Below, piece by piece: positions 1 through 57,650 of a DNA stretch of 57,650 nt. Numbering within the stretch: position 1 is the first letter of the stretch; every line of letters begins with the position of its first letter. The notes beneath the pieces are model-generated. The model did not search any database, was not told the DNA's origin, and saw only the letters and a program-made list of their open reading frames with translations. The stretch spans positions 1-57,650 of the forward strand of contig CAOKDX010000020.1 in NCBI GenBank assembly GCA_948467395.1, read 5' to 3'. This stretch comes from an uncultured Clostridia bacterium (lineage in GTDB: Bacteria > Bacillota > Clostridia > Lachnospirales > Lachnospiraceae). Position numbers and translations under genes: made by a program.

Positions 1-51
1 AGCACTCGGCTGTTAACCGAGTTGTTGTAGGTTCGAGCCCTACTCGGGGAG
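1..51 (+). tRNA. tRNA-Asn (GTT), 3' part; 5' end lies outside the window
   Basis: The anticodon stem CTCGG/CCGAG (5-9, 17-21) encloses the loop CTGTTAA, giving anticodon GTT at 12-14, which reads Asn codons. The T arm is GTAGG-TTCGAGC-CCTAC (27-43), followed by the 3' acceptor strand at 44-50 and discriminator G at 51. CCA is not encoded. The D arm and 5' acceptor strand are cut off by the window edge. A terminator follows directly, so this is the last gene of its transcript. Confidence 0.93.
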
Positions 52-53
52 TT

Positions 54-89
54 AAAAAACCTGTAAACATCGGTGTTTGCAGGTTTTTT
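54..89 (+). terminator. Rho-independent terminator of the tRNA transcript
   Basis: A 10-bp stem CCTGTAAACA / TGTTTGCAGG (one G-U pair) with a 4-nt loop is flanked by an A-run upstream and six T downstream. It begins 3 nt after the tRNA end. Confidence 0.93.
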
Positions 90-227
90 CTTTTCCAAGT
101 AAAGGACATTTTTTGATAAAACTGGCAGCCACTTATCTGTAAACCGAAGCGATTCAGACAGTGATTGTGAACCGAAAGCAGTAATTTGGCTGTTATAGTA
201 CCAGAAAGTATTCAGGAGGGGTGGAAA

Positions 228-1415
228 ATGAATGAAATTGTAACAGAACGCCCGAATCTCTTTGAGCCTAATGTCTATATCACGTTATGCACTGAAATAG
301 CAGGAAAAGTATGTCCATTAGAGCTGTCTGCCGCTGTAAAACAGGCATTTGAAGCAAACGAGGCTACTATGTCAAAAATTGTGTTAGAGCATGGCTTTGC
401 TTATTATGAAAAAATGTCTGCATCACACTGTAAAATAGAGATTCAGAATGAAAATCAGAACTGGATAGAGCTTGTAAATCAAAATGAAAAAATTCCCTTT
501 GCAATTGATAAAGGCGAATTAGTAAGGGTTTTTATCATACCATCTGAGGATAAAACGAAGATAATCATTATGGCCCATCATTTAGTGGGCGATGGTAAAT
601 CCATAATCTATTTTGTCAAGGATATCATGAATGCTTTATCAGATATTCCGCTTACCTACAAACCGCTTACCCTGCTTGAAAGAAATTTGCCGCGAAAAGG
701 GTTGTCATTAGTAGCAAAATTATATGTCCGCTATTGTAAAAATAAATGGAATAACCGTTTTTTTACATGGCAGGATTATTATAATTTGCACGACAAATAT
801 TGGAAGATAGTTTCATCTGATATACGATGCGAAACTTTATCTGCCAGGGAGACACAAAGAATAAAAGACGGTGCAAAGAAAATTGGCTGTTCCGTCAATA
901 GTTATATAGTGACGATGTTTTTACAAAAACATCCCAATCTGAGTAGAGTAGGAATACCTGTCAGCATACGGCCGTTTAAAAACGAAGCGATGTCCAATCT
1001 CACTTCTGGTATTAGCATTAAACATAAGTATGCTGTAGAAAAAACTTTTGCTCAAAATGCAGTACGGGTTCATAAAAAAATAACAAGGAAATTAAAGCGG
1101 TATAAGGTATTTGTCTTGCAATTTCTTGCTAAGCTGCCTATGACATTGATAGACGCCGTATTGTTGAATACATATGATTCTTGTGGTGAACGCTTGGCCA
1201 AAAAAACGGCAAAAGTTTTGGGCTACTTCGGAAAATACACAAAAGATTTGGGTATCAGTAATTTGACAGTAATTGACATACCGGTTTCTTACGGAAATTA
1301 TGAAATAATAAATATTATTTTTGTTCCCCCAGCGGTTTCCTATTCCCATAACATAATTGGAGTTTCAACCATTAATGGAAGAATGACAATTTCATATCAC
1401 AATATTACAAAATAG
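228..1415 (+). CDS. Condensation-domain / acyltransferase-like protein (HHxxxDG)
   Basis: This 395-residue cytoplasmic protein has no signal peptide or membrane segment. Its clearest motif is HHLVGDGKS near residue 120, the HHxxxDG active-site signature shared by NRPS condensation domains, chloramphenicol acetyltransferase and alcohol O-acetyltransferases; the second His would be the general base for acyl transfer. Length fits a single stand-alone condensation fold with no carrier or adenylation domain attached. The ATG at 228 is preceded by AGGAGGGG; the frame is open back to a TTG at 186 but that has no good ribosome binding site. The gene is clearly AT-richer than the genes beyond 3.7 kb and sits beside a tRNA, suggesting acquired DNA. 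No biosynthetic partners are visible, so substrate and acyl donor are unknown. Confidence 0.7.
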   Translation: MNEIVTERPNLFEPNVYITLCTEIAGKVCPLELSAAVKQAFEANEATMSKIVLEHGFAYYEKMSASHCKIEIQNENQNWIELVNQNEKIPFAIDKGELVRVFIIPSEDKTKIIIMAHHLVGDGKSIIYFVKDIMNALSDIPLTYKPLTLLERNLPRKGLSLVAKLYVRYCKNKWNNRFFTWQDYYNLHDKYWKIVSSDIRCETLSARETQRIKDGAKKIGCSVNSYIVTMFLQKHPNLSRVGIPVSIRPFKNEAMSNLTSGISIKHKYAVEKTFAQNAVRVHKKITRKLKRYKVFVLQFLAKLPMTLIDAVLLNTYDSCGERLAKKTAKVLGYFGKYTKDLGISNLTVIDIPVSYGNYEIINIIFVPPAVSYSHNIIGVSTINGRMTISYHNITK

Positions 1416-1645
1416 CGATTTGCCCTTATTGACTGGTGCGAATTTGAATCCGCCGTTGAGCCTGCTGGTTTATGATTAATATAGCTGCTGCCATGTGACA
1501 GGAAGGATCTTTTTCCGGTATCGAAAGGTGTCCTTTTAAAAGAAACGAAAAAAATAAAAAAAAATATTTTTTTTGCAACATTTTGCCATTCTCAATCGTT
1601 TAATAGGCAGAGTGATGTAAAATATGCATAAAAAGGAGGTATTTC

Positions 1646-3601
1646 ATGAAGAAATATGTAATCATTACTCTGTTATTTTTTCTCTTTATGGGAATTAATA
1701 CAGAAAAGGCTTCGGCAAAGGTCTATACGGAAAACGGCATTTCGTATGAGGTGAAGCATAAAGAAGCCAGAGTCAAAGGGGTAACAGGGGAGGGAGATCT
1801 GGTTATTCCTTCTACTTTAGGGGGATTTAAGGTTACAAGCATTGGTTATGAAGCGTTTAAATGGGGGCGCTGGGAGAAAGTGACGCTTCCGGACAGCATT
1901 AAGAAAATTGAATCGTATGCTTTTGCGGATAATACAAAGCTAAGATCCATTCGGCTGCCGGCAAATCTGAAATACATAGAGAATAACGCTTTTTCCGGGT
2001 GTTTGGCACTTACTGATATCCAGTTCAATAAAAATCTCAGGGAAATTCAGTATGGGGCCTTTTCCGAGTGTATTGCATTAAAGCATGTTACATTGCCCGA
2101 TTCACTTGTCGAGCTTAAAGAGAGAGCGTTTGAGCGTTGTTACAAATTGAGCAGTATAAAATGGGGAAAAAAAATAGCAAGGGTTGGAGAGAAAGCATTT
2201 TATAAAAATTATGCACTTAAGTCGGTTCGTATTCCATCGAGTGTTAAGGTAGTGGAAAGGGAAGCTTTTCGTAAATGTGAGGACTTGAGCAGGGTTTCAT
2301 TTGCAGGGGGCGGTACCAAACTGGAGGAAGGAGTTTTTATGAACTGCGTTTCACTGAAGAAAGCAGTCCTTCCGAAGAAGATTAAAAGTGTTCCTGAAAA
2401 ATCTTTTTATGGCTGCAGGGCCCTGAAAACAATTTCCATTCCGAAATCTGCAACGATTCTGAAAAAGAATGCATTTTCCTACTGCAGCAGTTTGAAATCT
2501 GTAAAGATGAGGGCCAATACTTACGCTATTGGAGATGGAACCTTTGCCTATACCGGGCTCGCCAGGGTTTCGCTCAGTCCCAATATGCAGTTTATAGGAA
2601 ATGGGGCGTTCCGGGGAACGAATCTAAGGAGTATCACTCTGAAATCTAAGGTTACATTTATCGGAAACAAAGTTTTTGCCGACTGTGAGAAGCTGCGGAC
2701 AATTTCTATTCCGGAGAGCGTCAGGGGAATTAACCCGGGGGCATTTAACAATTGCACCAGTCTGCGGTCGATTCAGGTGGCGTCAGGCAATCAGAATTAT
2801 TCCAGTCAGGACGGAGTATTGTACAACAAAAATAAGACGAAGCTGATCCAGTATCCGCTTCACAAGACAAATAGGAATTTTCGGACGCCGGCGTCACTGG
2901 ATTCCATAAGAAGCAATGCCTTTAGCGGGAATGCTTATCTGGAAAATATTGTGATCCGGTCGAAGACGATTGGGGAATATGCGTTCAGCAGTATGAGTTC
3001 ACTCAAGAGTGTGACAATCCTTTCAGGGACCCAGAAGATTGGGGGAGGTTCATTTATGGGATGCCGGAAGCTGACCCGGATGATTCTGCCGGATTCGGTG
3101 ACGGCCATCGGATATTCCGCTTTTGCGGAATGTAAATTCAGCAGGCTTCATATTCCCTCCTCACTGAAGAGTCTTGGAAATAATGTCTTTGAGGGATGCA
3201 AGAACATTTCGCAGTTCGAGGGCGGAAGAGGGGCGAGGTTTAAAGTGCAGGATGGAATTTTATATAATTCAGACAAGAGTGCGCTGATCAAATATCCGCC
3301 GAAGAAAGCGAATAAACAATTTACTGTACCCAATAGTGTAAAGAGGGTAAGGGCCAGAGCCTTCCAATATGCCTCTAATCTGACGAAGCTGGAGTTTGGA
3401 AATAGACTGACTGCCTTTGGCTATCATGCGATTTCGGAGGCGAAAAATTTGAAATCCATCGTTATTAACTCCAGAAAGCTGTATAGTGGTTATGGAAGTG
3501 CCGTGTATGACTGTAACCGGCTTGCAGTTATTGTAGGGCCGAATACATCCGCTCTGAGATGGATGGCAGAATGCGCAAATGCTACCCTGATTACTTTATA
3601 G
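1646..3601 (+). CDS. Secreted BspA-type leucine-rich-repeat protein
   Basis: The 651-residue product starts with a typical signal peptide (MKKYVIITLLFFLFMGI, with AxA-type cleavage near residue 24). The rest is about two dozen BspA/LRR_5 repeats of about 23 residues with the pattern IxxIGxxAFxxCxxLxxVxLP. Two copies of a DGxLYNxxKxxLIxYP module interrupt the array near residues 390 and 535. Proteins of this family are surface or secreted ligand-binding proteins in gut and oral bacteria. No sortase motif, transmembrane anchor or cell-wall-binding module is seen at the C-terminus, so it is probably released or non-covalently held. The start has AAGGAGG with 8 nt spacing. Upstream is a long A/T tract with no clear promoter. 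The gene is AT-rich like its upstream neighbour. Confidence 0.88.
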   Translation: MKKYVIITLLFFLFMGINTEKASAKVYTENGISYEVKHKEARVKGVTGEGDLVIPSTLGGFKVTSIGYEAFKWGRWEKVTLPDSIKKIESYAFADNTKLRSIRLPANLKYIENNAFSGCLALTDIQFNKNLREIQYGAFSECIALKHVTLPDSLVELKERAFERCYKLSSIKWGKKIARVGEKAFYKNYALKSVRIPSSVKVVEREAFRKCEDLSRVSFAGGGTKLEEGVFMNCVSLKKAVLPKKIKSVPEKSFYGCRALKTISIPKSATILKKNAFSYCSSLKSVKMRANTYAIGDGTFAYTGLARVSLSPNMQFIGNGAFRGTNLRSITLKSKVTFIGNKVFADCEKLRTISIPESVRGINPGAFNNCTSLRSIQVASGNQNYSSQDGVLYNKNKTKLIQYPLHKTNRNFRTPASLDSIRSNAFSGNAYLENIVIRSKTIGEYAFSSMSSLKSVTILSGTQKIGGGSFMGCRKLTRMILPDSVTAIGYSAFAECKFSRLHIPSSLKSLGNNVFEGCKNISQFEGGRGARFKVQDGILYNSDKSALIKYPPKKANKQFTVPNSVKRVRARAFQYASNLTKLEFGNRLTAFGYHAISEAKNLKSIVINSRKLYSGYGSAVYDCNRLAVIVGPNTSALRWMAECANATLITL

Positions 3602-3643
3602 GCAATGCCGTCAAAGCGTAAAATAGGTGGGAGATTTATATAG

Positions 3644-3690
3644 AAAAAACAGGCTGTTTTGTATCGGGAGTTGCAGACAGCCTGTTTTTT
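3644..3690. terminator. Bidirectional terminator between the LRR gene and psd
   Basis: The 14-bp inverted repeat AAAAAACAGGCTGT / ACAGCCTGTTTTTT surrounds a 19-nt loop. It has a T-run on the plus side and the complementary A-run gives a T-run on the minus side, so it can serve both convergent genes. Confidence 0.88.
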
Positions 3691-3717
3691 TACTGAATAT
3701 CTGTTTCCTGAATAATT

Positions 3718-4587
3718 TCATGTCTGAGGAGCGGCCTGCCCTAGTTCCTGTCCCTGGAGAATCCGTGTCTCATAGCCGTTCAGTGTATTCTGAAGCAGAT
3801 CCACCCGGGGAGCGGTGCCGCTTTCCGTCAGCAGGATAATGGTGGAACCGCCGTATTCAAAATAACCCTTTTCCCTGCCCCGGACCGCCTCGGGTGCGGA
3901 GTCGGTATTGCTGATCTTCCCTACCATAAGTGCGCCCACTTCCATCTGCACAACATCGCCAAACACAGGTGAGTGAATCACCGTATATTCCCTTGTGTTC
4001 TCCTTGTAGATGGGGAGACAGTCATTGGCAATGGGATTTACCGTGTGGAAGGTGCCGTCGATGTGGTAGGTTTTTGACTTTCTTCCAGAAGCGGCGTAGA
4101 TATAGCGGTGGTAATCGTCTACTGCCAGCCGGAGAATGTAGGCATATCCGTTTTCAAAACGTTTTGCCAGACGGGGGCTCCGCAGCAGGGAACGCAGGGT
4201 ATATTCTGTATTTTTCACCGAAAAGGTAGTTTTTCTGCTGATGGGATATACACATGCCTTACAGTCGCAGGGACTGATGAGAACAGAGGGATCATCGCAG
4301 ATGGGCCGTTTTTCCGGCTGAATTTTTCTGGTGAAGAAGTCGTTAAAGGATTTGTAATGTTTGTTTTCATAATCCTTCATGCAGATTCCGTTTCTCTTAA
4401 TAAAGGGCCGGATCAGCAGGGCAGAGGCGGGAGAATCCAGCAGCCTGCCGGAGAGAACAGATACCCGCCGGTCTACAAGAAGTTTTAGGAGAATGCGTCC
4501 CATGAGATTTGTATATAGAAAGGCGAGCACCTTGTCCTGCCCGGTTGTTGTTTGCACCAGTGTACCATCCAGATCAATGTAATTCAT
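3718..4587 (-). CDS. psd: Phosphatidylserine decarboxylase
   Basis: This enzyme converts phosphatidylserine to phosphatidylethanolamine at the membrane. The 289-residue proenzyme carries the self-cleavage motif GGST at about residues 246-249, where the Ser becomes the pyruvoyl group, and the canonical VDDYHRY block that supplies the Asp/His of the maturation triad. The GGST form (rather than LGST) is typical of one bacterial subgroup. It is the last gene of a four-gene minus-strand operon and lies 16 nt after pssA, the enzyme that makes its substrate. The ATG at 4587 has AGAGAGGG at 9 nt. A bidirectional terminator follows. Confidence 0.95.
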   Translation of the reverse strand: MNYIDLDGTLVQTTTGQDKVLAFLYTNLMGRILLKLLVDRRVSVLSGRLLDSPASALLIRPFIKRNGICMKDYENKHYKSFNDFFTRKIQPEKRPICDDPSVLISPCDCKACVYPISRKTTFSVKNTEYTLRSLLRSPRLAKRFENGYAYILRLAVDDYHRYIYAASGRKSKTYHIDGTFHTVNPIANDCLPIYKENTREYTVIHSPVFGDVVQMEVGALMVGKISNTDSAPEAVRGREKGYFEYGGSTIILLTESGTAPRVDLLQNTLNGYETRILQGQELGQAAPQT

Positions 4588-4603
4588 ATAGCATAACCCT
4601 CTC

Positions 4604-5227
4604 TTAAAAAATATTCAGAACACGAAGCATTACAATGGCGACAAATATAATAAATGCGGTGATAGCGGCATTGCCCGGTTTTTTCAGCCGGAAATCCAGC
4701 ACATAGAGGATTGCTACGATAAGCAGCATAAGAGCCAGTATATTCGTAAAGACTGCCGGAGGCACCAGCGGATGGAACAGATAGATCACCGGAAAGATAA
4801 TGGTGATGGACGTAATGGGAAGCCCGCGGTAGCCCTTCTGTTCTTCTGTCTGGGAATCCGTGTGCTTCAGCTCCTCCAGCATATTGAAATAGGCGAGACG
4901 AATCACGCCGCATAGTACGAAAACGATCTCAATGGCGATGCCCCATGCGCTCCGCAGTCCCATGTGATAGGCAATGACTACCGGTGCCACGCCGAAACAA
5001 ACCATATCACAGAGGGAATCCAGCTGTACCCCGAATATTTCCATCTCCTTCGTCCGGTTTTTCATGGAACGTGCAATCTTGCCGTCAAAGGTATCGCATG
5101 CCCCGGCCAGAGCCAGACACAGAACGGCGTACTCATAGCGGCCGTTGGCAGCGAGAGCCATGCCGATGATCGACAGCGCTACCCCGAGATATGTGACAAT
5201 TACCGTATAATTATAAAATCCAATCAT
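4604..5227 (-). CDS. pssA: CDP-diacylglycerol-serine O-phosphatidyltransferase
   Basis: This integral membrane enzyme transfers phosphatidyl from CDP-diacylglycerol to serine. The 207-residue protein has the CDP-alcohol phosphatidyltransferase signature DTFDGKIAR followed by GVQLDSLCD (DxxDGxxAR-G-xxxDxxxD) near residues 45-75; its Asp residues bind the metal and CDP. About six hydrophobic segments cover the rest. GAGG lies 7 nt before the ATG. It directly precedes psd, as in the Bacillus pssA-psd operon, so the pair makes phosphatidylethanolamine. Confidence 0.95.
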   Translation of the reverse strand: MIGFYNYTVIVTYLGVALSIIGMALAANGRYEYAVLCLALAGACDTFDGKIARSMKNRTKEMEIFGVQLDSLCDMVCFGVAPVVIAYHMGLRSAWGIAIEIVFVLCGVIRLAYFNMLEELKHTDSQTEEQKGYRGLPITSITIIFPVIYLFHPLVPPAVFTNILALMLLIVAILYVLDFRLKKPGNAAITAFIIFVAIVMLRVLNIF

Positions 5228-5262
5228 AGTTTACCTCATTTCTGCACAGATTTTCTGTGCAA

Positions 5263-6309
5263 TTAGTTTTTTTCATCCGACTCCTGCGGTCCCTTAACTG
5301 TCAGATGGGTAATACAGGAAATAATCCCACTGACGATAACTAAAACATAGTAGCTGAACCCACGGCTCACCAGCATGGAAGCGGTGGCTGCGGTAACACC
5401 GCCGAATATGGGACTGAAAATCAGCAGGTAAAGGCGCTCACTGATTCCCATTCCACCTGGCAGCGGGAGCATATCCACAGCGATGGAGATGATGGACTGA
5501 AGGATGGTAATCGTGAAAAAATTTTCAGCACTGAGCCCAAAGCTGCGATAGACAACATAGGTGATGAAAAATAAAAAGAATCGCTGGAGAAAGGAAATCA
5601 GTGTTGTGTTTAAAATCGCGATCTTATTATTTTTCAGAAATACCGCCGTCTCCTTGTATACCTCCATGGATCTGTCCAGTCGTTCCGTCCGGTTGTTCTT
5701 TTCCTTCATCAGATGAAGTTTTTTTAACAGGACGAAGCCCTTCATAATAAGGAATTTTGCTGTGTCCGGGATAAATACAAGAAAGCACATCAGCGTGACA
5801 CAGAAGACATTGAGCCCAATCCCCAGATAGAGAAAGAACTGAACCTCTCCGGTCAGCGTCTGGACAAGCCCCTGACCGAATACCGCCACGGCCAGGCCGA
5901 TAAAGACAAGTACAAATTTATATTCTATCGTCACCAGCATAAGGATAATGGTGGCGGTTGGAATATCGATGTTCTGTCTCTTCATGTAATAGATCTGCAT
6001 AGGCTGTCCGCCAGTGGCAGATGGAGTGATACAGCTGTAGAAAAAACCTACGAAGGAATACCGGATGCAGTTGAACAAGGGTGCCCGGATTTGTACGGTG
6101 TGCAGCAGGTATTTGATAATAACGGATTCACTGCACACATAGATTACTACCAGTACAAAACCGATCACAAGGAATATCGGCGAGATCCCGGCTATGCTGT
6201 CGAGAATGATCCCCAGATCCTGATCCTTGAATACGGCCCAAATGGTAAGCGCTATCAGGGCGGCAAGAAATATTCCATTCAATACATTTTTTCTCACTTT
6301 ACTGCTCAC
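5263..6309 (-). CDS. UPF0104 / LPG-synthase-type flippase-like membrane protein
   Basis: The 348-residue polytopic protein has about eight transmembrane segments and matches the membrane half of lysylphosphatidylglycerol synthases (YbhN/AglD/UPF0104 family). Recognisable blocks are FVGFFYSCITPSATGGQPM near residue 90 and the C-terminal LPLPGGMGISE motif near 280. In MprF the equivalent half moves lipids across the membrane. The aminoacyl-transferase domain of MprF is absent, so a lipid transport role is inferred, not shown. The start is GTG with AAAGGAGAG upstream and overlaps the end of the PAP2 gene by 11 nt, indicating translational coupling. It lies between a PAP2 phosphatase and pssA in the same operon. 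Confidence 0.85.
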   Translation of the reverse strand: MSSKVRKNVLNGIFLAALIALTIWAVFKDQDLGIILDSIAGISPIFLVIGFVLVVIYVCSESVIIKYLLHTVQIRAPLFNCIRYSFVGFFYSCITPSATGGQPMQIYYMKRQNIDIPTATIILMLVTIEYKFVLVFIGLAVAVFGQGLVQTLTGEVQFFLYLGIGLNVFCVTLMCFLVFIPDTAKFLIMKGFVLLKKLHLMKEKNNRTERLDRSMEVYKETAVFLKNNKIAILNTTLISFLQRFFLFFITYVVYRSFGLSAENFFTITILQSIISIAVDMLPLPGGMGISERLYLLIFSPIFGGVTAATASMLVSRGFSYYVLVIVSGIISCITHLTVKGPQESDEKN

Positions 6310-7021
6310 AATGCTCTCCTTTACCTATTATAACAAGTAATTTATCATTCACTCTGTCGAACAGACGGTGTACGATCCGGTAGGCACTGATTCTCTTATT
6401 TAGCCAGAACAGGAATTCCGCCAGGGCAATTCCTGCGATGGCATCGGCGATATAGTGCTGTTTGGTAAATTGTGTGGACGCCGCCACCAGCAGGGCAAAA
6501 ATACATGAAAATGCCTTGTAGGAAGGGGATACCTTATCGCTCTTCCGTATGCCGGCATAACACAGCCAGCTCACGAGGCAGTGGATAGACGGAAACAGGT
6601 TGGTGGGCTGGTCTATCCGGTATAAAAATGCCAGCATCCAGTCGCTGAAGCTGTCGATCGTAAAGTCCGGCCGGATATTCGAAGTGGGAAATCCAATGTA
6701 GAACACGGCACATACAAGGCGCGACATCATATCGGTCATGACAAAGCGGTAAAAGAGTTCCCGGTCATCCCGGTGGATCCGCGCTACCAGTATGTAGTTT
6801 ACGATCCAGAACAGATAACAGCCAAAATAAATATACATCCACTGCGATACAAGGGGAACCTGGTCATCCAGCCATGTCGTCAGGTCATGGTGATGCCAGT
6901 CGGCGCACAGGAACATGGTTCCGCTGTACACTAGCATGTTCAGTGCGAAACAGGACACCAGTGGCACAATGGAATACAGCGGGATAACCGGATCGATATA
7001 TTTTTTCAGCCAGTTGTACAT
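6299..7021 (-). CDS. PAP2-superfamily phosphatase / inositol-phosphorylceramide-synthase-like
   Basis: The 240-residue membrane protein has about six hydrophobic segments. It shows the PAP2 motifs FPSIHCLVSW (PSxH, near residue 138) and TKQHYIADAIAG (HxxxD, near residue 190), which form the phospho-histidine catalytic centre facing the outer side of the membrane. The likely substrate is a lipid phosphate or pyrophosphate. An in-frame ATG exists at 7096, but a promoter covers 7068-7096, so that start could not be on the mRNA; the ATG at 7021 has GAGG about 9 nt upstream and is chosen. It is the first gene of the PAP2-flippase-pssA-psd operon. Confidence 0.85.
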   Translation of the reverse strand: MYNWLKKYIDPVIPLYSIVPLVSCFALNMLVYSGTMFLCADWHHHDLTTWLDDQVPLVSQWMYIYFGCYLFWIVNYILVARIHRDDRELFYRFVMTDMMSRLVCAVFYIGFPTSNIRPDFTIDSFSDWMLAFLYRIDQPTNLFPSIHCLVSWLCYAGIRKSDKVSPSYKAFSCIFALLVAASTQFTKQHYIADAIAGIALAEFLFWLNKRISAYRIVHRLFDRVNDKLLVIIGKGEHCEQ

Positions 7022-7067
7022 AACATCATCCTCTAAATCATATTCATTAACTAAAACATATGTCGCT

Positions 7068-7096
7068 ATTTTACAATATTTTTCAGGATTTTGCAA
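7068..7096 (-). promoter_or_regulatory. Sigma-A promoter of the PAP2-pssA-psd operon
   Basis: On the minus strand TTGCAA (7091-7096) and TAAAAT (7068-7073) are separated by 17 bp. Transcription would begin near 7061, about 40 nt before the PAP2 start codon. Confidence 0.75.
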
Positions 7097-7103
7097 CTTA
7101 TGA

Positions 7104-7132
7104 TTGTTTTAGGCTGCTTTTTATGGTAAGAT
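7104..7132 (+). promoter_or_regulatory. Sigma-A promoter of uppP
   Basis: TTGTTT (7104-7109) and TAAGAT (7127-7132) have a 17-bp spacer and point toward uppP. It lies back to back with the minus-strand promoter of the lipid operon, only 7 bp apart. Confidence 0.65.
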
Positions 7133-7166
7133 TAGCTGGAAAATAGTATGAGCGGAGGATAAAACA

Positions 7167-8015
7167 ATGGGAATGTTTGATGTTCTGGTGTCCGTAATTC
7201 TTGGAATCGTGGAGGGAATTACCGAATGGCTTCCGATCAGCAGTACCGGGCACATGATACTGGTCAATCAGTTTTTAGAATTTTCTAATGAGGAATTTCA
7301 GGAAATGTTTCTTGTCGTCGTCCAGTTTGGGGCAATCCTTGCCGTGGTTCTGCTGTTCTGGAATAAGATCTGGCCCTTTAATTTCAAATGCAGGAGGAAT
7401 AAAGAGCCATTTGTAAAGATGGATATTATGCAGCTGTGGTTTAAGATTCTTGTGTCCTGCCTTCCGGCAGCGATTGTGGGGATCCTCTTTGACGATATAA
7501 TCGATTCCATGTTTTATAATGCTGTAGTTGTAGCCGGGGCCCTTATTATATACGGCGTGCTTTTTATTATTATCGAGAACTGGAATAAGGGAAGAAGGCC
7601 TGCCGTAACATCCATTGCCGAGATTGGCTACAATACTGCTATTATCATTGGTATTTTTCAGCTTCTGGCGGCTATCGTCCCCGGCACATCCCGTTCCGGC
7701 GCGACGATACTGGGGGCGCTTTTGATCGGTGTCGCCCGCGGCGTAGCGGCAGAGTATACCTTTTATCTGGCCATCCCGGTTATGTTTGGTGCCAGCCTTC
7801 TGAAGATTGTGAAGAGCAGTTTTCACTTTGATACGATGGGTTATGTGACACTGATCGTTGGCATGGTAGTGGCGTTTATTGTCTCGCTTTTTGTTATCCG
7901 TTTTCTCATGGGATATATCCGGAAACATGATTTTAAGGCTTTTGGTTATTACCGGATTGCTCTGGGGGCGGTGGTTCTTTTGTATTTTATGATCAGCGGT
8001 GCAGCTGTGATCTGA
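7167..8015 (+). CDS. uppP: Undecaprenyl-diphosphatase (BacA family)
   Basis: This membrane enzyme recycles undecaprenyl pyrophosphate to the monophosphate for cell-wall synthesis; excess activity gives bacitracin resistance. The 282-residue protein has the two UppP signatures, EGITEWLPISSTGH (residues 15-29) with catalytic Glu residues, and PGTSRSGAT near residue 170. About eight membrane segments are present, the usual number and length. The ATG has GCGGAGG upstream. It is transcribed divergently from a PAP2 lipid phosphatase operon, so two unrelated lipid-phosphatase families share one control region. Confidence 0.96.
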   Translation: MGMFDVLVSVILGIVEGITEWLPISSTGHMILVNQFLEFSNEEFQEMFLVVVQFGAILAVVLLFWNKIWPFNFKCRRNKEPFVKMDIMQLWFKILVSCLPAAIVGILFDDIIDSMFYNAVVVAGALIIYGVLFIIIENWNKGRRPAVTSIAEIGYNTAIIIGIFQLLAAIVPGTSRSGATILGALLIGVARGVAAEYTFYLAIPVMFGASLLKIVKSSFHFDTMGYVTLIVGMVVAFIVSLFVIRFLMGYIRKHDFKAFGYYRIALGAVVLLYFMISGAAVI

Positions 8016-8017
8016 CA

Positions 8018-8602
8018 TCAGTCCAGTGAGGCGAACTGGGGAAATCCGAAATAGTTCAGCAGACCTACATAGATGGCGTAGGCAAACTGATACTGTTCGG
8101 TGGAGAGCAGCAGTGCGTCCTCGTAATTAGATATATAGGCGAGTTCAATCAATACGGCGGGCATGGATGTCCGCCGTAATACATATAGGGAAGGGCGGAC
8201 GAATACACCGTTATTTTTAGTACCCAGACGGCGGACGATCTCTGCCACGATATCCTCTCCCATATAGTAGGCTTCGGAATCAGAGCGGTACACATATGCT
8301 TCTGTGCCGTTGACGGCGGGATTTACATTGGAGTTGACATGGATGCTGAGGAAGTAATCGGCGCCCCAGACAGCTGCCATGTCAACCCGCTCCCGCAGGC
8401 TGGAGCTGTTGTCATAACCGAGGATTTCTTCCGGCGTCTTTCGGGAAGTAACTGCTTCGAAGCGGGGATCGGCGTTTAGTATGTTGGCGAGGTAGGCGCC
8501 CACAAGATATGTGATGTCCTGCTCGCGGAGCCCGAAGCCCTCGGCTCCGGCGTTAAAACCATAGGGGTTGTGTCCCTGATCGATAAAGATTCGTATTGCC
8601 AT
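8018..8602 (-). CDS. N-acetylmuramoyl-L-alanine amidase, Amidase_3 family
   Basis: This zinc amidase would cut the bond between muramic acid and the stem peptide. The 194-residue protein is almost exactly one catalytic domain: zinc ligands are in IDQGHNP (His, residue 10), the Glu of LREQD, and LSIHVN (His near residue 100), and the catalytic Glu is in VLIELAYIS near residue 160. There is no signal peptide, so it may act in the mother cell during sporulation or after lysis. ATG 8602 is preferred over TTG 8614 because GGAGG lies only 1 nt from the TTG; its own spacing (13 nt) is long. It converges on uppP with a 2-bp gap and no room for a terminator. Confidence 0.88.
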   Translation of the reverse strand: MAIRIFIDQGHNPYGFNAGAEGFGLREQDITYLVGAYLANILNADPRFEAVTSRKTPEEILGYDNSSSLRERVDMAAVWGADYFLSIHVNSNVNPAVNGTEAYVYRSDSEAYYMGEDIVAEIVRRLGTKNNGVFVRPSLYVLRRTSMPAVLIELAYISNYEDALLLSTEQYQFAYAIYVGLLNYFGFPQFASLD

Positions 8603-8666
8603 GTGTGGTATCAATCCTCCGAAAAATATTTTTCTCTTATTATTGTATGAAAGGCAGGGGAGATTC

Positions 8667-9389
8667 GTGAAAACAATGCGTCTGGATAGATATCTGGCCC
8701 ATTATGCCCGGATGAGCCGGAAGGAGGCCAGGGCGGCTGTCAGGCAGGGAAGAGCAGCACTGGACGGTGAAAGGGTTTTTAGGGAAGACTGCAGGGTGTC
8801 AGAAGGAATGACGGTATTTCTTGACGGCAGCGCCCTCCGCGCAGAGGAATATGTGTATTATATGCTGAATAAGCCGCCGGGAGTGGTGTCAGCTACATCA
8901 GACCGGACAGAGAGGACGGTGCTGGATCTTGTGGATACAGCAGGGCGTGATCTTTTTCCTGTGGGCAGGCTGGACAAGGATACGACGGGGCTGCTCATTC
9001 TGACAGACAATGGAGCTTTGGCCCACCGCCTCCTCTCGCCGAGATATCATGTGGAAAAGGTGTATGAATTTAATTATGAGGGGGAGCTTGTGCCGGATGC
9101 CGTCCGTCTGGCGGCACAGGGCATGGACATTGGAGAAAAGCATCTGACGGAGCCGGCACTGCTGGAACTGCCGGCATCCCGGCCGCACTTTGCGAGACTG
9201 TCCATCTCGGAGGGGAAATATCATCAGGTGAAGCGCATGGCGGCAAAGCTGGGGGGACATGTGACGGAGCTCCGGCGTGTTGCCTTCGGCGGCATCGCAC
9301 TGGACGAAACGCTGCAGCCGGGAGAATACCGGCGGCTGACGGAGGAGGAGATTGGCCGTCTGCAGCAGCATACTGATAATATGGATTGA
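8667..9389 (+). CDS. RsuA/RluB-family rRNA pseudouridine synthase
   Basis: This enzyme isomerises one uridine in ribosomal RNA to pseudouridine. The 240-residue protein has an N-terminal S4 RNA-binding domain (RLDRYLAHYARMSRKEAR, about residues 5-60) and the catalytic motif VGRLDKDTTGLLILTDNG near residue 100, with the invariant Asp. The short form with S4 fits RsuA (16S position 516) better than RluB, but the site cannot be told by eye. The start is ambiguous: GTG 8667 is 4 nt from AGGGGAG, while ATG 8676 is 13 nt away. It is followed after 15 nt by rnhA, probably co-transcribed. Confidence 0.9.
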   Translation: MKTMRLDRYLAHYARMSRKEARAAVRQGRAALDGERVFREDCRVSEGMTVFLDGSALRAEEYVYYMLNKPPGVVSATSDRTERTVLDLVDTAGRDLFPVGRLDKDTTGLLILTDNGALAHRLLSPRYHVEKVYEFNYEGELVPDAVRLAAQGMDIGEKHLTEPALLELPASRPHFARLSISEGKYHQVKRMAAKLGGHVTELRRVAFGGIALDETLQPGEYRRLTEEEIGRLQQHTDNMD

Positions 9390-9404
9390 TGGAATGGAGG
9401 GAAT

Positions 9405-10055
9405 ATGGCGAAAAAGAATTTTTATGCGGTGAGGAAGGGAAAGACACCGGGCATTTATCTTACCTGGGAGGACTGCAGAAGCCAGATCAGCGGATTCAGC
9501 GGTGCAGAATATAAAGGTTTTGAGTCGCTGGAAGAGGCAGGGGCGTTTCTGCAGCAGTCCGGCGGGGGAGAGACCCCGGCAGGGAGAGCTTTCCCGCAGC
9601 AGGGAGCGCCCCAGGGACACAGGGGTGTTATGGCTGCTGGAAAGGGAGACGCTGTGGCTTATGTGGATGGCAGCTATAACGTGAAGTCGGGAGAGTATGG
9701 ATGCGGGGTCGTTTTCTTCTATGAGGGAGAGAGGACTGAGATCAGTCAGAAGGGGGAGGATGAAGAGCTGGCTTCGATGCGCAATGTGGCGGGGGAAATC
9801 CTGGGGGCGGAGCTGGCGATGCGGGAGGCCCTTCGGCGGGGAGTTGGAAAACTCACGATCTTTCACGATTATCAGGGAATTGCGTCCTGGTGTCTCGGGG
9901 AATGGAAGACAAATAAAGAGGGAACCATAGCATATAAACAGTACTACGATTCCCTGCAGGGGCAGATTGAAATCTCATTTCAGAAGGTCAAGGGTCATTC
10001 TGGCGATGTATGGAATGACCGGGCGGATGAACTGGCACGGGCTGCCTGCTCATAA
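9405..10055 (+). CDS. rnhA: Ribonuclease H with N-terminal viroplasmin domain
   Basis: This enzyme degrades the RNA strand of RNA-DNA hybrids. The 216-residue protein has an N-terminal viroplasmin/RNase H1 hybrid-binding domain (MAKKNFYAVRKGKTPGIY, residues 1-48), a linker, and an RNase HI domain from about residue 80. The four acidic catalytic residues are seen in AYVDGSYN (Asp), GAELAMREAL (Glu), FHDYQGI (Asp) and WNDRADELA (Asp), with the VKGHSGD His. The architecture is that of eukaryotic RNase H1 and many Firmicutes. GGAGGG precedes the ATG. Its last 61 bp overlap the end of ppk1 on the other strand. Confidence 0.93.
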   Translation: MAKKNFYAVRKGKTPGIYLTWEDCRSQISGFSGAEYKGFESLEEAGAFLQQSGGGETPAGRAFPQQGAPQGHRGVMAAGKGDAVAYVDGSYNVKSGEYGCGVVFFYEGERTEISQKGEDEELASMRNVAGEILGAELAMREALRRGVGKLTIFHDYQGIASWCLGEWKTNKEGTIAYKQYYDSLQGQIEISFQKVKGHSGDVWNDRADELARAACS

Positions 10056-12082
10056 AAATACATCTGTGAATTCAGAGGAGCTTTTCCTCTCTGGTCTACC
10101 TTTTCATAAGTGCCGTCCGGCATAAGGAGGTGGGCCTTTTTGGTATCCGCCAGCTGGATGGTCAGGATCTTATCAATCCTTTCCCTTAGTTCCGGGGCCT
10201 CCACGGGGAAGAGAATCTCCACCCGTTTGTCGAGATTCCGCGGCATCCAGTCCGCACTTCCCATATAGTACTCCGGCTCACCGTTATTTTCGAAAAAGAA
10301 AATGCGGGCGTGCTCCAGAAAGGTGCCAACGATGGAACGCACATGTATCGTTTCGCTTAAGCCCGGCACGCCTGCCTTCAGGCAGCAGATACCGCGGACA
10401 ATAAGCTGGATTTCCACTCCGGCGGCTGAGGCCTCGTAAAGCGCTTCGATAATGCCCGGATCGCACAGGGAATTCATCTTGGCAATGATCCTTGCAGGAC
10501 GTCCCTTCCCGGCATTATCGGTTTCCCGGCGTATCAGGGCGAGAAATTTATCCCGGAGCCACAGAGGTGCCAGCGAGAGCTTATTCCAGGCGAGGGGTTC
10601 AGAATATCCCGACAGCATATTGAAGACGGCAGTGGCATCCTCGCCATACTGCTGTTTGCAGGTGAACATACCGAGATCGGTGTACAATCTGGCAGTGGAA
10701 TCATTGTAATTGCCAGTGCCGAGATGGACATAGCGCCGGATACCGTCCTCCTCCCGGCGCACCACCAGGGTAATCTTACTGTGGGTTTTCAATCCTACAA
10801 GCCCATAGATCACGTGACATCCGGCTTTCTCCAGCTTGCGTGCCCAGACGATATTGTGTTCTTCATCAAACCGCGCTTTGAGTTCAACCAGGACGGAGAC
10901 CTGTTTTCCATTTTCCGCCGCCTCTGCCAGTGAGGCAATAATGGGGGAATTGCTGCTGACCCGGTACAGCGTCTGTTTGATGGCCAGGACTTCCGGATCT
11001 CTCGCCGCCTTCCGAACGAAATCTACAACCGGGTTGAAGCTTTCATAGGGATGAAAGAGCAGGATATCTTTTTCACGGATCTGTTCAAAGAGATCCCGTT
11101 CCGGATCCAGCATACCAGGCTGCTGCGGCGTGTAGGGCCGGTCTTTCAGGTGGTCGAAGCCCTCCATGCCGTATACCTTCATAAGAAATGTAAGATCCAG
11201 GGGACCGTTTATCCGGTATATGGCTTCTTCTCCTATCTTTAATTCGCGCCGCAGGGTTTTTAGCAGCCGTTTGTCAATGGATTCCTCCACCTCCAGGCGG
11301 ATGGCCTCCCCCCACTGGCGTTTCTTTAGCTGCTTCTCGATTTCTATCAGAAGGTCTGCAGCTTCATCCTCGTCAATGGTCAGATCGGCGTTCCGCATGA
11401 CCCGGAAGGGGGTGGCGCAGAGCACCTTATAATTCATAAAGAGCTTCTGGATATTTTTCTCAATGATCTGTTCCAGCAGAATGATGGCAGTGCAATTGTC
11501 TTCATCGGCCGGGATCGTCACGATGCGCGGCAGTACGGAGGGCACCTGCACGGTGGCGAAATCAATGGTATCCTTCTTTTTCTTATCCATAAGGAGAGCG
11601 CCGATATTCAGTGATTTATTCCGGATCAGTGGAAAAGGCCGGGATGAATCCACAGCCATGGGCGTCAGTACGGGGAATACCTCCTGTTGGAAATATGTAT
11701 CTACATAATCCGACTGTTCTGGCGTCAGCTTTTCATATTCCGTAACGATCTTCAGCCCCTCCCTGCTCAGGGCGGGCAGCAGGGAACGGTTATAGGTGGA
11801 GTACTGGGTTGCCATAAAGGTGTGGGTCACTTTCAGTATTTCGTCAATCTGTTCCTGTGATGTCATGCCTGCGATATCCTTTTTTGTGTAGCCCGCATTC
11901 ACCTGATCCTTCAGGGAAGCTACACGGATCATGAAAAATTCATCCAGATTAGAGGCGGTGATGCTGAGGAATTTGAAACGTTCCATCAGGGGAATATTTT
12001 TGTCTCTTGCTTCGGAGAGACAGCGGTAATTGAAATCGAGCCAGCTGAGCTCGCGGTTAGTAAATTTCTCTGATCTATTCAT
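9995..12082 (-). CDS. ppk1: Polyphosphate kinase 1
   Basis: This enzyme reversibly makes inorganic polyphosphate from ATP. The 695-residue protein has the PPK1 N-terminal block FTNRELSWLDFNYRCL, the middle domain VDFVRKAARDPEVLAIKQTLYR, the block LVELKARFDEEHNI, and VHLGTGNYNDSTARLYTD, whose His is the phosphorylated residue. Length is normal. ATG 12082 has AGGAGG with 6 nt spacing; the frame extends to 12124 without support. It follows the ppx-type gene by 72 bp on the same strand, so the two form a polyphosphate synthesis and turnover pair. The last 20 residues (after FYEQA) are encoded opposite the 3' end of rnhA. Confidence 0.95.
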   Translation of the reverse strand: MNRSEKFTNRELSWLDFNYRCLSEARDKNIPLMERFKFLSITASNLDEFFMIRVASLKDQVNAGYTKKDIAGMTSQEQIDEILKVTHTFMATQYSTYNRSLLPALSREGLKIVTEYEKLTPEQSDYVDTYFQQEVFPVLTPMAVDSSRPFPLIRNKSLNIGALLMDKKKKDTIDFATVQVPSVLPRIVTIPADEDNCTAIILLEQIIEKNIQKLFMNYKVLCATPFRVMRNADLTIDEDEAADLLIEIEKQLKKRQWGEAIRLEVEESIDKRLLKTLRRELKIGEEAIYRINGPLDLTFLMKVYGMEGFDHLKDRPYTPQQPGMLDPERDLFEQIREKDILLFHPYESFNPVVDFVRKAARDPEVLAIKQTLYRVSSNSPIIASLAEAAENGKQVSVLVELKARFDEEHNIVWARKLEKAGCHVIYGLVGLKTHSKITLVVRREEDGIRRYVHLGTGNYNDSTARLYTDLGMFTCKQQYGEDATAVFNMLSGYSEPLAWNKLSLAPLWLRDKFLALIRRETDNAGKGRPARIIAKMNSLCDPGIIEALYEASAAGVEIQLIVRGICCLKAGVPGLSETIHVRSIVGTFLEHARIFFFENNGEPEYYMGSADWMPRNLDKRVEILFPVEAPELRERIDKILTIQLADTKKAHLLMPDGTYEKVDQRGKAPLNSQMYFYEQAARASSSARSFHTSPE

Positions 12083-12154
12083 ACAAAAACCTCCTTTTTG
12101 TTTTTCTGCAAGTTTATGGCTCATTGGTGCTTTTGAGCTATGTGCGCCGTGGGA

Positions 12155-13663
12155 TCAGTGTCCGCTGCGTTTCTGCCGAAGTGCAGGACGGATGCCAAAT
12201 ACCTCCTGGAACACATCCGCACCGTGATGGAATAACCCCTTTTCCAATGTGATGTCTGCCATGGTATCAGCTGTAATGGTCAGAACACCGTCTTTCAGTG
12301 TGACGCCGACATTCCTTATTTTCTGCCGGTTGCTTTTATCCAGCACATTTGCCGTTTTTAAAATCGCATTGAGCTTTACGATCGTAATATATTCATTTTC
12401 ATTAAAATCTTCATCCAGTTCTTCGTAGGTCGGTATACTGGTAGTATTATAGCGCACCATATTTGCCACCATGGCGCGCTCCCTGTTGGAGATGCCGATG
12501 ATATCTGTGGACATAATGATGCGGTAGGAGCATTCTCTTGTCTGGACTTCATTTATATAAGATCCACAGCTGTGCAGAATGACGCCGATCTGCAGCAGCA
12601 GGCGTTCCCGCCTGCCCAGTCCATGAAGCTTGCGGATGCGGTCGAAGATTTCCAGTGCCAGTGTCTGGACATTCTCCACATGATTCATATCCACCTTATA
12701 TTTTCTGGCAATATTTTCAGCGGCAGACAGGATATCCAGGGTAAAGTCATGATGAGAGGAAAGCTTTAATTTCTTCTGGGCGTAATCTGCCACAATGCTG
12801 TCGCAAAAATCAATGGCGGACAGGTAAAACTGGCTGCAGTCCGTAAGATCGGCGATCTTACGGCAGAGAAGAATGGTGGGGACAATGAGCTTTGCCATAT
12901 CCCCGGACAATTCCCGGGGCAGCTTTTTTTTCATCAGTAGTTTTCTTGAAATCTGTCCGTCGAATTCCGGGTCACTGTGCTGGAGATACTGGCAGATTTC
13001 AGGAATCATGCCCCCAATGGTGATAATATGCTGGATGCCGACGGAATCCAGATAGTATTTCTGGAAGAGATTCAGATCTCTTTCCATATATTCACTGATC
13101 AGCGCATTGAAATCATATGCCTCGTCCTGCATGACATGAAGGAGCTCCTGAATCCGGGAGGAACCCAGAAGCAGATTCTGGGTGGCGCACAGCTTTCCCT
13201 GGTTAAAAATGGAAAGCTGGACGCTGCCGGCGCCGATATTGACCACCAGAGTGCCCTCATCAATATAGGCTTCAAACCGGTCTTCCTTCAATGCCAGTGC
13301 CTTGTAGTACAGAAAGCAGGCTTCGCTGTTTCCCAGTACTCTTACGTCAAATCCGGTCTGGATTTTGATCTGATCCACTACAACGAGACAGTTTTTGGCC
13401 TCGCGCAGTCCGCTGGTGGCGTATACCTGCCAGTTTTTGGTGTTAAAATCGGCCATGATCCTCTGAAAATCATTGAGCACCGTGCAGATTTCACTGACTG
13501 TCTGATAGGAGATAAATCCCCTGCTGTAGGTCTCGGCGCCGAGAAAGAGCTTGTGCCTTACATGAGAGAGCTCCTTTATGCCCTGTTGTCTGGAAACCTC
13601 ATATATCTTCATGGACAACTGGCTTGTGCCAATGTCGATGGCGGCAAATGTGGATAATGCCAT
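12155..13663 (-). CDS. Ppx/GppA-family phosphatase with C-terminal HD domain
   Basis: This family hydrolyses polyphosphate from the end or (p)ppGpp. The 502-residue protein starts with the ASKHA phosphate loop AIDIGTSQLSMKIYEV, followed by ATSGLREAKN near residue 107 and NIGAGSVQLSIF near residue 146, then an HD-type all-helical domain from about residue 310. The motifs deviate from the usual form: NIGAGS replaces DIGGGS, and GTSQ replaces GTNS. Activity may therefore be altered. It is the first gene of the operon with ppk1. GGGGGGAT lies upstream of the ATG. Confidence 0.85.
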   Translation of the reverse strand: MALSTFAAIDIGTSQLSMKIYEVSRQQGIKELSHVRHKLFLGAETYSRGFISYQTVSEICTVLNDFQRIMADFNTKNWQVYATSGLREAKNCLVVVDQIKIQTGFDVRVLGNSEACFLYYKALALKEDRFEAYIDEGTLVVNIGAGSVQLSIFNQGKLCATQNLLLGSSRIQELLHVMQDEAYDFNALISEYMERDLNLFQKYYLDSVGIQHIITIGGMIPEICQYLQHSDPEFDGQISRKLLMKKKLPRELSGDMAKLIVPTILLCRKIADLTDCSQFYLSAIDFCDSIVADYAQKKLKLSSHHDFTLDILSAAENIARKYKVDMNHVENVQTLALEIFDRIRKLHGLGRRERLLLQIGVILHSCGSYINEVQTRECSYRIIMSTDIIGISNRERAMVANMVRYNTTSIPTYEELDEDFNENEYITIVKLNAILKTANVLDKSNRQKIRNVGVTLKDGVLTITADTMADITLEKGLFHHGADVFQEVFGIRPALRQKRSGH

Positions 13664-13794
13664 TGATATCCCCCCAATCTGAATCTGTTCTTAACGCATA
13701 CTTTTCCTGTTACTATATATATTACTATGAAAATGTGAAAAAAACCAGTCGCATTTGCTTTTTCCTTTTTGTATCTAATGTGGGTGTATACATG

Positions 13795-13823
13795 TTGACC
13801 ATTTTGCGGGTAATGTGTATAAT
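13795..13823 (+). promoter_or_regulatory. Sigma-A promoter of the GH13 gene
   Basis: TTGACC (13795-13800) and a perfect TATAAT (13818-13823) are 17 bp apart. Transcription would start near 13830, very close to the AAGGAGG at 13834-13840. Confidence 0.85.
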
Positions 13824-13850
13824 ATTTTCCTATAAGGAGGAGTGAATGGT

Positions 13851-15401
13851 ATGAAACACTGGTTAGAAGAAAGTATATTTTATGAGATCTATCCACAGAG
13901 CTTTTGCGACAGCAATGGGGATGGGATTGGGGATTTTCAGGGCATCATTGGAAAGCTTGACTATATTAAGGAACTGGGCTGCAATGCGCTGTGGCTGAAT
14001 CCCTGTTATCTGTCTCCTTTTGGGGATGCGGGCTATGATGTACAGGATTATTGTCAGGCGGCGCCGCGTTATGGGACGAATGAGGATCTGATACAGCTTT
14101 TCCAGGAGGCGCACAGCCGCGGCATGCATGTAATACTGGATCTCGTACCCGGCCATACGTCCACGGAGCATCCGTGGTTCAAGGAATCCTGTAAGGCGGA
14201 GCCGAACCGGTACTGGGGCAGGTATATATGGAGTGATAATATATGGGTGGATGTGACAGGGCACGCGGGAATTGCCGGATCCCTGAGAGGGCTTTATCCC
14301 CGCAATGGAAACGTCGCTGTGAACTTTTTTTCCAATCAGCCGGCGCTGAATTATGGCTTTGCCAATGTGACGGAGCCTTGGCAGAGTGCAGTGGATTCGG
14401 AGGAGGCGCTGGAGACCCGGCAGGCCATGAAGGACGCCATGGCGTTCTGGCTCTCCAGAGGCTGTGACGGATTCCGTGTGGATATGGCAGGCTCTCTTGT
14501 AAAGAATGACCCGGACAGTGTGGAGACCATCCGGCTGTGGCAGGATGTGCGGGATTTTCTGGATGAGTCATATCCGGATGCGGTGCTGATCTCCGAGTGG
14601 GGGGAACCGGATAAATCCCTGATGGGCGGCTTTCATATGGATTTCCTTCTCCATTTCGGACCCTCCCATTACATGGATCTGTTCCGGTGCGGGCATCCCT
14701 ACTTCAGCCGGGAGGGAAAGGGGGATGCCTCTGCCTTTGTGGAGACCTATATGAGGAATTACCGCCTTACAAATAAAAGGGGATTGATCTGCATACCCTC
14801 CGGCAATCATGATATGGAGCGCATTCGGAAATATCTTGACTGCGATGAATTGAAGCTGGTATATGCTTTCCTGATGTCCATGCCGGGCGTCCCATTTGTA
14901 TATTATGGCGATGAGATCGGTATGCGCCATCTGGCATTGTACTCTGTGGAGGGCGGTTATGACCGCACTGGCGCAAGGACCCCGATGCAGTGGGACGATG
15001 GGAAGAATTTTGGATTCTCCAATGCTCCGGCAGAGAAGCTTTATACCGTTCAGGATCTGTCGGAGGATGCTCCTGTTGTGTCGCGGCAGATGGCGGAGCC
15101 GGATTCACTCTGGCATGAGATCCAGAAGCTGACAGGGATCCGCCGGGAACATCCTGCCCTGTGTGCGTCCGGGGAGATTGAATTTGTCTATTGTGAGCCG
15201 GGGAAGTATCCGCTGGTCTATCTGAGATCCATGGGGGACAGCAAGATTCTGGTTGCCCTGAATCCGTCCGGTGAAAAGGTGTCCTGCCCGTGTCCTTTTG
15301 AGCAGAGAGAGGTACTTTATACTCTCGGAAAAGAGACAGGGATAAAAGACGGGATGCTGTATATGCCGGGAGAGAGTGCGGGATTTTTGGCAGTGGAGTG
15401 A
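13851..15401 (+). CDS. GH13 alpha-glucosidase / alpha-amylase family enzyme
   Basis: This cytoplasmic enzyme would hydrolyse or transfer alpha-glucosyl units of maltose-, isomaltose- or trehalose-type sugars. The 516-residue (beta/alpha)8 protein has the four GH13 regions: DLVPGHTS (region I, near residue 98), GFRVDMAGS (nucleophile Asp near 209), LISEWGEP (acid Glu near 248) and SGNHDMER (near 320). The N-terminus [20 protein letters not shown] is typical of oligo-1,6-glucosidase/trehalose-type members, with a calcium-site [15 protein letters not shown] instead of the usual VVNHTS is unusual. No signal peptide. ATG 13851 has AAGGAGG at 10 nt; a GTG at 13842 is too close to it. The stop overlaps the leader of queA. 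Confidence 0.85.
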
Positions 15402-15415
15402 TTGGGAGGTACTTA

Positions 15416-16447
15416 TTGAAGACAAGTGATTTTAATTATGACCTGCCAAAGGAACTGATCGCACAGGATCCGCTGGAGGACCGGAGTTCATCCCGGCTGA
15501 TGGTTTTGCACTGGCGCAGCGGCAGGATTGAACATAGAGTATTTACTGATATAGCAGAATATCTGAGAGCGGGCGACTGCCTGGTGCGGAATAATACGAA
15601 GGTGATTCCGGCCCGTCTCTTTGGAATGAGGGAGGATACCGGGGCGGCCGTCGAGCTTCTGCTGCTGAAGCGCAGGGAAAAGGATAGTTGGGAGACACTG
15701 GTGAAACCGGGGAAGAAGGCCAGGACCGGGGCGAGGCTTGTCTTTGGGGAGGGACTTCTTCACGGTGAGATTTTGGATGTGCTGGAAGATGGCAACCGCC
15801 TGATCCGGTTCTGTTATGACGGAATTTTTGAAGAAATACTGGATCAGCTGGGACAGATGCCTCTGCCGCCCTATATTACCCATAAGCTGGAGGATAAAAA
15901 CCGCTATCAGACGGTGTATGCCAGGTATGAGGGGTCGGCGGCGGCACCCACAGCGGGCCTGCATTTTACGGAGGAGCTTTTTGACAGATTGCAGGAGCAG
16001 GGAGTGAAGGTGGCAAATGTGACGCTTCATGTTGGTCTTGGCACTTTCCGTCCCGTGAAGGTGGAGGATGTGGCGAGCCATCATATGCACTCGGAATATT
16101 ACCGCATCGAGCCGCAGGAGGCAGCGAAGATCAACGAGACGAGAGCTGCAGGAGGCAGAATTATATGCGTCGGCACCACCAGCTGCCGTACCCTTGAATC
16201 GGCGGCGGATAATGAGGGAATACTGAGACCGGGAGAGGCGGATACGGAGATCTTTATCTATCCGGGCTATCGGTTTAAGGTGATGGATGAGCTCATCACA
16301 AATTTTCATCTGCCGGAATCTACCCTCCTTATGCTGGTGTCTGCTCTGGCCGGGAAAGACCAGGTGATGAGGGCGTATAAAGAGGCCGTGCGGGAGAAAT
16401 ATCGTTTCTTTTCCTTCGGGGACGCCATGCTGATTCTGGACGACTGA
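15416..16447 (+). CDS. queA: tRNA preQ1(34) S-adenosylmethionine ribosyltransferase-isomerase
   Basis: QueA moves the ribosyl part of S-adenosylmethionine onto preQ1 at the wobble position of GUN-anticodon tRNAs, giving epoxyqueuosine. The 343-residue protein begins [19 protein letters not shown], the canonical QueA N-terminus, and contains [29 protein letters not shown] and [13 protein letters not shown]. The start is an unusual TTG at 15416 with GGGAGG 6 nt upstream; this gives exactly the family's usual length, whereas the frame's GTG at 15398 lies before the ribosome binding site. It begins 14 bp after the GH13 stop and probably shares its promoter. No tgt or queuosine transport gene follows here. 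Confidence 0.95.
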
Positions 16448-16449
16448 CT

Positions 16450-16487
16450 CAGTTCAACGGCACCAGTGCCAACCCGTCGTTGAGCTG
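16450..16487 (+). other. Hairpin after queA without a T-run
   Basis: CAGTTCAACG (16450-16459) pairs with CGTTGAGCTG (16478-16487) over 10 bp with one G-U and an 18-nt loop. No T-run follows, so it is not a classic terminator; RNA processing or a pause site is possible. Confidence 0.5.
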
Positions 16488-16521
16488 TGGTAATATGTGC
16501 GGTAGTAAGGAAAGGGTAGCT

Positions 16522-17415
16522 ATGGAAAAGGTACTATTTATCTACAATCCCCATGCGGGCAAAGGGGCGATGAGGAATAAGCTCTCTGATGTGATGGAGA
16601 TTTTTATGAGGGCGGGCTTTGAGGTGACGGTCTATGCCACGATGGAGCAGCTGGAGGCCACCCGGATCGTGAGAGAGAAGGGAATGGATTATGACCGGGT
16701 AATCTGCTCAGGGGGAGATGGGACCCTTCATGAGGTTACTTATGGATTGATGGAGCTCCCGCCGGAACAACGCCCCAAATGCGGGTACATTCCCACCGGG
16801 ACGGTGAACGATTTTGCCACCGGGATCAAGCTGCCCAAGAGGATTTTAAAGGCCGCCCGGATCGTAGCGGGCAGTAACAGCCATGCCTATGATGTGGGGG
16901 AGATGAATGGAAATTACTTTACCTATGTCGCTGCCTTTGGCGCCTTTACATCCGTTTCCTATGAGACGCCCCAGGCCACGAAGAATTTACTGGGGAAGAC
17001 CGCTTATCTGCTGGAGGGAGTGACGAAGCTGAGCACGATCAAGGCCGTTCATGTCAGGGTGGAGACAGGGGAGGACTGCTGGGAGGAGGACTGCGTACTG
17101 GGAATGGTAACCAATGCCAGATCGGTAGGAGGCTTTAACCTCTACCGCAAGAAGAAAATCTATCTGGATGACGGATATTTTGATGGAATCTTTGTAAGAA
17201 AACCGGAAAATCCCATGGAATTGAATCAGGTAATGAGTTTTCTGCTGACCGGGGCAGAAAATTCACAGGTCCATATGATACATGGCAGCCAGGTAGTGAT
17301 TACGGCGGAGGAGGAGATTGCTTATACATTAGATGGTGAGAATGGCGGAATGCATAAAAAAACCGTGATCACCAACCATAAGCAGGCAATCACGTATTTT
17401 TATGGTTATTCATAA
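16522..17415 (+). CDS. YegS/BmrU-family lipid (diacylglycerol-type) kinase
   Basis: This family phosphorylates diacylglycerol, undecaprenol or related lipids with ATP. The 297-residue protein has the N-terminal YNPHAGKG loop, the nucleotide-binding CSGGDGTLHEVTYGL near residue 60, and the GYIPTGTVNDFATGI block near residue 95. Length fits a diacylglycerol kinase catalytic domain plus its beta-sandwich. ATG 16522 has AAGGAAAGG upstream. It lies after queA and is convergent with tyrA; the exact substrate cannot be read from sequence. Confidence 0.88.
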   Translation: MEKVLFIYNPHAGKGAMRNKLSDVMEIFMRAGFEVTVYATMEQLEATRIVREKGMDYDRVICSGGDGTLHEVTYGLMELPPEQRPKCGYIPTGTVNDFATGIKLPKRILKAARIVAGSNSHAYDVGEMNGNYFTYVAAFGAFTSVSYETPQATKNLLGKTAYLLEGVTKLSTIKAVHVRVETGEDCWEEDCVLGMVTNARSVGGFNLYRKKKIYLDDGYFDGIFVRKPENPMELNQVMSFLLTGAENSQVHMIHGSQVVITAEEEIAYTLDGENGGMHKKTVITNHKQAITYFYGYS

Positions 17416-17464
17416 CCGTTCTGCGGCACCGGTTTGAACCTTCTGAAAACGAAAGGCGGAGGCG

Positions 17465-18568
17465 TCAGTTTCTGTCTGCAATCACATACCGGTTCTGTTC
17501 CAGAAGGCGCCTTGCAGCCAGGGCGTCTTTTTCGTTATATAAATCCAGCTTCAGAATACCGTCGGCGTATTCCCGGTTGTGGATGATGCCGATATTTTTA
17601 ATGCTGATTCCGTTTACAGAGAGAATGGTGGCGATGGTGGCAATGGCTCCCGCCCGGTCGTCAATATTGACAAAAAGATCATAGGAGCGGGCGATGACGC
17701 TGCTTCTCTTCACGGGGATGGAATCCCGGTAATCCCCGGCCTTTCGGAATTCGCTGCCGATTTCCGTCCGGTTCCCGTCCTTTATCATCCGGCGGAGCTG
17801 ATTCAGCTGCTCTCCAAAATACCGGAGAAACTGGTCAATGCTCTCACCGTTGGCGACACAGATATCCTGCCACATCTCAGGCGAAGATGAGGCGATCCGG
17901 GTGATGTCCTTAAAACCACCGGCGGCAAAAGCCTTCATGTTCTGTTCCTCATTGTCATTGCAGCGTACCATATTGACCAGAGCCACAGCGATGATATGGG
18001 GCACGTGGCTGATGGCCGCCGTGATTCTGTCGTGTTCTTCTGGTGGCAGCACAACGCAGTTTGCCCCGGCCGCTGTTACGAGCCCCTGCAGGAGCCGAAT
18101 GTCCTCCGGGCGGTTTTCGTCATCCGGAGTGAGGAGATAGTAGGCGTTTTCCAGAAGGATGTCGGTTGAGTTCTCATAGCCGGTTTTCTCCGAACCTGCC
18201 ATGGGGTGGCCGCCGATAAACTGCCGGCCGAGACCGAGCGCTGAGGCGGCCCGGCATATATTCCCCTTGACGCTCCCCACATCGGTGATGATGCAGGCGG
18301 GACTCACCAGTGGTTTTAGCAGGGAGAGGAATTCAATGTTTTTTAGAACGGGGGCGCAGAGGAAAATAATGTCGCAGGAGGAAAAGCGTTCGTCGATGGA
18401 GTAGAGAAGCTCATCGATCACACCCTCTGCCGTGCCCTGATCGAGATGTGGATTTTTGCGCCTGGTGTATACTTTTATATATATATCCGGGTATTTCTTT
18501 TTCACTGCGCGGGCAATGGAACCTCCGATAAGGCCAAAGCCGATGAAGCCAAGCTCTAATTGCTGCAT
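17465..18568 (-). CDS. tyrA: Prephenate dehydrogenase with ACT domain
   Basis: This enzyme oxidatively decarboxylates prephenate to 4-hydroxyphenylpyruvate in tyrosine synthesis. The 367-residue protein has an NAD-binding Rossmann loop GFIGFGLIGGSIARAV at residues 7-22, ITDVGSVKG, and the substrate-binding GGHPMAGSEKTGYENS near residue 120 with its catalytic His. A C-terminal ACT domain from about residue 295 (LFVNIDDRAGAIATIATIL) is the expected site of tyrosine feedback control. ATG 18568 has GGAGG at 8 nt; the frame continues to 18712 without another ribosome binding site. No other aromatic genes are adjacent. Confidence 0.94.
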   Translation of the reverse strand: MQQLELGFIGFGLIGGSIARAVKKKYPDIYIKVYTRRKNPHLDQGTAEGVIDELLYSIDERFSSCDIIFLCAPVLKNIEFLSLLKPLVSPACIITDVGSVKGNICRAASALGLGRQFIGGHPMAGSEKTGYENSTDILLENAYYLLTPDDENRPEDIRLLQGLVTAAGANCVVLPPEEHDRITAAISHVPHIIAVALVNMVRCNDNEEQNMKAFAAGGFKDITRIASSSPEMWQDICVANGESIDQFLRYFGEQLNQLRRMIKDGNRTEIGSEFRKAGDYRDSIPVKRSSVIARSYDLFVNIDDRAGAIATIATILSVNGISIKNIGIIHNREYADGILKLDLYNEKDALAARRLLEQNRYVIADRN

Positions 18569-18773
18569 TATCTGTACCTCCGATCTGATGTTCGAAACAA
18601 TAACTGAAATGGATACGGATAGTATAACATATTTTGCACCAGATTGAAAAGAGAAGATAGAATATGATATAATTCGCTGAAATATACGAAATCTGGCACT
18701 ATACAAAAACAAAGCAATATGTTATACTTAAAATTATAGTTACCGGTGTTCTTTTTTGAATAGGAGGCAATTT

Positions 18774-20690
18774 ATGAGAAGGTTGCGGAAGGGCTTTGTT
18801 GCAAAGGCAGCTGTCTGTGTGGCGGCAGTAGTAATTGTATTTGCGATTATAGGCGGTATTTCATTTGCATCGGGTGAGGGGAACGAGCCATTTCTTGGGA
18901 ATTATATTGAATATGGCATTATATGTAACTATCTGAATCAGACGGCCGACATGGAAACAAACTTTGTGGCCGGGAAGTATACAGGAAACGGACAGTATAC
19001 GGGAAATACGGTATCCGATAACAAAGCCAACGCGCCGGGAGAGATCCGCATCGGAGAGGTGATTTGTGCCAATGGGGAAAAAGGAGACGCCGGGGATGTG
19101 AAGGTTCACAGTGCCGGCGGCAGTGTTTATGTGGACGAGAGCGTTAAAAAGGAAGCAGCAGATTTTCTGGAAAAGGTATATAAATATTCCAAGTCCCTGC
19201 TGGATAAGAGTAATTTTGACTCTCCCAAAGTTACGGACATGAATAATTACATCATTGATATTTCAAAGAAGGATGATAAGACAGTATATGTAAATGCAGA
19301 TCAGATGGTGGAGGATCTGACTGCTGGCAGGATCCAGCCCGGCGGCCTGAAAATCAGGCTGAGGGAAGATCAGACCATTGTACTGAATATCCGTGAGGAT
19401 AATAAAAAGTTCAGCATACCAAGATATACGCTGACGGTTACGGATGGAAAGAAGACGAAGGATAAGATAGCACAGAATGTAATCTGGAATATGCCGAATC
19501 TGAACAATCTGGCCATTGAATCGGATAATATGGCAGCCACAGTGATTGCCCCCCGGGCATTTGTGAATATTAATACGACAGGGGAAGGCTGGCTTGTGTG
19601 TGATACGGTTGTCTCGAATCCCAGCGAGTGGCATATGATCTATCAGAAGGTGCCGGATGTAAAGCCGACCCCGGAGCCGCCAGAGAAGACGCCGAAGCCT
19701 TCAGTAAAACCACTTCCGACCAAGACGCCGGATCCGATGCGGACACCGAGACCGGAGAAGACGGCAGAGCCGACAGCGACGCCAAAGCCGGAAAAGACGG
19801 AGACGCCGACGCCGCATGAAACGGATGATCCAGTGAAGCCGGCCCCGACACCAAAGGAAACGCCTGAGCCGGAAGAGACGGCAGTACCGACAGAGACGCC
19901 AAAACCGGAGAAGACAGAGACGCCGACGCCGAGTGAAACAGAGGATCCGGTGAAGCCGGCCCCGACACCAAAGGAAACACCGGAACCAGCCGTGACGCCG
20001 AAACCAACAACAGCACCAACACAGACGCCGGCCCAGACGACAAAACCGACAGCGACTCCAAAACCAGAAGAGACCAGCCGGCCGACGGCGAAACCGACAG
20101 GAACTCCAAAGCCGACTTCTACGGTGAAGCCGGATGTGACGCCGAAGCCGGGATCAACGGCAACACCGGCGCCAGCCGTGACGGGGACGCCAAAGCCGGA
20201 AGAGACGGCAGATCCGTTGATGCCGGCAGAAACGCCCGGTACGGAACCAACGGGGACTCCGGAAGCTCTGCCGGGGGAGACACCGCCGGCAGGATCGATA
20301 GAGGCGCCGGAGACAACACCGGGAGAATTTCCAGAGGAAACGCCGGGGGATCCAGGAGACGGATATGTTCCGACACCGACACCGGGAGACCCGGGTAACG
20401 GGGAAGGGAAGACTCCGGATGATCCATCCTCGGCTGATCCGGGAAATACGACAAAGATAGAAGACAATGACACACCAACCACCTCCCTGGAGGATCCGGA
20501 TGTGCCGAGAGGGAAGGCAGTGCCGTCAAAATCTAAGATTACGACGATTGACGATGGCGAAGTGCCGCTGGCGCCTGGAGCGCCAAAGACAGGAGATGAT
20601 ACAAATCTTCTGGCTCCTCTTATTATAATGGTTTCATCAGCACTGGCTCTTGTATTAGTTCTTATTTATAGAAAAAAGCGGAATGATTGA
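18774..20690 (+). CDS. Wall-anchored choice-of-anchor A surface protein with Pro/Thr-rich stalk
   Basis: This 638-residue protein has three parts. A basic signal peptide or signal anchor (residues 1-35, hydrophobic AAVCVAAVVIVFAIIGGISFA) is followed by a choice-of-anchor A domain at about 40-290, marked by NYIEYGIICN and NVIWNMPNLNNLAIESDNMAATVIAPRA. Then comes a low-complexity stalk at about 300-595 rich in TPxP, including a 39-residue tandem repeat. The C-terminus has APKTGDD, a hydrophobic helix and RKKRND, a sortase-type signal in which LPxTG is replaced by APKTG. The domain is found in bacterial adhesins. ATG 18774 has AGGAGG at 6 nt. No sortase gene is in the window. Confidence 0.83.
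   Translation: MRRLRKGFVAKAAVCVAAVVIVFAIIGGISFASGEGNEPFLGNYIEYGIICNYLNQTADMETNFVAGKYTGNGQYTGNTVSDNKANAPGEIRIGEVICANGEKGDAGDVKVHSAGGSVYVDESVKKEAADFLEKVYKYSKSLLDKSNFDSPKVTDMNNYIIDISKKDDKTVYVNADQMVEDLTAGRIQPGGLKIRLREDQTIVLNIREDNKKFSIPRYTLTVTDGKKTKDKIAQNVIWNMPNLNNLAIESDNMAATVIAPRAFVNINTTGEGWLVCDTVVSNPSEWHMIYQKVPDVKPTPEPPEKTPKPSVKPLPTKTPDPMRTPRPEKTAEPTATPKPEKTETPTPHETDDPVKPAPTPKETPEPEETAVPTETPKPEKTETPTPSETEDPVKPAPTPKETPEPAVTPKPTTAPTQTPAQTTKPTATPKPEETSRPTAKPTGTPKPTSTVKPDVTPKPGSTATPAPAVTGTPKPEETADPLMPAETPGTEPTGTPEALPGETPPAGSIEAPETTPGEFPEETPGDPGDGYVPTPTPGDPGNGEGKTPDDPSSADPGNTTKIEDNDTPTTSLEDPDVPRGKAVPSKSKITTIDDGEVPLAPGAPKTGDDTNLLAPLIIMVSSALALVLVLIYRKKRND
19761..19994 (+). repeat. Tandem 117-bp repeat inside the Pro/Thr stalk (two copies)
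   Basis: Copies at 19761-19877 and 19878-19994 encode 39 residues each, starting TAEPTATPKPEKTETPTP and TAVPTETPKPEKTETPTP. They differ at a few residues. In-frame repeats of this kind vary in number between strains and set stalk length. Confidence 0.85.
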
Positions 20691-20716
20691 GAAAGCAGTG
20701 GAATAGAAGTTGAATG

Positions 20717-20762
20717 AAAAAAATCACCGATGGCGGATGTTCCTGCCATCGGTGATTTTTTT
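20717..20762. terminator. Bidirectional terminator between the adhesin and the activase gene
   Basis: AAAAAAATCACCGATGGC pairs with GCCATCGGTGATTTTTT around a 10-nt loop, with A- and T-runs on both sides. It can end both convergent genes. Confidence 0.93.
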
Positions 20763-20776
20763 AGACCAGTTAATCT

Positions 20777-23700
20777 TTATTCCTTCATTTTTTCATTGGC
20801 GGTTGCCAGCATGAGTTTAATGCGGTTCAGCTGGTTCACTTCACTGGCGCCGGGATCATAATCAACAGCAACGATATTGGCACCCGGATATGCTTTTCTG
20901 ATCTGTTTGATCACTCCCTTCCCGACTACATGGTTGGGAAGACAGCCAAATGGCTGTGTACAGACGATGTTCGGTACATTGTTATGGATCAGTTCGATCA
21001 TTTCACCGGTCAGGAACCAGCCCTCTCCGGTCTGGTTGCCAGTGGATACAAAGGGTTCTGCATATTGTGCCAGTTCGTAGATTGTAGGAGGGGCGTCAAA
21101 CCGTTTGCTGGCTTTCAGCGCCCGGCACATAGGCTTCCGGAAATTTTCCAGCAGCCAGATAGCGGATTTGCTCAATGTCTTTCCGGTTTTGCCAAATCCC
21201 AGGTGATCCGCCTTAAATACGCTGTCGAAGGCGCTGTACATAAAGAAGTCCAGCATATCCGGGCAAACCGCTTCGGCTCCCTCCGATTCCAGAAGCTCCA
21301 CTACATAGTTATTGGCCGCGGGCAGGAACTTGACCAGAATTTCTCCGACAATACCCACCCGGGGCTTGCGCACTGTCTCATCCAGTTTGATGGTATCGAA
21401 ATCCTTTACTATACCGTTAATGATTTTTCTGAATTCCGATTGTTTTGGATTCTTAACCGCCTCAATGCATATCTTTTTCCATTTCTCGTGAAGGGCATTG
21501 ACGGAGCCGGGCACCTTCTCATATGGGCGGGTACGGTAAACTACCCGCATAAAGAGATCTCCGTAGATCAGTGCATGGACAGCACCTTTCAGCAGGCGGT
21601 AATTCACTTTGAATCCGGGGTTGGATTCAATACCGGCACTCAGGGAGATAACAGGAACATGTTCCATACCTGCCTTTCTCAGTGCCCTTCGGATAAAGCC
21701 GATGTAATTGGTGGCACGGCAGCCGCCGCCGGTCTGTGTGATGATCACGGCGGTGCGGTCAAGATCGTATTCTCCAGACAGCAGGGCCTTCATAAACTGG
21801 CCTACCACAAGGAGAGACGGATAACAGGCGTCATTGTTGACATATTTCAGTCCGTATTCCAATTCTCCCACACCGCTGGGCAGCTGGACCATGTTGTAAC
21901 CGCAGGCGGCCAGGGCGGGGATCAGCATGTCAAAATGAATCGGTGACATCTGAGGGGTAAGAATCGTATAATTTTTCCGCATTTCTTCCGTAAACACCAC
22001 CCGGTGGTGGGCGGAATCTGCTGTGTGCGGCCGGATTCCCTTTCGGGCGCGGTCTTTGACTGCTGAGATCAGGGACCGGATGCGGATACGGGCTGCCCCC
22101 AGATTGTTTACCTCATCTATTTTTAGTACGGTACATATTTTCCCGGAATCTGTCAGAATATCGTTTACCTGATCGGTGGTCACGGCATCCAGACCGCAGC
22201 CGAAGGAATTCAGCTGGATCATTTCCAGATTTTCCTGCGTGCGCACATAGCTGGCAGCCGCATAGAGCCGGGAATGGTACATCCACTGATCCATCGCTAT
22301 GGTGGGGCGGTCCACCGGGGTCAGGTGCGAGATACTGTCTTCTGACAGGACAGCAATATCATAGGATGTAATAAGCTCTGGTATTCCGTGGTTGATCTCC
22401 GGATCGATATGATAGGGCCGTCCGGCAAGAACGATTCCACGCTTATCATTTTCCTTCATCCACTGCAGGACCTCTTCGCCTCTGCGGCGGACATCTTCCC
22501 GGGTTCTCTCCAGCTCTGCCCAGGCTTTGTGGGCGGCATTGCGGATCTCGGCGGCGGGGATTCCGTTCTCCCTGCCGATATATTTTACAAGCTCATCTGC
22601 CAGAATCCGGTCGCTCTCAAAGGAGACAAATGGATTCTGGTATGTGATGGAGCTGTCGGAGAGTTCTTCTACGTTATTCTTAATATTTTCCCCATAAGAG
22701 GTGACAATGGGGCAGTTATAATGGTTGCCGGCGCCCTGGAATTCCTTTCTCTCATAGGGGACACAGGGATAGAAAATATAGCTTACGTCATGTTTTAAGA
22801 GCCACATAATATGTCCGTGGGCCAGCTTTGCCGGATAACATTCCGACTCACTGGGAATGGATTCAATACCGAGGGAATATATGTTATGGGAAGAGGTAGG
22901 TGAGAGCACCACTTCATAGCCCAGCTCGGTAAAGAACGTAAACCAGTAGGGATAGTTTTCATACATATTCAGAACTCTTGGAATGCCTACCCTGCCGCGG
23001 AATGCCTGATCCGGCGCCAGCGGCTGGTAGTGTTCAAAAAGTCTGTGGTTTTTATATTCATAGAGATTTGGTATTTCTGTGTTGGTCTTTTCTTTGCCCA
23101 GGCCCCGTTCGCAGCGGTTGCCGGAGATAAACTGGCGGCCGCCAGTGAAGCGGTTGATGGTCAGGAGACAGTGGTTGGTACAGCCTTTGCAGCGTGCCAT
23201 GGAGCTTTCAAACTTGAGACTGATAATCTCTTCCAGGGAAAGCATGGAAGATTCCATTCCCTCCTCGTAGTGTTCCCTGGCAATCAGGGCGGCGCCAAAG
23301 GCCCCCATAATTCCGGCAATATCGGGGCGCACTGCCTGACAGCCGGATACCCGTTCGAAGCTTCGGAGAACGGCATCGTTATAAAAGGTTCCTCCCTGAA
23401 CGACTACATTTGTACCGAGGTCCTTTGGATCGGTCAGTTTAATTACCTTCAGCAGGGCATTCTTAATAACGGAGATCGCCAGTCCGGCTGAAATATCGGC
23501 GACGGTAGCTCCCTCCTTCTGTGCCTGCTTTACCTTTGAGTTCATAAATACGGTACAGCGGGAGCCGAGGTCAATGGGATTTTCCGCAAATAGCGCCAGT
23601 CTGGCAAAATCCTTTACTTCATAATTCAGTGAACGGGCAAAGGTTTCAATAAAGGATCCACAGCCGGAGGAGCATGCCTCGTTAAGCTGTACGCTGTCTA

Positions 23701-25030
23701 CAGATCCATTCCTGATCTTGATACATTTCATATCCTGTCCGCCGATATCCAGAATACAGTCTACCTCTGGTTCAAAGAAGGAAGCGGCATAATAATGGGA
23801 TACCGTCTCTACCTCCCCCTCATCCAGCATCAGGGCGGACTGGATCAGGGCTTCGCCGTATCCGGTAGAGCAGGAGCGCACAATGGAAGCGCTGTCCGGC
23901 AGGAGCCCGTAGATTTCCTTTACTGCCTTTATGGTTGTCTTCAGCGGGCTTCCGTTATTGTTGTCATAAAAGGAATAGAGCAGGGAGCCGTCCTCTCCTA
24001 CCAGTGCCACCTTAGTTGTGGTGGAGCCGGCGTCGATGCCCAGAAAAACATTTCCCTCATAGGAGGCAAGATCTCCTTTCTTCACCGTATGCTTGTTGTG
24101 GATATCAAGGAAGGAATTGTATTCCGCCTGATCTTGAAAGAGAGGCTCCATTCTTGTTACCTCAAATTCCATTTTGATCTCACTGGATAATCTGTCCAGA
24201 AGTGCCTTTAGTGTAGTGGTTCCCTCCACGGAGCCGTTTTCCTCATCTGGAAGGGAGGGATCCCAGGCAGAATTCATGGCGGCGCCGCTGGCGGCAAAGA
24301 GATGGGAATTGTCCGGTGCGATTATGGCGTCGCCTTCCAGCTTCAGAGTACGAATAAAGGCAGCCTTCAATTCCGTCAGAAAATGGAGAGGGCCTCCCAG
24401 AAATGCTACATTTCCCCGGATCGGTTTGCCACAGGCAAGGCCGCTGATGGTCTGGTTTACCACTGCCTGGAAGATGGAGGCGGCAAGATCCGGTTTGGAG
24501 GCGCCCTCATTGATCAGAGGCTGGATATCGGTTTTGGCAAAGACGCCGCAGCGCGCTGCAATGGGGTAAATGGCCTGATAGTCCCGGGCATATTCATTCA
24601 GGCCGGCGGCATCTGTCTTAAGCAGGGTTGCCATCTGGTCGATAAAGGAACCGGTGCCGCCAGCGCAGATTCCGTTCATACGCTGTTCAATTCCGTCAGT
24701 GAAATATATGATCTTCGCATCCTCGCCTCCCAGTTCGATGGCGACATCTGTGTGTGGAGCAAAGCTTTTCAGTGAGGCAGCTACACTGACAACCTCCTGA
24801 ACGAAAGGGATATCCAGATACTTTGAGATGGCAAGTCCGCCGGAGCCCGTAATCATCGGTGCGATTCCGCAGTCACCCAGTTCCTGGAAGGCACGTTCAA
24901 TTATATTTTTCAATGTCTCCTGAATATTAGCAAAATGCCGTTCATATGCCGAAAATATGATATTATTTTTTTCATCCAGAATCGCGATTTTTACAGTGGT
25001 GGAACCGATATCAATACCTGCTCTGTTCAT
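20777..25030 (-). CDS. Giant acyl-CoA dehydratase activase-related protein (two BadF/BcrA ATPase domains)
   Basis: The 1417-residue protein joins two ASKHA ATPase domains of the BadF/BadG/BcrA/HgdC type. The first begins [15 protein letters not shown] (residue 4) and has [10 protein letters not shown] near 122; the second begins [15 protein letters not shown] (near 328) and has [10 protein letters not shown] near 454. A Cys cluster CKGCTNHC follows near 614. The rest matches the DUF2229 and 2-hydroxyglutaryl-CoA dehydratase D-like segments ([18 protein letters not shown] near 680; later GGGCRATNY). Classical activases are about 260 residues and use one [4Fe-4S] cluster per dimer to drive ATP-dependent electron transfer. 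In this fusion the reductant-transfer and acceptor parts appear joined, but the substrate is unknown. No separate dehydratase genes are nearby. Confidence 0.88.
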
Positions 25031-25249
25031 GCTTTCCCTCCATTCCTATTCTGTGGTCCTGTATCTACTTAATATAAATATTATGTTTTCAAATTTGTAG
25101 AAGTTTAAGATAAGTCTCATGACATTATACGACAAAAAAAATACTTTTGCAACAAAATCGGTCAGGGATTCATTACCAAAGCAGTGAACCTTTTGAAATC
25201 TACTGAATAGGATGGTAGGGAAAAGATGCAAAAATAGAAGAAGGTATCT

Positions 25250-25867
25250 ATGAATCGAAGATTTTGCAATGGCATGGTACATGTGATAAAGGAAGGAGAA
25301 AATCTTTATCAGCTGAGCAGGGCATACAGAGTTCCGCTTGCCCTTATCCTTCGTGCGAATCCATATGTTGATGTATACAATCTGCAGGTAGGGCAGGAGA
25401 TCTGCATTCCTGTGGCAAGACCTTTTGGAGGCATGATGCGCCCGCCTATGGGAAGACCAGTGAGGCCGCCGGAGGCTCCTCCTCAAAATGGGATGGTGCA
25501 GCCCAGGGAGAGCTTCGAGGACAGGGAAGACAGAATGGAGGATGAGCGGGAGAGACTGGAGGAAGAACGGGAACGTCTGGACGAAGAGCGCCAGCGTATG
25601 GAAGAGGAACGGGAACGGAGAGAAGAGGCGGAGCGCGACAGGGCAGAGGAGAGAAGAGAGACACAGGAGAGACGGGCGGCCCAGGAAATATTGGAGGAAA
25701 CCGAAGAGAAGAGGGATTCCGTGGAATGTGTATCCGATGGGACGAAGAGTTTCGGAGCGATTCTGAGGGAAAACGGAATCACGATGGAAGAGTTCTTCCG
25801 CAAGAATGATCCGGAACAGGTTATTATTGCTGCGGATGTGATCTATGAGCTGCCAAAGAAGGTTTGA
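25250..25867 (+). CDS. LysM protein with a highly charged ER/K helix
   Basis: The 205-residue protein starts with a LysM domain at about residues 9-56 (MVHVIKEGENLYQLSRAY ... VGQEICIPV), a module that binds peptidoglycan or spore polymers. A short Pro/Met/Arg linker follows. Residues about 85-148 are nearly all Glu, Arg, Asp, Gln and Met in RERLEEERERLDEERQR-style repeats, predicting a long coiled coil or single alpha-helix. The C-terminal 40 residues (FGAILRENGITMEEFFRKN ... VIYELP) look like a degenerate second LysM. No signal peptide is present, as in spore-coat proteins such as SafA, so a sporulation role is possible but unproven. ATG 25250 has AGAAGG upstream. Its stop codon overlaps the corA promoter. 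Confidence 0.75.
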   Translation: MNRRFCNGMVHVIKEGENLYQLSRAYRVPLALILRANPYVDVYNLQVGQEICIPVARPFGGMMRPPMGRPVRPPEAPPQNGMVQPRESFEDREDRMEDERERLEEERERLDEERQRMEEERERREEAERDRAEERRETQERRAAQEILEETEEKRDSVECVSDGTKSFGAILRENGITMEEFFRKNDPEQVIIAADVIYELPKKV

Positions 25868-25892
25868 CAAAGACTATACAAACAATTATAAT
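25864..25892 (+). promoter_or_regulatory. Perfect-consensus sigma-A promoter of the CorA gene
   Basis: TTGACA (25864-25869) and TATAAT (25887-25892) are 17 bp apart. The -35 box contains the stop codon of the LysM gene. Transcription would start near 25899, leaving a leader of about 75 nt. Confidence 0.9.
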
Positions 25893-25909
25893 AAAGGGGA
25901 TTGAGCTGA

Positions 25910-25939
25910 CATGGCGGTACCCTGCGGTGTGCCGCCATG
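25910..25939 (+). promoter_or_regulatory. Stable hairpin in the corA 5' leader
   Basis: CATGGCGG (25910-25917) pairs with CCGCCATG (25932-25939), 8 bp all Watson-Crick, and lies between the predicted transcription start and the ribosome binding site. It does not resemble the large M-box magnesium riboswitch. Confidence 0.6.
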
Positions 25940-25973
25940 CGGAAGGTCTCCGGATACGGGAAGGAGGGTATCT

Positions 25974-26900
25974 ATGATTTCGGTATACAAAACGATAGAA
26001 GATGAGCTGATATCCATGGACAAGATCGAAGAGGGATGCTGGGTATCGGTTACAAGACCCACAAGTGAAGAATTGGCGAGGCTGCAGGAAGAGACCGGGA
26101 TTGACATTGATGATCTGCGCGCCCCCCTGGATGATGAAGAGCGTTCCCGTGTGGAGATTGAAGACCATTATAATATGATTTTGGTGGACATCCCTTCCCT
26201 GGATGAGAAGGATCGTTATGTCACGATCCCTCTCGGCATCTTTATGACCAGGGAGCAGATTGTTACGGTCTGTCTGGAAGAATCCCCGGTATTGAAAGCC
26301 TTTGAGAACAAACGGGTGAGAGAATTTTATACCTTTAAGAAGACAAGATTTGTATTCCAGATTCTGTACCGGAATGCCACGTCCTATCTGCGGTATCTGC
26401 GGATCATTGACCGCAAGAGTGAGCAGATTGAAGAGAAGCTTCATATCTCACAGAAGAACAGTGAGCTCATTGAACTTCTGGAGCTGGAAAAGAGCCTGGT
26501 CTATTTCACAACTTCGCTGCGCTCCAATGAGGTTGTACTGGAAAAGCTGCTCCGGACAGAAAAGGTGAGGAAATATCCGGAGGATGAAGACCTTCTGGAG
26601 GATGTCATTATAGAGAATAAGCAGGCCATTGAGATGGCCAATATTTACAGCGGGATACTGAGCGGTACGATGGATGCCTTCGCTTCGGTTATCTCCAACA
26701 ACCTGAATATTGTCATGAAGTTTCTGGCAACCGTGACCATCGTGCTTTCCATCCCTACAATGATCGCCAGCTTCTTTGGAATGAATTTTGATAATATTCC
26801 GCTGGGACATGCTCCGTATGGTTTCTATACCATTATTATACTGACACTTGTTGTATCGCTGGTTGTGGCGTTCTTTTTCCGGAAGAAGGATTTGTTCTGA
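25974..26900 (+). CDS. corA: CorA-family magnesium/divalent cation transporter
   Basis: The 308-residue protein is a pentameric inner-membrane channel-type transporter for Mg2+ (or Co2+, Ni2+). A large cytoplasmic N-terminal domain is followed by two membrane helices at the C-terminus; the first ends in the family signature GMN (SFFGMNFDNIPLG near residue 265), and the tail FFRKKDLF is basic. Length is normal. ATG 25974 has AAGGAGGG at 6 nt. An in-frame ATG at 25911 would need a ribosome binding site lying at or before the predicted transcription start, so it is not used. It has its own strong promoter and a terminator at 26916. Confidence 0.93.
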   Translation: MISVYKTIEDELISMDKIEEGCWVSVTRPTSEELARLQEETGIDIDDLRAPLDDEERSRVEIEDHYNMILVDIPSLDEKDRYVTIPLGIFMTREQIVTVCLEESPVLKAFENKRVREFYTFKKTRFVFQILYRNATSYLRYLRIIDRKSEQIEEKLHISQKNSELIELLELEKSLVYFTTSLRSNEVVLEKLLRTEKVRKYPEDEDLLEDVIIENKQAIEMANIYSGILSGTMDAFASVISNNLNIVMKFLATVTIVLSIPTMIASFFGMNFDNIPLGHAPYGFYTIIILTLVVSLVVAFFFRKKDLF

Positions 26901-26915
26901 TGGAGGGTACGCAGG

Positions 26916-26951
26916 GAGCATGGGGAGGACACCCCTGCTCTTTCAATTTTT
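26916..26951 (+). terminator. Terminator after corA
   Basis: GAGCA-T-GGGG pairs with CCCC-TGCTC (one bulged T) around a short loop, followed by TTTCAATTTTT. It separates corA from the rhomboid-like gene. Confidence 0.75.
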
Positions 26952-26972
26952 CTCTCAAAGATAGGAGGACAT

Positions 26973-27866
26973 ATGAACTTTATTGACCGACTGGAAAGAC
27001 GGTTCCCACGATTTGGGATCCCTGATCTTATGCGGTATGTCATCGCAGTGAATATTGCAGGATTTCTTATTAGTGTTGTATCACCGATTTTCTATTTCGA
27101 ATATCTCAGTCTTGATATATACGCCATATTACATGGGCAGATCTGGCGGGTAGTTACCTTTGTCCTGTATCCGTCCGGTATCGGCGGCGGCTCTATTTTT
27201 GCGGAGCTGCTTTTGTTTGCCATCTGGATGTATGTCTACTACAGCATTGGCATGTCACTGGAACGGATCTGGGGAACGTTCCGGTTCAATCTCTTCTATT
27301 TCGGAGGGATTGTGTTTGTAATCCTGCTGACGTTTGTGACTTATTTCATCATGGCTGCCGTGGGAGGGATGCCGCCGCAGCTTATGGGCAGTTTTCTGTC
27401 TATGAGTGCGACGCTGGATCATCTCAATTCCTCTCTGTTCCTGGCCTATGCCCTGATCTTTCCCAATGCCCAGTTTCTGGTGTATTTTGTAGTACCGGTA
27501 AAGGCCAAATGGCTCGCCGTGGTATGGCTTCTGCTGGATGGTTACACGGTGTTCCAGGGAATACGGTCCGGAAATTATTTTGGCGTAGTGATGATTGTGG
27601 GGGCACTTCTCAATGTGGCGCTGTTTCTTATCTTCGGACGGGGAAAGCCCGGTATACAGGGCGCCTGCCGTCAGAAGAAGCGCAGGGTTCAGTATAAAAA
27701 GAAGGTCCGTGAAGCGGCGCCGGACGGTACAATGCACAAATGTGCCATCTGCGGCAGGACAGAGAAGGATGCGCCGGAGCTGGAATTCCGCTACTGTTCA
27801 AAATGCGACGGCAATTATGAGTACTGTTCGGAGCATCTCTTTACACACGAGCATGTTCATCACTGA
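26973..27866 (+). CDS. Rhomboid-like membrane protein without catalytic Ser, with C-terminal zinc finger
   Basis: The 297-residue protein has about six membrane segments and rhomboid/derlin features: QIWRVVTFVLYPSG near residue 52 and SIGMSLERIWGTFRFNLFYF near 90. The GxSG of active rhomboid proteases is missing; the expected region reads MSATLDHLNSSLFLAYALIFPNAQ. It is therefore probably a pseudoprotease that binds or guides membrane clients. A cytoplasmic tail from about residue 225 is basic, then holds a zinc-finger-like cluster CAICG ... YCSKC ... YCSEH ... HEHVHH (residues about 250-297). GGAGG precedes the ATG. The next gene starts 44 nt later on the same strand. Confidence 0.78.
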   Translation: MNFIDRLERRFPRFGIPDLMRYVIAVNIAGFLISVVSPIFYFEYLSLDIYAILHGQIWRVVTFVLYPSGIGGGSIFAELLLFAIWMYVYYSIGMSLERIWGTFRFNLFYFGGIVFVILLTFVTYFIMAAVGGMPPQLMGSFLSMSATLDHLNSSLFLAYALIFPNAQFLVYFVVPVKAKWLAVVWLLLDGYTVFQGIRSGNYFGVVMIVGALLNVALFLIFGRGKPGIQGACRQKKRRVQYKKKVREAAPDGTMHKCAICGRTEKDAPELEFRYCSKCDGNYEYCSEHLFTHEHVHH

Positions 27867-27910
27867 TTTGATATTTGTTTACGAGATAACAGAAAGGGAT
27901 TTTACAAAGA

Positions 27911-30900
27911 ATGCAGGAGAGTATACAGCTTTTAACTTTGATCGCACTGGTTACATTGGCAGCCTTTGTTCTGCTGTACTGTTTCAGGCTTCATTACGAA
28001 GTGTCAGGGACACGCACGTATTATAAGGATAAAAAAATGCAGTGGGGGAATATTATTCTGCTGCTGGCAGCTGCCCTTCTGGTTAAATTGATATTTGCCG
28101 CCGCTTACAAGGGTCATGGTACGGATATGAATTGTTTCTATGCCTGGTCGGATTTGATATTCAAACATGGGGTTGGCAAGTTCTATCATCTGGATACCTT
28201 TACTGACTATCCGCCGGGTTATATGCTGATCCTGTGGGTTGTGGCGGCGGTGAGAAAGCTCTTTTCCATTGGGACAACAACGGATATGGGACGCATTCTG
28301 ATCAAACTGGTGCCGGTGCTCTGCGATCTGGCGGTTGGCTTTCTTGTCTATATTCTGGCAAAGAGGAAATTATCAGAGCCCTCCTCTCTTCTGCTTTCTT
28401 TTGCCTATGTGATGAATCCTGTTGTGATACTGGATTCATCCGTATGGGGGCAGACGGACGGCGTTTTTACCCTGCTGGTGCTCCTGACCTGTTATTTCTG
28501 TATGGAGGAGAAGAGGATACCGGCATATTTCATATTTGCCGCCGGTGTGCTGATCAAGCCGCAGACACTGATTTTTACGCCGATTTTGATCTGGACGGTA
28601 ATCGAGCAGGTATTCCGCCGAAGGACAGACAGGAAGGGAATACTTCGCGAACTGGCCGGTGGCCTTTCCGCCATTGCCGCCATGCTGCTGACAGCGCTTC
28701 CCTTTGGTCTCGGCAAAGTGTTCAGTCAATATGTGGACACACTGGGTTCTTATGAACACTGTACTATCAATGCCTATAATATATGGGGGCTTTTTGGGCT
28801 CAACTGGGCAGACCAGACTGGTAAATTTCTCTTTTTGGAGTACCGCCAATGGGGGACGCTGGCAATTCTGGCATCGGTGGCACTCAGCGGATGGATTTTT
28901 TTCCGGCTGAGGGAGGACCGGTCAAAGTATTTTATCAGCATGAGTGTCATCGTGAGCACGATGTTCCTGTTCTCTGTCCGTATGCATGAGAGATATCTCT
29001 TCCCGGTTCTGGCACTGACGCTGTGTGCATTTCTTGTGAGACCGGCAAGGGAACTGTTTTTTACTTATGCCGGTTTTTCAATTGTACAATTTATCAATAT
29101 ATTTCATGTATATTATTACTACATGGATTTCAATTCCACGGATCCCAAGGGCGGCATCATAGGCTTTACGGCGCTGCTCACCCTTGCTGTCTATGGCTAT
29201 ATGTTTGCCGCCTCATTTGCGAAGACAGAAATTCAGCCGCTGGCGGAGCGGCCCTCCGGGAAACTCCGGAAGGGCAGGGAGGTGTATTATATCCTCAACC
29301 GCCGCTCTGATGGCAGCCGGGAGAAGGAGCAGAAACCGCCCCGTGTCTTTGCCAGCCGCAGCATGCCTCGTTTTACGAAATGGGACTGGGCAGTGCTGGG
29401 GGGCATAATGCTTGTGTATTCTGCCTTTGCCCTGTATGATCTGGGAAAGGCCCATGCGCCGGAGACGGAGTGGAAGTCGCAGCAGCAGGGATCGGAGATC
29501 ATTTTGGATTTTGGCGAAGACAAACATGTGGATATGATCCATACCTTTCTCGGCACCTATGAGAACCGGTTTTTTACCCTGTCCTTTTCCCAGGACGGAC
29601 AGACCTATGCAGACCTTGGTACTGTAAAGGCGGCAAATGTATTTACATGGAATGAGATGCGGATTGAGAAACAGGAGGGGGAGGAGTTTGACAACAGCAC
29701 GTACAATCTCCTCTATGATTACCGGTATGTCCGACTGACGTCGCTGGATACGGAGTCGGCGCTGCGGGAGCTGATCGTAAAGGATAAGGATGGGAATATA
29801 CTGATGCCTGTCAATGCCTCGGATTATCCGGAACTCTTTGACGAGCAGGAGGAATATGGGGATATCATTACATTCCGCGAGGGTACCTATTTCGATGAAA
29901 TCTATCATGCCCGTACTGCCTATGAGATGACCGAGGGACTGCGGAATTACGAGTGGACCCATCCGCCCCTTGGCAAGTTTTTTATCAGTCTTGGTATCCG
30001 TGTCTTTGGCATGAATCCCTTTGGCTGGCGGATCGTGGGTACGCTGTTTGGAATCTTTATGCTTCCCTTTATGTATCTCTTTGGAAGAAGGCTCTTTGGG
30101 GCGAAGACATGGGCGGCGGGTGCCCTGACATTCCTGTTCGCTTTTGACTTCATGCACTTCACACAGACAAGGATTTCCACTATTGATGTGTATGGGACAT
30201 TTTTCATTATTGTGATGTTCTTCTTTATGTATTGGTACAGTCAATTGAGTTTTTATGATACGCCGCTGAGAAAGACATTTGTTCCTCTTGGACTGAGCGC
30301 CATCGCCATGGGGCTGGGCTGCGCTTCCAAATGGACGGCAGTCTATGCGGCGGCGGGACTGGGGATCTTCTTCTTCGCCATTATGTACCAAAGGTACAGG
30401 GAGTATCGGTATGCCATGGAAGATCCCGAAGGAACTACTGCCGGTATCCGCCATGTGGACATTCTGGAAACATTTTCCGGCAGGCTCAGGTGGACTCTTC
30501 TGTTCTGTGTTGTGTTCTTTGTGATCATTGCCGGGCTGATCTATCTGTTATCCTATATTCCTTTTTCTAATGGAGAGGATATGGGATTATGGCAGCGCAT
30601 GGTGAAAAATCAGGGCGATATGTTTGGCTACCATGCGGGACTGGAGGGGGGACATCCTTATGCGTCCACATGGTATCAGTGGCCGGTGATCTACCGCCCC
30701 ATGTATTATTACTGCCAGACCCTGGCAAATGGTCTGAAGGAGGGAATCAGCGCATTCGGCAATCCTCTTGTCTGGTGGGCAGGAATTCCGGCATTCATCT
30801 ATATGCTGTACCGTATCATACGGAAGAGGGACCGGACGGCGCTGTTTCTTGTATTTGCCTATCTGGTACAGTATGTGCCATGGATGACTGTCCCAAGATG

Positions 30901-31135
30901 TACCTTTGCTTACCATTACTTCCCCAGTGTACCTTTTCTGGCTATGATGCTTGTGTATGTGATGGTGCGCCTGGCAGATCAGGATAAAAAGTGGTTTAAA
31001 TGGATCCTTGTCTATATTATTGCTGCCTTCCTGCTGTTTTTGCTGTTCTATCCTGTGCTGTCAGGAGAGCCTGTGACAGAATCCTATGTCAGGGACGGGC
31101 TGCGCTGGCTGCCGCAATGGCAGCTGGTGTCTTAG
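27911..31135 (+). CDS. Double GT-C glycosyltransferase: GT87-like half, discoidin-like linker, PMT (GT39) half
   Basis: This 1074-residue polytopic protein combines two polyprenyl-phosphate-sugar-dependent glycosyltransferases. Residues about 1-435 form a GT-C domain with YKGHGTDMNCFYAW and DYPPGYM loops. Residues about 525-625 resemble an F5/8 type C (discoidin) sugar-binding domain (SEIILDFGEDKHVDMIHTF). Residues about 640-1074 match protein O-mannosyltransferases, with the catalytic FDEIYHAR loop near 658 and HPPLGKFFISLGIRVFG. The chain would sit in the membrane with the discoidin part outside. The product may glycosylate a surface protein or cell-wall polymer; the acceptor is unknown. 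The start ATG has only a weak, distant GAAAGGG. Confidence 0.85.
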   Translation: MQESIQLLTLIALVTLAAFVLLYCFRLHYEVSGTRTYYKDKKMQWGNIILLLAAALLVKLIFAAAYKGHGTDMNCFYAWSDLIFKHGVGKFYHLDTFTDYPPGYMLILWVVAAVRKLFSIGTTTDMGRILIKLVPVLCDLAVGFLVYILAKRKLSEPSSLLLSFAYVMNPVVILDSSVWGQTDGVFTLLVLLTCYFCMEEKRIPAYFIFAAGVLIKPQTLIFTPILIWTVIEQVFRRRTDRKGILRELAGGLSAIAAMLLTALPFGLGKVFSQYVDTLGSYEHCTINAYNIWGLFGLNWADQTGKFLFLEYRQWGTLAILASVALSGWIFFRLREDRSKYFISMSVIVSTMFLFSVRMHERYLFPVLALTLCAFLVRPARELFFTYAGFSIVQFINIFHVYYYYMDFNSTDPKGGIIGFTALLTLAVYGYMFAASFAKTEIQPLAERPSGKLRKGREVYYILNRRSDGSREKEQKPPRVFASRSMPRFTKWDWAVLGGIMLVYSAFALYDLGKAHAPETEWKSQQQGSEIILDFGEDKHVDMIHTFLGTYENRFFTLSFSQDGQTYADLGTVKAANVFTWNEMRIEKQEGEEFDNSTYNLLYDYRYVRLTSLDTESALRELIVKDKDGNILMPVNASDYPELFDEQEEYGDIITFREGTYFDEIYHARTAYEMTEGLRNYEWTHPPLGKFFISLGIRVFGMNPFGWRIVGTLFGIFMLPFMYLFGRRLFGAKTWAAGALTFLFAFDFMHFTQTRISTIDVYGTFFIIVMFFFMYWYSQLSFYDTPLRKTFVPLGLSAIAMGLGCASKWTAVYAAAGLGIFFFAIMYQRYREYRYAMEDPEGTTAGIRHVDILETFSGRLRWTLLFCVVFFVIIAGLIYLLSYIPFSNGEDMGLWQRMVKNQGDMFGYHAGLEGGHPYASTWYQWPVIYRPMYYYCQTLANGLKEGISAFGNPLVWWAGIPAFIYMLYRIIRKRDRTALFLVFAYLVQYVPWMTVPRCTFAYHYFPSVPFLAMMLVYVMVRLADQDKKWFKWILVYIIAAFLLFLLFYPVLSGEPVTESYVRDGLRWLPQWQLVS

Positions 31136-31176
31136 GACAGCAGATACGCCCTAAGAGAGAGAAAGAGAGGAAAATT

Positions 31177-32562
31177 GTGAAACAGCTGATTCATGAGCTT
31201 ATGAAAGGGAAGAATGTAAAGAGTAATCTGGAAAAATACAAAGCGATATCGGTTTCTTCCTATATGGAATATGCGGCGCTGGAGCTGACATTCTCCGCTT
31301 ATACCATGGTCCAGGAGATCATGGAAGAGAGGCCGGAGCCGGCGGAGCGGGAGAGGAGAATGGCTCAGAGCATCCTTGAGCTGCTGGGGGACCTTGGCAG
31401 AAGAGACATGGATGTGGAGACTGTGATACCGCAGATAAGGGAATTGCGACAGGAGATTACGGAAAGGATGGATGTATTGACCTGCTATACCGACCGTCTT
31501 CTTGTCTATGAATATGTGCTGAACCGGATGGAATTCAAATACCTGTCTGAGAAAGAGCTGGATCAGAAACTGGCGGCTTTTCAAGAGCCGGCTTATATGA
31601 AGAAGCTTTTGGCCTGGCTTTTTTCTGACCGGGATCAGACCATCCTTCATGAGAAGCTTCGTCTGGTGATAGGCCAGATTCCAGTCCATATGACCAGGAA
31701 TAAATTTTCACAGAGGGTCAGCGAGGCCATGACGCTGTATAAAGACGGAGACGCCGGCGCCCTGGAGAATTTTATCTATATGATCCGGACGGCAGCTATG
31801 GTCTATGAGCCGGTAACGTATGCGGAAGAATATCCGGAGTTCAGGGCTTTATTACAGCAGCTGGCAGATGCAGATTACACCGGTCTTGACGAGACGGCCT
31901 ATCATAGCCTGGCTGCTGGTCTGGAAGAGGGAGCCAGTGCGATCCGCGACATCACAGATTTTTATTACGGCCTGCAGAAGGTGGTAAATGGCGTTTTTGC
32001 CATATGCCTGCTGCAGCGGCATCTGCATCCGGACAGCGAGAGCAGGCTGGTAAGAGCTTGCCGCTCTATCTGGGTATGTCTGGCACAGCGGCAGTATCGG
32101 GATGAGATGCTGGAACCGCTGGAGGGCAGGATTGAAGAACTTCTGGAAAAAATAAGCGCCCTTGAGTCGGTTCTGATGGAGATTCAGGCGTCCTACAGGG
32201 CAGAGATCCGTTCTGCCGGTGTCGCGTCCTTCTATGAAGATCTTGCTGCTGTGTCGAACCTTTTGTCCGACAGCCTCTTCGTGGATCTGGACCGGGCGGT
32301 GAAGGAGGAAAAGGCAGATGCGGCGTATGTCAAGAGGAGAACGGAGGAACTGCTGGAAGAACTGCTGAAGAAACTAAATGAAGTTTCACGTCCTGTCAGG
32401 AGGGCGCTTATGGGACAGGTGCTTGAGAAGCTTCCGCTGGTATTTGAAAATACCGATGAGGTTCAGGAATACATACAGGTGAATCTTATGGGATGTCAGG
32501 ATAAGGCAGAGAAATGTGTGGTAATGATGATTCTCTGGGATCTGATGCAGGAAGAGTTATAA
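31177..32562 (+). CDS. Uncharacterised helical protein, 461 residues
   Basis: I do not recognise this gene. The product has no signal peptide, membrane segment or cysteine motif, and is rich in Glu, Leu, Arg and Ala in heptad-like stretches (for example EPLEGRIEELLEKISALESVLMEIQ near residue 320), so it is probably all-helical and partly coiled coil. The start is GTG 31177 with AGAGAGG at 6 nt; the frame runs back into the glycosyltransferase gene but that part is a shadow. It begins 41 bp after the glycosyltransferase stop and is followed by three more plus-strand genes ending in GerW, so it may be part of that operon. A cell-envelope or sporulation role is only a guess from position. Confidence 0.75.
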   Translation: MKQLIHELMKGKNVKSNLEKYKAISVSSYMEYAALELTFSAYTMVQEIMEERPEPAERERRMAQSILELLGDLGRRDMDVETVIPQIRELRQEITERMDVLTCYTDRLLVYEYVLNRMEFKYLSEKELDQKLAAFQEPAYMKKLLAWLFSDRDQTILHEKLRLVIGQIPVHMTRNKFSQRVSEAMTLYKDGDAGALENFIYMIRTAAMVYEPVTYAEEYPEFRALLQQLADADYTGLDETAYHSLAAGLEEGASAIRDITDFYYGLQKVVNGVFAICLLQRHLHPDSESRLVRACRSIWVCLAQRQYRDEMLEPLEGRIEELLEKISALESVLMEIQASYRAEIRSAGVASFYEDLAAVSNLLSDSLFVDLDRAVKEEKADAAYVKRRTEELLEELLKKLNEVSRPVRRALMGQVLEKLPLVFENTDEVQEYIQVNLMGCQDKAEKCVVMMILWDLMQEEL

Positions 32563-32614
32563 GACGGATGTCCGGTCTGTGCTGCTGCGGGACATGGACA
32601 GATGGGAGGCAGAG

Positions 32615-32971
32615 ATGATTCACTGGTATCAGGATCTGTATATGGATCAGAAGGTCAGGGAAAATCCGCGCCGCTGCAGGCGTCATATTGAGCGGTGTGC
32701 CGGGAGCCTGAGAAGGAGTTTATCGAAATTCTGGAGAAGCTATTATGCGATAACACTGCCCTCAAATGAAGAAAATCTATTTGATATAATAGAGACAAGA
32801 CAGCTTTTTTTCAGAAGATATGCGCATCTGGACCTGTATATAGTAGGTCTTGCGGAGAATTATGATTCCGCTCTGGAGCTTCTGCAGCAAATCCTGCTGG
32901 AGTCGGCGGGACAGGGAGAAGAGTTTGCGCCCCAGAGCAGATTCGACAAGAGTGATTTTACGGGGAAGTGA
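32615..32971 (+). CDS. Uncharacterised small protein, 118 residues
   Basis: I do not recognise this family. The protein is soluble, Arg/Glu-rich and probably helical (MIHWYQDLYMDQ at the start; ENLFDIIETRQLFFRRYAHLDLYIVGLAENYDSALELL in the middle). ATG 32615 has GGGAGG at 5 nt. Earlier in-frame starts at 32579 (GTG) and 32594 (ATG) lack ribosome binding sites. It lies 52 bp after the 461-residue gene and 4 bp before the DUF2953 gene, so the cluster looks co-transcribed. Confidence 0.7.
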   Translation: MIHWYQDLYMDQKVRENPRRCRRHIERCAGSLRRSLSKFWRSYYAITLPSNEENLFDIIETRQLFFRRYAHLDLYIVGLAENYDSALELLQQILLESAGQGEEFAPQSRFDKSDFTGK

Positions 32972-32975
32972 CAGG

Positions 32976-33830
32976 ATGGCAATTGTTTTGGCTATATTAA
33001 AGTGGATTGGTATCGTGCTGGGTGGAGTGCTTGGAATGGCACTCCTGCTTGGCGTTCTCGTTGTATTTGTGCCCGTCCGCTACCGCCTGTCAGGAAATAA
33101 CCAGGATGTGCTGCGCTATCAGTTTCGGGTATCCTGGCTCTGCCGCCTGGTTTCCATTGTGAAGAAGGCGGATTCGAAAGAGATATGGCTCCGGCTGCTG
33201 GGGATACCTGTGGTACGGCTTGCCGGAGACTCCCCGGGGACGGCAGGGGAGACATCTGCCGGCACACAGGGGACAGACAGGGAACCAGTGGAAGAGAGAG
33301 CAGGATCAAAAGAACCGGACTCCCGGCAGCAGAGCGGGAAGCCAGGAAAGAACTACGGTACGGGGCAGGCGCAGACCGGGAAGAAGAAATCTGTCCCAGG
33401 GAAGAAGGGTACATCTGGAAAGAAACATAAGAAAAGAAAAAAAGCCTTTTCTTTTGACATACTATCGGGTATAATAAATTTTGTCAGAGATACAGAAAAT
33501 AAGCGCATTTTTCGAAAGATGCGGAACGAACTCCGGTTGCTGCTGCGCTATCTGGCACCCCGGAAGGTACGGGGCTGTTTTGTGATCGGCACAGGGGATC
33601 CGTCGTCTACCGGTCTTCTGATCGGGGGAATCAGTCTTCTGCCATTTGCCTATCAGGAGGGGATTGAGATCACGCCGGATTTTGATGACAGGGTTTTTGC
33701 AGCAGACGGAATGATAAAGGGACAGATACGGGTATTCTATTTTATCCGGCTCTGCATCCGGCTTTACCGGGACAAAGAACTGAGAAAATTATGGAATAAG
33801 ATTCAGAAGTTGAAAAAGGAGGCTGCATAA
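32976..33830 (+). CDS. DUF2953 membrane-anchored protein (YtfI-like)
   Basis: The 284-residue protein has an N-terminal membrane helix (residues 3-30, IVLAILKWIGIVLGGVLGMALLLGVLVVF), then a RYRLSGNN-type beta region, a long low-complexity Gly/Lys/Glu/Thr linker (about 85-150), and a C-terminal domain (LRYLAPRKVRGCFVIGTGDPSSTG). These are the features of DUF2953. In Bacillus the YtfI member lies directly before ytfJ/gerW, the same order as here. The stop and the GerW start overlap in TAATG, so translation is coupled. ATG 32976 follows AGTGACAGG; the frame extends upstream without support. Confidence 0.83.
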   Translation: MAIVLAILKWIGIVLGGVLGMALLLGVLVVFVPVRYRLSGNNQDVLRYQFRVSWLCRLVSIVKKADSKEIWLRLLGIPVVRLAGDSPGTAGETSAGTQGTDREPVEERAGSKEPDSRQQSGKPGKNYGTGQAQTGKKKSVPGKKGTSGKKHKKRKKAFSFDILSGIINFVRDTENKRIFRKMRNELRLLLRYLAPRKVRGCFVIGTGDPSSTGLLIGGISLLPFAYQEGIEITPDFDDRVFAADGMIKGQIRVFYFIRLCIRLYRDKELRKLWNKIQKLKKEAA

Positions 33831-34225
33831 TGGCAGAAAATAATTTTAGCAATACGGTGGAATCACTGTTTAACGGTATGGATTCCTTTATTACAACAAA
33901 GACAGTAGTGGGGGATGCGGTTCGCTTTGACGATGGAACCATCGTTCTTCCTCTTGTGGATGTCAGCTTTGGCGTGGCTGCCGGGGCATTTGCCAATGAA
34001 AATGGCAGTGAGACAAAGAATAATGGCGGCGGCGGTATGGGAGCAAAGATTCAGCCCAGCGCGGTTCTTGTTATCAAGGATGGGAATTCCAAGCTGGTGA
34101 ATGTAAAGAATCAGGACGGTATCACGAAGATTCTGGATATGGTTCCGGGATTTGTAGAGAAGTTCTCCAAGAAGGGCGATAAGGAGAATGGTGACCAGGA
34201 AAAGGAACAGGGAAAAAAGGAGTAA
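33830..34225 (+). CDS. gerW: GerW-family sporulation protein (YtfJ)
   Basis: This family is required for normal spore germination with certain germinants in Bacillus. The 131-residue protein matches along its length: NTVESLFNGMDSFITTKTVVGDAV, then VLPLVDVSFGVAAGAF, a Gly-rich loop NNGGGGMGAKIQPSAVLVI, and a charged Lys/Glu tail. The presence of this gene and its DUF2953 partner indicates a spore-former. ATG 33830 has AAAGGAGG at 7 nt inside the end of the upstream gene. Confidence 0.92.
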   Translation: MAENNFSNTVESLFNGMDSFITTKTVVGDAVRFDDGTIVLPLVDVSFGVAAGAFANENGSETKNNGGGGMGAKIQPSAVLVIKDGNSKLVNVKNQDGITKILDMVPGFVEKFSKKGDKENGDQEKEQGKKE

Positions 34226-34305
34226 GCAGGGGGCCGATCTGCCGCCTGTGGACAGGCAGGGGGCATAGAAATTATTAAAAAACTTACAAAAAATGAAAAT
34301 TTTAC

Positions 34306-34334
34306 TTGCAATAACAATCTTTTTTTGCTAAAAT
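34306..34334 (+). promoter_or_regulatory. Sigma-A promoter of rpmB
   Basis: TTGCAA (34306-34311) and TAAAAT (34329-34334) are 17 bp apart. The start near 34341 leaves a leader of about 75 nt. Confidence 0.8.
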
Positions 34335-34417
34335 AGTCGTGTTGTCGTGTGTGAGATAAATTTTTGCGATAGAGAGAGACATGCGAAGAAAAAGGTATTC
34401 AGAAGGAGGTGCTTTTC

Positions 34418-34603
34418 ATGGCTAAGTGTGCAGTATGTGGAAAAGGCGTACATTTTGGTAACGCTGTCAGCCACTCTCATAGAAGGAGTAACAAGATCTG
34501 GAAGTCAAATCTCAAATCTGTAAGAGTAAAGGTAAACGGCGGTACAAAGAAACAGTATGTATGTACTTCATGCCTTCGTTCTGGAAAAGTAGAGAGAGCA
34601 TAG
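34418..34603 (+). CDS. rpmB: 50S ribosomal protein bL28
   Basis: The 61-residue protein is the zinc-binding form of bL28: CAVCG (Cys 4 and 7) and CTSC (Cys 49 and 52) form the zinc ribbon, and SHSHRRSNKIWKSNLKSV is the conserved rRNA-binding core. AAGGAGG lies 9 nt before ATG 34418. It is monocistronic, with its own promoter and terminator. The earlier in-frame start at 34409 lies inside the ribosome binding region and is rejected. Confidence 0.97.
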   Translation: MAKCAVCGKGVHFGNAVSHSHRRSNKIWKSNLKSVRVKVNGGTKKQYVCTSCLRSGKVERA

Positions 34604-34610
34604 ACAGATA

Positions 34611-34649
34611 AAAGAATCCTTATTCGGTTTGGAAGGGGATTCTTTTTTA
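34611..34649 (+). terminator. Terminator of rpmB
   Basis: AAAGAATCC pairs with GGATTCTTT and is followed by a T-run (TTTTTTAT). The loop is about 16 nt. Confidence 0.85.
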
Positions 34650-34699
34650 TTACAGGAAAAACTGGCTTTTGGCCTGCACAAAAATTATCAAAAATACCA

Positions 34700-34728
34700 T
34701 TGAATAACAGCTTATAATAGGTTATAAT
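34700..34728 (+). promoter_or_regulatory. Sigma-A promoter of the rib operon
   Basis: TTGAAT (34700-34705) and TATAAT (34723-34728) are 17 bp apart, with transcription starting near 34735, just before the FMN riboswitch. Confidence 0.85.
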
Positions 34729-34747
34729 AGCCTACGAAGAGAAAAAA

Positions 34748-34872
34748 ACATTTTCAGGGCGGGGTGAAATTCCCCACCGGCGGTAAAGCCCGCGAGCGGT
34801 ATCTGATTACAGCGTCCCGCTGATCTGGTGAGATTCCGGAGCCGACAGTATAGTCTGGATGGAAGAAGATGT
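34748..34872 (+). promoter_or_regulatory. FMN riboswitch (RFN element)
   Basis: The conserved RFN core is present: CAGGGCGGGGTGAAATTCCC, ACCGGCGGTAAAGCCCGCGAGC, GAGATTCCGGAGCCGACAGT and AGTCTGGATGGAAGAAG. The outer P1 helix is ACATTTTC (34748-34755) with GAAGATGT (34865-34872). FMN binding is known to favour the downstream terminator and so turn off riboflavin synthesis. The 379-bp gap between rpmB and ribD is filled by terminator, promoter and this riboswitch. Confidence 0.97.
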
Positions 34873-34912
34873 GAAAGCATTGTTCGATTTTATTCACATA
34901 AGGATTAATCAT

Positions 34913-34942
34913 GCCCTGAGTATTGTCTGCCCGGGGCTTTTT
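34913..34942 (+). terminator. Riboswitch-controlled terminator before ribD
   Basis: GCCCTG (34913-34918) pairs with CGGGGC (34932-34937), followed by TTTTT. It is the expression platform of the FMN riboswitch. Confidence 0.8.
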
Positions 34943-34982
34943 GTATGGGCGGTGACGGGAAGAGCGATGGAGGAAATGAGAA

Positions 34983-36095
34983 GTGACAAAGTATGAATAT
35001 ATGCAGCTGGCGATTGAGCTGGCATGGAAAGGCATGGGACACACCGCGCCCAACCCTATGGTGGGATGTGTTGTAGTTCGGGACGGGAAGATAATGACAG
35101 ATGGATTTCATGAGCAGTATGGGGGATATCATGCCGAGCGCAATGCTTTGCTGCGGTGTGAGGAAGATCTTACGGGAGCAGATCTGTATGTGACTCTGGA
35201 GCCATGCTGCCATCAGGGACAGACACCGCCCTGTACGGATATTATTCTGGAACGGGGTATCGGCAGGGTGTTTATCGGGGCCATGGATCCCAACCCCAGG
35301 GTGTCAGGTAAGGGGGCGCAGATTCTGCGGGAGCATGGCGTGGAAGTGGAGACAGGGATTCTGGAGAAGGAATGCCTGGAGCTGAACGAAGTGTTTATGC
35401 AGTATATCGCTACCGGAATTCCCTATGTGGCAATGAAATATGCCATGACCATGGATGGCAAGATTGCTACCTATACAGGGGATTCCAAATGGGTGACGGG
35501 GGAAGCGGCACGCCGGCATGTACACGAGCTGCGGAAACGCTACAGCGCCATTATGGTGGGGATTGGTACTGTTCTGGTGGATGATCCGATGCTGAACTGC
35601 CGCATAGAAGAAGGCGTGGATCCGGTGCGTATCATCTGTGATTCCAGCCTGCGTATTCCGTTGGACAGCCAGATTGTGCAGACTGCTAAGGAGATTGCTA
35701 CCATAGTGGCATATGCGTCCGGGGATCCCGGGAAGGAAAAGGAGCTAAAGAGGGCGGGTGTGGATCTGATCCAGATCAATGAAAATGGAAGGGTTGATTT
35801 TGCAAAGCTTCTTTCGGAGCTTGGGCGGAGAAAGATTGACAGCGTTCTTATTGAGGGGGGCGGGACCTTTCATGGAACGGTGCTTAAGAGCGGTATGGTA
35901 AACCGGATCTTCTGCTATATAGCGCCCAAACTTATCGGGGGAAAGGAAGCGAAGTCACCGGTTGAGGGGGATGGATTTTCCTATATGCGGGAGGCATTGG
36001 AGATTACAGATTCGGAGATTATAAAGCTTGGCGGGGATATCTGCATCACCGGGCGTGTACGGAAGGAGGAGGCGCCATGTTTACCGGAATCGTAG
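34983..36095 (+). CDS. ribD: Bifunctional riboflavin deaminase/reductase RibD
   Basis: RibD carries out the second and third steps of riboflavin synthesis: deamination of the pyrimidine from GTP, then NADPH reduction of the ribosyl side chain. The 370-residue protein has the zinc deaminase domain at 1-145 (HAERNAL near residue 50, EPCCHQGQTPPC near 78) and the reductase domain from about 146 (MKYAMTMDGKIATYTGDSKWV, later VLIEGGGTFHG). The start is GTG 34983 with GGAGG at 9 nt. Its end overlaps ribE by 19 nt. First gene of ribD-ribE-ribBA-ribH, the usual order in Firmicutes. Confidence 0.97.
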   Translation: MTKYEYMQLAIELAWKGMGHTAPNPMVGCVVVRDGKIMTDGFHEQYGGYHAERNALLRCEEDLTGADLYVTLEPCCHQGQTPPCTDIILERGIGRVFIGAMDPNPRVSGKGAQILREHGVEVETGILEKECLELNEVFMQYIATGIPYVAMKYAMTMDGKIATYTGDSKWVTGEAARRHVHELRKRYSAIMVGIGTVLVDDPMLNCRIEEGVDPVRIICDSSLRIPLDSQIVQTAKEIATIVAYASGDPGKEKELKRAGVDLIQINENGRVDFAKLLSELGRRKIDSVLIEGGGTFHGTVLKSGMVNRIFCYIAPKLIGGKEAKSPVEGDGFSYMREALEITDSEIIKLGGDICITGRVRKEEAPCLPES

Positions 36096-36727
36096 AGGAG
36101 ATCGGTGAGATCATCCGCATTGAGCGGGGCAGCCGGTCCGCCGTACTCCATATACGCTGTAAGGAGGTGCTGGAGGGAACCCGGACAGGAGACAGCATTG
36201 CGGTAAACGGGGTATGCTTAACAGTGACCTCCATGGGAGAAGGCGGTTATACGGCAGATGTTATGGCAGAGACTCTTAACCGCAGTTCCCTGGGGACATT
36301 GGGACCAGGCAGCCGGGTAAATCTGGAACGGGCGATGCCCGCAGACGGACGGTTCGGCGGTCATATTGTGGCGGGGCACATCGACGGGACAGGGACAGTA
36401 CAGAGCGTGGACCGGGATGAAACCGCTGTCTGGTATCGTATCTCGGCGGAGCCGAAGGTACTGCGGTATATTGTAGAGAAGGGATCCGTCACGATAGATG
36501 GGATCAGCCTGACGGTAGCGAAGGTGACGGAAGAGGATTTCAGTGTGTCCGTTATCCCCCACACACAGGCAAACACTGTGCTTTCAGACAGAAGGGCAGG
36601 GGACATTGTGAATGTGGAGACAGATATCATAGGAAAATATGTAGAAAAGCTTTTGCTGCCCCAGGAGACGCCCCGGAAGAAGAGCTGTCTGACCATGGAA
36701 TATCTGGCAGAGCATGGCTTTTTATAG
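36077..36727 (+). CDS. ribE: Riboflavin synthase alpha subunit
   Basis: This enzyme dismutates two molecules of 6,7-dimethyl-8-ribityllumazine to riboflavin. The 216-residue protein begins MFTGIVEEIG and has the internal duplication of the lumazine-binding barrel: VNGVCLTVT in the first half and IDGISLTVA in the second, with GGHIVAGHIDGTG between them. AAGGAGGAGG lies just before the ATG within ribD, so the two are translationally coupled. Confidence 0.97.
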   Translation: MFTGIVEEIGEIIRIERGSRSAVLHIRCKEVLEGTRTGDSIAVNGVCLTVTSMGEGGYTADVMAETLNRSSLGTLGPGSRVNLERAMPADGRFGGHIVAGHIDGTGTVQSVDRDETAVWYRISAEPKVLRYIVEKGSVTIDGISLTVAKVTEEDFSVSVIPHTQANTVLSDRRAGDIVNVETDIIGKYVEKLLLPQETPRKKSCLTMEYLAEHGFL

Positions 36728-36802
36728 ATATATGCGATGGAAATGGATGCCGCCGGAGGCGGCCGGAAAGTTCAGAGAGAATAGAAAAGGAGGAAGACAG
36801 CA

Positions 36803-38011
36803 ATGGCAGAACTGGCAACGATAGAGGAAGCACTGGAGGATATCCGGCAGGGTAAGATCATCCTTGTCATCGACGATCCGGACAGGGAAAATGAAGGGGA
36901 TCTGATCTGTGCGGCTGAGTTTGCAACGACAGAGAATGTAAATATGATGGCGACCCATGCAAAGGGACTGATCTGTATGCCCATGAGCAGCAGTCTCACA
37001 GAAAAACTTGGCCTGGATCAGATGGTGGCGGTGAATACGGATAATCATTCTACGGCTTTTACTGTTTCCATCGATCATGTGGAAACTACTACTGGTATCT
37101 CGGCAGTGGAGAGATCCCTTACGGCGATGAAATGTGTCAGTGAGGATGCGAAACCAGAAGACTTCCGGCGTCCTGGGCATATGTTTCCGCTGGAGGCACG
37201 GGAAGGCGGTGTGCTGAAACGCGCCGGGCATACAGAGGCTACAGTGGATATTATGAAGCTGGCAGGCTTGAAGGAGTGTGGTCTCTGCTGTGAGATTATG
37301 CGGGAAGACGGCACGATGATGAGGACTACTGAGCTTTTGGAGTTCGCGAAGGAACATGGACTTCGTGTGATCACCATTGAACAGCTGATCCGTAAGAGAC
37401 TGGAGAGGGAAAGCCTTGTGCGGCGTGAGGCAGAGGCGAAGCTTCCCACCAGGTTTGGAGATTTTACCATTCACGGATATGAAAATATCCTAAACGGGGA
37501 ACACCATGTGGCGCTTACTATGGGGGATATTGCGGATGGACAGCCGGTTCTGTGCCGGGTTCATTCGGAGTGCCTGACTGGAGATGTGTTTGGCTCCAAA
37601 CGATGCGACTGCGGGGAACAGCTGGAAAATGCCATGAGAATGATTGCAAGGGAGGGGCGGGGCGTGCTTCTCTACATGCGGCAGGAAGGACGTGGCATCG
37701 GCCTGATCAATAAGCTGAAGGCATATGAACTCCAGGAGCAGGGCTACGATACGGTAGAAGCAAATGTAAAGCTGGGATTTGCACCGGATCTGAGAGAATA
37801 TGGCATCGGTGCCCAGATCCTGTATGATCTGGGAGCGAGAAGGCTGCGCCTGCTCACCAACAATCCGACGAAGATCGCTGGTCTGGCCGGTTATGGGATC
37901 AGTATAGAGGAGCGTGTGCCCATCGAGATGGAGCCGCAGCCGGAGGACTATAAATATCTGGTGACGAAACAGGAAAAAATGCAGCATATGACACACTATA
38001 ATGTGAAATAA
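36803..38011 (+). CDS. ribBA: DHBP synthase / GTP cyclohydrolase II fusion
   Basis: This bifunctional protein opens both branches of riboflavin synthesis: from ribulose-5-phosphate to 3,4-dihydroxybutanone phosphate, and from GTP to the pyrimidine precursor. In the 402 residues, 1-200 are DHBP synthase ([14 protein letters not shown] near 24, [25 protein letters not shown] near 125) and 205-402 are GTP cyclohydrolase II ([20 protein letters not shown] with zinc Cys residues, then [12 protein letters not shown]). AGGAGG at 9 nt precedes the ATG. Its stop overlaps an unused ATG ahead of ribH. Confidence 0.97.
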
Positions 38012-38025
38012 TGGAGGAAATGAGT

Positions 38026-38487
38026 ATGAGAACTTTGGAAGGAAATGTAATTGGAAATGGTATTAAAGTGGGGATTGTGGCGGCAAGGTTCAATGAATTT
38101 ATCGTGAGCAGGCTGATCGGCGGCGCCGAAGATGCGCTGGTACGTCATGGTGTGGATACCGATGATGTGGATCTGGCATGGGTGCCGGGGGCTTTTGAGA
38201 TTCCGGTGGTGGCACAGAAGATGGCGTCTTCGGGTAAATATGATGCGGTGATCTGCCTGGGAGCCGTGATCAAAGGTTCCACCTCCCATTATGATTATGT
38301 GTGCGCCGAGGTAAGCAAGGGCATTGCGGCAGTGGGGCTGAATACGGGGCTGCCCGTGATGTTTGGAGTACTCACCACCGATAATATTGAGCAGGCCATC
38401 GAACGCGCCGGTACGAAAGCAGGGAACAAAGGATATGATGCCGCATGTTCCGCCATTGAAATGGTAAACCTGATGAAAAATATTTGA
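38026..38487 (+). CDS. ribH: 6,7-dimethyl-8-ribityllumazine synthase
   Basis: RibH joins the products of RibD and RibB into the lumazine precursor and forms icosahedral or pentameric shells. The 153-residue protein has the family blocks [35 protein letters not shown], and [25 protein letters not shown] 38026 is preferred because GGAGG lies 8 nt upstream; ATGs at 38011 and 38020 lie before or too near it. Last gene of the rib operon; no clear terminator follows. Confidence 0.97.
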
Positions 38488-38585
38488 TCAATTACTTTTC
38501 TGGGATGTATATACGCTTTGCGGGTATGGAGCAATACAACGGTTCCTCTATATAATAGTGAAAAAAGAAGGGGAAGTATTTTTTC

Positions 38586-38951
38586 ATGAACCGATTAAAG
38601 CAGTTGCGCATTGAGAGAAATATAACGCAGGAAGAACTGGCGTTTCAATTGCATACATCCCAGCAGCGTATCAGTAAGCTGGAGCGCCATCTCATTCCGC
38701 TGAGTGAGCCGATGATTGAGCGTTGTGTCAAGATTTTTGGCGTCACGGCAGATTATCTTCTGGGAATCAGTGATGTGCAGGTGGAGATAGAACTTGGTAT
38801 TTCCTGCCCCAAAGAGGTTCCAGATGTTCAGCTGCAGGAGTTTTTGTATTACTTTGGGACTCTGGATGAGAAAAAACGGGAACTGCTTCTCGGAATAGTA
38901 AAGGTGATCGCAGATGAGACGGATCGTTTCAGACAGCGGTCCGGATTGTGA
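38586..38951 (+). CDS. XRE-family transcriptional regulator
   Basis: The 121-residue protein has a Cro/C1-type helix-turn-helix at residues 3-58 (LKQLRIERNITQEELAFQLHTSQQRISKLE), followed by GVTADYLLGIS, a common link to a short C-terminal helical domain that probably dimerises. The target is unknown. A TATAAT-like box lies about 30 bp upstream but no good -35 is seen. It stands alone between ribH and a hairpin. Confidence 0.9.
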   Translation: MNRLKQLRIERNITQEELAFQLHTSQQRISKLERHLIPLSEPMIERCVKIFGVTADYLLGISDVQVEIELGISCPKEVPDVQLQEFLYYFGTLDEKKRELLLGIVKVIADETDRFRQRSGL

Positions 38952-38977
38952 AAAGAGTGAATGGTGATAAATGAACA

Positions 38978-39011
38978 GGGCTGTATCCACAGGATGTTGT
39001 GGATACAGCCC
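38978..39011. terminator. Bidirectional hairpin terminator between the XRE and DHH genes
   Basis: A perfect 14-bp stem GGGCTGTATCCACA / TGTGGATACAGCCC has a 6-nt loop. The following T-runs are weak on both strands, so termination strength is uncertain. Confidence 0.65.
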
Positions 39012-39033
39012 CTTATATTAGGGAACGGATCAC

Positions 39034-39951
39034 TTACTCGGAATAATTTACCAGTTCATCGAGCATTTTGGGGAGATCGGTATCCATATTGTCATCGCTG
39101 AACTGACAGGTGCCCACCGCCTTATGTCCGCCGCCGCCATATTTCAACATGAGACGGCCCACATTTACATTTGAGGTTTTATTTAGTATGCTGTAACCGA
39201 CAGCGGCAGAGCAGCCTTTGCCGCCCTTTCCGTTTACGATCCAGCAGGATATGTTCTGCTCCGGGTATAGACTGTAGATCATAAAGCGGTTGCCGGAATA
39301 GATCGGATCAACCCCTCTTAGATCGGTGATGATAACATCCTTTTCAATCCGGGTATGTGACTTTACCATTTCCTGGAATTTTTCCGCCTGTTCGTGGTAG
39401 ATCTCGATCCGTTCCACCACATCGGGAAGAGAAAGAATCTCATCCGTAGTCATTGTACGGCAGGCGTCAATAAGTTCTTCCATCAGCTGATAATTGGAAA
39501 TGCGGAAATTGCGCCAGCGACCCAGTCCGGTACGGGGATCCATAATATAACCAACCAGAATCCATCCAGTGGGATGAAGGATCTCGTCAATGGTGAGATT
39601 GGCCGAGTCTACCTTATCCACCGCCTCCATCATATCGTCAAACTGCGGAAATTTATCCCTGCCGCCATAATATTCATAGATAATACGGGCGCAGGATGGG
39701 GTAATACGGCTCTCGCCTTTATATTTTCCCTCCAGCTGCTGCCGTTCATGTTCACTGGAATGATGGTCGAACCAGAGTCCGCATCCCGGTACAAATGGTA
39801 CATTGGCAAGACAGTCATCCTCTGTGATCTCAACCAGACCATCCTGCAGATCTTTTGGATGGGCAAATTTCCAGTGGTCGATGATGCCTGCTTCTTTCAA
39901 CAGGGCAGCGCATGCCAGTCCATCAAAATCAGACCGTGTAACTAATCTCAT
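39034..39951 (-). CDS. DHH-family phosphoesterase
   Basis: The 305-residue protein belongs to the DHH superfamily, which contains exopolyphosphatases, nanoRNases and cyclic-dinucleotide phosphodiesterases. It has TRSDFDGLACAALL (motif I, residues 5-18), DHHSSE near residue 61 (the DHH motif, metal binding), and the DHHA1-type GGGGHKAVGTCQF near residue 275. A fused regulatory domain is absent. The ATG has GGAGG 12 nt upstream and a consensus promoter. Polyphosphate, short RNA or pAp are all possible substrates; ppk1 and a ppx homologue elsewhere in the window do not decide this. Confidence 0.85.
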   Translation of the reverse strand: MRLVTRSDFDGLACAALLKEAGIIDHWKFAHPKDLQDGLVEITEDDCLANVPFVPGCGLWFDHHSSEHERQQLEGKYKGESRITPSCARIIYEYYGGRDKFPQFDDMMEAVDKVDSANLTIDEILHPTGWILVGYIMDPRTGLGRWRNFRISNYQLMEELIDACRTMTTDEILSLPDVVERIEIYHEQAEKFQEMVKSHTRIEKDVIITDLRGVDPIYSGNRFMIYSLYPEQNISCWIVNGKGGKGCSAAVGYSILNKTSNVNVGRLMLKYGGGGHKAVGTCQFSDDNMDTDLPKMLDELVNYSE

Positions 39952-40000
39952 TTCTTATCTAACCTCCATTCTTACGATTCTCTAAAAGCATTATTAAATT

Positions 40001-40029
40001 ATTATACTATAAATTCGTTGTCAGGGCAA
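40001..40029 (-). promoter_or_regulatory. Sigma-A promoter of the DHH gene
   Basis: On the minus strand TTGCCC (40024-40029) and TATAAT (40001-40006) are 17 bp apart, giving a leader of about 45 nt. Confidence 0.75.
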
Positions 40030-40113
40030 TGGAAGATAAAAATTTTCAAAATTTTTTGTAGGGAAATGTCCGTGTCCGGTGTTCTTTATAGTGATGCAGT
40101 GCGCCGGTCCGGA

Positions 40114-40146
40114 ATAAAAAACAAAACCGTACATCTGATGTGACCG
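40114..40146 (-). terminator. Probable terminator of the sigma/anti-sigma operon
   Basis: On the minus strand an imperfect stem CCGGTCACAT / ATGTACGG with a CAG loop is followed by TTTTGTTTTTTATT. The stem has a bulge, so confidence is moderate. Confidence 0.6.
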
Positions 40147-40183
40147 GACCGCCTATTGCATAGAAAGGGCGCCGGCATTAGGG

Positions 40184-41005
40184 TTAGTTGTTGTGCAGGC
40201 GCTCTGATTTAATATGCCATGTGCCAAGGATGCTGTTTGATTTTGTGTCGAACAGGATAAACCCCCTGTGCCCGCCATATTGATAGGATAGGATGAGATT
40301 GTTCTCATCGGCCCAGTCCAGGAACTGATAGTGCATATTGACATCCGCCATATTGGGAGCCTTGGCTTTGCCGTTGCGCAGAAAATCAAAATCCGGACTC
40401 TGTGCCACCGCAGCATCCAGTGAAATGTCCAGAGCGGTGTGGGAGGCTCCTGTCCGGTTCACAAGGAGGAGCTTTGTCCTGCCCATGGTATCTGTGACGG
40501 AAAACAGGCAGAGGCGGCTGTCGGGCGACCACTCCAGACTGCCAAAGGAACAGTCTTCAGAGAAAATTTTCAGATTACCGTCTTTGCCGGACCGGGATCT
40601 GAATTCGGCAAGGATGCCTTTTTGCCCTGCGCTGCGGTTATAAATGTCACAGTCATATACAGTGCAGACCGCACTTTGGTCCGGGGCCGCTTTGCGGGAT
40701 ATTATATTAAAATGCCCCCGATACCACAGAGAGGCATATGTGAACAGGATGCCCAGCACTAAAGTGGCTGCGGCAGTCGAAAGGAGCCGGAGCCTGCGTT
40801 TCTTTTTTTGCCTTTGCAGGTCCCGTTTCAGAGTCTGGTTTTCCATAATATCCACTCTGTCAACGGGATGCTTCATATATTCCAGCTGACGTCTGCAGGC
40901 TTCGCAGTGTTCTATATGGCGCCGGATCATTTCGGTTGATGCCCTGCCAGTCAGCTCATCGGCATATAGGGGGAGCAGATCCTGTACGATTTCACATTGT
41001 TCCAT
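40184..41005 (-). CDS. Anti-sigma factor with zinc-finger (zf-HC2) and membrane helix
   Basis: The 273-residue protein has an N-terminal zf-HC2/ZAS domain (CEIVQDLLPLYADELTGRAS, then HIEHCEAC, the HxxxCxxC zinc site near residue 35), one membrane helix near residues 78-100 (LLSTAAATLVLGILFTYASL), and an external domain of about 170 residues containing a beta-propeller-like WSPDSRLCLFSVTD stretch. Such proteins hold an ECF sigma factor inactive and release it on an external signal. ATG 41005 has GGGAGG at 7 nt. It starts 2 bp after the ECF sigma gene stop, so the pair is co-transcribed and probably interacts. Confidence 0.87.
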   Translation of the reverse strand: MEQCEIVQDLLPLYADELTGRASTEMIRRHIEHCEACRRQLEYMKHPVDRVDIMENQTLKRDLQRQKKKRRLRLLSTAAATLVLGILFTYASLWYRGHFNIISRKAAPDQSAVCTVYDCDIYNRSAGQKGILAEFRSRSGKDGNLKIFSEDCSFGSLEWSPDSRLCLFSVTDTMGRTKLLLVNRTGASHTALDISLDAAVAQSPDFDFLRNGKAKAPNMADVNMHYQFLDWADENNLILSYQYGGHRGFILFDTKSNSILGTWHIKSERLHNN

Positions 41006-41007
41006 AA

Positions 41008-41487
41008 CTAGTCCTCCCATTCTTTCATCTGTTTCATCAGTTTTTGTTTCGTGCGGAAAAATGTAACCCTCGCCCAGGCCTCGCTCCGGCCCAGTGCCTC
41101 TCCGATGTCACGGAATGCAAGGCCGCTGATCCTCATAAAAAAGACCTGGCGGGATTCCCCGGGCAGCCTGCCGGCAAGTTTCAAAACAGTGCGGAGCTGT
41201 TCGCTGACGATTACCTGATCTTCAAGAGAAGCTGCACTGGTCAGGTCGGCTTCCTCCAGGCAGACCTGGCGGCGGGCCCTTTTTCGTTCGTCGAAATAGA
41301 GATGCCTGGCGATGGTACAGAGCCAGGTGGAGGGCTTGCAGCTGCCATCATAGTGGTTTATCTTCTGAATCGCTTTAAAAAAGGTCTCCGAGGCAAGCTC
41401 TTCGGCCAGTGACGGATTGCCGCAGAGGGAAAGGAGATAGCCGTATACGATGGAATAATTATCCCGATAGAACTGGTCTATAGTCAT
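41008..41487 (-). CDS. ECF-type RNA polymerase sigma factor
   Basis: The 159-residue protein has only regions 2 and 4, as in ECF sigma factors. Region 2 is about residues 5-70 (YSIVYGYLLSLCGNPSLAEELASETFFKAI ... WLCTIARHLYFDERKR), and region 4 is about 100-155 (LPGESRQVFFMRISGLAFRDIGEALGRSEAWARVTFFRTKQKL). The start is uncertain: ATG 41487 has GGGAG at 7 nt; ATG 41493 is too close to it, and ATG 41538 lacks a ribosome binding site. TGTAAC lies upstream of the frame on this strand, similar to ECF -35 boxes, so self-regulation is possible. It is divergent from the chemotaxis receptor gene. Confidence 0.9.
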   Translation of the reverse strand: MTIDQFYRDNYSIVYGYLLSLCGNPSLAEELASETFFKAIQKINHYDGSCKPSTWLCTIARHLYFDERKRARRQVCLEEADLTSAASLEDQVIVSEQLRTVLKLAGRLPGESRQVFFMRISGLAFRDIGEALGRSEAWARVTFFRTKQKLMKQMKEWED

Positions 41488-41553
41488 TGGCATTCTCCCT
41501 TCTCTGGCAATCTGATTATTAAACCCTTTCAAAGCCATTTTGTTACAAAAATA

Positions 41554-41582
41554 TTGTAAATTATTTTCTTATTTGATACAAT
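41554..41582 (+). promoter_or_regulatory. Sigma-A promoter of the chemotaxis receptor gene
   Basis: TTGTAA (41554-41559) and TACAAT (41577-41582) are 17 bp apart, ending 40 bp before the start codon. Confidence 0.75.
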
Positions 41583-41621
41583 AGACATATCTCTGAAAAA
41601 ATATTTTGATTGGAGGGCGTT

Positions 41622-43088
41622 ATGGAAAAAAAGATTGAGAGAAGCAAAAATTTTTTAGCTCTGTCATCTTGGTCAGTCACAATATTTATCTTATGCATCG
41701 CTTACATAATAGAGGTGGTAAAGGGAAATCGTACGCTGCCCTATGTATGTATCGTTCTTGCCATCGGCATCGCGCCAGTGATCGCCGGTATCATAATGTA
41801 CCGTCTGAAGCCGGACGCCCGGGCACTGCGTTTTGTGATGGCAATTTCTTATCAGATTTTCTATCTGGTAAACATGCTCCAGAGCCCGTATGCTGTCACC
41901 GTGATCTACATTATCCCAATCTTTGCTGTGATAGCAGCATATGGACGGGCGCTTTTCTGCGGCATCGTCTGCAGCACCTCGGTGCTGATTGTCATAATCC
42001 GCATTGCCTGGTGCGCCATGCAGGGCAACACCAGTCCGGTGGACATTACCCAGTATGAGGTACAGTTTTTCGGGGTTCTGCTCAGCGGCATTTTTCTGAC
42101 ACTGGCGGTACGCCAGATTCAGAGGGTAAATACAATGCGTCAGGAAATGCTGGCGGAGAGCATGGAGGAGTCGAAAAAGGTAGCGGACCGGATTCTTTCC
42201 GCAGGGGAAAATGTAAAGGGAAATATACTTGAAATCGAGCAGAGTATGAATTCACAGGTGGAGAGCGCGGCCCAGATGTCGGAGGCCATGGGGGAGATGT
42301 CCTCGGCTGTGAATCAGGTTGCGGTAAAGCTGGAGAATCAGAGTGACGTGACCCGCCAGATCCAGAAATCCGTGGGGATGATCAGCGATGCTGCGGATCA
42401 TATGGCAAGGACATCTGCCAGGGCGATGGAACTGGTGGATACAGGCAGCCAGATGGTGTCGAATACGAAACATAAATCGGATATGATCCAGAGCACGTCC
42501 AAGGATATTGCGGACAATCTTTCCCTCCTCAGGAAGGAAGCAGATGATATGCAGGAGATTATTACTGTGATCCAGAATATTACGGAAAATACCAATCTGC
42601 TCTCCCTGAATGCATCCATCGAGGCTGCCAGGGCGGGCGAGGCCGGCAAGGGATTTGCCGTAGTGGCAGGGGAGATTCATAAGCTGGCGGAGGATACGCA
42701 AAATTCGGCGGTGGAGATAACCACTCTGCTGCAGAATTTCCATCAGATATCTGACAAGGTCCGCCACAGCGTAAATGGTATGCTGGAAGACATTGATGAG
42801 CAGAATGTAAATATAGAAAAAACCTATTCCGAGTTCGATGTTATGCAGAGGGAATTGAATGAGCTGGACAGGGAGGCCTCTGGTATCCGCGATGAGATGA
42901 GGGAGCTGAGGAAATCCAATCAGGTTATCGTGGACGCCATTACGGAGATGTCAGCCGTATCGGAAGAGATGGCGGCCAGTGCCAGAAGTGTGGAAGAGAT
43001 CAGTGTTGTCAACCGGGATGCCGGAGAGAAGACAGGGCAGCAGGTGGAAGCCATTGCCGGAGAGATCCAGAACCTTATGTCTGTTTAA
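41622..43088 (+). CDS. Methyl-accepting chemotaxis protein with polytopic N-terminus
   Basis: The 488-residue receptor has about six membrane helices in the first 170 residues (for example [16 protein letters not shown] and [16 protein letters not shown]) with no large external sensor domain, and no evident HAMP. A cytoplasmic coiled-coil signalling domain follows from about 190, with the hairpin tip [33 protein letters not shown] near residue 335 that contacts CheA and CheW. It may sense a signal within the membrane, such as lipid state or redox. ATG 41622 has GGAGG upstream. No other chemotaxis genes are in the window. Confidence 0.93.
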
Positions 43089-43142
43089 AAACAGAGCGGC
43101 GCTGTGGCAGCAGTCCTATCGATCATTTACAGAAAGAATCAA

Positions 43143-43182
43143 CTCCCCCGCAGGGCCGGTCCGGTTATGCGGGGGAGCTTTG
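43143..43182 (+). terminator. Terminator after the chemotaxis receptor gene
   Basis: CTCCCCCGCA (43143-43152) pairs with TGCGGGGGAG (43168-43177), 10 bp, around a 15-nt loop, followed by the weak T-run CTTTGTATT. It may also serve the convergent erm gene. Confidence 0.7.
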
Positions 43183-43192
43183 TATTGGAATG

Positions 43193-43978
43193 CTATTTCA
43201 TTTTTCGATAACAATGAAATAAGCAGAGCCATTGGATGTAGAGCGTCTCACCGCCCGGCTTCAGGGGAGGAAGATTGGCCAGCCTGAGTGCTGTTCCCAC
43301 CTGCTTTTTCGTTAGGAGGCTTCTTCTGCCATATAATCCGTATTTCATGGAATGGGTAATGAACTGACGGAATTCTGATAAGTCTTTTCTGTCAAGATCT
43401 GGTTTTTGTTTTCTCGAAAGATGCAGCAGAACCGAATTGACAGACGGCATGGGATGAAAATCATTTCTTTGGAAGTGGTATAGGATCTTCATATCCCAGC
43501 CGGTTTTCAGAAGCAGGGACTGCGTCGTCTCTCTGGGACGGCCGGTGAATCTTTTGGCGGCACCCTTTTCTACAATCAGCCATAGCTCAGCTGGCGGACA
43601 GGCAGCAGCCGTCAATTTGCGGATGATCTGGGTTGTGATGAAATAGGGAATGTTGGCAAATACTTTGTAGTTCGTTACTGCTGGCAGCTGGTAATCCAGA
43701 AAATCACCCTGGATAAGTTTCAGATTTTGGCAGTCGGCTAGTCTTTCTTTTGCGTGCTGATATAATTTCCGGTCGATTTCGATGGAATACAGAAATCCGC
43801 ATTTCTGGCAGAGTGCACGGGTCAGGTGCCCTTTCCCTGTACCGATTTCGACGACGGTATCCTGCCGGGTTATGCTGCTGAGGTTTACGATGCGGTGAAG
43901 AAGTTTTCCGCTGGTGATAAAGTTCTGTGATGCGGACAGCTTTTGCAGATAATCAGATTGTTTAATTTTTTTTGACAT
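43193..43978 (-). CDS. erm: Erm-family 23S rRNA (adenine-N6)-methyltransferase
   Basis: Erm enzymes methylate A2058 of 23S rRNA, which blocks macrolides, lincosamides and streptogramin B. The 261-residue protein has the Erm N-terminus SASQNFITS (15-23), the SAM site EIGTGKGHL (44-52), IEIDR, GDFLDY, and the catalytic motif NIPYFITTQIIRKL (109-122). NIPY and the phrase FHPMPSVNSVLLHL fit Erm rather than the housekeeping dimethylase KsgA (usually NLPYY and longer). ATG 43978 has GGAGG at 5 nt. A 5' leader of about 275 nt carries a leader peptide and alternative RNA structures, the typical mark of drug-inducible erm genes. No mobile element flanks it, so it looks intrinsic. KsgA is the main alternative. 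Confidence 0.82.
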   Translation of the reverse strand: MSKKIKQSDYLQKLSASQNFITSGKLLHRIVNLSSITRQDTVVEIGTGKGHLTRALCQKCGFLYSIEIDRKLYQHAKERLADCQNLKLIQGDFLDYQLPAVTNYKVFANIPYFITTQIIRKLTAAACPPAELWLIVEKGAAKRFTGRPRETTQSLLLKTGWDMKILYHFQRNDFHPMPSVNSVLLHLSRKQKPDLDRKDLSEFRQFITHSMKYGLYGRRSLLTKKQVGTALRLANLPPLKPGGETLYIQWLCLFHCYRKMK

Positions 43979-44013
43979 ATTGCCCTCCATTTATCGTTTT
44001 TTCTATAATAAAA

Positions 44014-44178
44014 GGCAATAAAAAAATGCAGGTCTGACAGAACCGGCATCCCTAATATGAGAAATACAGCGGCATGGATAAAAAGCCGCCGGGATGGGGG
44101 TCCAGGCATGTTGAAAATAATTCGCATATTGCACGACAAAAACACACCCGTTCAGCATGGTGCATCTTTTTTATTGCC
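44014..44178 (-). promoter_or_regulatory. Putative attenuator in the erm leader RNA
   Basis: Several complementary segments lie between the leader peptide and erm. GGCAATAAAAAAGATGCA (44178-44161) can pair with TGCATTTTTTTATTGCC (44030-44014), 17 bp with one bulge. Alternatively ATGC-GGT (near 44048) pairs with ACC-GCAT (near 44028) and is followed by seven T, a plausible intrinsic terminator that uses the same bases. Also ATTCGCAT within the leader codons (44197-44190) can pair with ATGCGAAT (44127-44120). The mutually exclusive pairings suggest control by ribosome stalling; the exact path is inferred. Confidence 0.65.
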
Positions 44179-44182
44179 GGTA

Positions 44183-44209
44183 TTACCGAATGCGAATAAT
44201 GATTCCCAT
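44183..44209 (-). CDS. Erm leader peptide MGIIIRIR
   Basis: This nine-codon frame starts at ATG 44209 with TAAGGAGG 10 nt upstream, one of the best ribosome binding sites in the window, and ends at TAA (44185-44183). The peptide is MGIIIRIR. Its last three residues form Arg-Ile-Arg, an instance of the +X+ (Arg/Lys-X-Arg/Lys) motif known to arrest macrolide-bound ribosomes, as in the RLR of the ErmD and ErmK leaders. The MGI start also occurs in the ErmC leader. It begins about 46 nt after the predicted transcription start. Codons 5-7 can pair with RNA further downstream. The short length is expected for this gene type. Confidence 0.72.
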   Translation of the reverse strand: MGIIIRIR

Positions 44210-44261
44210 ATGCCGAGAACCTCCTTATCTTAATTTTGGTTCTTATATAACCTGTTCCTGT

Positions 44262-44290
44262 AGTATACCACGATATCGTATGCAAATCAA
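44262..44290 (-). promoter_or_regulatory. Sigma-A promoter of the erm leader
   Basis: On the minus strand TTGATT (44285-44290) and TATACT (44262-44267) are 17 bp apart. The spacer contains the perfect palindrome ACGATATCGT (44270-44279), a possible operator. Confidence 0.8.
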
Positions 44291-44318
44291 TACAATAAGG
44301 AGAGAGGGCTGAAAAATT

Positions 44319-44837
44319 ATGAGTAAAAAGAAAGAGAGTCTGATTGCCTGGGAGCCGGCATGGGAAGATGCCGTACAGCAGTACAAAGAAGAATTCAGGA
44401 AGGCAGGCATGGACTGGGAGGGGCTGCGGCCATATTATCCGATAGGGAAGGAGACGCTGTACTGGAAGCTGCAGAAGGATTCCCTGGCTGGCTGCAGTTC
44501 CAGCACCTATCTCTATGTGCGGGAGGAGGAAAAGCGGCTGCTGGGCATGCTGAATCTGCGCCGGGGGCAGACAGGGGAGAGCCTGGCCCGGATCGGCAAT
44601 ATCGGATTCAGCATCCGCCCCAGTGAACAGGGGAAGGGATACGCCGTGCGCATGCTCAGGGAAGCGGCTCCTCTATCCATGATGCAGGGGATCATACCAT
44701 GGTATATGGTCTGCCTGGCGGATAATGAGGCGTCCAGAAGAGTCATCGCCAGACTGGGCGGCAGAAAGCAGGGGGAGACTGTGTGGGCGGCAGGAGAACC
44801 GGCGGCGGAGAAATATGTAGTTTATGATGTTTTTTGA
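44319..44837 (+). CDS. GNAT-family N-acetyltransferase
   Basis: The 172-residue protein fits the RimJ/RimL-like GNAT fold: NIGFSIRPSEQGKGYAVRMLREA near residue 95 holds the acetyl-CoA pyrophosphate loop (RPSEQGKGYA), and CLADNEASRRVIARLGGRKQG near 130 is the conserved helix of this group. The substrate is unknown; small-molecule or protein N-acetylation are both possible. GGAGAGAGG lies upstream of the ATG. It is divergent from the erm gene and shares its control region, so a resistance role is conceivable but not shown. Confidence 0.85.
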   Translation: MSKKKESLIAWEPAWEDAVQQYKEEFRKAGMDWEGLRPYYPIGKETLYWKLQKDSLAGCSSSTYLYVREEEKRLLGMLNLRRGQTGESLARIGNIGFSIRPSEQGKGYAVRMLREAAPLSMMQGIIPWYMVCLADNEASRRVIARLGGRKQGETVWAAGEPAAEKYVVYDVF

Positions 44838-44926
44838 TTGCTTTCTTATATTGACCATGGTACAATGAGTAGACTCATAGGCACGATTGAGTTATATATC
44901 ATTTGAGGGAAGATGAGGATGCAGTT

Positions 44927-46297
44927 ATGGCAGAGAAGAACACAATGCAGGATATGACAGTGGGAAATCCGGCATCGCATATATTGAAATTTTTCTTTCC
45001 CCTGCTTTTCGGTATGCTGTTCCAGCAGTTTTATAATCTGGTGGATACCGCTATCGTAGGAAGGTTTCTGGGCCCGGACGCGCTTGCGGCAGTGGGGGCG
45101 ACAGGATCTGTGAATTTTCTGGTGATCGGTTTCTGTATGGGAGTCTGTAATGGCTTTGCCATCCCGGTGGCACAGAAGTTTGGGGCGAAGGATGACAAGG
45201 GACTGAGGCGCTTTGTGGCAAACAGCGTATGGCTGGCCATTCTGTTTGCGGTGGTGATGACGGTGACGGTATCCCTTTTCTGCCGGGATATCCTGATGTG
45301 GATGGATACGCCGACGGATATTATGGAGGGGGCATATTCTTATATATTTGTTATCTTTCTTGGTATTCCCGTAACCTACCTTTACAATCTGCTCTCCGGT
45401 TTTATGAGGGCGCTGGGGGACAGCCGGACGCCGCTGGTGTTTCTGATCATATCTTCCTTGTTGAATATTGTATTTGACCTGGCCGCCATCCTTGTCTTTC
45501 ACCTTGGAGTGGCGGGAGCGGCCTATGCCACAGTGCTGGCACAGTTGATCTCCGGTGTTCTCTGCCTTCTTTTTATGATAAAAAAATTTCCGATCCTGCA
45601 CATCAGAAGGGGAGAATGGCGCCTGAACGGCCACTGTGTGGCCCGCCTGTGCGGCATGGGTATTCCAATGGGACTGCAGTATTCCATTACAGCCATTGGC
45701 AGCGTTATTCTCCAGAAGTCGGTGAACCGTCTGGGTTCCTCCGTTGTGGCGGCCATTGCCAGCGGCGGCAAGCTCAGTATGTTTATGTGTTGTCCCTTTG
45801 ATGCCATGGGTTCTACGATGGCTACTTACGCCGGACAGAACCTGGGAGCAGGAAAACTGGACCGGGTGGACCGGGGGATTTTTTCCTGCAGCCGGCTGGC
45901 ACTGGTGTATTCCCTGCTGGCCTGCGGAGTAGTATTTCTTGTTGGGAAATATATGGCGCTTCTCTTTGTGGACGGCGGCGAGACAGAGCTGATCGGGCTG
46001 ATCGTCCGTTATCTTCGTTGGACCAGTGCATTTTATTTTCCATTGGCACTGGTAAATATTGTGAGATTTACGATACAGGGGCTGGGATTTGGCAAGCTGG
46101 CGATTCTGGCAGGTGTGTGTGAGATGGCCGCCCGCAGCGTAGTGGGATTTTTCTTTGTTCCGAAGCTGGGATTTATCGCTGCGTGTATGGCCAGTCCGGT
46201 TGCCTGGATTCTGGCGGATGCGTTTCTTATACCGGCGTACTTCCTTGTGGTGCGCTTTTTGAAGCAGAATTATGAGAAGAGAGCGGATGTGGTATGA
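44927..46297 (+). CDS. MATE-family multidrug efflux transporter
   Basis: The 456-residue protein has 12 predicted membrane helices in two related halves. The N-terminal block FPLLFGMLFQQFYNLVDTAIVGRFLGPDALAAVG is characteristic of MATE exporters that use Na+ or H+ gradients to expel cationic drugs. The second half starts near residue 245 (IPMGLQYSITAIGSVILQ). ATG 44927 has GAGGA at 8 nt; the frame's TTG at 44903 is unsupported. The stop overlaps the ATG of the HAD gene (ATGA), so the two are coupled. Confidence 0.93.
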   Translation: MAEKNTMQDMTVGNPASHILKFFFPLLFGMLFQQFYNLVDTAIVGRFLGPDALAAVGATGSVNFLVIGFCMGVCNGFAIPVAQKFGAKDDKGLRRFVANSVWLAILFAVVMTVTVSLFCRDILMWMDTPTDIMEGAYSYIFVIFLGIPVTYLYNLLSGFMRALGDSRTPLVFLIISSLLNIVFDLAAILVFHLGVAGAAYATVLAQLISGVLCLLFMIKKFPILHIRRGEWRLNGHCVARLCGMGIPMGLQYSITAIGSVILQKSVNRLGSSVVAAIASGGKLSMFMCCPFDAMGSTMATYAGQNLGAGKLDRVDRGIFSCSRLALVYSLLACGVVFLVGKYMALLFVDGGETELIGLIVRYLRWTSAFYFPLALVNIVRFTIQGLGFGKLAILAGVCEMAARSVVGFFFVPKLGFIAACMASPVAWILADAFLIPAYFLVVRFLKQNYEKRADVV

Positions 46298-47139
46298 TCA
46301 GATTGATTGCCCTGGACCTGGACGGGACACTGCTGGATGACCACAAGAAGATCCGTCCAGCTACAAGGCAGGTACTGGAGAGGGCTGTGGAACGGGGAAT
46401 TGAGGTGGTTCCAGCCACGGGAAGGCCTTACCGTGGGCTGTGTTCTGAGGCAGAGGGGCTGAGAGGGGTTCATTATGTACTGACCACCAACGGCGGCGGG
46501 ATCTATGAGAGGGAGACAGGGACATGCATCTATCAGGACTGTATGAAACTGGAAAAACTCCTGCCGTTGTTTATGCGGATGGAGGAGCTGGAGGTCATGG
46601 CGGATGCCTTTGTCCATGGGGATTCCTATATGACCAGAAGAAAGGTGCCGCTGATCGACAGGATCAATGGCCCCGAAGAGATTAAGGAATATCTCCGCAC
46701 ATCCAGGACGGTGGTGGAGGATCAGGCAGCCGCCCTTCGGGAGCGGGGAGATGATGTGGAGAAGCTCACCATCAATTTTGTTCTGGATGGGCAGGGAAGA
46801 AGAGTTGACTATGATGCGGCATGGGATATTTTGGCCGATTTTCCTGAATTTCATCCGGTATCCGGCGGGATGCAGAATATTGAGGTGACGGCAGAGGGGG
46901 TATCCAAGGCCAGTGCGCTGTTGTGGCTGGGAGCCTATCTAAAAATAAAACCAGAAGAAATGATTGCATTCGGCGACAGCGGGAATGATATAGATATGCT
47001 GCGGGCCGCGGGGATTGGCGTGGCTATGGGAAATGCGGAGGAAGAGGCAAAAGCGGCGGCTGATTACGTCACACTGGCCAATACGGAGGACGGTATCCCC
47101 CACGCACTGAAGAAATTTGTACCAGAGCTGTTCAACTGA
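46294..47139 (+). CDS. Cof-type HAD hydrolase
   Basis: The 281-residue protein is a HAD phosphatase with a C2B cap, like YidA/Cof, which dephosphorylate sugar phosphates or FMN-type substrates. Motif I is ALDLDGTLLDD (nucleophile Asp 8), motif II is TTNGG, motif III is the Lys in SKASAL, and motif IV is IAFGDSGNDIDMLRAAG near residue 228. Its ATG overlaps the MATE stop, and 18 bp later the antiporter gene begins. Confidence 0.94.
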   Translation: MIRLIALDLDGTLLDDHKKIRPATRQVLERAVERGIEVVPATGRPYRGLCSEAEGLRGVHYVLTTNGGGIYERETGTCIYQDCMKLEKLLPLFMRMEELEVMADAFVHGDSYMTRRKVPLIDRINGPEEIKEYLRTSRTVVEDQAAALRERGDDVEKLTINFVLDGQGRRVDYDAAWDILADFPEFHPVSGGMQNIEVTAEGVSKASALLWLGAYLKIKPEEMIAFGDSGNDIDMLRAAGIGVAMGNAEEEAKAAADYVTLANTEDGIPHALKKFVPELFN

Positions 47140-47157
47140 CGGGAAGGAGGAATTGTC

Positions 47158-48138
47158 ATGGAACTGATTATAAATATATTACTGCTGGGGGCCGGCTTCG
47201 TCCTGCTGATCAAGGGAGCGGACTTTTTTGTGGAGGGGAGTGCCTCTGTGGCCCGATATTTTAAAGTGCCGGGAGTCATTATCGGTCTCACCATCGTGGC
47301 TATGGGAACCAGTGCGCCGGAGCTTGCTGTCAGTGTTTCAGCGGGATTGTCCGGTTCCAATGAGATCGCTGTGAGCAACGTGGTGGGGTCAAATATTTTC
47401 AATCTGCTGATGGTGTTGGGGATCTGCGCCATAATGAAACCGCTGCCAGTGGATCCTGGTATTAAAAAACGGGATTTTCCTATATCGCTGGCGGCGACGC
47501 TGCTGCTGCTCCTCCTGGGTGGAAACCTGATTTTTACCGGAAAGTGTACGGATATTCATAATGTGGATGCAGCGGCGGGAACCCTGTTCCGCTGGAACGG
47601 CCTTATCCTGGTGGCAGCCTTCGTGCTGTATCTGGCTTATACCATATACATTGCCAGAAAGAACCGTACGGAAGAGGAGGAGGGAGAACAGATCCCCATA
47701 GGCCGCAGCATTCTCTTTATCCTGATGGGGCTGGCTGGGATTATCATTGGCGGCCAGCTTGTGGTGAACAGCGCAAAGACACTGGCGGCGATATGGGGAA
47801 TGAGTGAGACGCTCATCGGCCTTACCATTGTGGCTGTTGGGACAAGCCTGCCGGAGCTGGTCACTTCCATTGTGGCGTCCTCCAAGGGGCAGAACGGCAT
47901 GGCCATTGGCAATGTGGTGGGATCCAATATTTTTAACCTCCTTCTGATCCTGGGAGTATCCGGATCCCTGCATCCCATCGGCATCACCATGGCATCCTTT
48001 GTAGATCTTGGCATGCTGCTGGGGGTCAGTATGATTGCCTATGCCTTTGTCTGCAGCGGCCGGCGGATCAACCGTGTGGAGGGTGCGGTGATGGTGCTGA
48101 TGTATATTGCCTATACGGCGTATGCCATTGTGCGGTAA
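47158..48138 (+). CDS. Calcium/sodium antiporter (CaCA family, YrbG-like)
   Basis: The 326-residue membrane protein has the two inverted CaCA repeats. The first alpha repeat contains GTSAPELAVS and NVVGSNIFNLLMVLG (residues about 45-85); the second contains GTSLPELVTS and NVVGSNIFNLLLILG (about 220-260). The Glu in each PEL binds the exchanged ion. About ten helices are present. GGAGG lies 7 nt before the ATG. Last gene of the MATE-HAD-antiporter operon; a terminator follows at 48192. Confidence 0.94.
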   Translation: MELIINILLLGAGFVLLIKGADFFVEGSASVARYFKVPGVIIGLTIVAMGTSAPELAVSVSAGLSGSNEIAVSNVVGSNIFNLLMVLGICAIMKPLPVDPGIKKRDFPISLAATLLLLLLGGNLIFTGKCTDIHNVDAAAGTLFRWNGLILVAAFVLYLAYTIYIARKNRTEEEEGEQIPIGRSILFILMGLAGIIIGGQLVVNSAKTLAAIWGMSETLIGLTIVAVGTSLPELVTSIVASSKGQNGMAIGNVVGSNIFNLLLILGVSGSLHPIGITMASFVDLGMLLGVSMIAYAFVCSGRRINRVEGAVMVLMYIAYTAYAIVR

Positions 48139-48191
48139 CGATGGCAGCAGATTTGATATGGAAAATTGAAAACAGGAATATGGACCGATGC

Positions 48192-48222
48192 TCCCGGAAT
48201 GGAAATTTCCGGGACATTTTTT
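48192..48222 (+). terminator. Terminator after the antiporter gene
   Basis: TCCCGGAA pairs with TTCCGGGA around a 7-nt loop, followed by CATTTTTTG. Confidence 0.85.
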
Positions 48223-48255
48223 GTCTTTGCCCTGCTGCGGTGAAGCAAATGATAA

Positions 48256-48292
48256 AATTTGATTGAAAATGAATGAATTTGATTGACAATGA
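48256..48292 (+). repeat. Direct repeats over the deoR promoter, likely operator
   Basis: AATTTGATTGAAAATGA (48256-48272) and AATTTGATTGACAATGA (48276-48292) differ at one base and start 20 bp apart, two helical turns. The second copy covers the -35 box. A DeoR-family tetramer binding side by side would repress from here. Confidence 0.65.
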
Positions 48293-48311
48293 TAAAAATT
48301 GGAAGTATAAT
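48283..48311 (+). promoter_or_regulatory. Perfect-consensus promoter of the deoR-PTS operon
   Basis: TTGACA (48283-48288) and TATAAT (48306-48311) are separated by 17 bp, in a very AT-rich region. Such a strong promoter implies tight repression when the sugar is absent. Confidence 0.92.
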
Positions 48312-48340
48312 GAATAATAGAAAGAAACGGAGGTGAAAAA

Positions 48341-49129
48341 ATGCTTACAGAGGAACGGCTGCAGACGATTCAGAACATGGTAGAGCGGAGAAAGAGCGCC
48401 TCGATCCAGGAACTGGTTGACGAGCTGGATATATCAGAGTCCACAGTCCGCCGGGATCTGACGCTTCTGCATCAGCAGGGAAGGATCAGCAAGGTGCGGG
48501 GAGGCGCCATGGCGTGCAGCAGCCGCTACAGTGCGCAGGACGATCCGGTTTCCAGCCGCCGGGACCGCAACCTGGAAGAGAAAAAGGCCATTGCCAGATA
48601 TGCCGCATCCCTTATCCGGCCCCATGATTTTATCTTTCTGGATGCCGGAACTACAACGGAGCTGATCATTGATTATCTGAGCGAACAGAATGTCGTCTTT
48701 GTGACCAATGCCCTGGCACATGCAAGGAAATTAACACAGATGGGATATACCACTTTTATTCCCGGAGGTGAATTTAAGGCGGCCACTGAGGCGGTAGTGG
48801 GAGAAGAGGCGGTGGAAAGCCTTCGTAAGTATAATTTCACAAAGGGTTTCTGGGGAACCAACGGTGTCAGTCCGGAAGGCGGTTTTTCCACGCCGGATGT
48901 GAAGGAGGCGATGCTGAAGAAAACCGCCATGGAGCATTGTGCAGAATGCTTTGTCCTGTGCGATTCCAGTAAATTTTCGCAATATTCCTGCGTAAAATTT
49001 GGTGAAATTGCAAACGCTGTCATTATTACAACGGAATTCACCAGGGAAATCCTTGGAGATGAATTTCACAATTATGAGACAGGAGGCAAGATCAGACTGG
49101 CAGGAACGGCAGGAGGACTGCTGCATTAG
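48341..49129 (+). CDS. DeoR-family transcriptional repressor
   Basis: The 262-residue protein has an N-terminal winged helix (ERLQTIQNMVERRKSASIQELVDELDISESTVRRDLTLL, residues 4-42) and a C-terminal sugar-phosphate sensor domain (FLDAGTTTELI near residue 100, FWGTNGVSPEGGFSTPD near 170). Members usually repress sugar-uptake operons and are released by a sugar phosphate such as fructose-1-phosphate. GGAGG precedes the ATG. It lies 17 bp ahead of the PTS gene and is preceded by a repeat that probably forms its own operator. Confidence 0.93.
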   Translation: MLTEERLQTIQNMVERRKSASIQELVDELDISESTVRRDLTLLHQQGRISKVRGGAMACSSRYSAQDDPVSSRRDRNLEEKKAIARYAASLIRPHDFIFLDAGTTTELIIDYLSEQNVVFVTNALAHARKLTQMGYTTFIPGGEFKAATEAVVGEEAVESLRKYNFTKGFWGTNGVSPEGGFSTPDVKEAMLKKTAMEHCAECFVLCDSSKFSQYSCVKFGEIANAVIITTEFTREILGDEFHNYETGGKIRLAGTAGGLLH

Positions 49130-49146
49130 AAGAAGGAGGTAGAGAT

Positions 49147-51207
49147 ATGAGGATTACGGATCTTTTGAGCCCGGAGAGTATTTGCCTGAACGGCAGGGCC
49201 GACAGTAAAAAGGATGCGCTGGATCAGATTGTAGATCTGATGGCGAAGAGCGGAAGATTGCGGGATGTGGAGAAATACCGCCGGGGAGTCTATGCCAGAG
49301 AGGAAGAAAGCACGACGGGAATTGGTGAGGGAATTGCCATTCCTCACTGTAAGTCAGATGCGGTGGTGAGACCGGGACTGGCTGCCATGACACTGCCGGA
49401 TGGAGTTGATTTCGATTCTCTGGACGGCGAACCGGCGACGTTGTTTTTCCTTATCGCCGCACCGAATACAGAGGATAATGTACATCTGGATGTGTTGAGT
49501 AAGCTTTCTGTCCTGCTGATGGATGAGGACTTTACAGAGCAGCTCCGCCAGGCCAAAAATGTGGAGGAATTTCTACGGGCGATTGACGAGGCCGAGAGCG
49601 GCAGGGATGAGAAGGAAGAAGAAACGGCACAGGAAACTAAGAGGGGCAGGAAACTGGTGGCGGTGACGGGCTGCCCTACGGGAATCGCCCATACTTATAT
49701 GGCGGCGGAGGCGCTGGAGAAAAAGGCAAAAGAGCTGGGATATGATATCAAGGTAGAGACGAGAGGCTCCGGCGGTGCCAAAAATGTACTGACGGCGGAG
49801 GATATTGCCGGTGCGGACGGCATTATCGTGGCGGCAGATACGAAAGTTCCCATGGATCGTTTTGCCGGCAGACGGGTGGTGGTGACGAAGGTGGCAAACG
49901 GGATCAACCGGCCTGGCGAACTGATGGAAGAGTCACTGAGCGGCACAGCACCGGTCTATGAGGCAGGTGCTGCCGGCGGCGGTGAAGAGGAGGAAGAGGG
50001 AGGAAAGGGCAGCGTCGGCCATCAGATTTATACGCATCTGATGAATGGTGTTTCCCATATGCTGCCCTTTGTCATCGGCGGCGGTATACTGACCGCACTG
50101 GCTTTCCTTATCGACACCCTTGCCGGCTATGGAACAAGCGGCGGGGCAAGCTTCGGAAGCTGTACGCCGTTATCGGCATTTTTCAAATATATCGGTGGGT
50201 TATCCATGAACATGATGGTGCCAGTATTGGCGGGATATATTGCCTACTCCATTGCGGACCGTCCCGGCTTGGCAGTGGGATTCGCCGGCGGTCTTCTGGC
50301 GGCAAATGGCAATGCGGTACTGATGGGCACTCCCTTTGGAGAGCAGACAGATTTGCTGAGGGGGATTCATAAATTTATCGCGGATTTTGCTTTTGTGGGG
50401 GAAAACAGCGGCAATACGGTATCCGGGTTTCTGGGGGGCATTGTAGCCGGATTTTTGGCCGGATTTATCGTGTTGGGACTAAAGAAGATCTGTGAAAAGC
50501 TTCCCGATGCCCTCGATGGCATAAAGCCGACGCTGATCTATCCACTGGCTGGTATCTTTGCTGTCGGCGTCCTGATGTGCTTTATATTCAATCCGCTTAT
50601 CGGTCTGATCAATACGGGCCTGAGCAATATGCTCAGCGGTATTGCCGCCGCCGGGATGATCACGGTTCTTGGCCTGATCCTCGGTGCCATGATGGCGATT
50701 GATATGGGAGGCCCTATCAATAAGGCTGCTTATGTATTTGGAAGTGGTATGCTGGCCACGGCGGCACAGATGATGGCGGAGGGGGCCCAGGCTTCCGATC
50801 CGGCTGTCCAGGCATGTTTTATCTCTATGGCGGCCATTATGGCAGGGGGTATGGTCCCGCCCATCGGCATCGCGGCTGCCTGCTGGCTCTTCCCGAAGAA
50901 ATTTACAAAGGCGGAGAGAGGTTCTGCAGTGTCAAATATCGTGATGGGATGTTCCTTTATCACAGAGGGAGCGATCCCGTTTGCCGCGGCAGATCCGGCA
51001 CATGTGATCCCATGTACCATGGTGGGAGCCGGAGTGGCAGGTTTTCTGTCCGCCCTGTTTGGCTGTACGCTGATGGCGCCGCACGGAGGCATCTTTGTCT
51101 TTGCCACAGTGGGAAATCCTTTTATGTACGTTGTGGCATGGCTTATCGGCTCGGCAGTGACAGCAGTGATGCTTGGATTTATCAAGAAGAATGCAGAGAC
51201 GGACTGA
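49147..51207 (+). CDS. PTS fructose-type transporter, fused EIIABC
   Basis: The 686-residue protein imports a sugar and phosphorylates it using phosphoenolpyruvate-derived phosphate. Domain order is IIA (1-145, His 67 in GIAIPHCKS), IIB (about 168-270, Cys 176 in VAVTGCPTGIAHTYMAAEAL) and membrane-embedded IIC (about 300-680). This is the FruA arrangement, shared with the MngA-type mannosylglycerate permease. No fruK (1-phosphofructokinase) lies between it and deoR, where it usually is in fructose operons, so the substrate is uncertain. AAGGAGG lies before the ATG. It converges on the metallophosphoesterase gene with a 10-bp gap. Confidence 0.92.
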   Translation: MRITDLLSPESICLNGRADSKKDALDQIVDLMAKSGRLRDVEKYRRGVYAREEESTTGIGEGIAIPHCKSDAVVRPGLAAMTLPDGVDFDSLDGEPATLFFLIAAPNTEDNVHLDVLSKLSVLLMDEDFTEQLRQAKNVEEFLRAIDEAESGRDEKEEETAQETKRGRKLVAVTGCPTGIAHTYMAAEALEKKAKELGYDIKVETRGSGGAKNVLTAEDIAGADGIIVAADTKVPMDRFAGRRVVVTKVANGINRPGELMEESLSGTAPVYEAGAAGGGEEEEEGGKGSVGHQIYTHLMNGVSHMLPFVIGGGILTALAFLIDTLAGYGTSGGASFGSCTPLSAFFKYIGGLSMNMMVPVLAGYIAYSIADRPGLAVGFAGGLLAANGNAVLMGTPFGEQTDLLRGIHKFIADFAFVGENSGNTVSGFLGGIVAGFLAGFIVLGLKKICEKLPDALDGIKPTLIYPLAGIFAVGVLMCFIFNPLIGLINTGLSNMLSGIAAAGMITVLGLILGAMMAIDMGGPINKAAYVFGSGMLATAAQMMAEGAQASDPAVQACFISMAAIMAGGMVPPIGIAAACWLFPKKFTKAERGSAVSNIVMGCSFITEGAIPFAAADPAHVIPCTMVGAGVAGFLSALFGCTLMAPHGGIFVFATVGNPFMYVVAWLIGSAVTAVMLGFIKKNAETD

Positions 51208-51217
51208 CACCGCAGAG

Positions 51218-53197
51218 CTATCTTACCCGGATCTTTAATCTTATAACACGGTTCTGGAAACGTATGGTGACCCGGACCGTGTTTTTCTTTCCCGTCCGTT
51301 TCTTTGCCCGGATCACTCCCTTCCTGCTGATGGAGACATATTTCTTTGCTCCGGAGCGGCAGGTAACTTTATAACGGGAAGGGGAGGCCTTGATCTTCAG
51401 ACGGAGTTTTTTTCCCTTCTTCAAGGTGAGGACAGCTCCGTCTTTCAGGGTTTTCTTGCCCTGTTTTATTTTTAGCGAGGTCTTTTTCAGCTTTTTTACT
51501 GCGCCTGTGACAGCGGTGCAGGATGTAAGAAAGTCGGATGCCGTAATGGATACACGCTGCATACGGGTTTTATCTAACAGTGTGGAGAAGCCGTCCGGGA
51601 GGGCCTCTGTCGTCCCGGCGGCATATCCGTAATAGCTGAGAGGATCTTTGGCGGTGCGGAAGTACCGGGATATCTTATCGGCGCCCGCGTCTGCACCGGT
51701 GGGGCGGAACTTGCGGTGAAAGCCGGAGAGGGCGGTTTTGAGCTTTTGGAAACTGGACTTGGTATAGCCGGTTTTTTTCCATTTCTGGGCTTTTTTTATG
51801 GAGGAAAGGGGATTGCTTCTTGCTTTTGTTTTCACTATGGTGAAAGTGTCCGCGTATGGCTTTCCCACTGTGTCATAGGTTTTCAGGGACAGGGAGCTGC
51901 TGTCCACAGAAAGGATGGAGAAAGACGGCAGCGGGGCATTGGTTCTCTCCGCCACATAAAACTGCCTGGGAGAAGCGAGACCGTACATCTTGCTCCCAGA
52001 GGAGGTTCCCAGGGAGATATAGGCGGTTCCGGCCGGATCTGTAACGGTGCTGCCGGGATACTGGATGGCCGTTCCGTCCAGCATAAAATGTGACCGGGCA
52101 TAGGAATGATCGTGTCCGGAAAAAACAACATCAATTTCGTATTCGTCCATCAGGGGAGCGAAGATCGTTCGAAGGTTGGCGGAGGTGCGGTTGGAGTGCA
52201 TAACGCCGGAACCATAAATGTCATGATGCATCATGACGATGCGCCAGTGGGCATCGGGATGGGAGGAGACAGCCTTTTTCATCAGCTTCCGGTGGGCTGG
52301 GATATTCCGGCTGTTGCTGTTCAGAACGATAAACAGCGCATTGCCGCGGCTGAAATAGTAGTCGGAGCCGGAGGGGGTGGCACCATAGCCATCCTCTGAA
52401 TGGGGATTATAAAAATGAAACTGGTAGTCGGTTCCCTTTGATTCATGGTTGCCGATGGCAGCCGCAGTCGGGAGGCTGCGGAGATATGCCGGATAGAGAA
52501 ATCCGGCATATTCCCTCTCGCGGACCCCCGTCTCATCCTGATCCGATTTATAGTTGATCTGATCGCCTGCGGACAGAAGGAGGGAGGCGTCCGGCGCTTT
52601 TTCCACAGCGCATTTCAGTGTTTCTTCCCAATTAAATGCATCCGCCGGAATACTGCCGGAGGCGCCGATCTGGGAGTCGCCTGTCAGAATGGCGGAGAAA
52701 GAGCCGGTATCCTGTGTTTTGAAGGTAAAGGTATGAGACCAGCCGCAGCCGGCCGGGTCATAATTTTCGGTATAACGGTAATAATAGGTAAGGCCCGGCT
52801 TTAGAAAATCTTTCACTGCGACGTGATTGGCGGCGAAATATACAGTAGTTCCGTTACTTCGGCAGATGGGAGCGGACTTTCCGGTGAAGATACTGCTCCT
52901 GGCAAAATCAGGGCGGCTGTCCAGCTGTACGGCGGGAGTGCCGCCCTGCTGGGAATACCATGAAAAATTCATGCCTGTCTCGTCTGCCCCGGGAATCAGG
53001 AGTATATTTCCGGTGGCGGCAGCAGCCTGTTCCTGCCATTGGGAAAGCCAGTCCTGATACTCCGGCAGGGCGGTGGTTGTAACTGCCGTGGAAAGCTCTG
53101 TCTGAATAGGGAATTCCCCATAGGCGCATACCGGGACCAGGCTTTGAGTATACAGTATACCGATGATAAGAAGAAATGCGGTGATGCGGGATTTCAT
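51218..53197 (-). CDS. Secreted purple-acid-phosphatase-like metallophosphoesterase
   Basis: The 659-residue protein has a signal peptide (MKSRITAFLLIIGILYTQSL, cleavage after VCA near residue 25), a fibronectin-like N-terminal domain of purple acid phosphatases (about 45-165), and a calcineurin-type phosphatase domain with ILTGDSQIGAS, LLSAGDQINYKSD, AIGNHESKG, VMMHHDIYG and VFSGHDHSYARSH, supplying the binuclear metal ligands (about 185-385). The last 100 residues are very basic (KKLKKTSLKIKQGKKTL) and look like a bacterial Ig-like or wall-binding domain. It probably releases phosphate from external esters. AGGAAG lies upstream of the ATG. Confidence 0.88.
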   Translation of the reverse strand: MKSRITAFLLIIGILYTQSLVPVCAYGEFPIQTELSTAVTTTALPEYQDWLSQWQEQAAAATGNILLIPGADETGMNFSWYSQQGGTPAVQLDSRPDFARSSIFTGKSAPICRSNGTTVYFAANHVAVKDFLKPGLTYYYRYTENYDPAGCGWSHTFTFKTQDTGSFSAILTGDSQIGASGSIPADAFNWEETLKCAVEKAPDASLLLSAGDQINYKSDQDETGVREREYAGFLYPAYLRSLPTAAAIGNHESKGTDYQFHFYNPHSEDGYGATPSGSDYYFSRGNALFIVLNSNSRNIPAHRKLMKKAVSSHPDAHWRIVMMHHDIYGSGVMHSNRTSANLRTIFAPLMDEYEIDVVFSGHDHSYARSHFMLDGTAIQYPGSTVTDPAGTAYISLGTSSGSKMYGLASPRQFYVAERTNAPLPSFSILSVDSSSLSLKTYDTVGKPYADTFTIVKTKARSNPLSSIKKAQKWKKTGYTKSSFQKLKTALSGFHRKFRPTGADAGADKISRYFRTAKDPLSYYGYAAGTTEALPDGFSTLLDKTRMQRVSITASDFLTSCTAVTGAVKKLKKTSLKIKQGKKTLKDGAVLTLKKGKKLRLKIKASPSRYKVTCRSGAKKYVSISRKGVIRAKKRTGKKNTVRVTIRFQNRVIRLKIRVR

Positions 53198-53312
53198 CTT
53201 TTTCCACTTCCTTTCCTTGTGCTATATGTTCTATTTTGATATGGTAGCATAAAATATATTCAGGGTCAAATAGGCGCCGCCGGAGCAGGACACAGAAGTT
53301 TCACAATTTTTG

Positions 53313-53339
53313 TTAGCACTCACTCTTGACGAGTGCTAA
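53313..53339 (+). promoter_or_regulatory. CIRCE operator (HrcA binding site)
   Basis: TTAGCACTC-N9-GAGTGCTAA is a perfect match to the CIRCE consensus. HrcA would bind here and repress the Hsp20 genes until heat or misfolded protein titrates GroEL. No hrcA is in the window. Confidence 0.97.
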
Positions 53340-53354
53340 CAATGGTGGTATAGT
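53326..53354 (+). promoter_or_regulatory. Sigma-A promoter of the hsp20 operon, -35 inside CIRCE
   Basis: TTGACG (53326-53331) lies in the CIRCE spacer and right arm; TATAGT (53349-53354) is 17 bp downstream. HrcA bound at CIRCE would block RNA polymerase directly. Confidence 0.87.
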
Positions 53355-53397
53355 AGAGTCAGATTCAAACAAAAACAATGAAAAGGAGAGATGCCTT

Positions 53398-53823
53398 ATG
53401 TTGATGCCAAGTGTATTTGGAGAGAACCTATTTGATGATTTTTTCAATTTTCCGTCTGGCAGCTTTGCAGCAGATTCCATGGATCTGATGAAGACAGATG
53501 TCAAGGACAATGAAGACAGCTATGAGATCACGATGAATCTGCCCGGAGTAAAGAAGGATGATGTAAAAGCAGAGTTGAAGCAGGGGTATCTGACGATCCA
53601 TGCCAATTCTGAGACCAGCAGTGAGGAGAAGGATGAGGATGGAAGATATATCCGGAGAGAACGTCACACTGGTTCCTGCAGCAGAAGCTTTTATGTCGGA
53701 GAAGCCGTTACAGAAGAGGATATCAAAGCAAGATTTGAGGACGGAACCCTGAAGATGATCATTCCAAAGAAGGAGCCGCAGCCGGCGGTGGAAAAGAAGA
53801 AATATATTGCCATTGAGGGATGA
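53398..53823 (+). CDS. Small heat-shock protein Hsp20 (first of two)
   Basis: This ATP-independent chaperone holds unfolding proteins in large oligomers. The 141-residue protein has an alpha-crystallin domain at about 38-135: MKTDVKDNEDSYEITMNLPGVKKDDV, then YLTIHA, RHTGSCSRSFYVGEAV, and the ARFEDGTLKMIIPK strand. The C-terminal PAVEKKKYIAIEG tail carries the I-x-I motif IAI. AAAGGAGAG precedes the ATG. It is under CIRCE control and followed after 56 bp by a second hsp20. Confidence 0.95.
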   Translation: MLMPSVFGENLFDDFFNFPSGSFAADSMDLMKTDVKDNEDSYEITMNLPGVKKDDVKAELKQGYLTIHANSETSSEEKDEDGRYIRRERHTGSCSRSFYVGEAVTEEDIKARFEDGTLKMIIPKKEPQPAVEKKKYIAIEG

Positions 53824-53830
53824 CAGCAGA

Positions 53831-53853
53831 GCCGGCACCAGTGTGGTGCCGGC
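53831..53853 (+). other. Perfect hairpin between the two hsp20 genes
   Basis: GCCGGCACCA and TGGTGCCGGC form a perfect 10-bp stem with a 3-nt loop. No T-run follows. It may protect the upstream mRNA from exonucleases or set the ratio of the two proteins. Confidence 0.7.
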
Positions 53854-53879
53854 GTTATGAGAAAAAGGAGGAAGGGCAT

Positions 53880-54332
53880 ATGATGATGTCTGATTTTTAT
53901 AGAAACGATCCGTTTGACCGCTTATTTTTTGATCTTCCGCTGTATCATGGGAGAGACCGCAGGAGAATGGGAAGAAAGCCATATCCTTCCCGGCGCAGCA
54001 GTCTGATGAAAACCGATGTAAGGGAAGGCAGGGACGGATATGAGCTGATGATGGAGCTGCCGGGTTTCCGGAAGGAAGAAATAAAGGTTTCCCTGGAGGA
54101 CGGTTATCTGACTGTCGATGCGGGGAAGGAAGAAGAAACCGGGGGAGATGGGAAATATATCTGCCGTGAACGTTTTTCCGGCGCCTGCCAGAGAAAATTC
54201 TATGTGGGGGAAGAGATAACGGATACAGATATCCGGGGAGAGCTGAGGGATGGTATACTGATGATCACCATCCCAAAGAGGGAGGCCAGACCTGCTGTGG
54301 AAGAAAAGAAATATATTACCATTGAGGGCTGA
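53880..54332 (+). CDS. Small heat-shock protein Hsp20 (second of two)
   Basis: The 150-residue paralogue has the same layout as its neighbour: a Phe/Asp/Arg-rich N-terminus (DRLFFDLPLYHGRDRRRMG), the alpha-crystallin domain from about 42 (MKTDVREGRDGYELMMELPGF), and the tail PAVEEKKYITIEG with ITI. It is more basic at the N-terminus, so it may form mixed oligomers. ATG 53880 has AGGAGG at 8 nt; two more ATG codons follow directly (53883, 53886). It lies in the CIRCE operon and probably arose by tandem duplication. Confidence 0.94.
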   Translation: MMMSDFYRNDPFDRLFFDLPLYHGRDRRRMGRKPYPSRRSSLMKTDVREGRDGYELMMELPGFRKEEIKVSLEDGYLTVDAGKEEETGGDGKYICRERFSGACQRKFYVGEEITDTDIRGELRDGILMITIPKREARPAVEEKKYITIEG

Positions 54333-54377
54333 CGAGTATTCCTCCTAAAGAAAAGGGAAAAAATAGGTAAACAGGGA

Positions 54378-54406
54378 TTGAAATTTCTGCCGGGATAGGT
54401 TATTCT
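54378..54406 (+). promoter_or_regulatory. Promoter of the ZTP-riboswitch purine operon
   Basis: TTGAAA (54378-54383) and TATTCT (54401-54406) are 17 bp apart; transcription starts near 54413, just ahead of the riboswitch. Confidence 0.7.
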
Positions 54407-54416
54407 ATTAGTAGAT

Positions 54417-54561
54417 TCCATATAACTGGCGGAGAGACGTTTGCGGGAAACCGGCAAAGGTTCGTGGGAGCACCCACGGGAAGTATGGAGATGAAAGAGA
54501 GCCGACCGCCTGGGCGACCAACTGTAATTTTGGCCGTTCGGGTGATCGGCTCAATATTTTT
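54417..54561 (+). promoter_or_regulatory. ZTP riboswitch (pfl motif) with terminator
   Basis: The outer helix is TCCATA (54417-54422) with TATGGA (54484-54489), enclosing a stable CGTGGG-AGCA-CCCACG hairpin. The hallmark CCGCCTGGGC (54507-54516) of the pfl/ZTP aptamer follows. GAGCCGA (54499-54505) can pair with TCGGCTC (54546-54552), followed by AATATTTTT, to form a terminator that competes with the aptamer. ZTP, which builds up when 10-formyl-tetrahydrofolate is short, would bind and allow read-through into genes that use this cofactor. Confidence 0.93.
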
Positions 54562-54579
54562 GGAAATGGAGGAAAGGGA

Positions 54580-55293
54580 ATGAAGAAAATCTCACTGGAA
54601 AACGAATTGAAAAGCAATGCGTACCCCGGCAGGGGCATCGTGATGGGAAAGACCCCTAATGGAAAATATGCGGTGACGGCATATTTTATTATGGGGCGGA
54701 GCGAGAACAGCCGCAACCGTGTCTTTGTGGAGGACGGTGAGGGAATCCGCACCCAGGCATTTGATCCCTCGAAGCTCAGCGATCCCAGCCTGATCATCTA
54801 TGCGCCGGTGCGTGTCCTGGGAAATAAGACCATTGTCACCAACGGCGACCAGACCGATACGATCTATGAGCGGATGGACAGCCAGCAGACCTTTGAACAG
54901 GCGCTGCGCACAAGGGAATTTGAACCGGATGCCCCCAATTACACACCGAGAATTTCCGGCATTATGCATATAGGGAATGGATCCTATCATTATGCCATGT
55001 CCATTCTTAAGAGCAGCCATGGCAATCCGGACTCCTGTCAGCGCTATACATTCGCCTACAGCGATCCATTGGCGGGAGAGGGGCATTTTATCCATACCTA
55101 TATGTGCGATGGCGATCCGCTGCCCAGCTTTGAGGGGGAGCCGAAGCTGGTGGAAATGGAGGATGATATGGATGCCTTTACCGATAGGCTCTGGCAGAGC
55201 CTCAATGAAGACAATAAGGTGTCTCTTTTTGTCCGTTATATTGAGATTGAGACAGGAAAATATACATCGAAGATTGTAAATAAGAATCACTAA
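54580..55293 (+). CDS. purO: IMP cyclohydrolase, PurO type
   Basis: This enzyme closes the ring of FAICAR to IMP, the last step of purine synthesis. The 237-residue protein belongs to the PurO-type family first known from archaea: [33 protein letters not shown] (residues 18-50), [13 protein letters not shown] near residue 88, and [17 protein letters not shown] near 155. It is unrelated to the IMP cyclohydrolase half of PurH. GGAGG precedes the ATG. It lies directly behind a ZTP riboswitch and 32 bp before the AICAR formyltransferase that makes its substrate. Confidence 0.88.
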
Positions 55294-55325
55294 GACATGG
55301 ATTAAATAGAGAAAGGACTGTGACG

Positions 55326-56504
55326 ATGAAAGAGTTAGAGTTAAAATATGGCTGCAATCCAAACCAGAAACCTTCCCGTATTTTTATGGAGGACGGGGAT
55401 CTGCCCATCCGGGTGCTGAATGGAAAGCCCGGCTATATCAATTTTCTGGATGCCTTCAATGGCTGGCAGCTGGTTAAGGAACTGAAGAAAGCGACGGGGC
55501 ATCCGGCTGCCACATCTTTTAAACACGTTTCCCCTGCCGGGGCGGCGGTGGGACTTCCCCTCAGTGAGACGGAGGCGAAGATTTACTGGGTGGATGATCT
55601 GGGAGAGCTGACTCCGCTGGCCGCTGCCTATGCCAGAGCCAGGGGGGCGGACCGCATGTCCTCCTATGGCGACTTCATTGCCCTCTCCGATGTGTGTGAT
55701 GTATGCACAGCGAAGATGATTAAGAGGGAATTCTCGGACGGCATCATTGCTCCGGGATATGAGCCGGAGGCATTGGAGATACTGAAGGAAAAGAAAAAGG
55801 GCGCCTATGCCGTGATTGAAATGGATGCGGACTATGTGCCAAAGCAGCTGGAACGCAAGGAAGTGTTTGGTATTACCTTTGAACAGGGGCGAAACGAGCT
55901 GAATATTGATGATGATTTTTTTGCCAATGTGGTGACAGAGAATAAGGAAATTCCGGAGCTGGCTAAGATTGATATGGCAATTTCCATGATTACCCTGAAA
56001 TATACCCAGTCCAATTCCGTCTGTTTCGTGAAGGGCGGACAGGCCATCGGCATCGGCGCAGGGCAGCAGTCCCGCATCCACTGTACCAGGCTGGCAGGAA
56101 ATAAGGCGGATAACTGGTTCCTCCGCCAGTCGCCCCAGGTACTGAATCTTCCCTTTAAGGAGGACATGAAACGGGCAGACCGCGACAATGCCATTGATCT
56201 GTATATTGGAGAGGATTATATGGATGTGCTGGCGGATGGCGAGTGGGAACGGGTATTTACCGAGAAACCACCAGTGTTTACAAAGGAAGAAAAGGCGGCA
56301 TGGCTAAAGGAGTACGCAAAGGATGTGACATGTGGCTCCGATGCCTTCTTTCCCTTCAGTGATAATGTGGAACGGGCATTCCGCAGCGGCGTAAAATATA
56401 TTGCCCAGCCCGGGGGGTCGATCCGTGACCAGGATGTCATTGATGCCTGCAACAAGCACGGAATAGCCATGAGCTTCACCGGTCTGCGCCTATTCCATCA
56501 CTGA
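55326..56504 (+). CDS. Stand-alone AICAR formyltransferase (PurH C-terminal domain homologue)
   Basis: This enzyme transfers the formyl group of 10-formyl-tetrahydrofolate to AICAR. The 392-residue protein matches only the AICAR transformylase half of Pur[13 protein letters not shown] (9-20 region), [15 protein letters not shown] near residue 60 with the catalytic Lys-His, [35 protein letters not shown] and [34 protein letters not shown]. The IMP cyclohydrolase half is replaced by the neighbouring PurO protein. ATG 55326 has AAAGGA at 8 nt; GTG 55320 is too close to it. Confidence 0.93.
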
Positions 56505-56539
56505 TAGATCAAAAATGGAAACTTAAAATAGAATAGTGG

Positions 56540-56567
56540 TTGACAATCTGGCCTCCTGTGGTAAAAT
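56540..56567 (+). promoter_or_regulatory. Promoter of bioB
   Basis: TTGACA (56540-56545) and TAAAAT (56562-56567) have a 16-bp spacer. The spacer and -10 overlap the left arm of an inverted repeat (separate entry). Confidence 0.8.
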
Positions 56568-56608
56568 GACGGTAGTGAATACCGGAAGAACCAATTTATC
56601 ACAGGAGG
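56552..56608. repeat. Inverted repeat linking the bioB promoter and ribosome binding site
   Basis: CCTCCTGTGGTAAA (56552-56565) and its near-perfect reverse complement TTTATCACAGGAGG (56595-56608) match at 13 of 14 positions, 29 bp apart. The left arm is in the promoter spacer and would not be transcribed, so the repeat cannot be an RNA hairpin. It could be an operator for a dimeric regulator. Confidence 0.6.
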
Positions 56609-56614
56609 ATTTAT

Positions 56615-57571
56615 ATGTATAAACAGTTAGCGGATGAGATAATAGCGGGGAGACGTCTGACTCGGGAGGATAATCTTTCTTTCCTCATAGAGGGGGATCT
56701 GGAGGAGTTAAAGGGAGAGGCTCACCGCATCCGGAAAGCCCTCTGCGGAAACCGGGTGGAGCTCTGTACCATCGTGAATGGACGTGCCGGGCGGTGCAGT
56801 GAGGACTGCCGGTTCTGCGCACAGTCGGCACACCATCCTACGGGGGCGCAGGAGCATACCATCCTGGAGGAGGACGATCTGGTGGAGGCATGCCGGCGCA
56901 GTGAGAAGGCCGGAGCCCGCCGCTTTTCGGTTGTTACGGCGGGCCGTGCCCTGTCAGGAGAGGATTTTCACCAGACGATCCAGGCATACCAGAGAATGCG
57001 GGAGGAGTGTAAGAATATCAGTCTCTGTGCCTCCCACGGACTGCTGGAGGAAGAACAGTTTGAAGGGCTGCGGGAGAGCGGCGTGACGATGTACCACGCC
57101 AATATTGAGACATCCCGGCGCAATTTTCCTCGTATTTGTACGACCCATACTTTCCAGGACAAGCTCACCTGTATCCGGCGGGCGAAGAGGGCGGGACTGC
57201 AGGTCTGCTCCGGCGGCATCATCGGAATGGGGGAGACCTGGGAGGACCGGCTGGATATGGCGCTGACCCTGGCCGAATATCAGGTAGATTCCATCCCCCT
57301 GAATGCGCTGATCCCTATACCGGGAACCCCGTTTGGGGAGCTGCCGGTTCTGACAGAGGATGAGATACTGCGCACGGCTGCCCTGTTCCGCTTTCTCAAT
57401 CCCACCGCCTATGTCCGTCTGGCAGCAGGACGTACCCTGATGCGGGACAGCGGAAGGGCGGCTTTCTTTGCCGGAGCCAATGCCGCCATCACAGGAGATA
57501 TGCTGACCACCTCCGGAAATAATATGAGGCAGGACAGGATGATGCTGAGAGAGAGCGGATTTGAGATATAG
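56615..57571 (+). CDS. bioB: Biotin synthase
   Basis: BioB is a radical-SAM enzyme that inserts sulfur into dethiobiotin. The 318-residue protein has the radical-SAM cluster motif CSEDCRFCAQSAHH (CxxxCxxC, near residue 59-66), the SLCASHG and YHANIETSRRNFPRICTTHTF blocks, the GGIIGMGETWEDRLDMAL loop, and the C-terminal FFAGANAAITGDMLTTSG region. Length is normal. The ATG has CACAGGAGG at 6 nt. It stands alone here; other biotin genes are not in the window, so the cell may take up dethiobiotin or carry them elsewhere. The remaining 79 bp to the window end hold nothing that I can assign. Confidence 0.96.
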   Translation: MYKQLADEIIAGRRLTREDNLSFLIEGDLEELKGEAHRIRKALCGNRVELCTIVNGRAGRCSEDCRFCAQSAHHPTGAQEHTILEEDDLVEACRRSEKAGARRFSVVTAGRALSGEDFHQTIQAYQRMREECKNISLCASHGLLEEEQFEGLRESGVTMYHANIETSRRNFPRICTTHTFQDKLTCIRRAKRAGLQVCSGGIIGMGETWEDRLDMALTLAEYQVDSIPLNALIPIPGTPFGELPVLTEDEILRTAALFRFLNPTAYVRLAAGRTLMRDSGRAAFFAGANAAITGDMLTTSGNNMRQDRMMLRESGFEI

Positions 57572-57650
57572 TAATCCGAATTGAAAAGTCTTTTAAGCAG
57601 GTGTGGTTTGCCACCTCATCAGCAAATGGCTAGACAGGCACGACAAAGGC

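Follow-up and report, generated by a model that had tools for sequence, protein, structure and literature searches.

The window, i.e. the whole stretch of 57,650 nucleotides that was analysed, carries on its minus strand (43193..43978) an erm gene for a predicted 23S rRNA (adenine-2058) methyltransferase of 261 amino acids, identified from matches to the Erm model NF000499, to the RrnaAD family and to a PDB entry. The product narrowly passes the cut-off of NCBIfam NF000499 (216.3 bits versus 212), scores far under the respective cut-off of every named Erm class among the matches listed, and has ErmC' as its top PDB match. A second RrnaAD-family gene (219 bits), located on another contig of the genome, is likely the housekeeping KsgA. 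A chemotaxis-receptor-like gene and an acetyltransferase-like gene flank erm on either side, and the distribution of the gene is patchy, since it was found in 4 of 39 genomes of the genus (E up to 1e-30), the window's own genome included. All of the 1625 plasmid and 28 phage records that match erm are less than 60% identical to it, so that neither collection holds a near copy, and the search of viral contigs for close relatives returned three loci, at 36–37% identity. Elsewhere in the window, the plus strand carries an FMN riboswitch (34746-34874; 127.4 bits) upstream of a riboflavin-synthesis-like open reading frame (36803-38011), and a ZMP/ZTP riboswitch (54412-54522; 50.2 bits).

The region preceding erm on the minus strand starts with a promoter-like site (TTGATT-17-TATACT, with a TG before the second hexamer; 44262..44290) that agrees with the consensus at 9 of 12 positions. 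Taken alone it is weak, because three sites of this kind are found on the two strands of 43100-44400 against 1.9 in shuffled sequences; in 11 of the 12 clade loci described below, all but L012, similar hexamer pairs were recognized by eye ahead of the leader. The site is followed by the Shine-Dalgarno sequence TAAGGAGG (44220..44227) and by the leader open reading frame MGIIIRIR (44183..44209, with its stop codon; segment 1), in which Arg6-Ile7-Arg8 form the arrest motif, as recognized from the sequence and by comparison within the clade. These three elements, named in the initial annotation, are present. Segment 2, the putative antiterminator strand GGCAATAAAAAAGATGCA (44161..44178), delimited by clade comparison and duplex energy, begins 7 nt past the last Arg codon and 4 nt past the stop codon. 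It is followed by T1 (44138..44169), a small predicted hairpin with a U-rich 3' arm that may be an RNA polymerase pause site, and by segment 3' (44112..44127), which, from the fold and from covariation, is the partner of the leader stretch 44208-44190. Further downstream, T2 (44020..44052) is an intrinsic-terminator-like hairpin, with arms at 44052-44041 and 44034-44023 and a U-tract at 44026-44020. A terminator-type hairpin with a U-tract can be drawn in all 12 loci. Of the U-tract terminator initially proposed, the hairpin and its U-tract are there, but the window's copy is weak and the consensus terminator scan of the region did not call it. Segment 4 (44014..44030) comprises the 3' arm of T2, the U-tract and the motif ATTGCC and, on the evidence of covariation and duplex energy, pairs with segment 2. 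Finally, a stretch overlapping segment 4 (44007..44020) is predicted, from the fold of the 3' part and from covariation, to form the 5' arm of a masking hairpin, the 3' arm of which (43978..43991) includes GGAGGG as well as the A of the erm start codon. This pairing (44020-44007 with 43991-43978) would hide both the erm Shine-Dalgarno sequence and the A of the start codon. The heptamer GGCAATA is common to segment 2 and the erm start.

The long helix between segments 2 and 4 (2:4; 44178-44161 with TGCATTTTTTTATTGCC, 44030-44014) comprises 17 pairs and one bulged G, with a duplex energy of −17.9 kcal/mol. The best observed duplex energy was reached in 2 of 1000 controls in which segment 2 was kept fixed and the downstream sequence resampled, and in 23 of 1000 when the whole region was resampled; judged from this one sequence alone, the helix is suggestive, and no more, of a pairing beyond chance. 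The fold of 44236-43985 is more stable than that of shuffled sequences (z, −2.23; 5 of 200 shuffles at least as stable), and the Rfam 15 models gave no match within 43900-44320 at E values up to 5.

Relatives of the gene were sought in 99 related genomes, in the genus, in the family (397 genomes), in the order (392 genomes) and among GTDB contigs, leading to a clade of erm genes 55–95% identical to that of the window. Twelve loci, the window counted, include the whole upstream region, and all of them carry a leader of 7–16 residues, namely MGIIIRIR (twice), MWTFIRMR, MLIARIR, MSARVFRLR, MGVCNCRKSRIQGQ (twice), MATFIRCTRTRIQGR, MGICVIRIRIQGQ, MLICIHCMIRIRIQGR, MLICVFRRIRIQGR and MGIIIRCARTRYQGQ. 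One further leader, MSACVGRLR, the thirteenth, is found before a fragment of erm that runs off the end of its contig. The (R/K)-X-R motif is found in each of the 12 leaders with differing codons and with Ile, Met, Leu, Ser or Thr as the middle residue, a variation that argues for selection on the peptide. The distance between the last Arg codon and segment 2 (GGYRRTAAAA) is 7 nt in the clade loci and 6 nt in L004. In the long-type leaders the stop codon falls inside segment 2 and the distance from the motif is the same, which argues that what has been kept is where on the RNA the ribosome stalls. Loci L042-L046, which are erm(B) by leader and identity, were kept out of the clade, and L041 and L047 were likewise dropped, as was L003, which shares a contig with L009. 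In L012 (genome G035) the erm gene contains an in-frame stop codon and the leader region is intact.

Covariation was evaluated with a partner-swap test, in which the duplex energy of a segment with its own partner is compared with those obtained with the partners from other loci, in 10 non-redundant loci; L009 and L006 were left out as near-duplicates, and L076, the erm gene of which is cut by the contig end, was excluded from both swap and folding tests. The pairing of the leader with segment 3' (1:3'; the covarying partner lies 26–40 nt after the T1 U-tract) yielded a p value of 0.00005, helix 2:4 of 0.0001, segment 4 with the erm Shine-Dalgarno region of 0.00015–0.00018, segment 4 with the coding start alone of 0.043, which is weak, and the T2 arms of 0.003, with controls at 0.94 and 0.32 and further ones at 0.40 and 0.26–0.70. 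When five of the mef-type leaders described below were added (15 loci), 1:3', 2:4 and the pairing of segment 4 with the gene start each gave 0.00002, the three controls being at 0.12–0.82; in this set the 1:3' entry of L102 was retained though drawn from the wrong U-tract. Other window sizes gave agreeing results. The T1 U-tract, considered as the partner of segment 2 in the OFF state, showed no covariation with it (p, 0.81), and this pairing was rejected as unsupported. The 17-base-pair helix that would use up the terminator U-tract was drawn correctly from the window alone, and the clade loci and covariation back the idea of an Arg-X-Arg leader combined with competing structures; the pairing of the leader with 44127-44112 and the masking of the erm start had been missed.

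With the leader and its spacing found in 12 of 12 loci and three pairings that covary, the layout is beyond chance, and we regard the leader as real, conserved and very likely functional. That it senses no drug at all, erm being constitutive or otherwise controlled and the pairings relics, would agree with the promoter evidence, weak by itself, and with the weak T2 of the window, but it is very unlikely in the face of an arrest motif and a spacing that have been kept in all 12 loci despite codon changes and of the covariation of three pairings.

The closest known system is the mef(E)/mel (mefA/msrD) attenuator of Streptococcus. That of S. pneumoniae encodes an eight-codon leader, Mef(E)L (MTASMRLR), followed six bases later by an A/U-rich 18-base repeat; a distal repeat shares sequence with the terminator, poly-U included, and is predicted to resolve it by pairing with the first repeat, and the layout is supported by published reporter, mutant and RNA-seq data (PMC4335068). 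The window resembles it in the eight-codon leader ending in Arg-X-Arg (PMC4335068, PMC10314930), in the A/U-rich repeat immediately after the leader, whose pairing partner, a distal repeat, includes the poly-U, and in a stem joining the leader region with later sequence; furthermore, segment 2, the T1 U-tract with its GTGC, and segment 4 are nearly identical in the two systems. The leader peptides are unlike, some of the erm relatives having long RIRIQG-type leaders, and mef(E)/mel controls an efflux gene, whereas the window attenuator precedes an rRNA methyltransferase gene. The gene start is, in addition, predicted to be masked in the window, and in the mef loci too segment 4 is predicted to pair with it; the portions of PMC4335068 and PMC10314930 available to us make no mention of such masking in mef(E)/mel.

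The kinship was also found in searches. A leader-peptide pattern retrieved 11 contigs from IMG/VR, 7 with mef-type leaders and 4 unrelated. The seven, chosen by peptide only, contain GGCAATAAAAAA(A)GCAG, or a sequence near to it, followed by TTTTTTGTTGTGC, and the six contigs that reach far enough contain CTGCATTTTTTATTGCC, or nearly so; these sequences are almost those of the window's segments. A covariance model built from erm loci only (R1) recognized all seven mef-type leaders (E, 0.0003–0.0009 in 131 kb) and none of three erm(B) loci. An erm-only profile used with nhmmer also found all seven (13.6–19.2 bits; E, 2e-7 to 1e-5, in a search space of less than 3 kb, the matches being short and two of them carrying large composition corrections), and none of 350 decoys shuffled in three-base blocks was matched. 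Seven weak R1 matches in relatives (L077-L083; E, 0.001–0.1), five of which (L077-L081) each overlap a longer open reading frame, were taken as chance. A joint model (R2) of 13 erm-linked and 4 mef-type leaders gave 22 matches at E values up to 0.001 in the 397 family genomes: 4 precede erm genes of the window's clade, all of them from the training set, and 16, L101 among them, precede a gene for a Mef-type transporter, the other two (G217, G197) having no locus and being left out of the gene counts. Four of the transporters were scanned; two score above the Mef(A) cut-off, and two have Mef(A) as their best match, below it. Thus, by the R1, nhmmer and R2 results, this is an element of the mef(E)/mel kind that is used by two resistance genes unrelated to one another.

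Several of these mef-type loci deserve a separate description. The leaders MLICVR and MLIFVR are devoid of the (R/K)-X-R motif. The former, which lacks Arg-X-Arg, belongs to an attenuator that precedes a Mef-like transporter gene in ten genomes of ten genera (L090-L092, L094-L100) and is identical, together with the gene start, over 400 nt, an identity across genera that suggests recent transfer. The latter is found in L102, also before a Mef-like gene, where segments 2 and 4 hold CAACAAAAAG and CTTTTTGTTG, so that, with respect to L090, both sides of the 2:4 pairing have changed. The mef leader of L093 lacks the sequence between T1 and the gene, T2 and segment 4 included. In L067, with no mef gene in between, the mef-type attenuator is immediately followed by a second tiny open reading frame with its own Shine-Dalgarno sequence, the product of which, MYYIFM, resembles the msrD leader MYLIFM.

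On this basis the region upstream of erm is probably an attenuator of the mef(E)/mel type that responds to macrolides and controls the gene. From its parts we infer that the ribosome stalls in response to the drug and that transcripts end at T2 unless relieved by this stalling, with a translational release as a possible addition. With no drug, the ribosome would complete MGIIIRIR and depart, the leader would pair with segment 3', locking segment 2 inside, and T2 would form and halt most transcripts; in the mRNAs that result from read-through, the strand overlapping segment 4 would mask the erm Shine-Dalgarno sequence. With a macrolide bound, the ribosome would stall with its P site occupied by Ile7 and its A site by Arg8, covering segment 1 and ending about where segment 2 starts; the usual footprint rule places the edge of a ribosome in this position at approximately 44178-44176. 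Segment 2, now free, would pair with segment 4 and, because the 3' arm of T2 and its U-tract would be captured in this way, erm would be transcribed; helix 2:4 would also compete for the masking strand, so that the transcript may be better translated. Stalling with the middle residue of the R-L-R motif in the P site has been published for ErmDL (PMC8298421).

Pairings 1:3' and 2:4 are mutually exclusive unless a knot is formed, and 2:4 is incompatible with T2 and competes with the hairpin masking the erm start. The switch was modelled in the 12 loci on transcripts ending at segment 4 by assuming a ribosome footprint to +13, +15 or +17. In the free transcript T2 is favoured in 8 loci, and 2:4 is already favoured in the other 4 (L010, L004, L005, L006). 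With the footprint at +13, the value for 2:4 is at least 0.50 in all 12 loci; it exceeds 0.5 in 8 at +15 and in 5 at +17. Since four of the free RNAs already favour 2:4, the number of loci that truly pass from T2 to 2:4 is smaller, eight of the 12 at +13 and four at +15. For the window the values for 2:4 are 0.98, 0.08 and 0.00 at +13, +15 and +17, respectively, and the calculated folds are in favour of the switch only for a stalled ribosome that does not extend past +13. Since the partner of segment 2 is the last part of the terminator to be made, its action ahead of RNA polymerase release is a matter of kinetics, outside the reach of equilibrium folding.

These calculations also bear on a mainly translational mechanism, in which T2 would mostly be passed, control would consist in masking and exposing the erm Shine-Dalgarno sequence, and segment 2 would be a decoy imitating the erm start. 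Three observations would agree with it: segment 4 covaries with the gene start in both the 10 erm loci and the 15-locus set, the erm start of the window has GGCAATA in common with segment 2, and the window's T2 is weak. However, in the full-length RNA of the window the erm start is masked in both states (accessibility, 0.14 and 0.14), so that no unmasking on stalling is predicted there, of the 12 loci, five at +13 and three at +15 show an accessibility increase of at least 0.1, and the T2 arms covary too. We therefore consider a mainly translational mechanism unlikely, though to be kept in mind, and a transcriptional release likelier than a translational one in the window.

A different assignment of the ON and OFF states is suggested by tlrB (yxjB) of Bacillus subtilis, the leader of which, MIIQFIRYR, is also short and ends with the final Arg of an R-X-R motif, precedes an rRNA methyltransferase gene, and acts through combined transcription and translation attenuation as in the model proposed for the window (PMC6851288). 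In tlrB, unlike in the model for the window, it is the stalled ribosome that binds to nucleotides of the terminator base, a long-range antiterminator is not described in the available portions of PMC6851288, and the enzyme is RlmA-II, acting on G748, rather than an Erm protein. By analogy, helix 2:4 of the window would be the OFF structure, a long-range terminator stem with a second U-rich stretch after it, and the stalled ribosome would cover its base. The footprint rule does place the ribosome over the first 2–3 nt of segment 2, a second U-rich stretch was seen by eye after segment 4 in most of the 12 loci, and an ordinary terminator stem begins, again by eye, 6–12 nt past the last Arg codon in most of the more distant loci L051-L058. 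However, a stem with a loop of more than 100 nt, as 2:4 would be, is unlikely to act as an intrinsic terminator, and a local hairpin with its own U-tract, the arms of which covary, can be drawn in all 12 loci. With these considerations, an OFF role of 2:4 is quite unlikely, and the attenuator of the mef(E)/mel type, with 2:4 as the antiterminator, remains the preferred reading.

Among leaders of erm genes, those of ErmD/ErmK (MTHSMRLRFPTLNQ and similar) share with that of the window the Arg-X-Arg arrest motif (PMC8298421, PMC4335068, PMC10314930), and erm(K) is transcriptionally attenuated, as proposed here; they are set apart, by their description, by a leader that extends past the motif. The mef(E) region has been stated to have no discernible homology to that of erm(K) beyond the leader (PMC4335068, in the portion available). 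The erm-like genes of L051-L059, 43–51% identical to that of the window, are preceded by R-I-R or R-L-R leaders of their own (e.g. MPMFIRLR, MIRSIRIR and MCCFIRIRK), most with a terminator-like stem soon after. R1 did not find this distant clade (best score, 16.3 bits; E, 0.15), and swap tests on L051-L058 gave p values of 0.011 for the leader with the post-terminator sequence and 0.25 for the pre-leader sequence with the Shine-Dalgarno region, so that no worked-out attenuator is claimed for these loci.

As for novelty, eight residues with a final Arg were initially taken as unusual for an Erm leader; Mef(E)L (PMC4335068) and the tlrB leader (PMC6851288) precede the present one, so that a short leader ending with Arg is not new. 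The exact peptide MGIIIRIR was not found in the open-licence papers searched and may therefore be undescribed as a sequence, although its kind is known. Within the same literature, a mef-type attenuator preceding an rRNA methyltransferase (erm) gene is apparently new, and so, apparently, is a pairing between strand 4 and the gene start that covaries.

The present findings tie an erm gene to a mef(E)-type attenuator and, through covariation, provide evidence for the long-range antiterminator that has been drawn in mef(E)/mel; we know of no earlier evidence of this type. The natural leaders with RIR, RMR, RLR, RTR and KSR motifs, along with the motif-less MLICVR and MLIFVR, also form a set for comparing how peptide and drug cooperate in stalling. 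A broader reading, which we put forward tentatively and hold to be possible rather than probable, is that a single attenuator RNA family outside Rfam, spanning the bacterial family of the window and streptococcal mobile elements, controls both Erm methylation and Mef efflux as a combined transcription and translation switch, with strand 4 serving in turn as terminator arm, antiterminator partner and mask of the gene start that segment 2 imitates. If this were true, the known mef elements would also be combined switches of transcription and translation, and the erm form would show how one sensor is shared between resistance genes.
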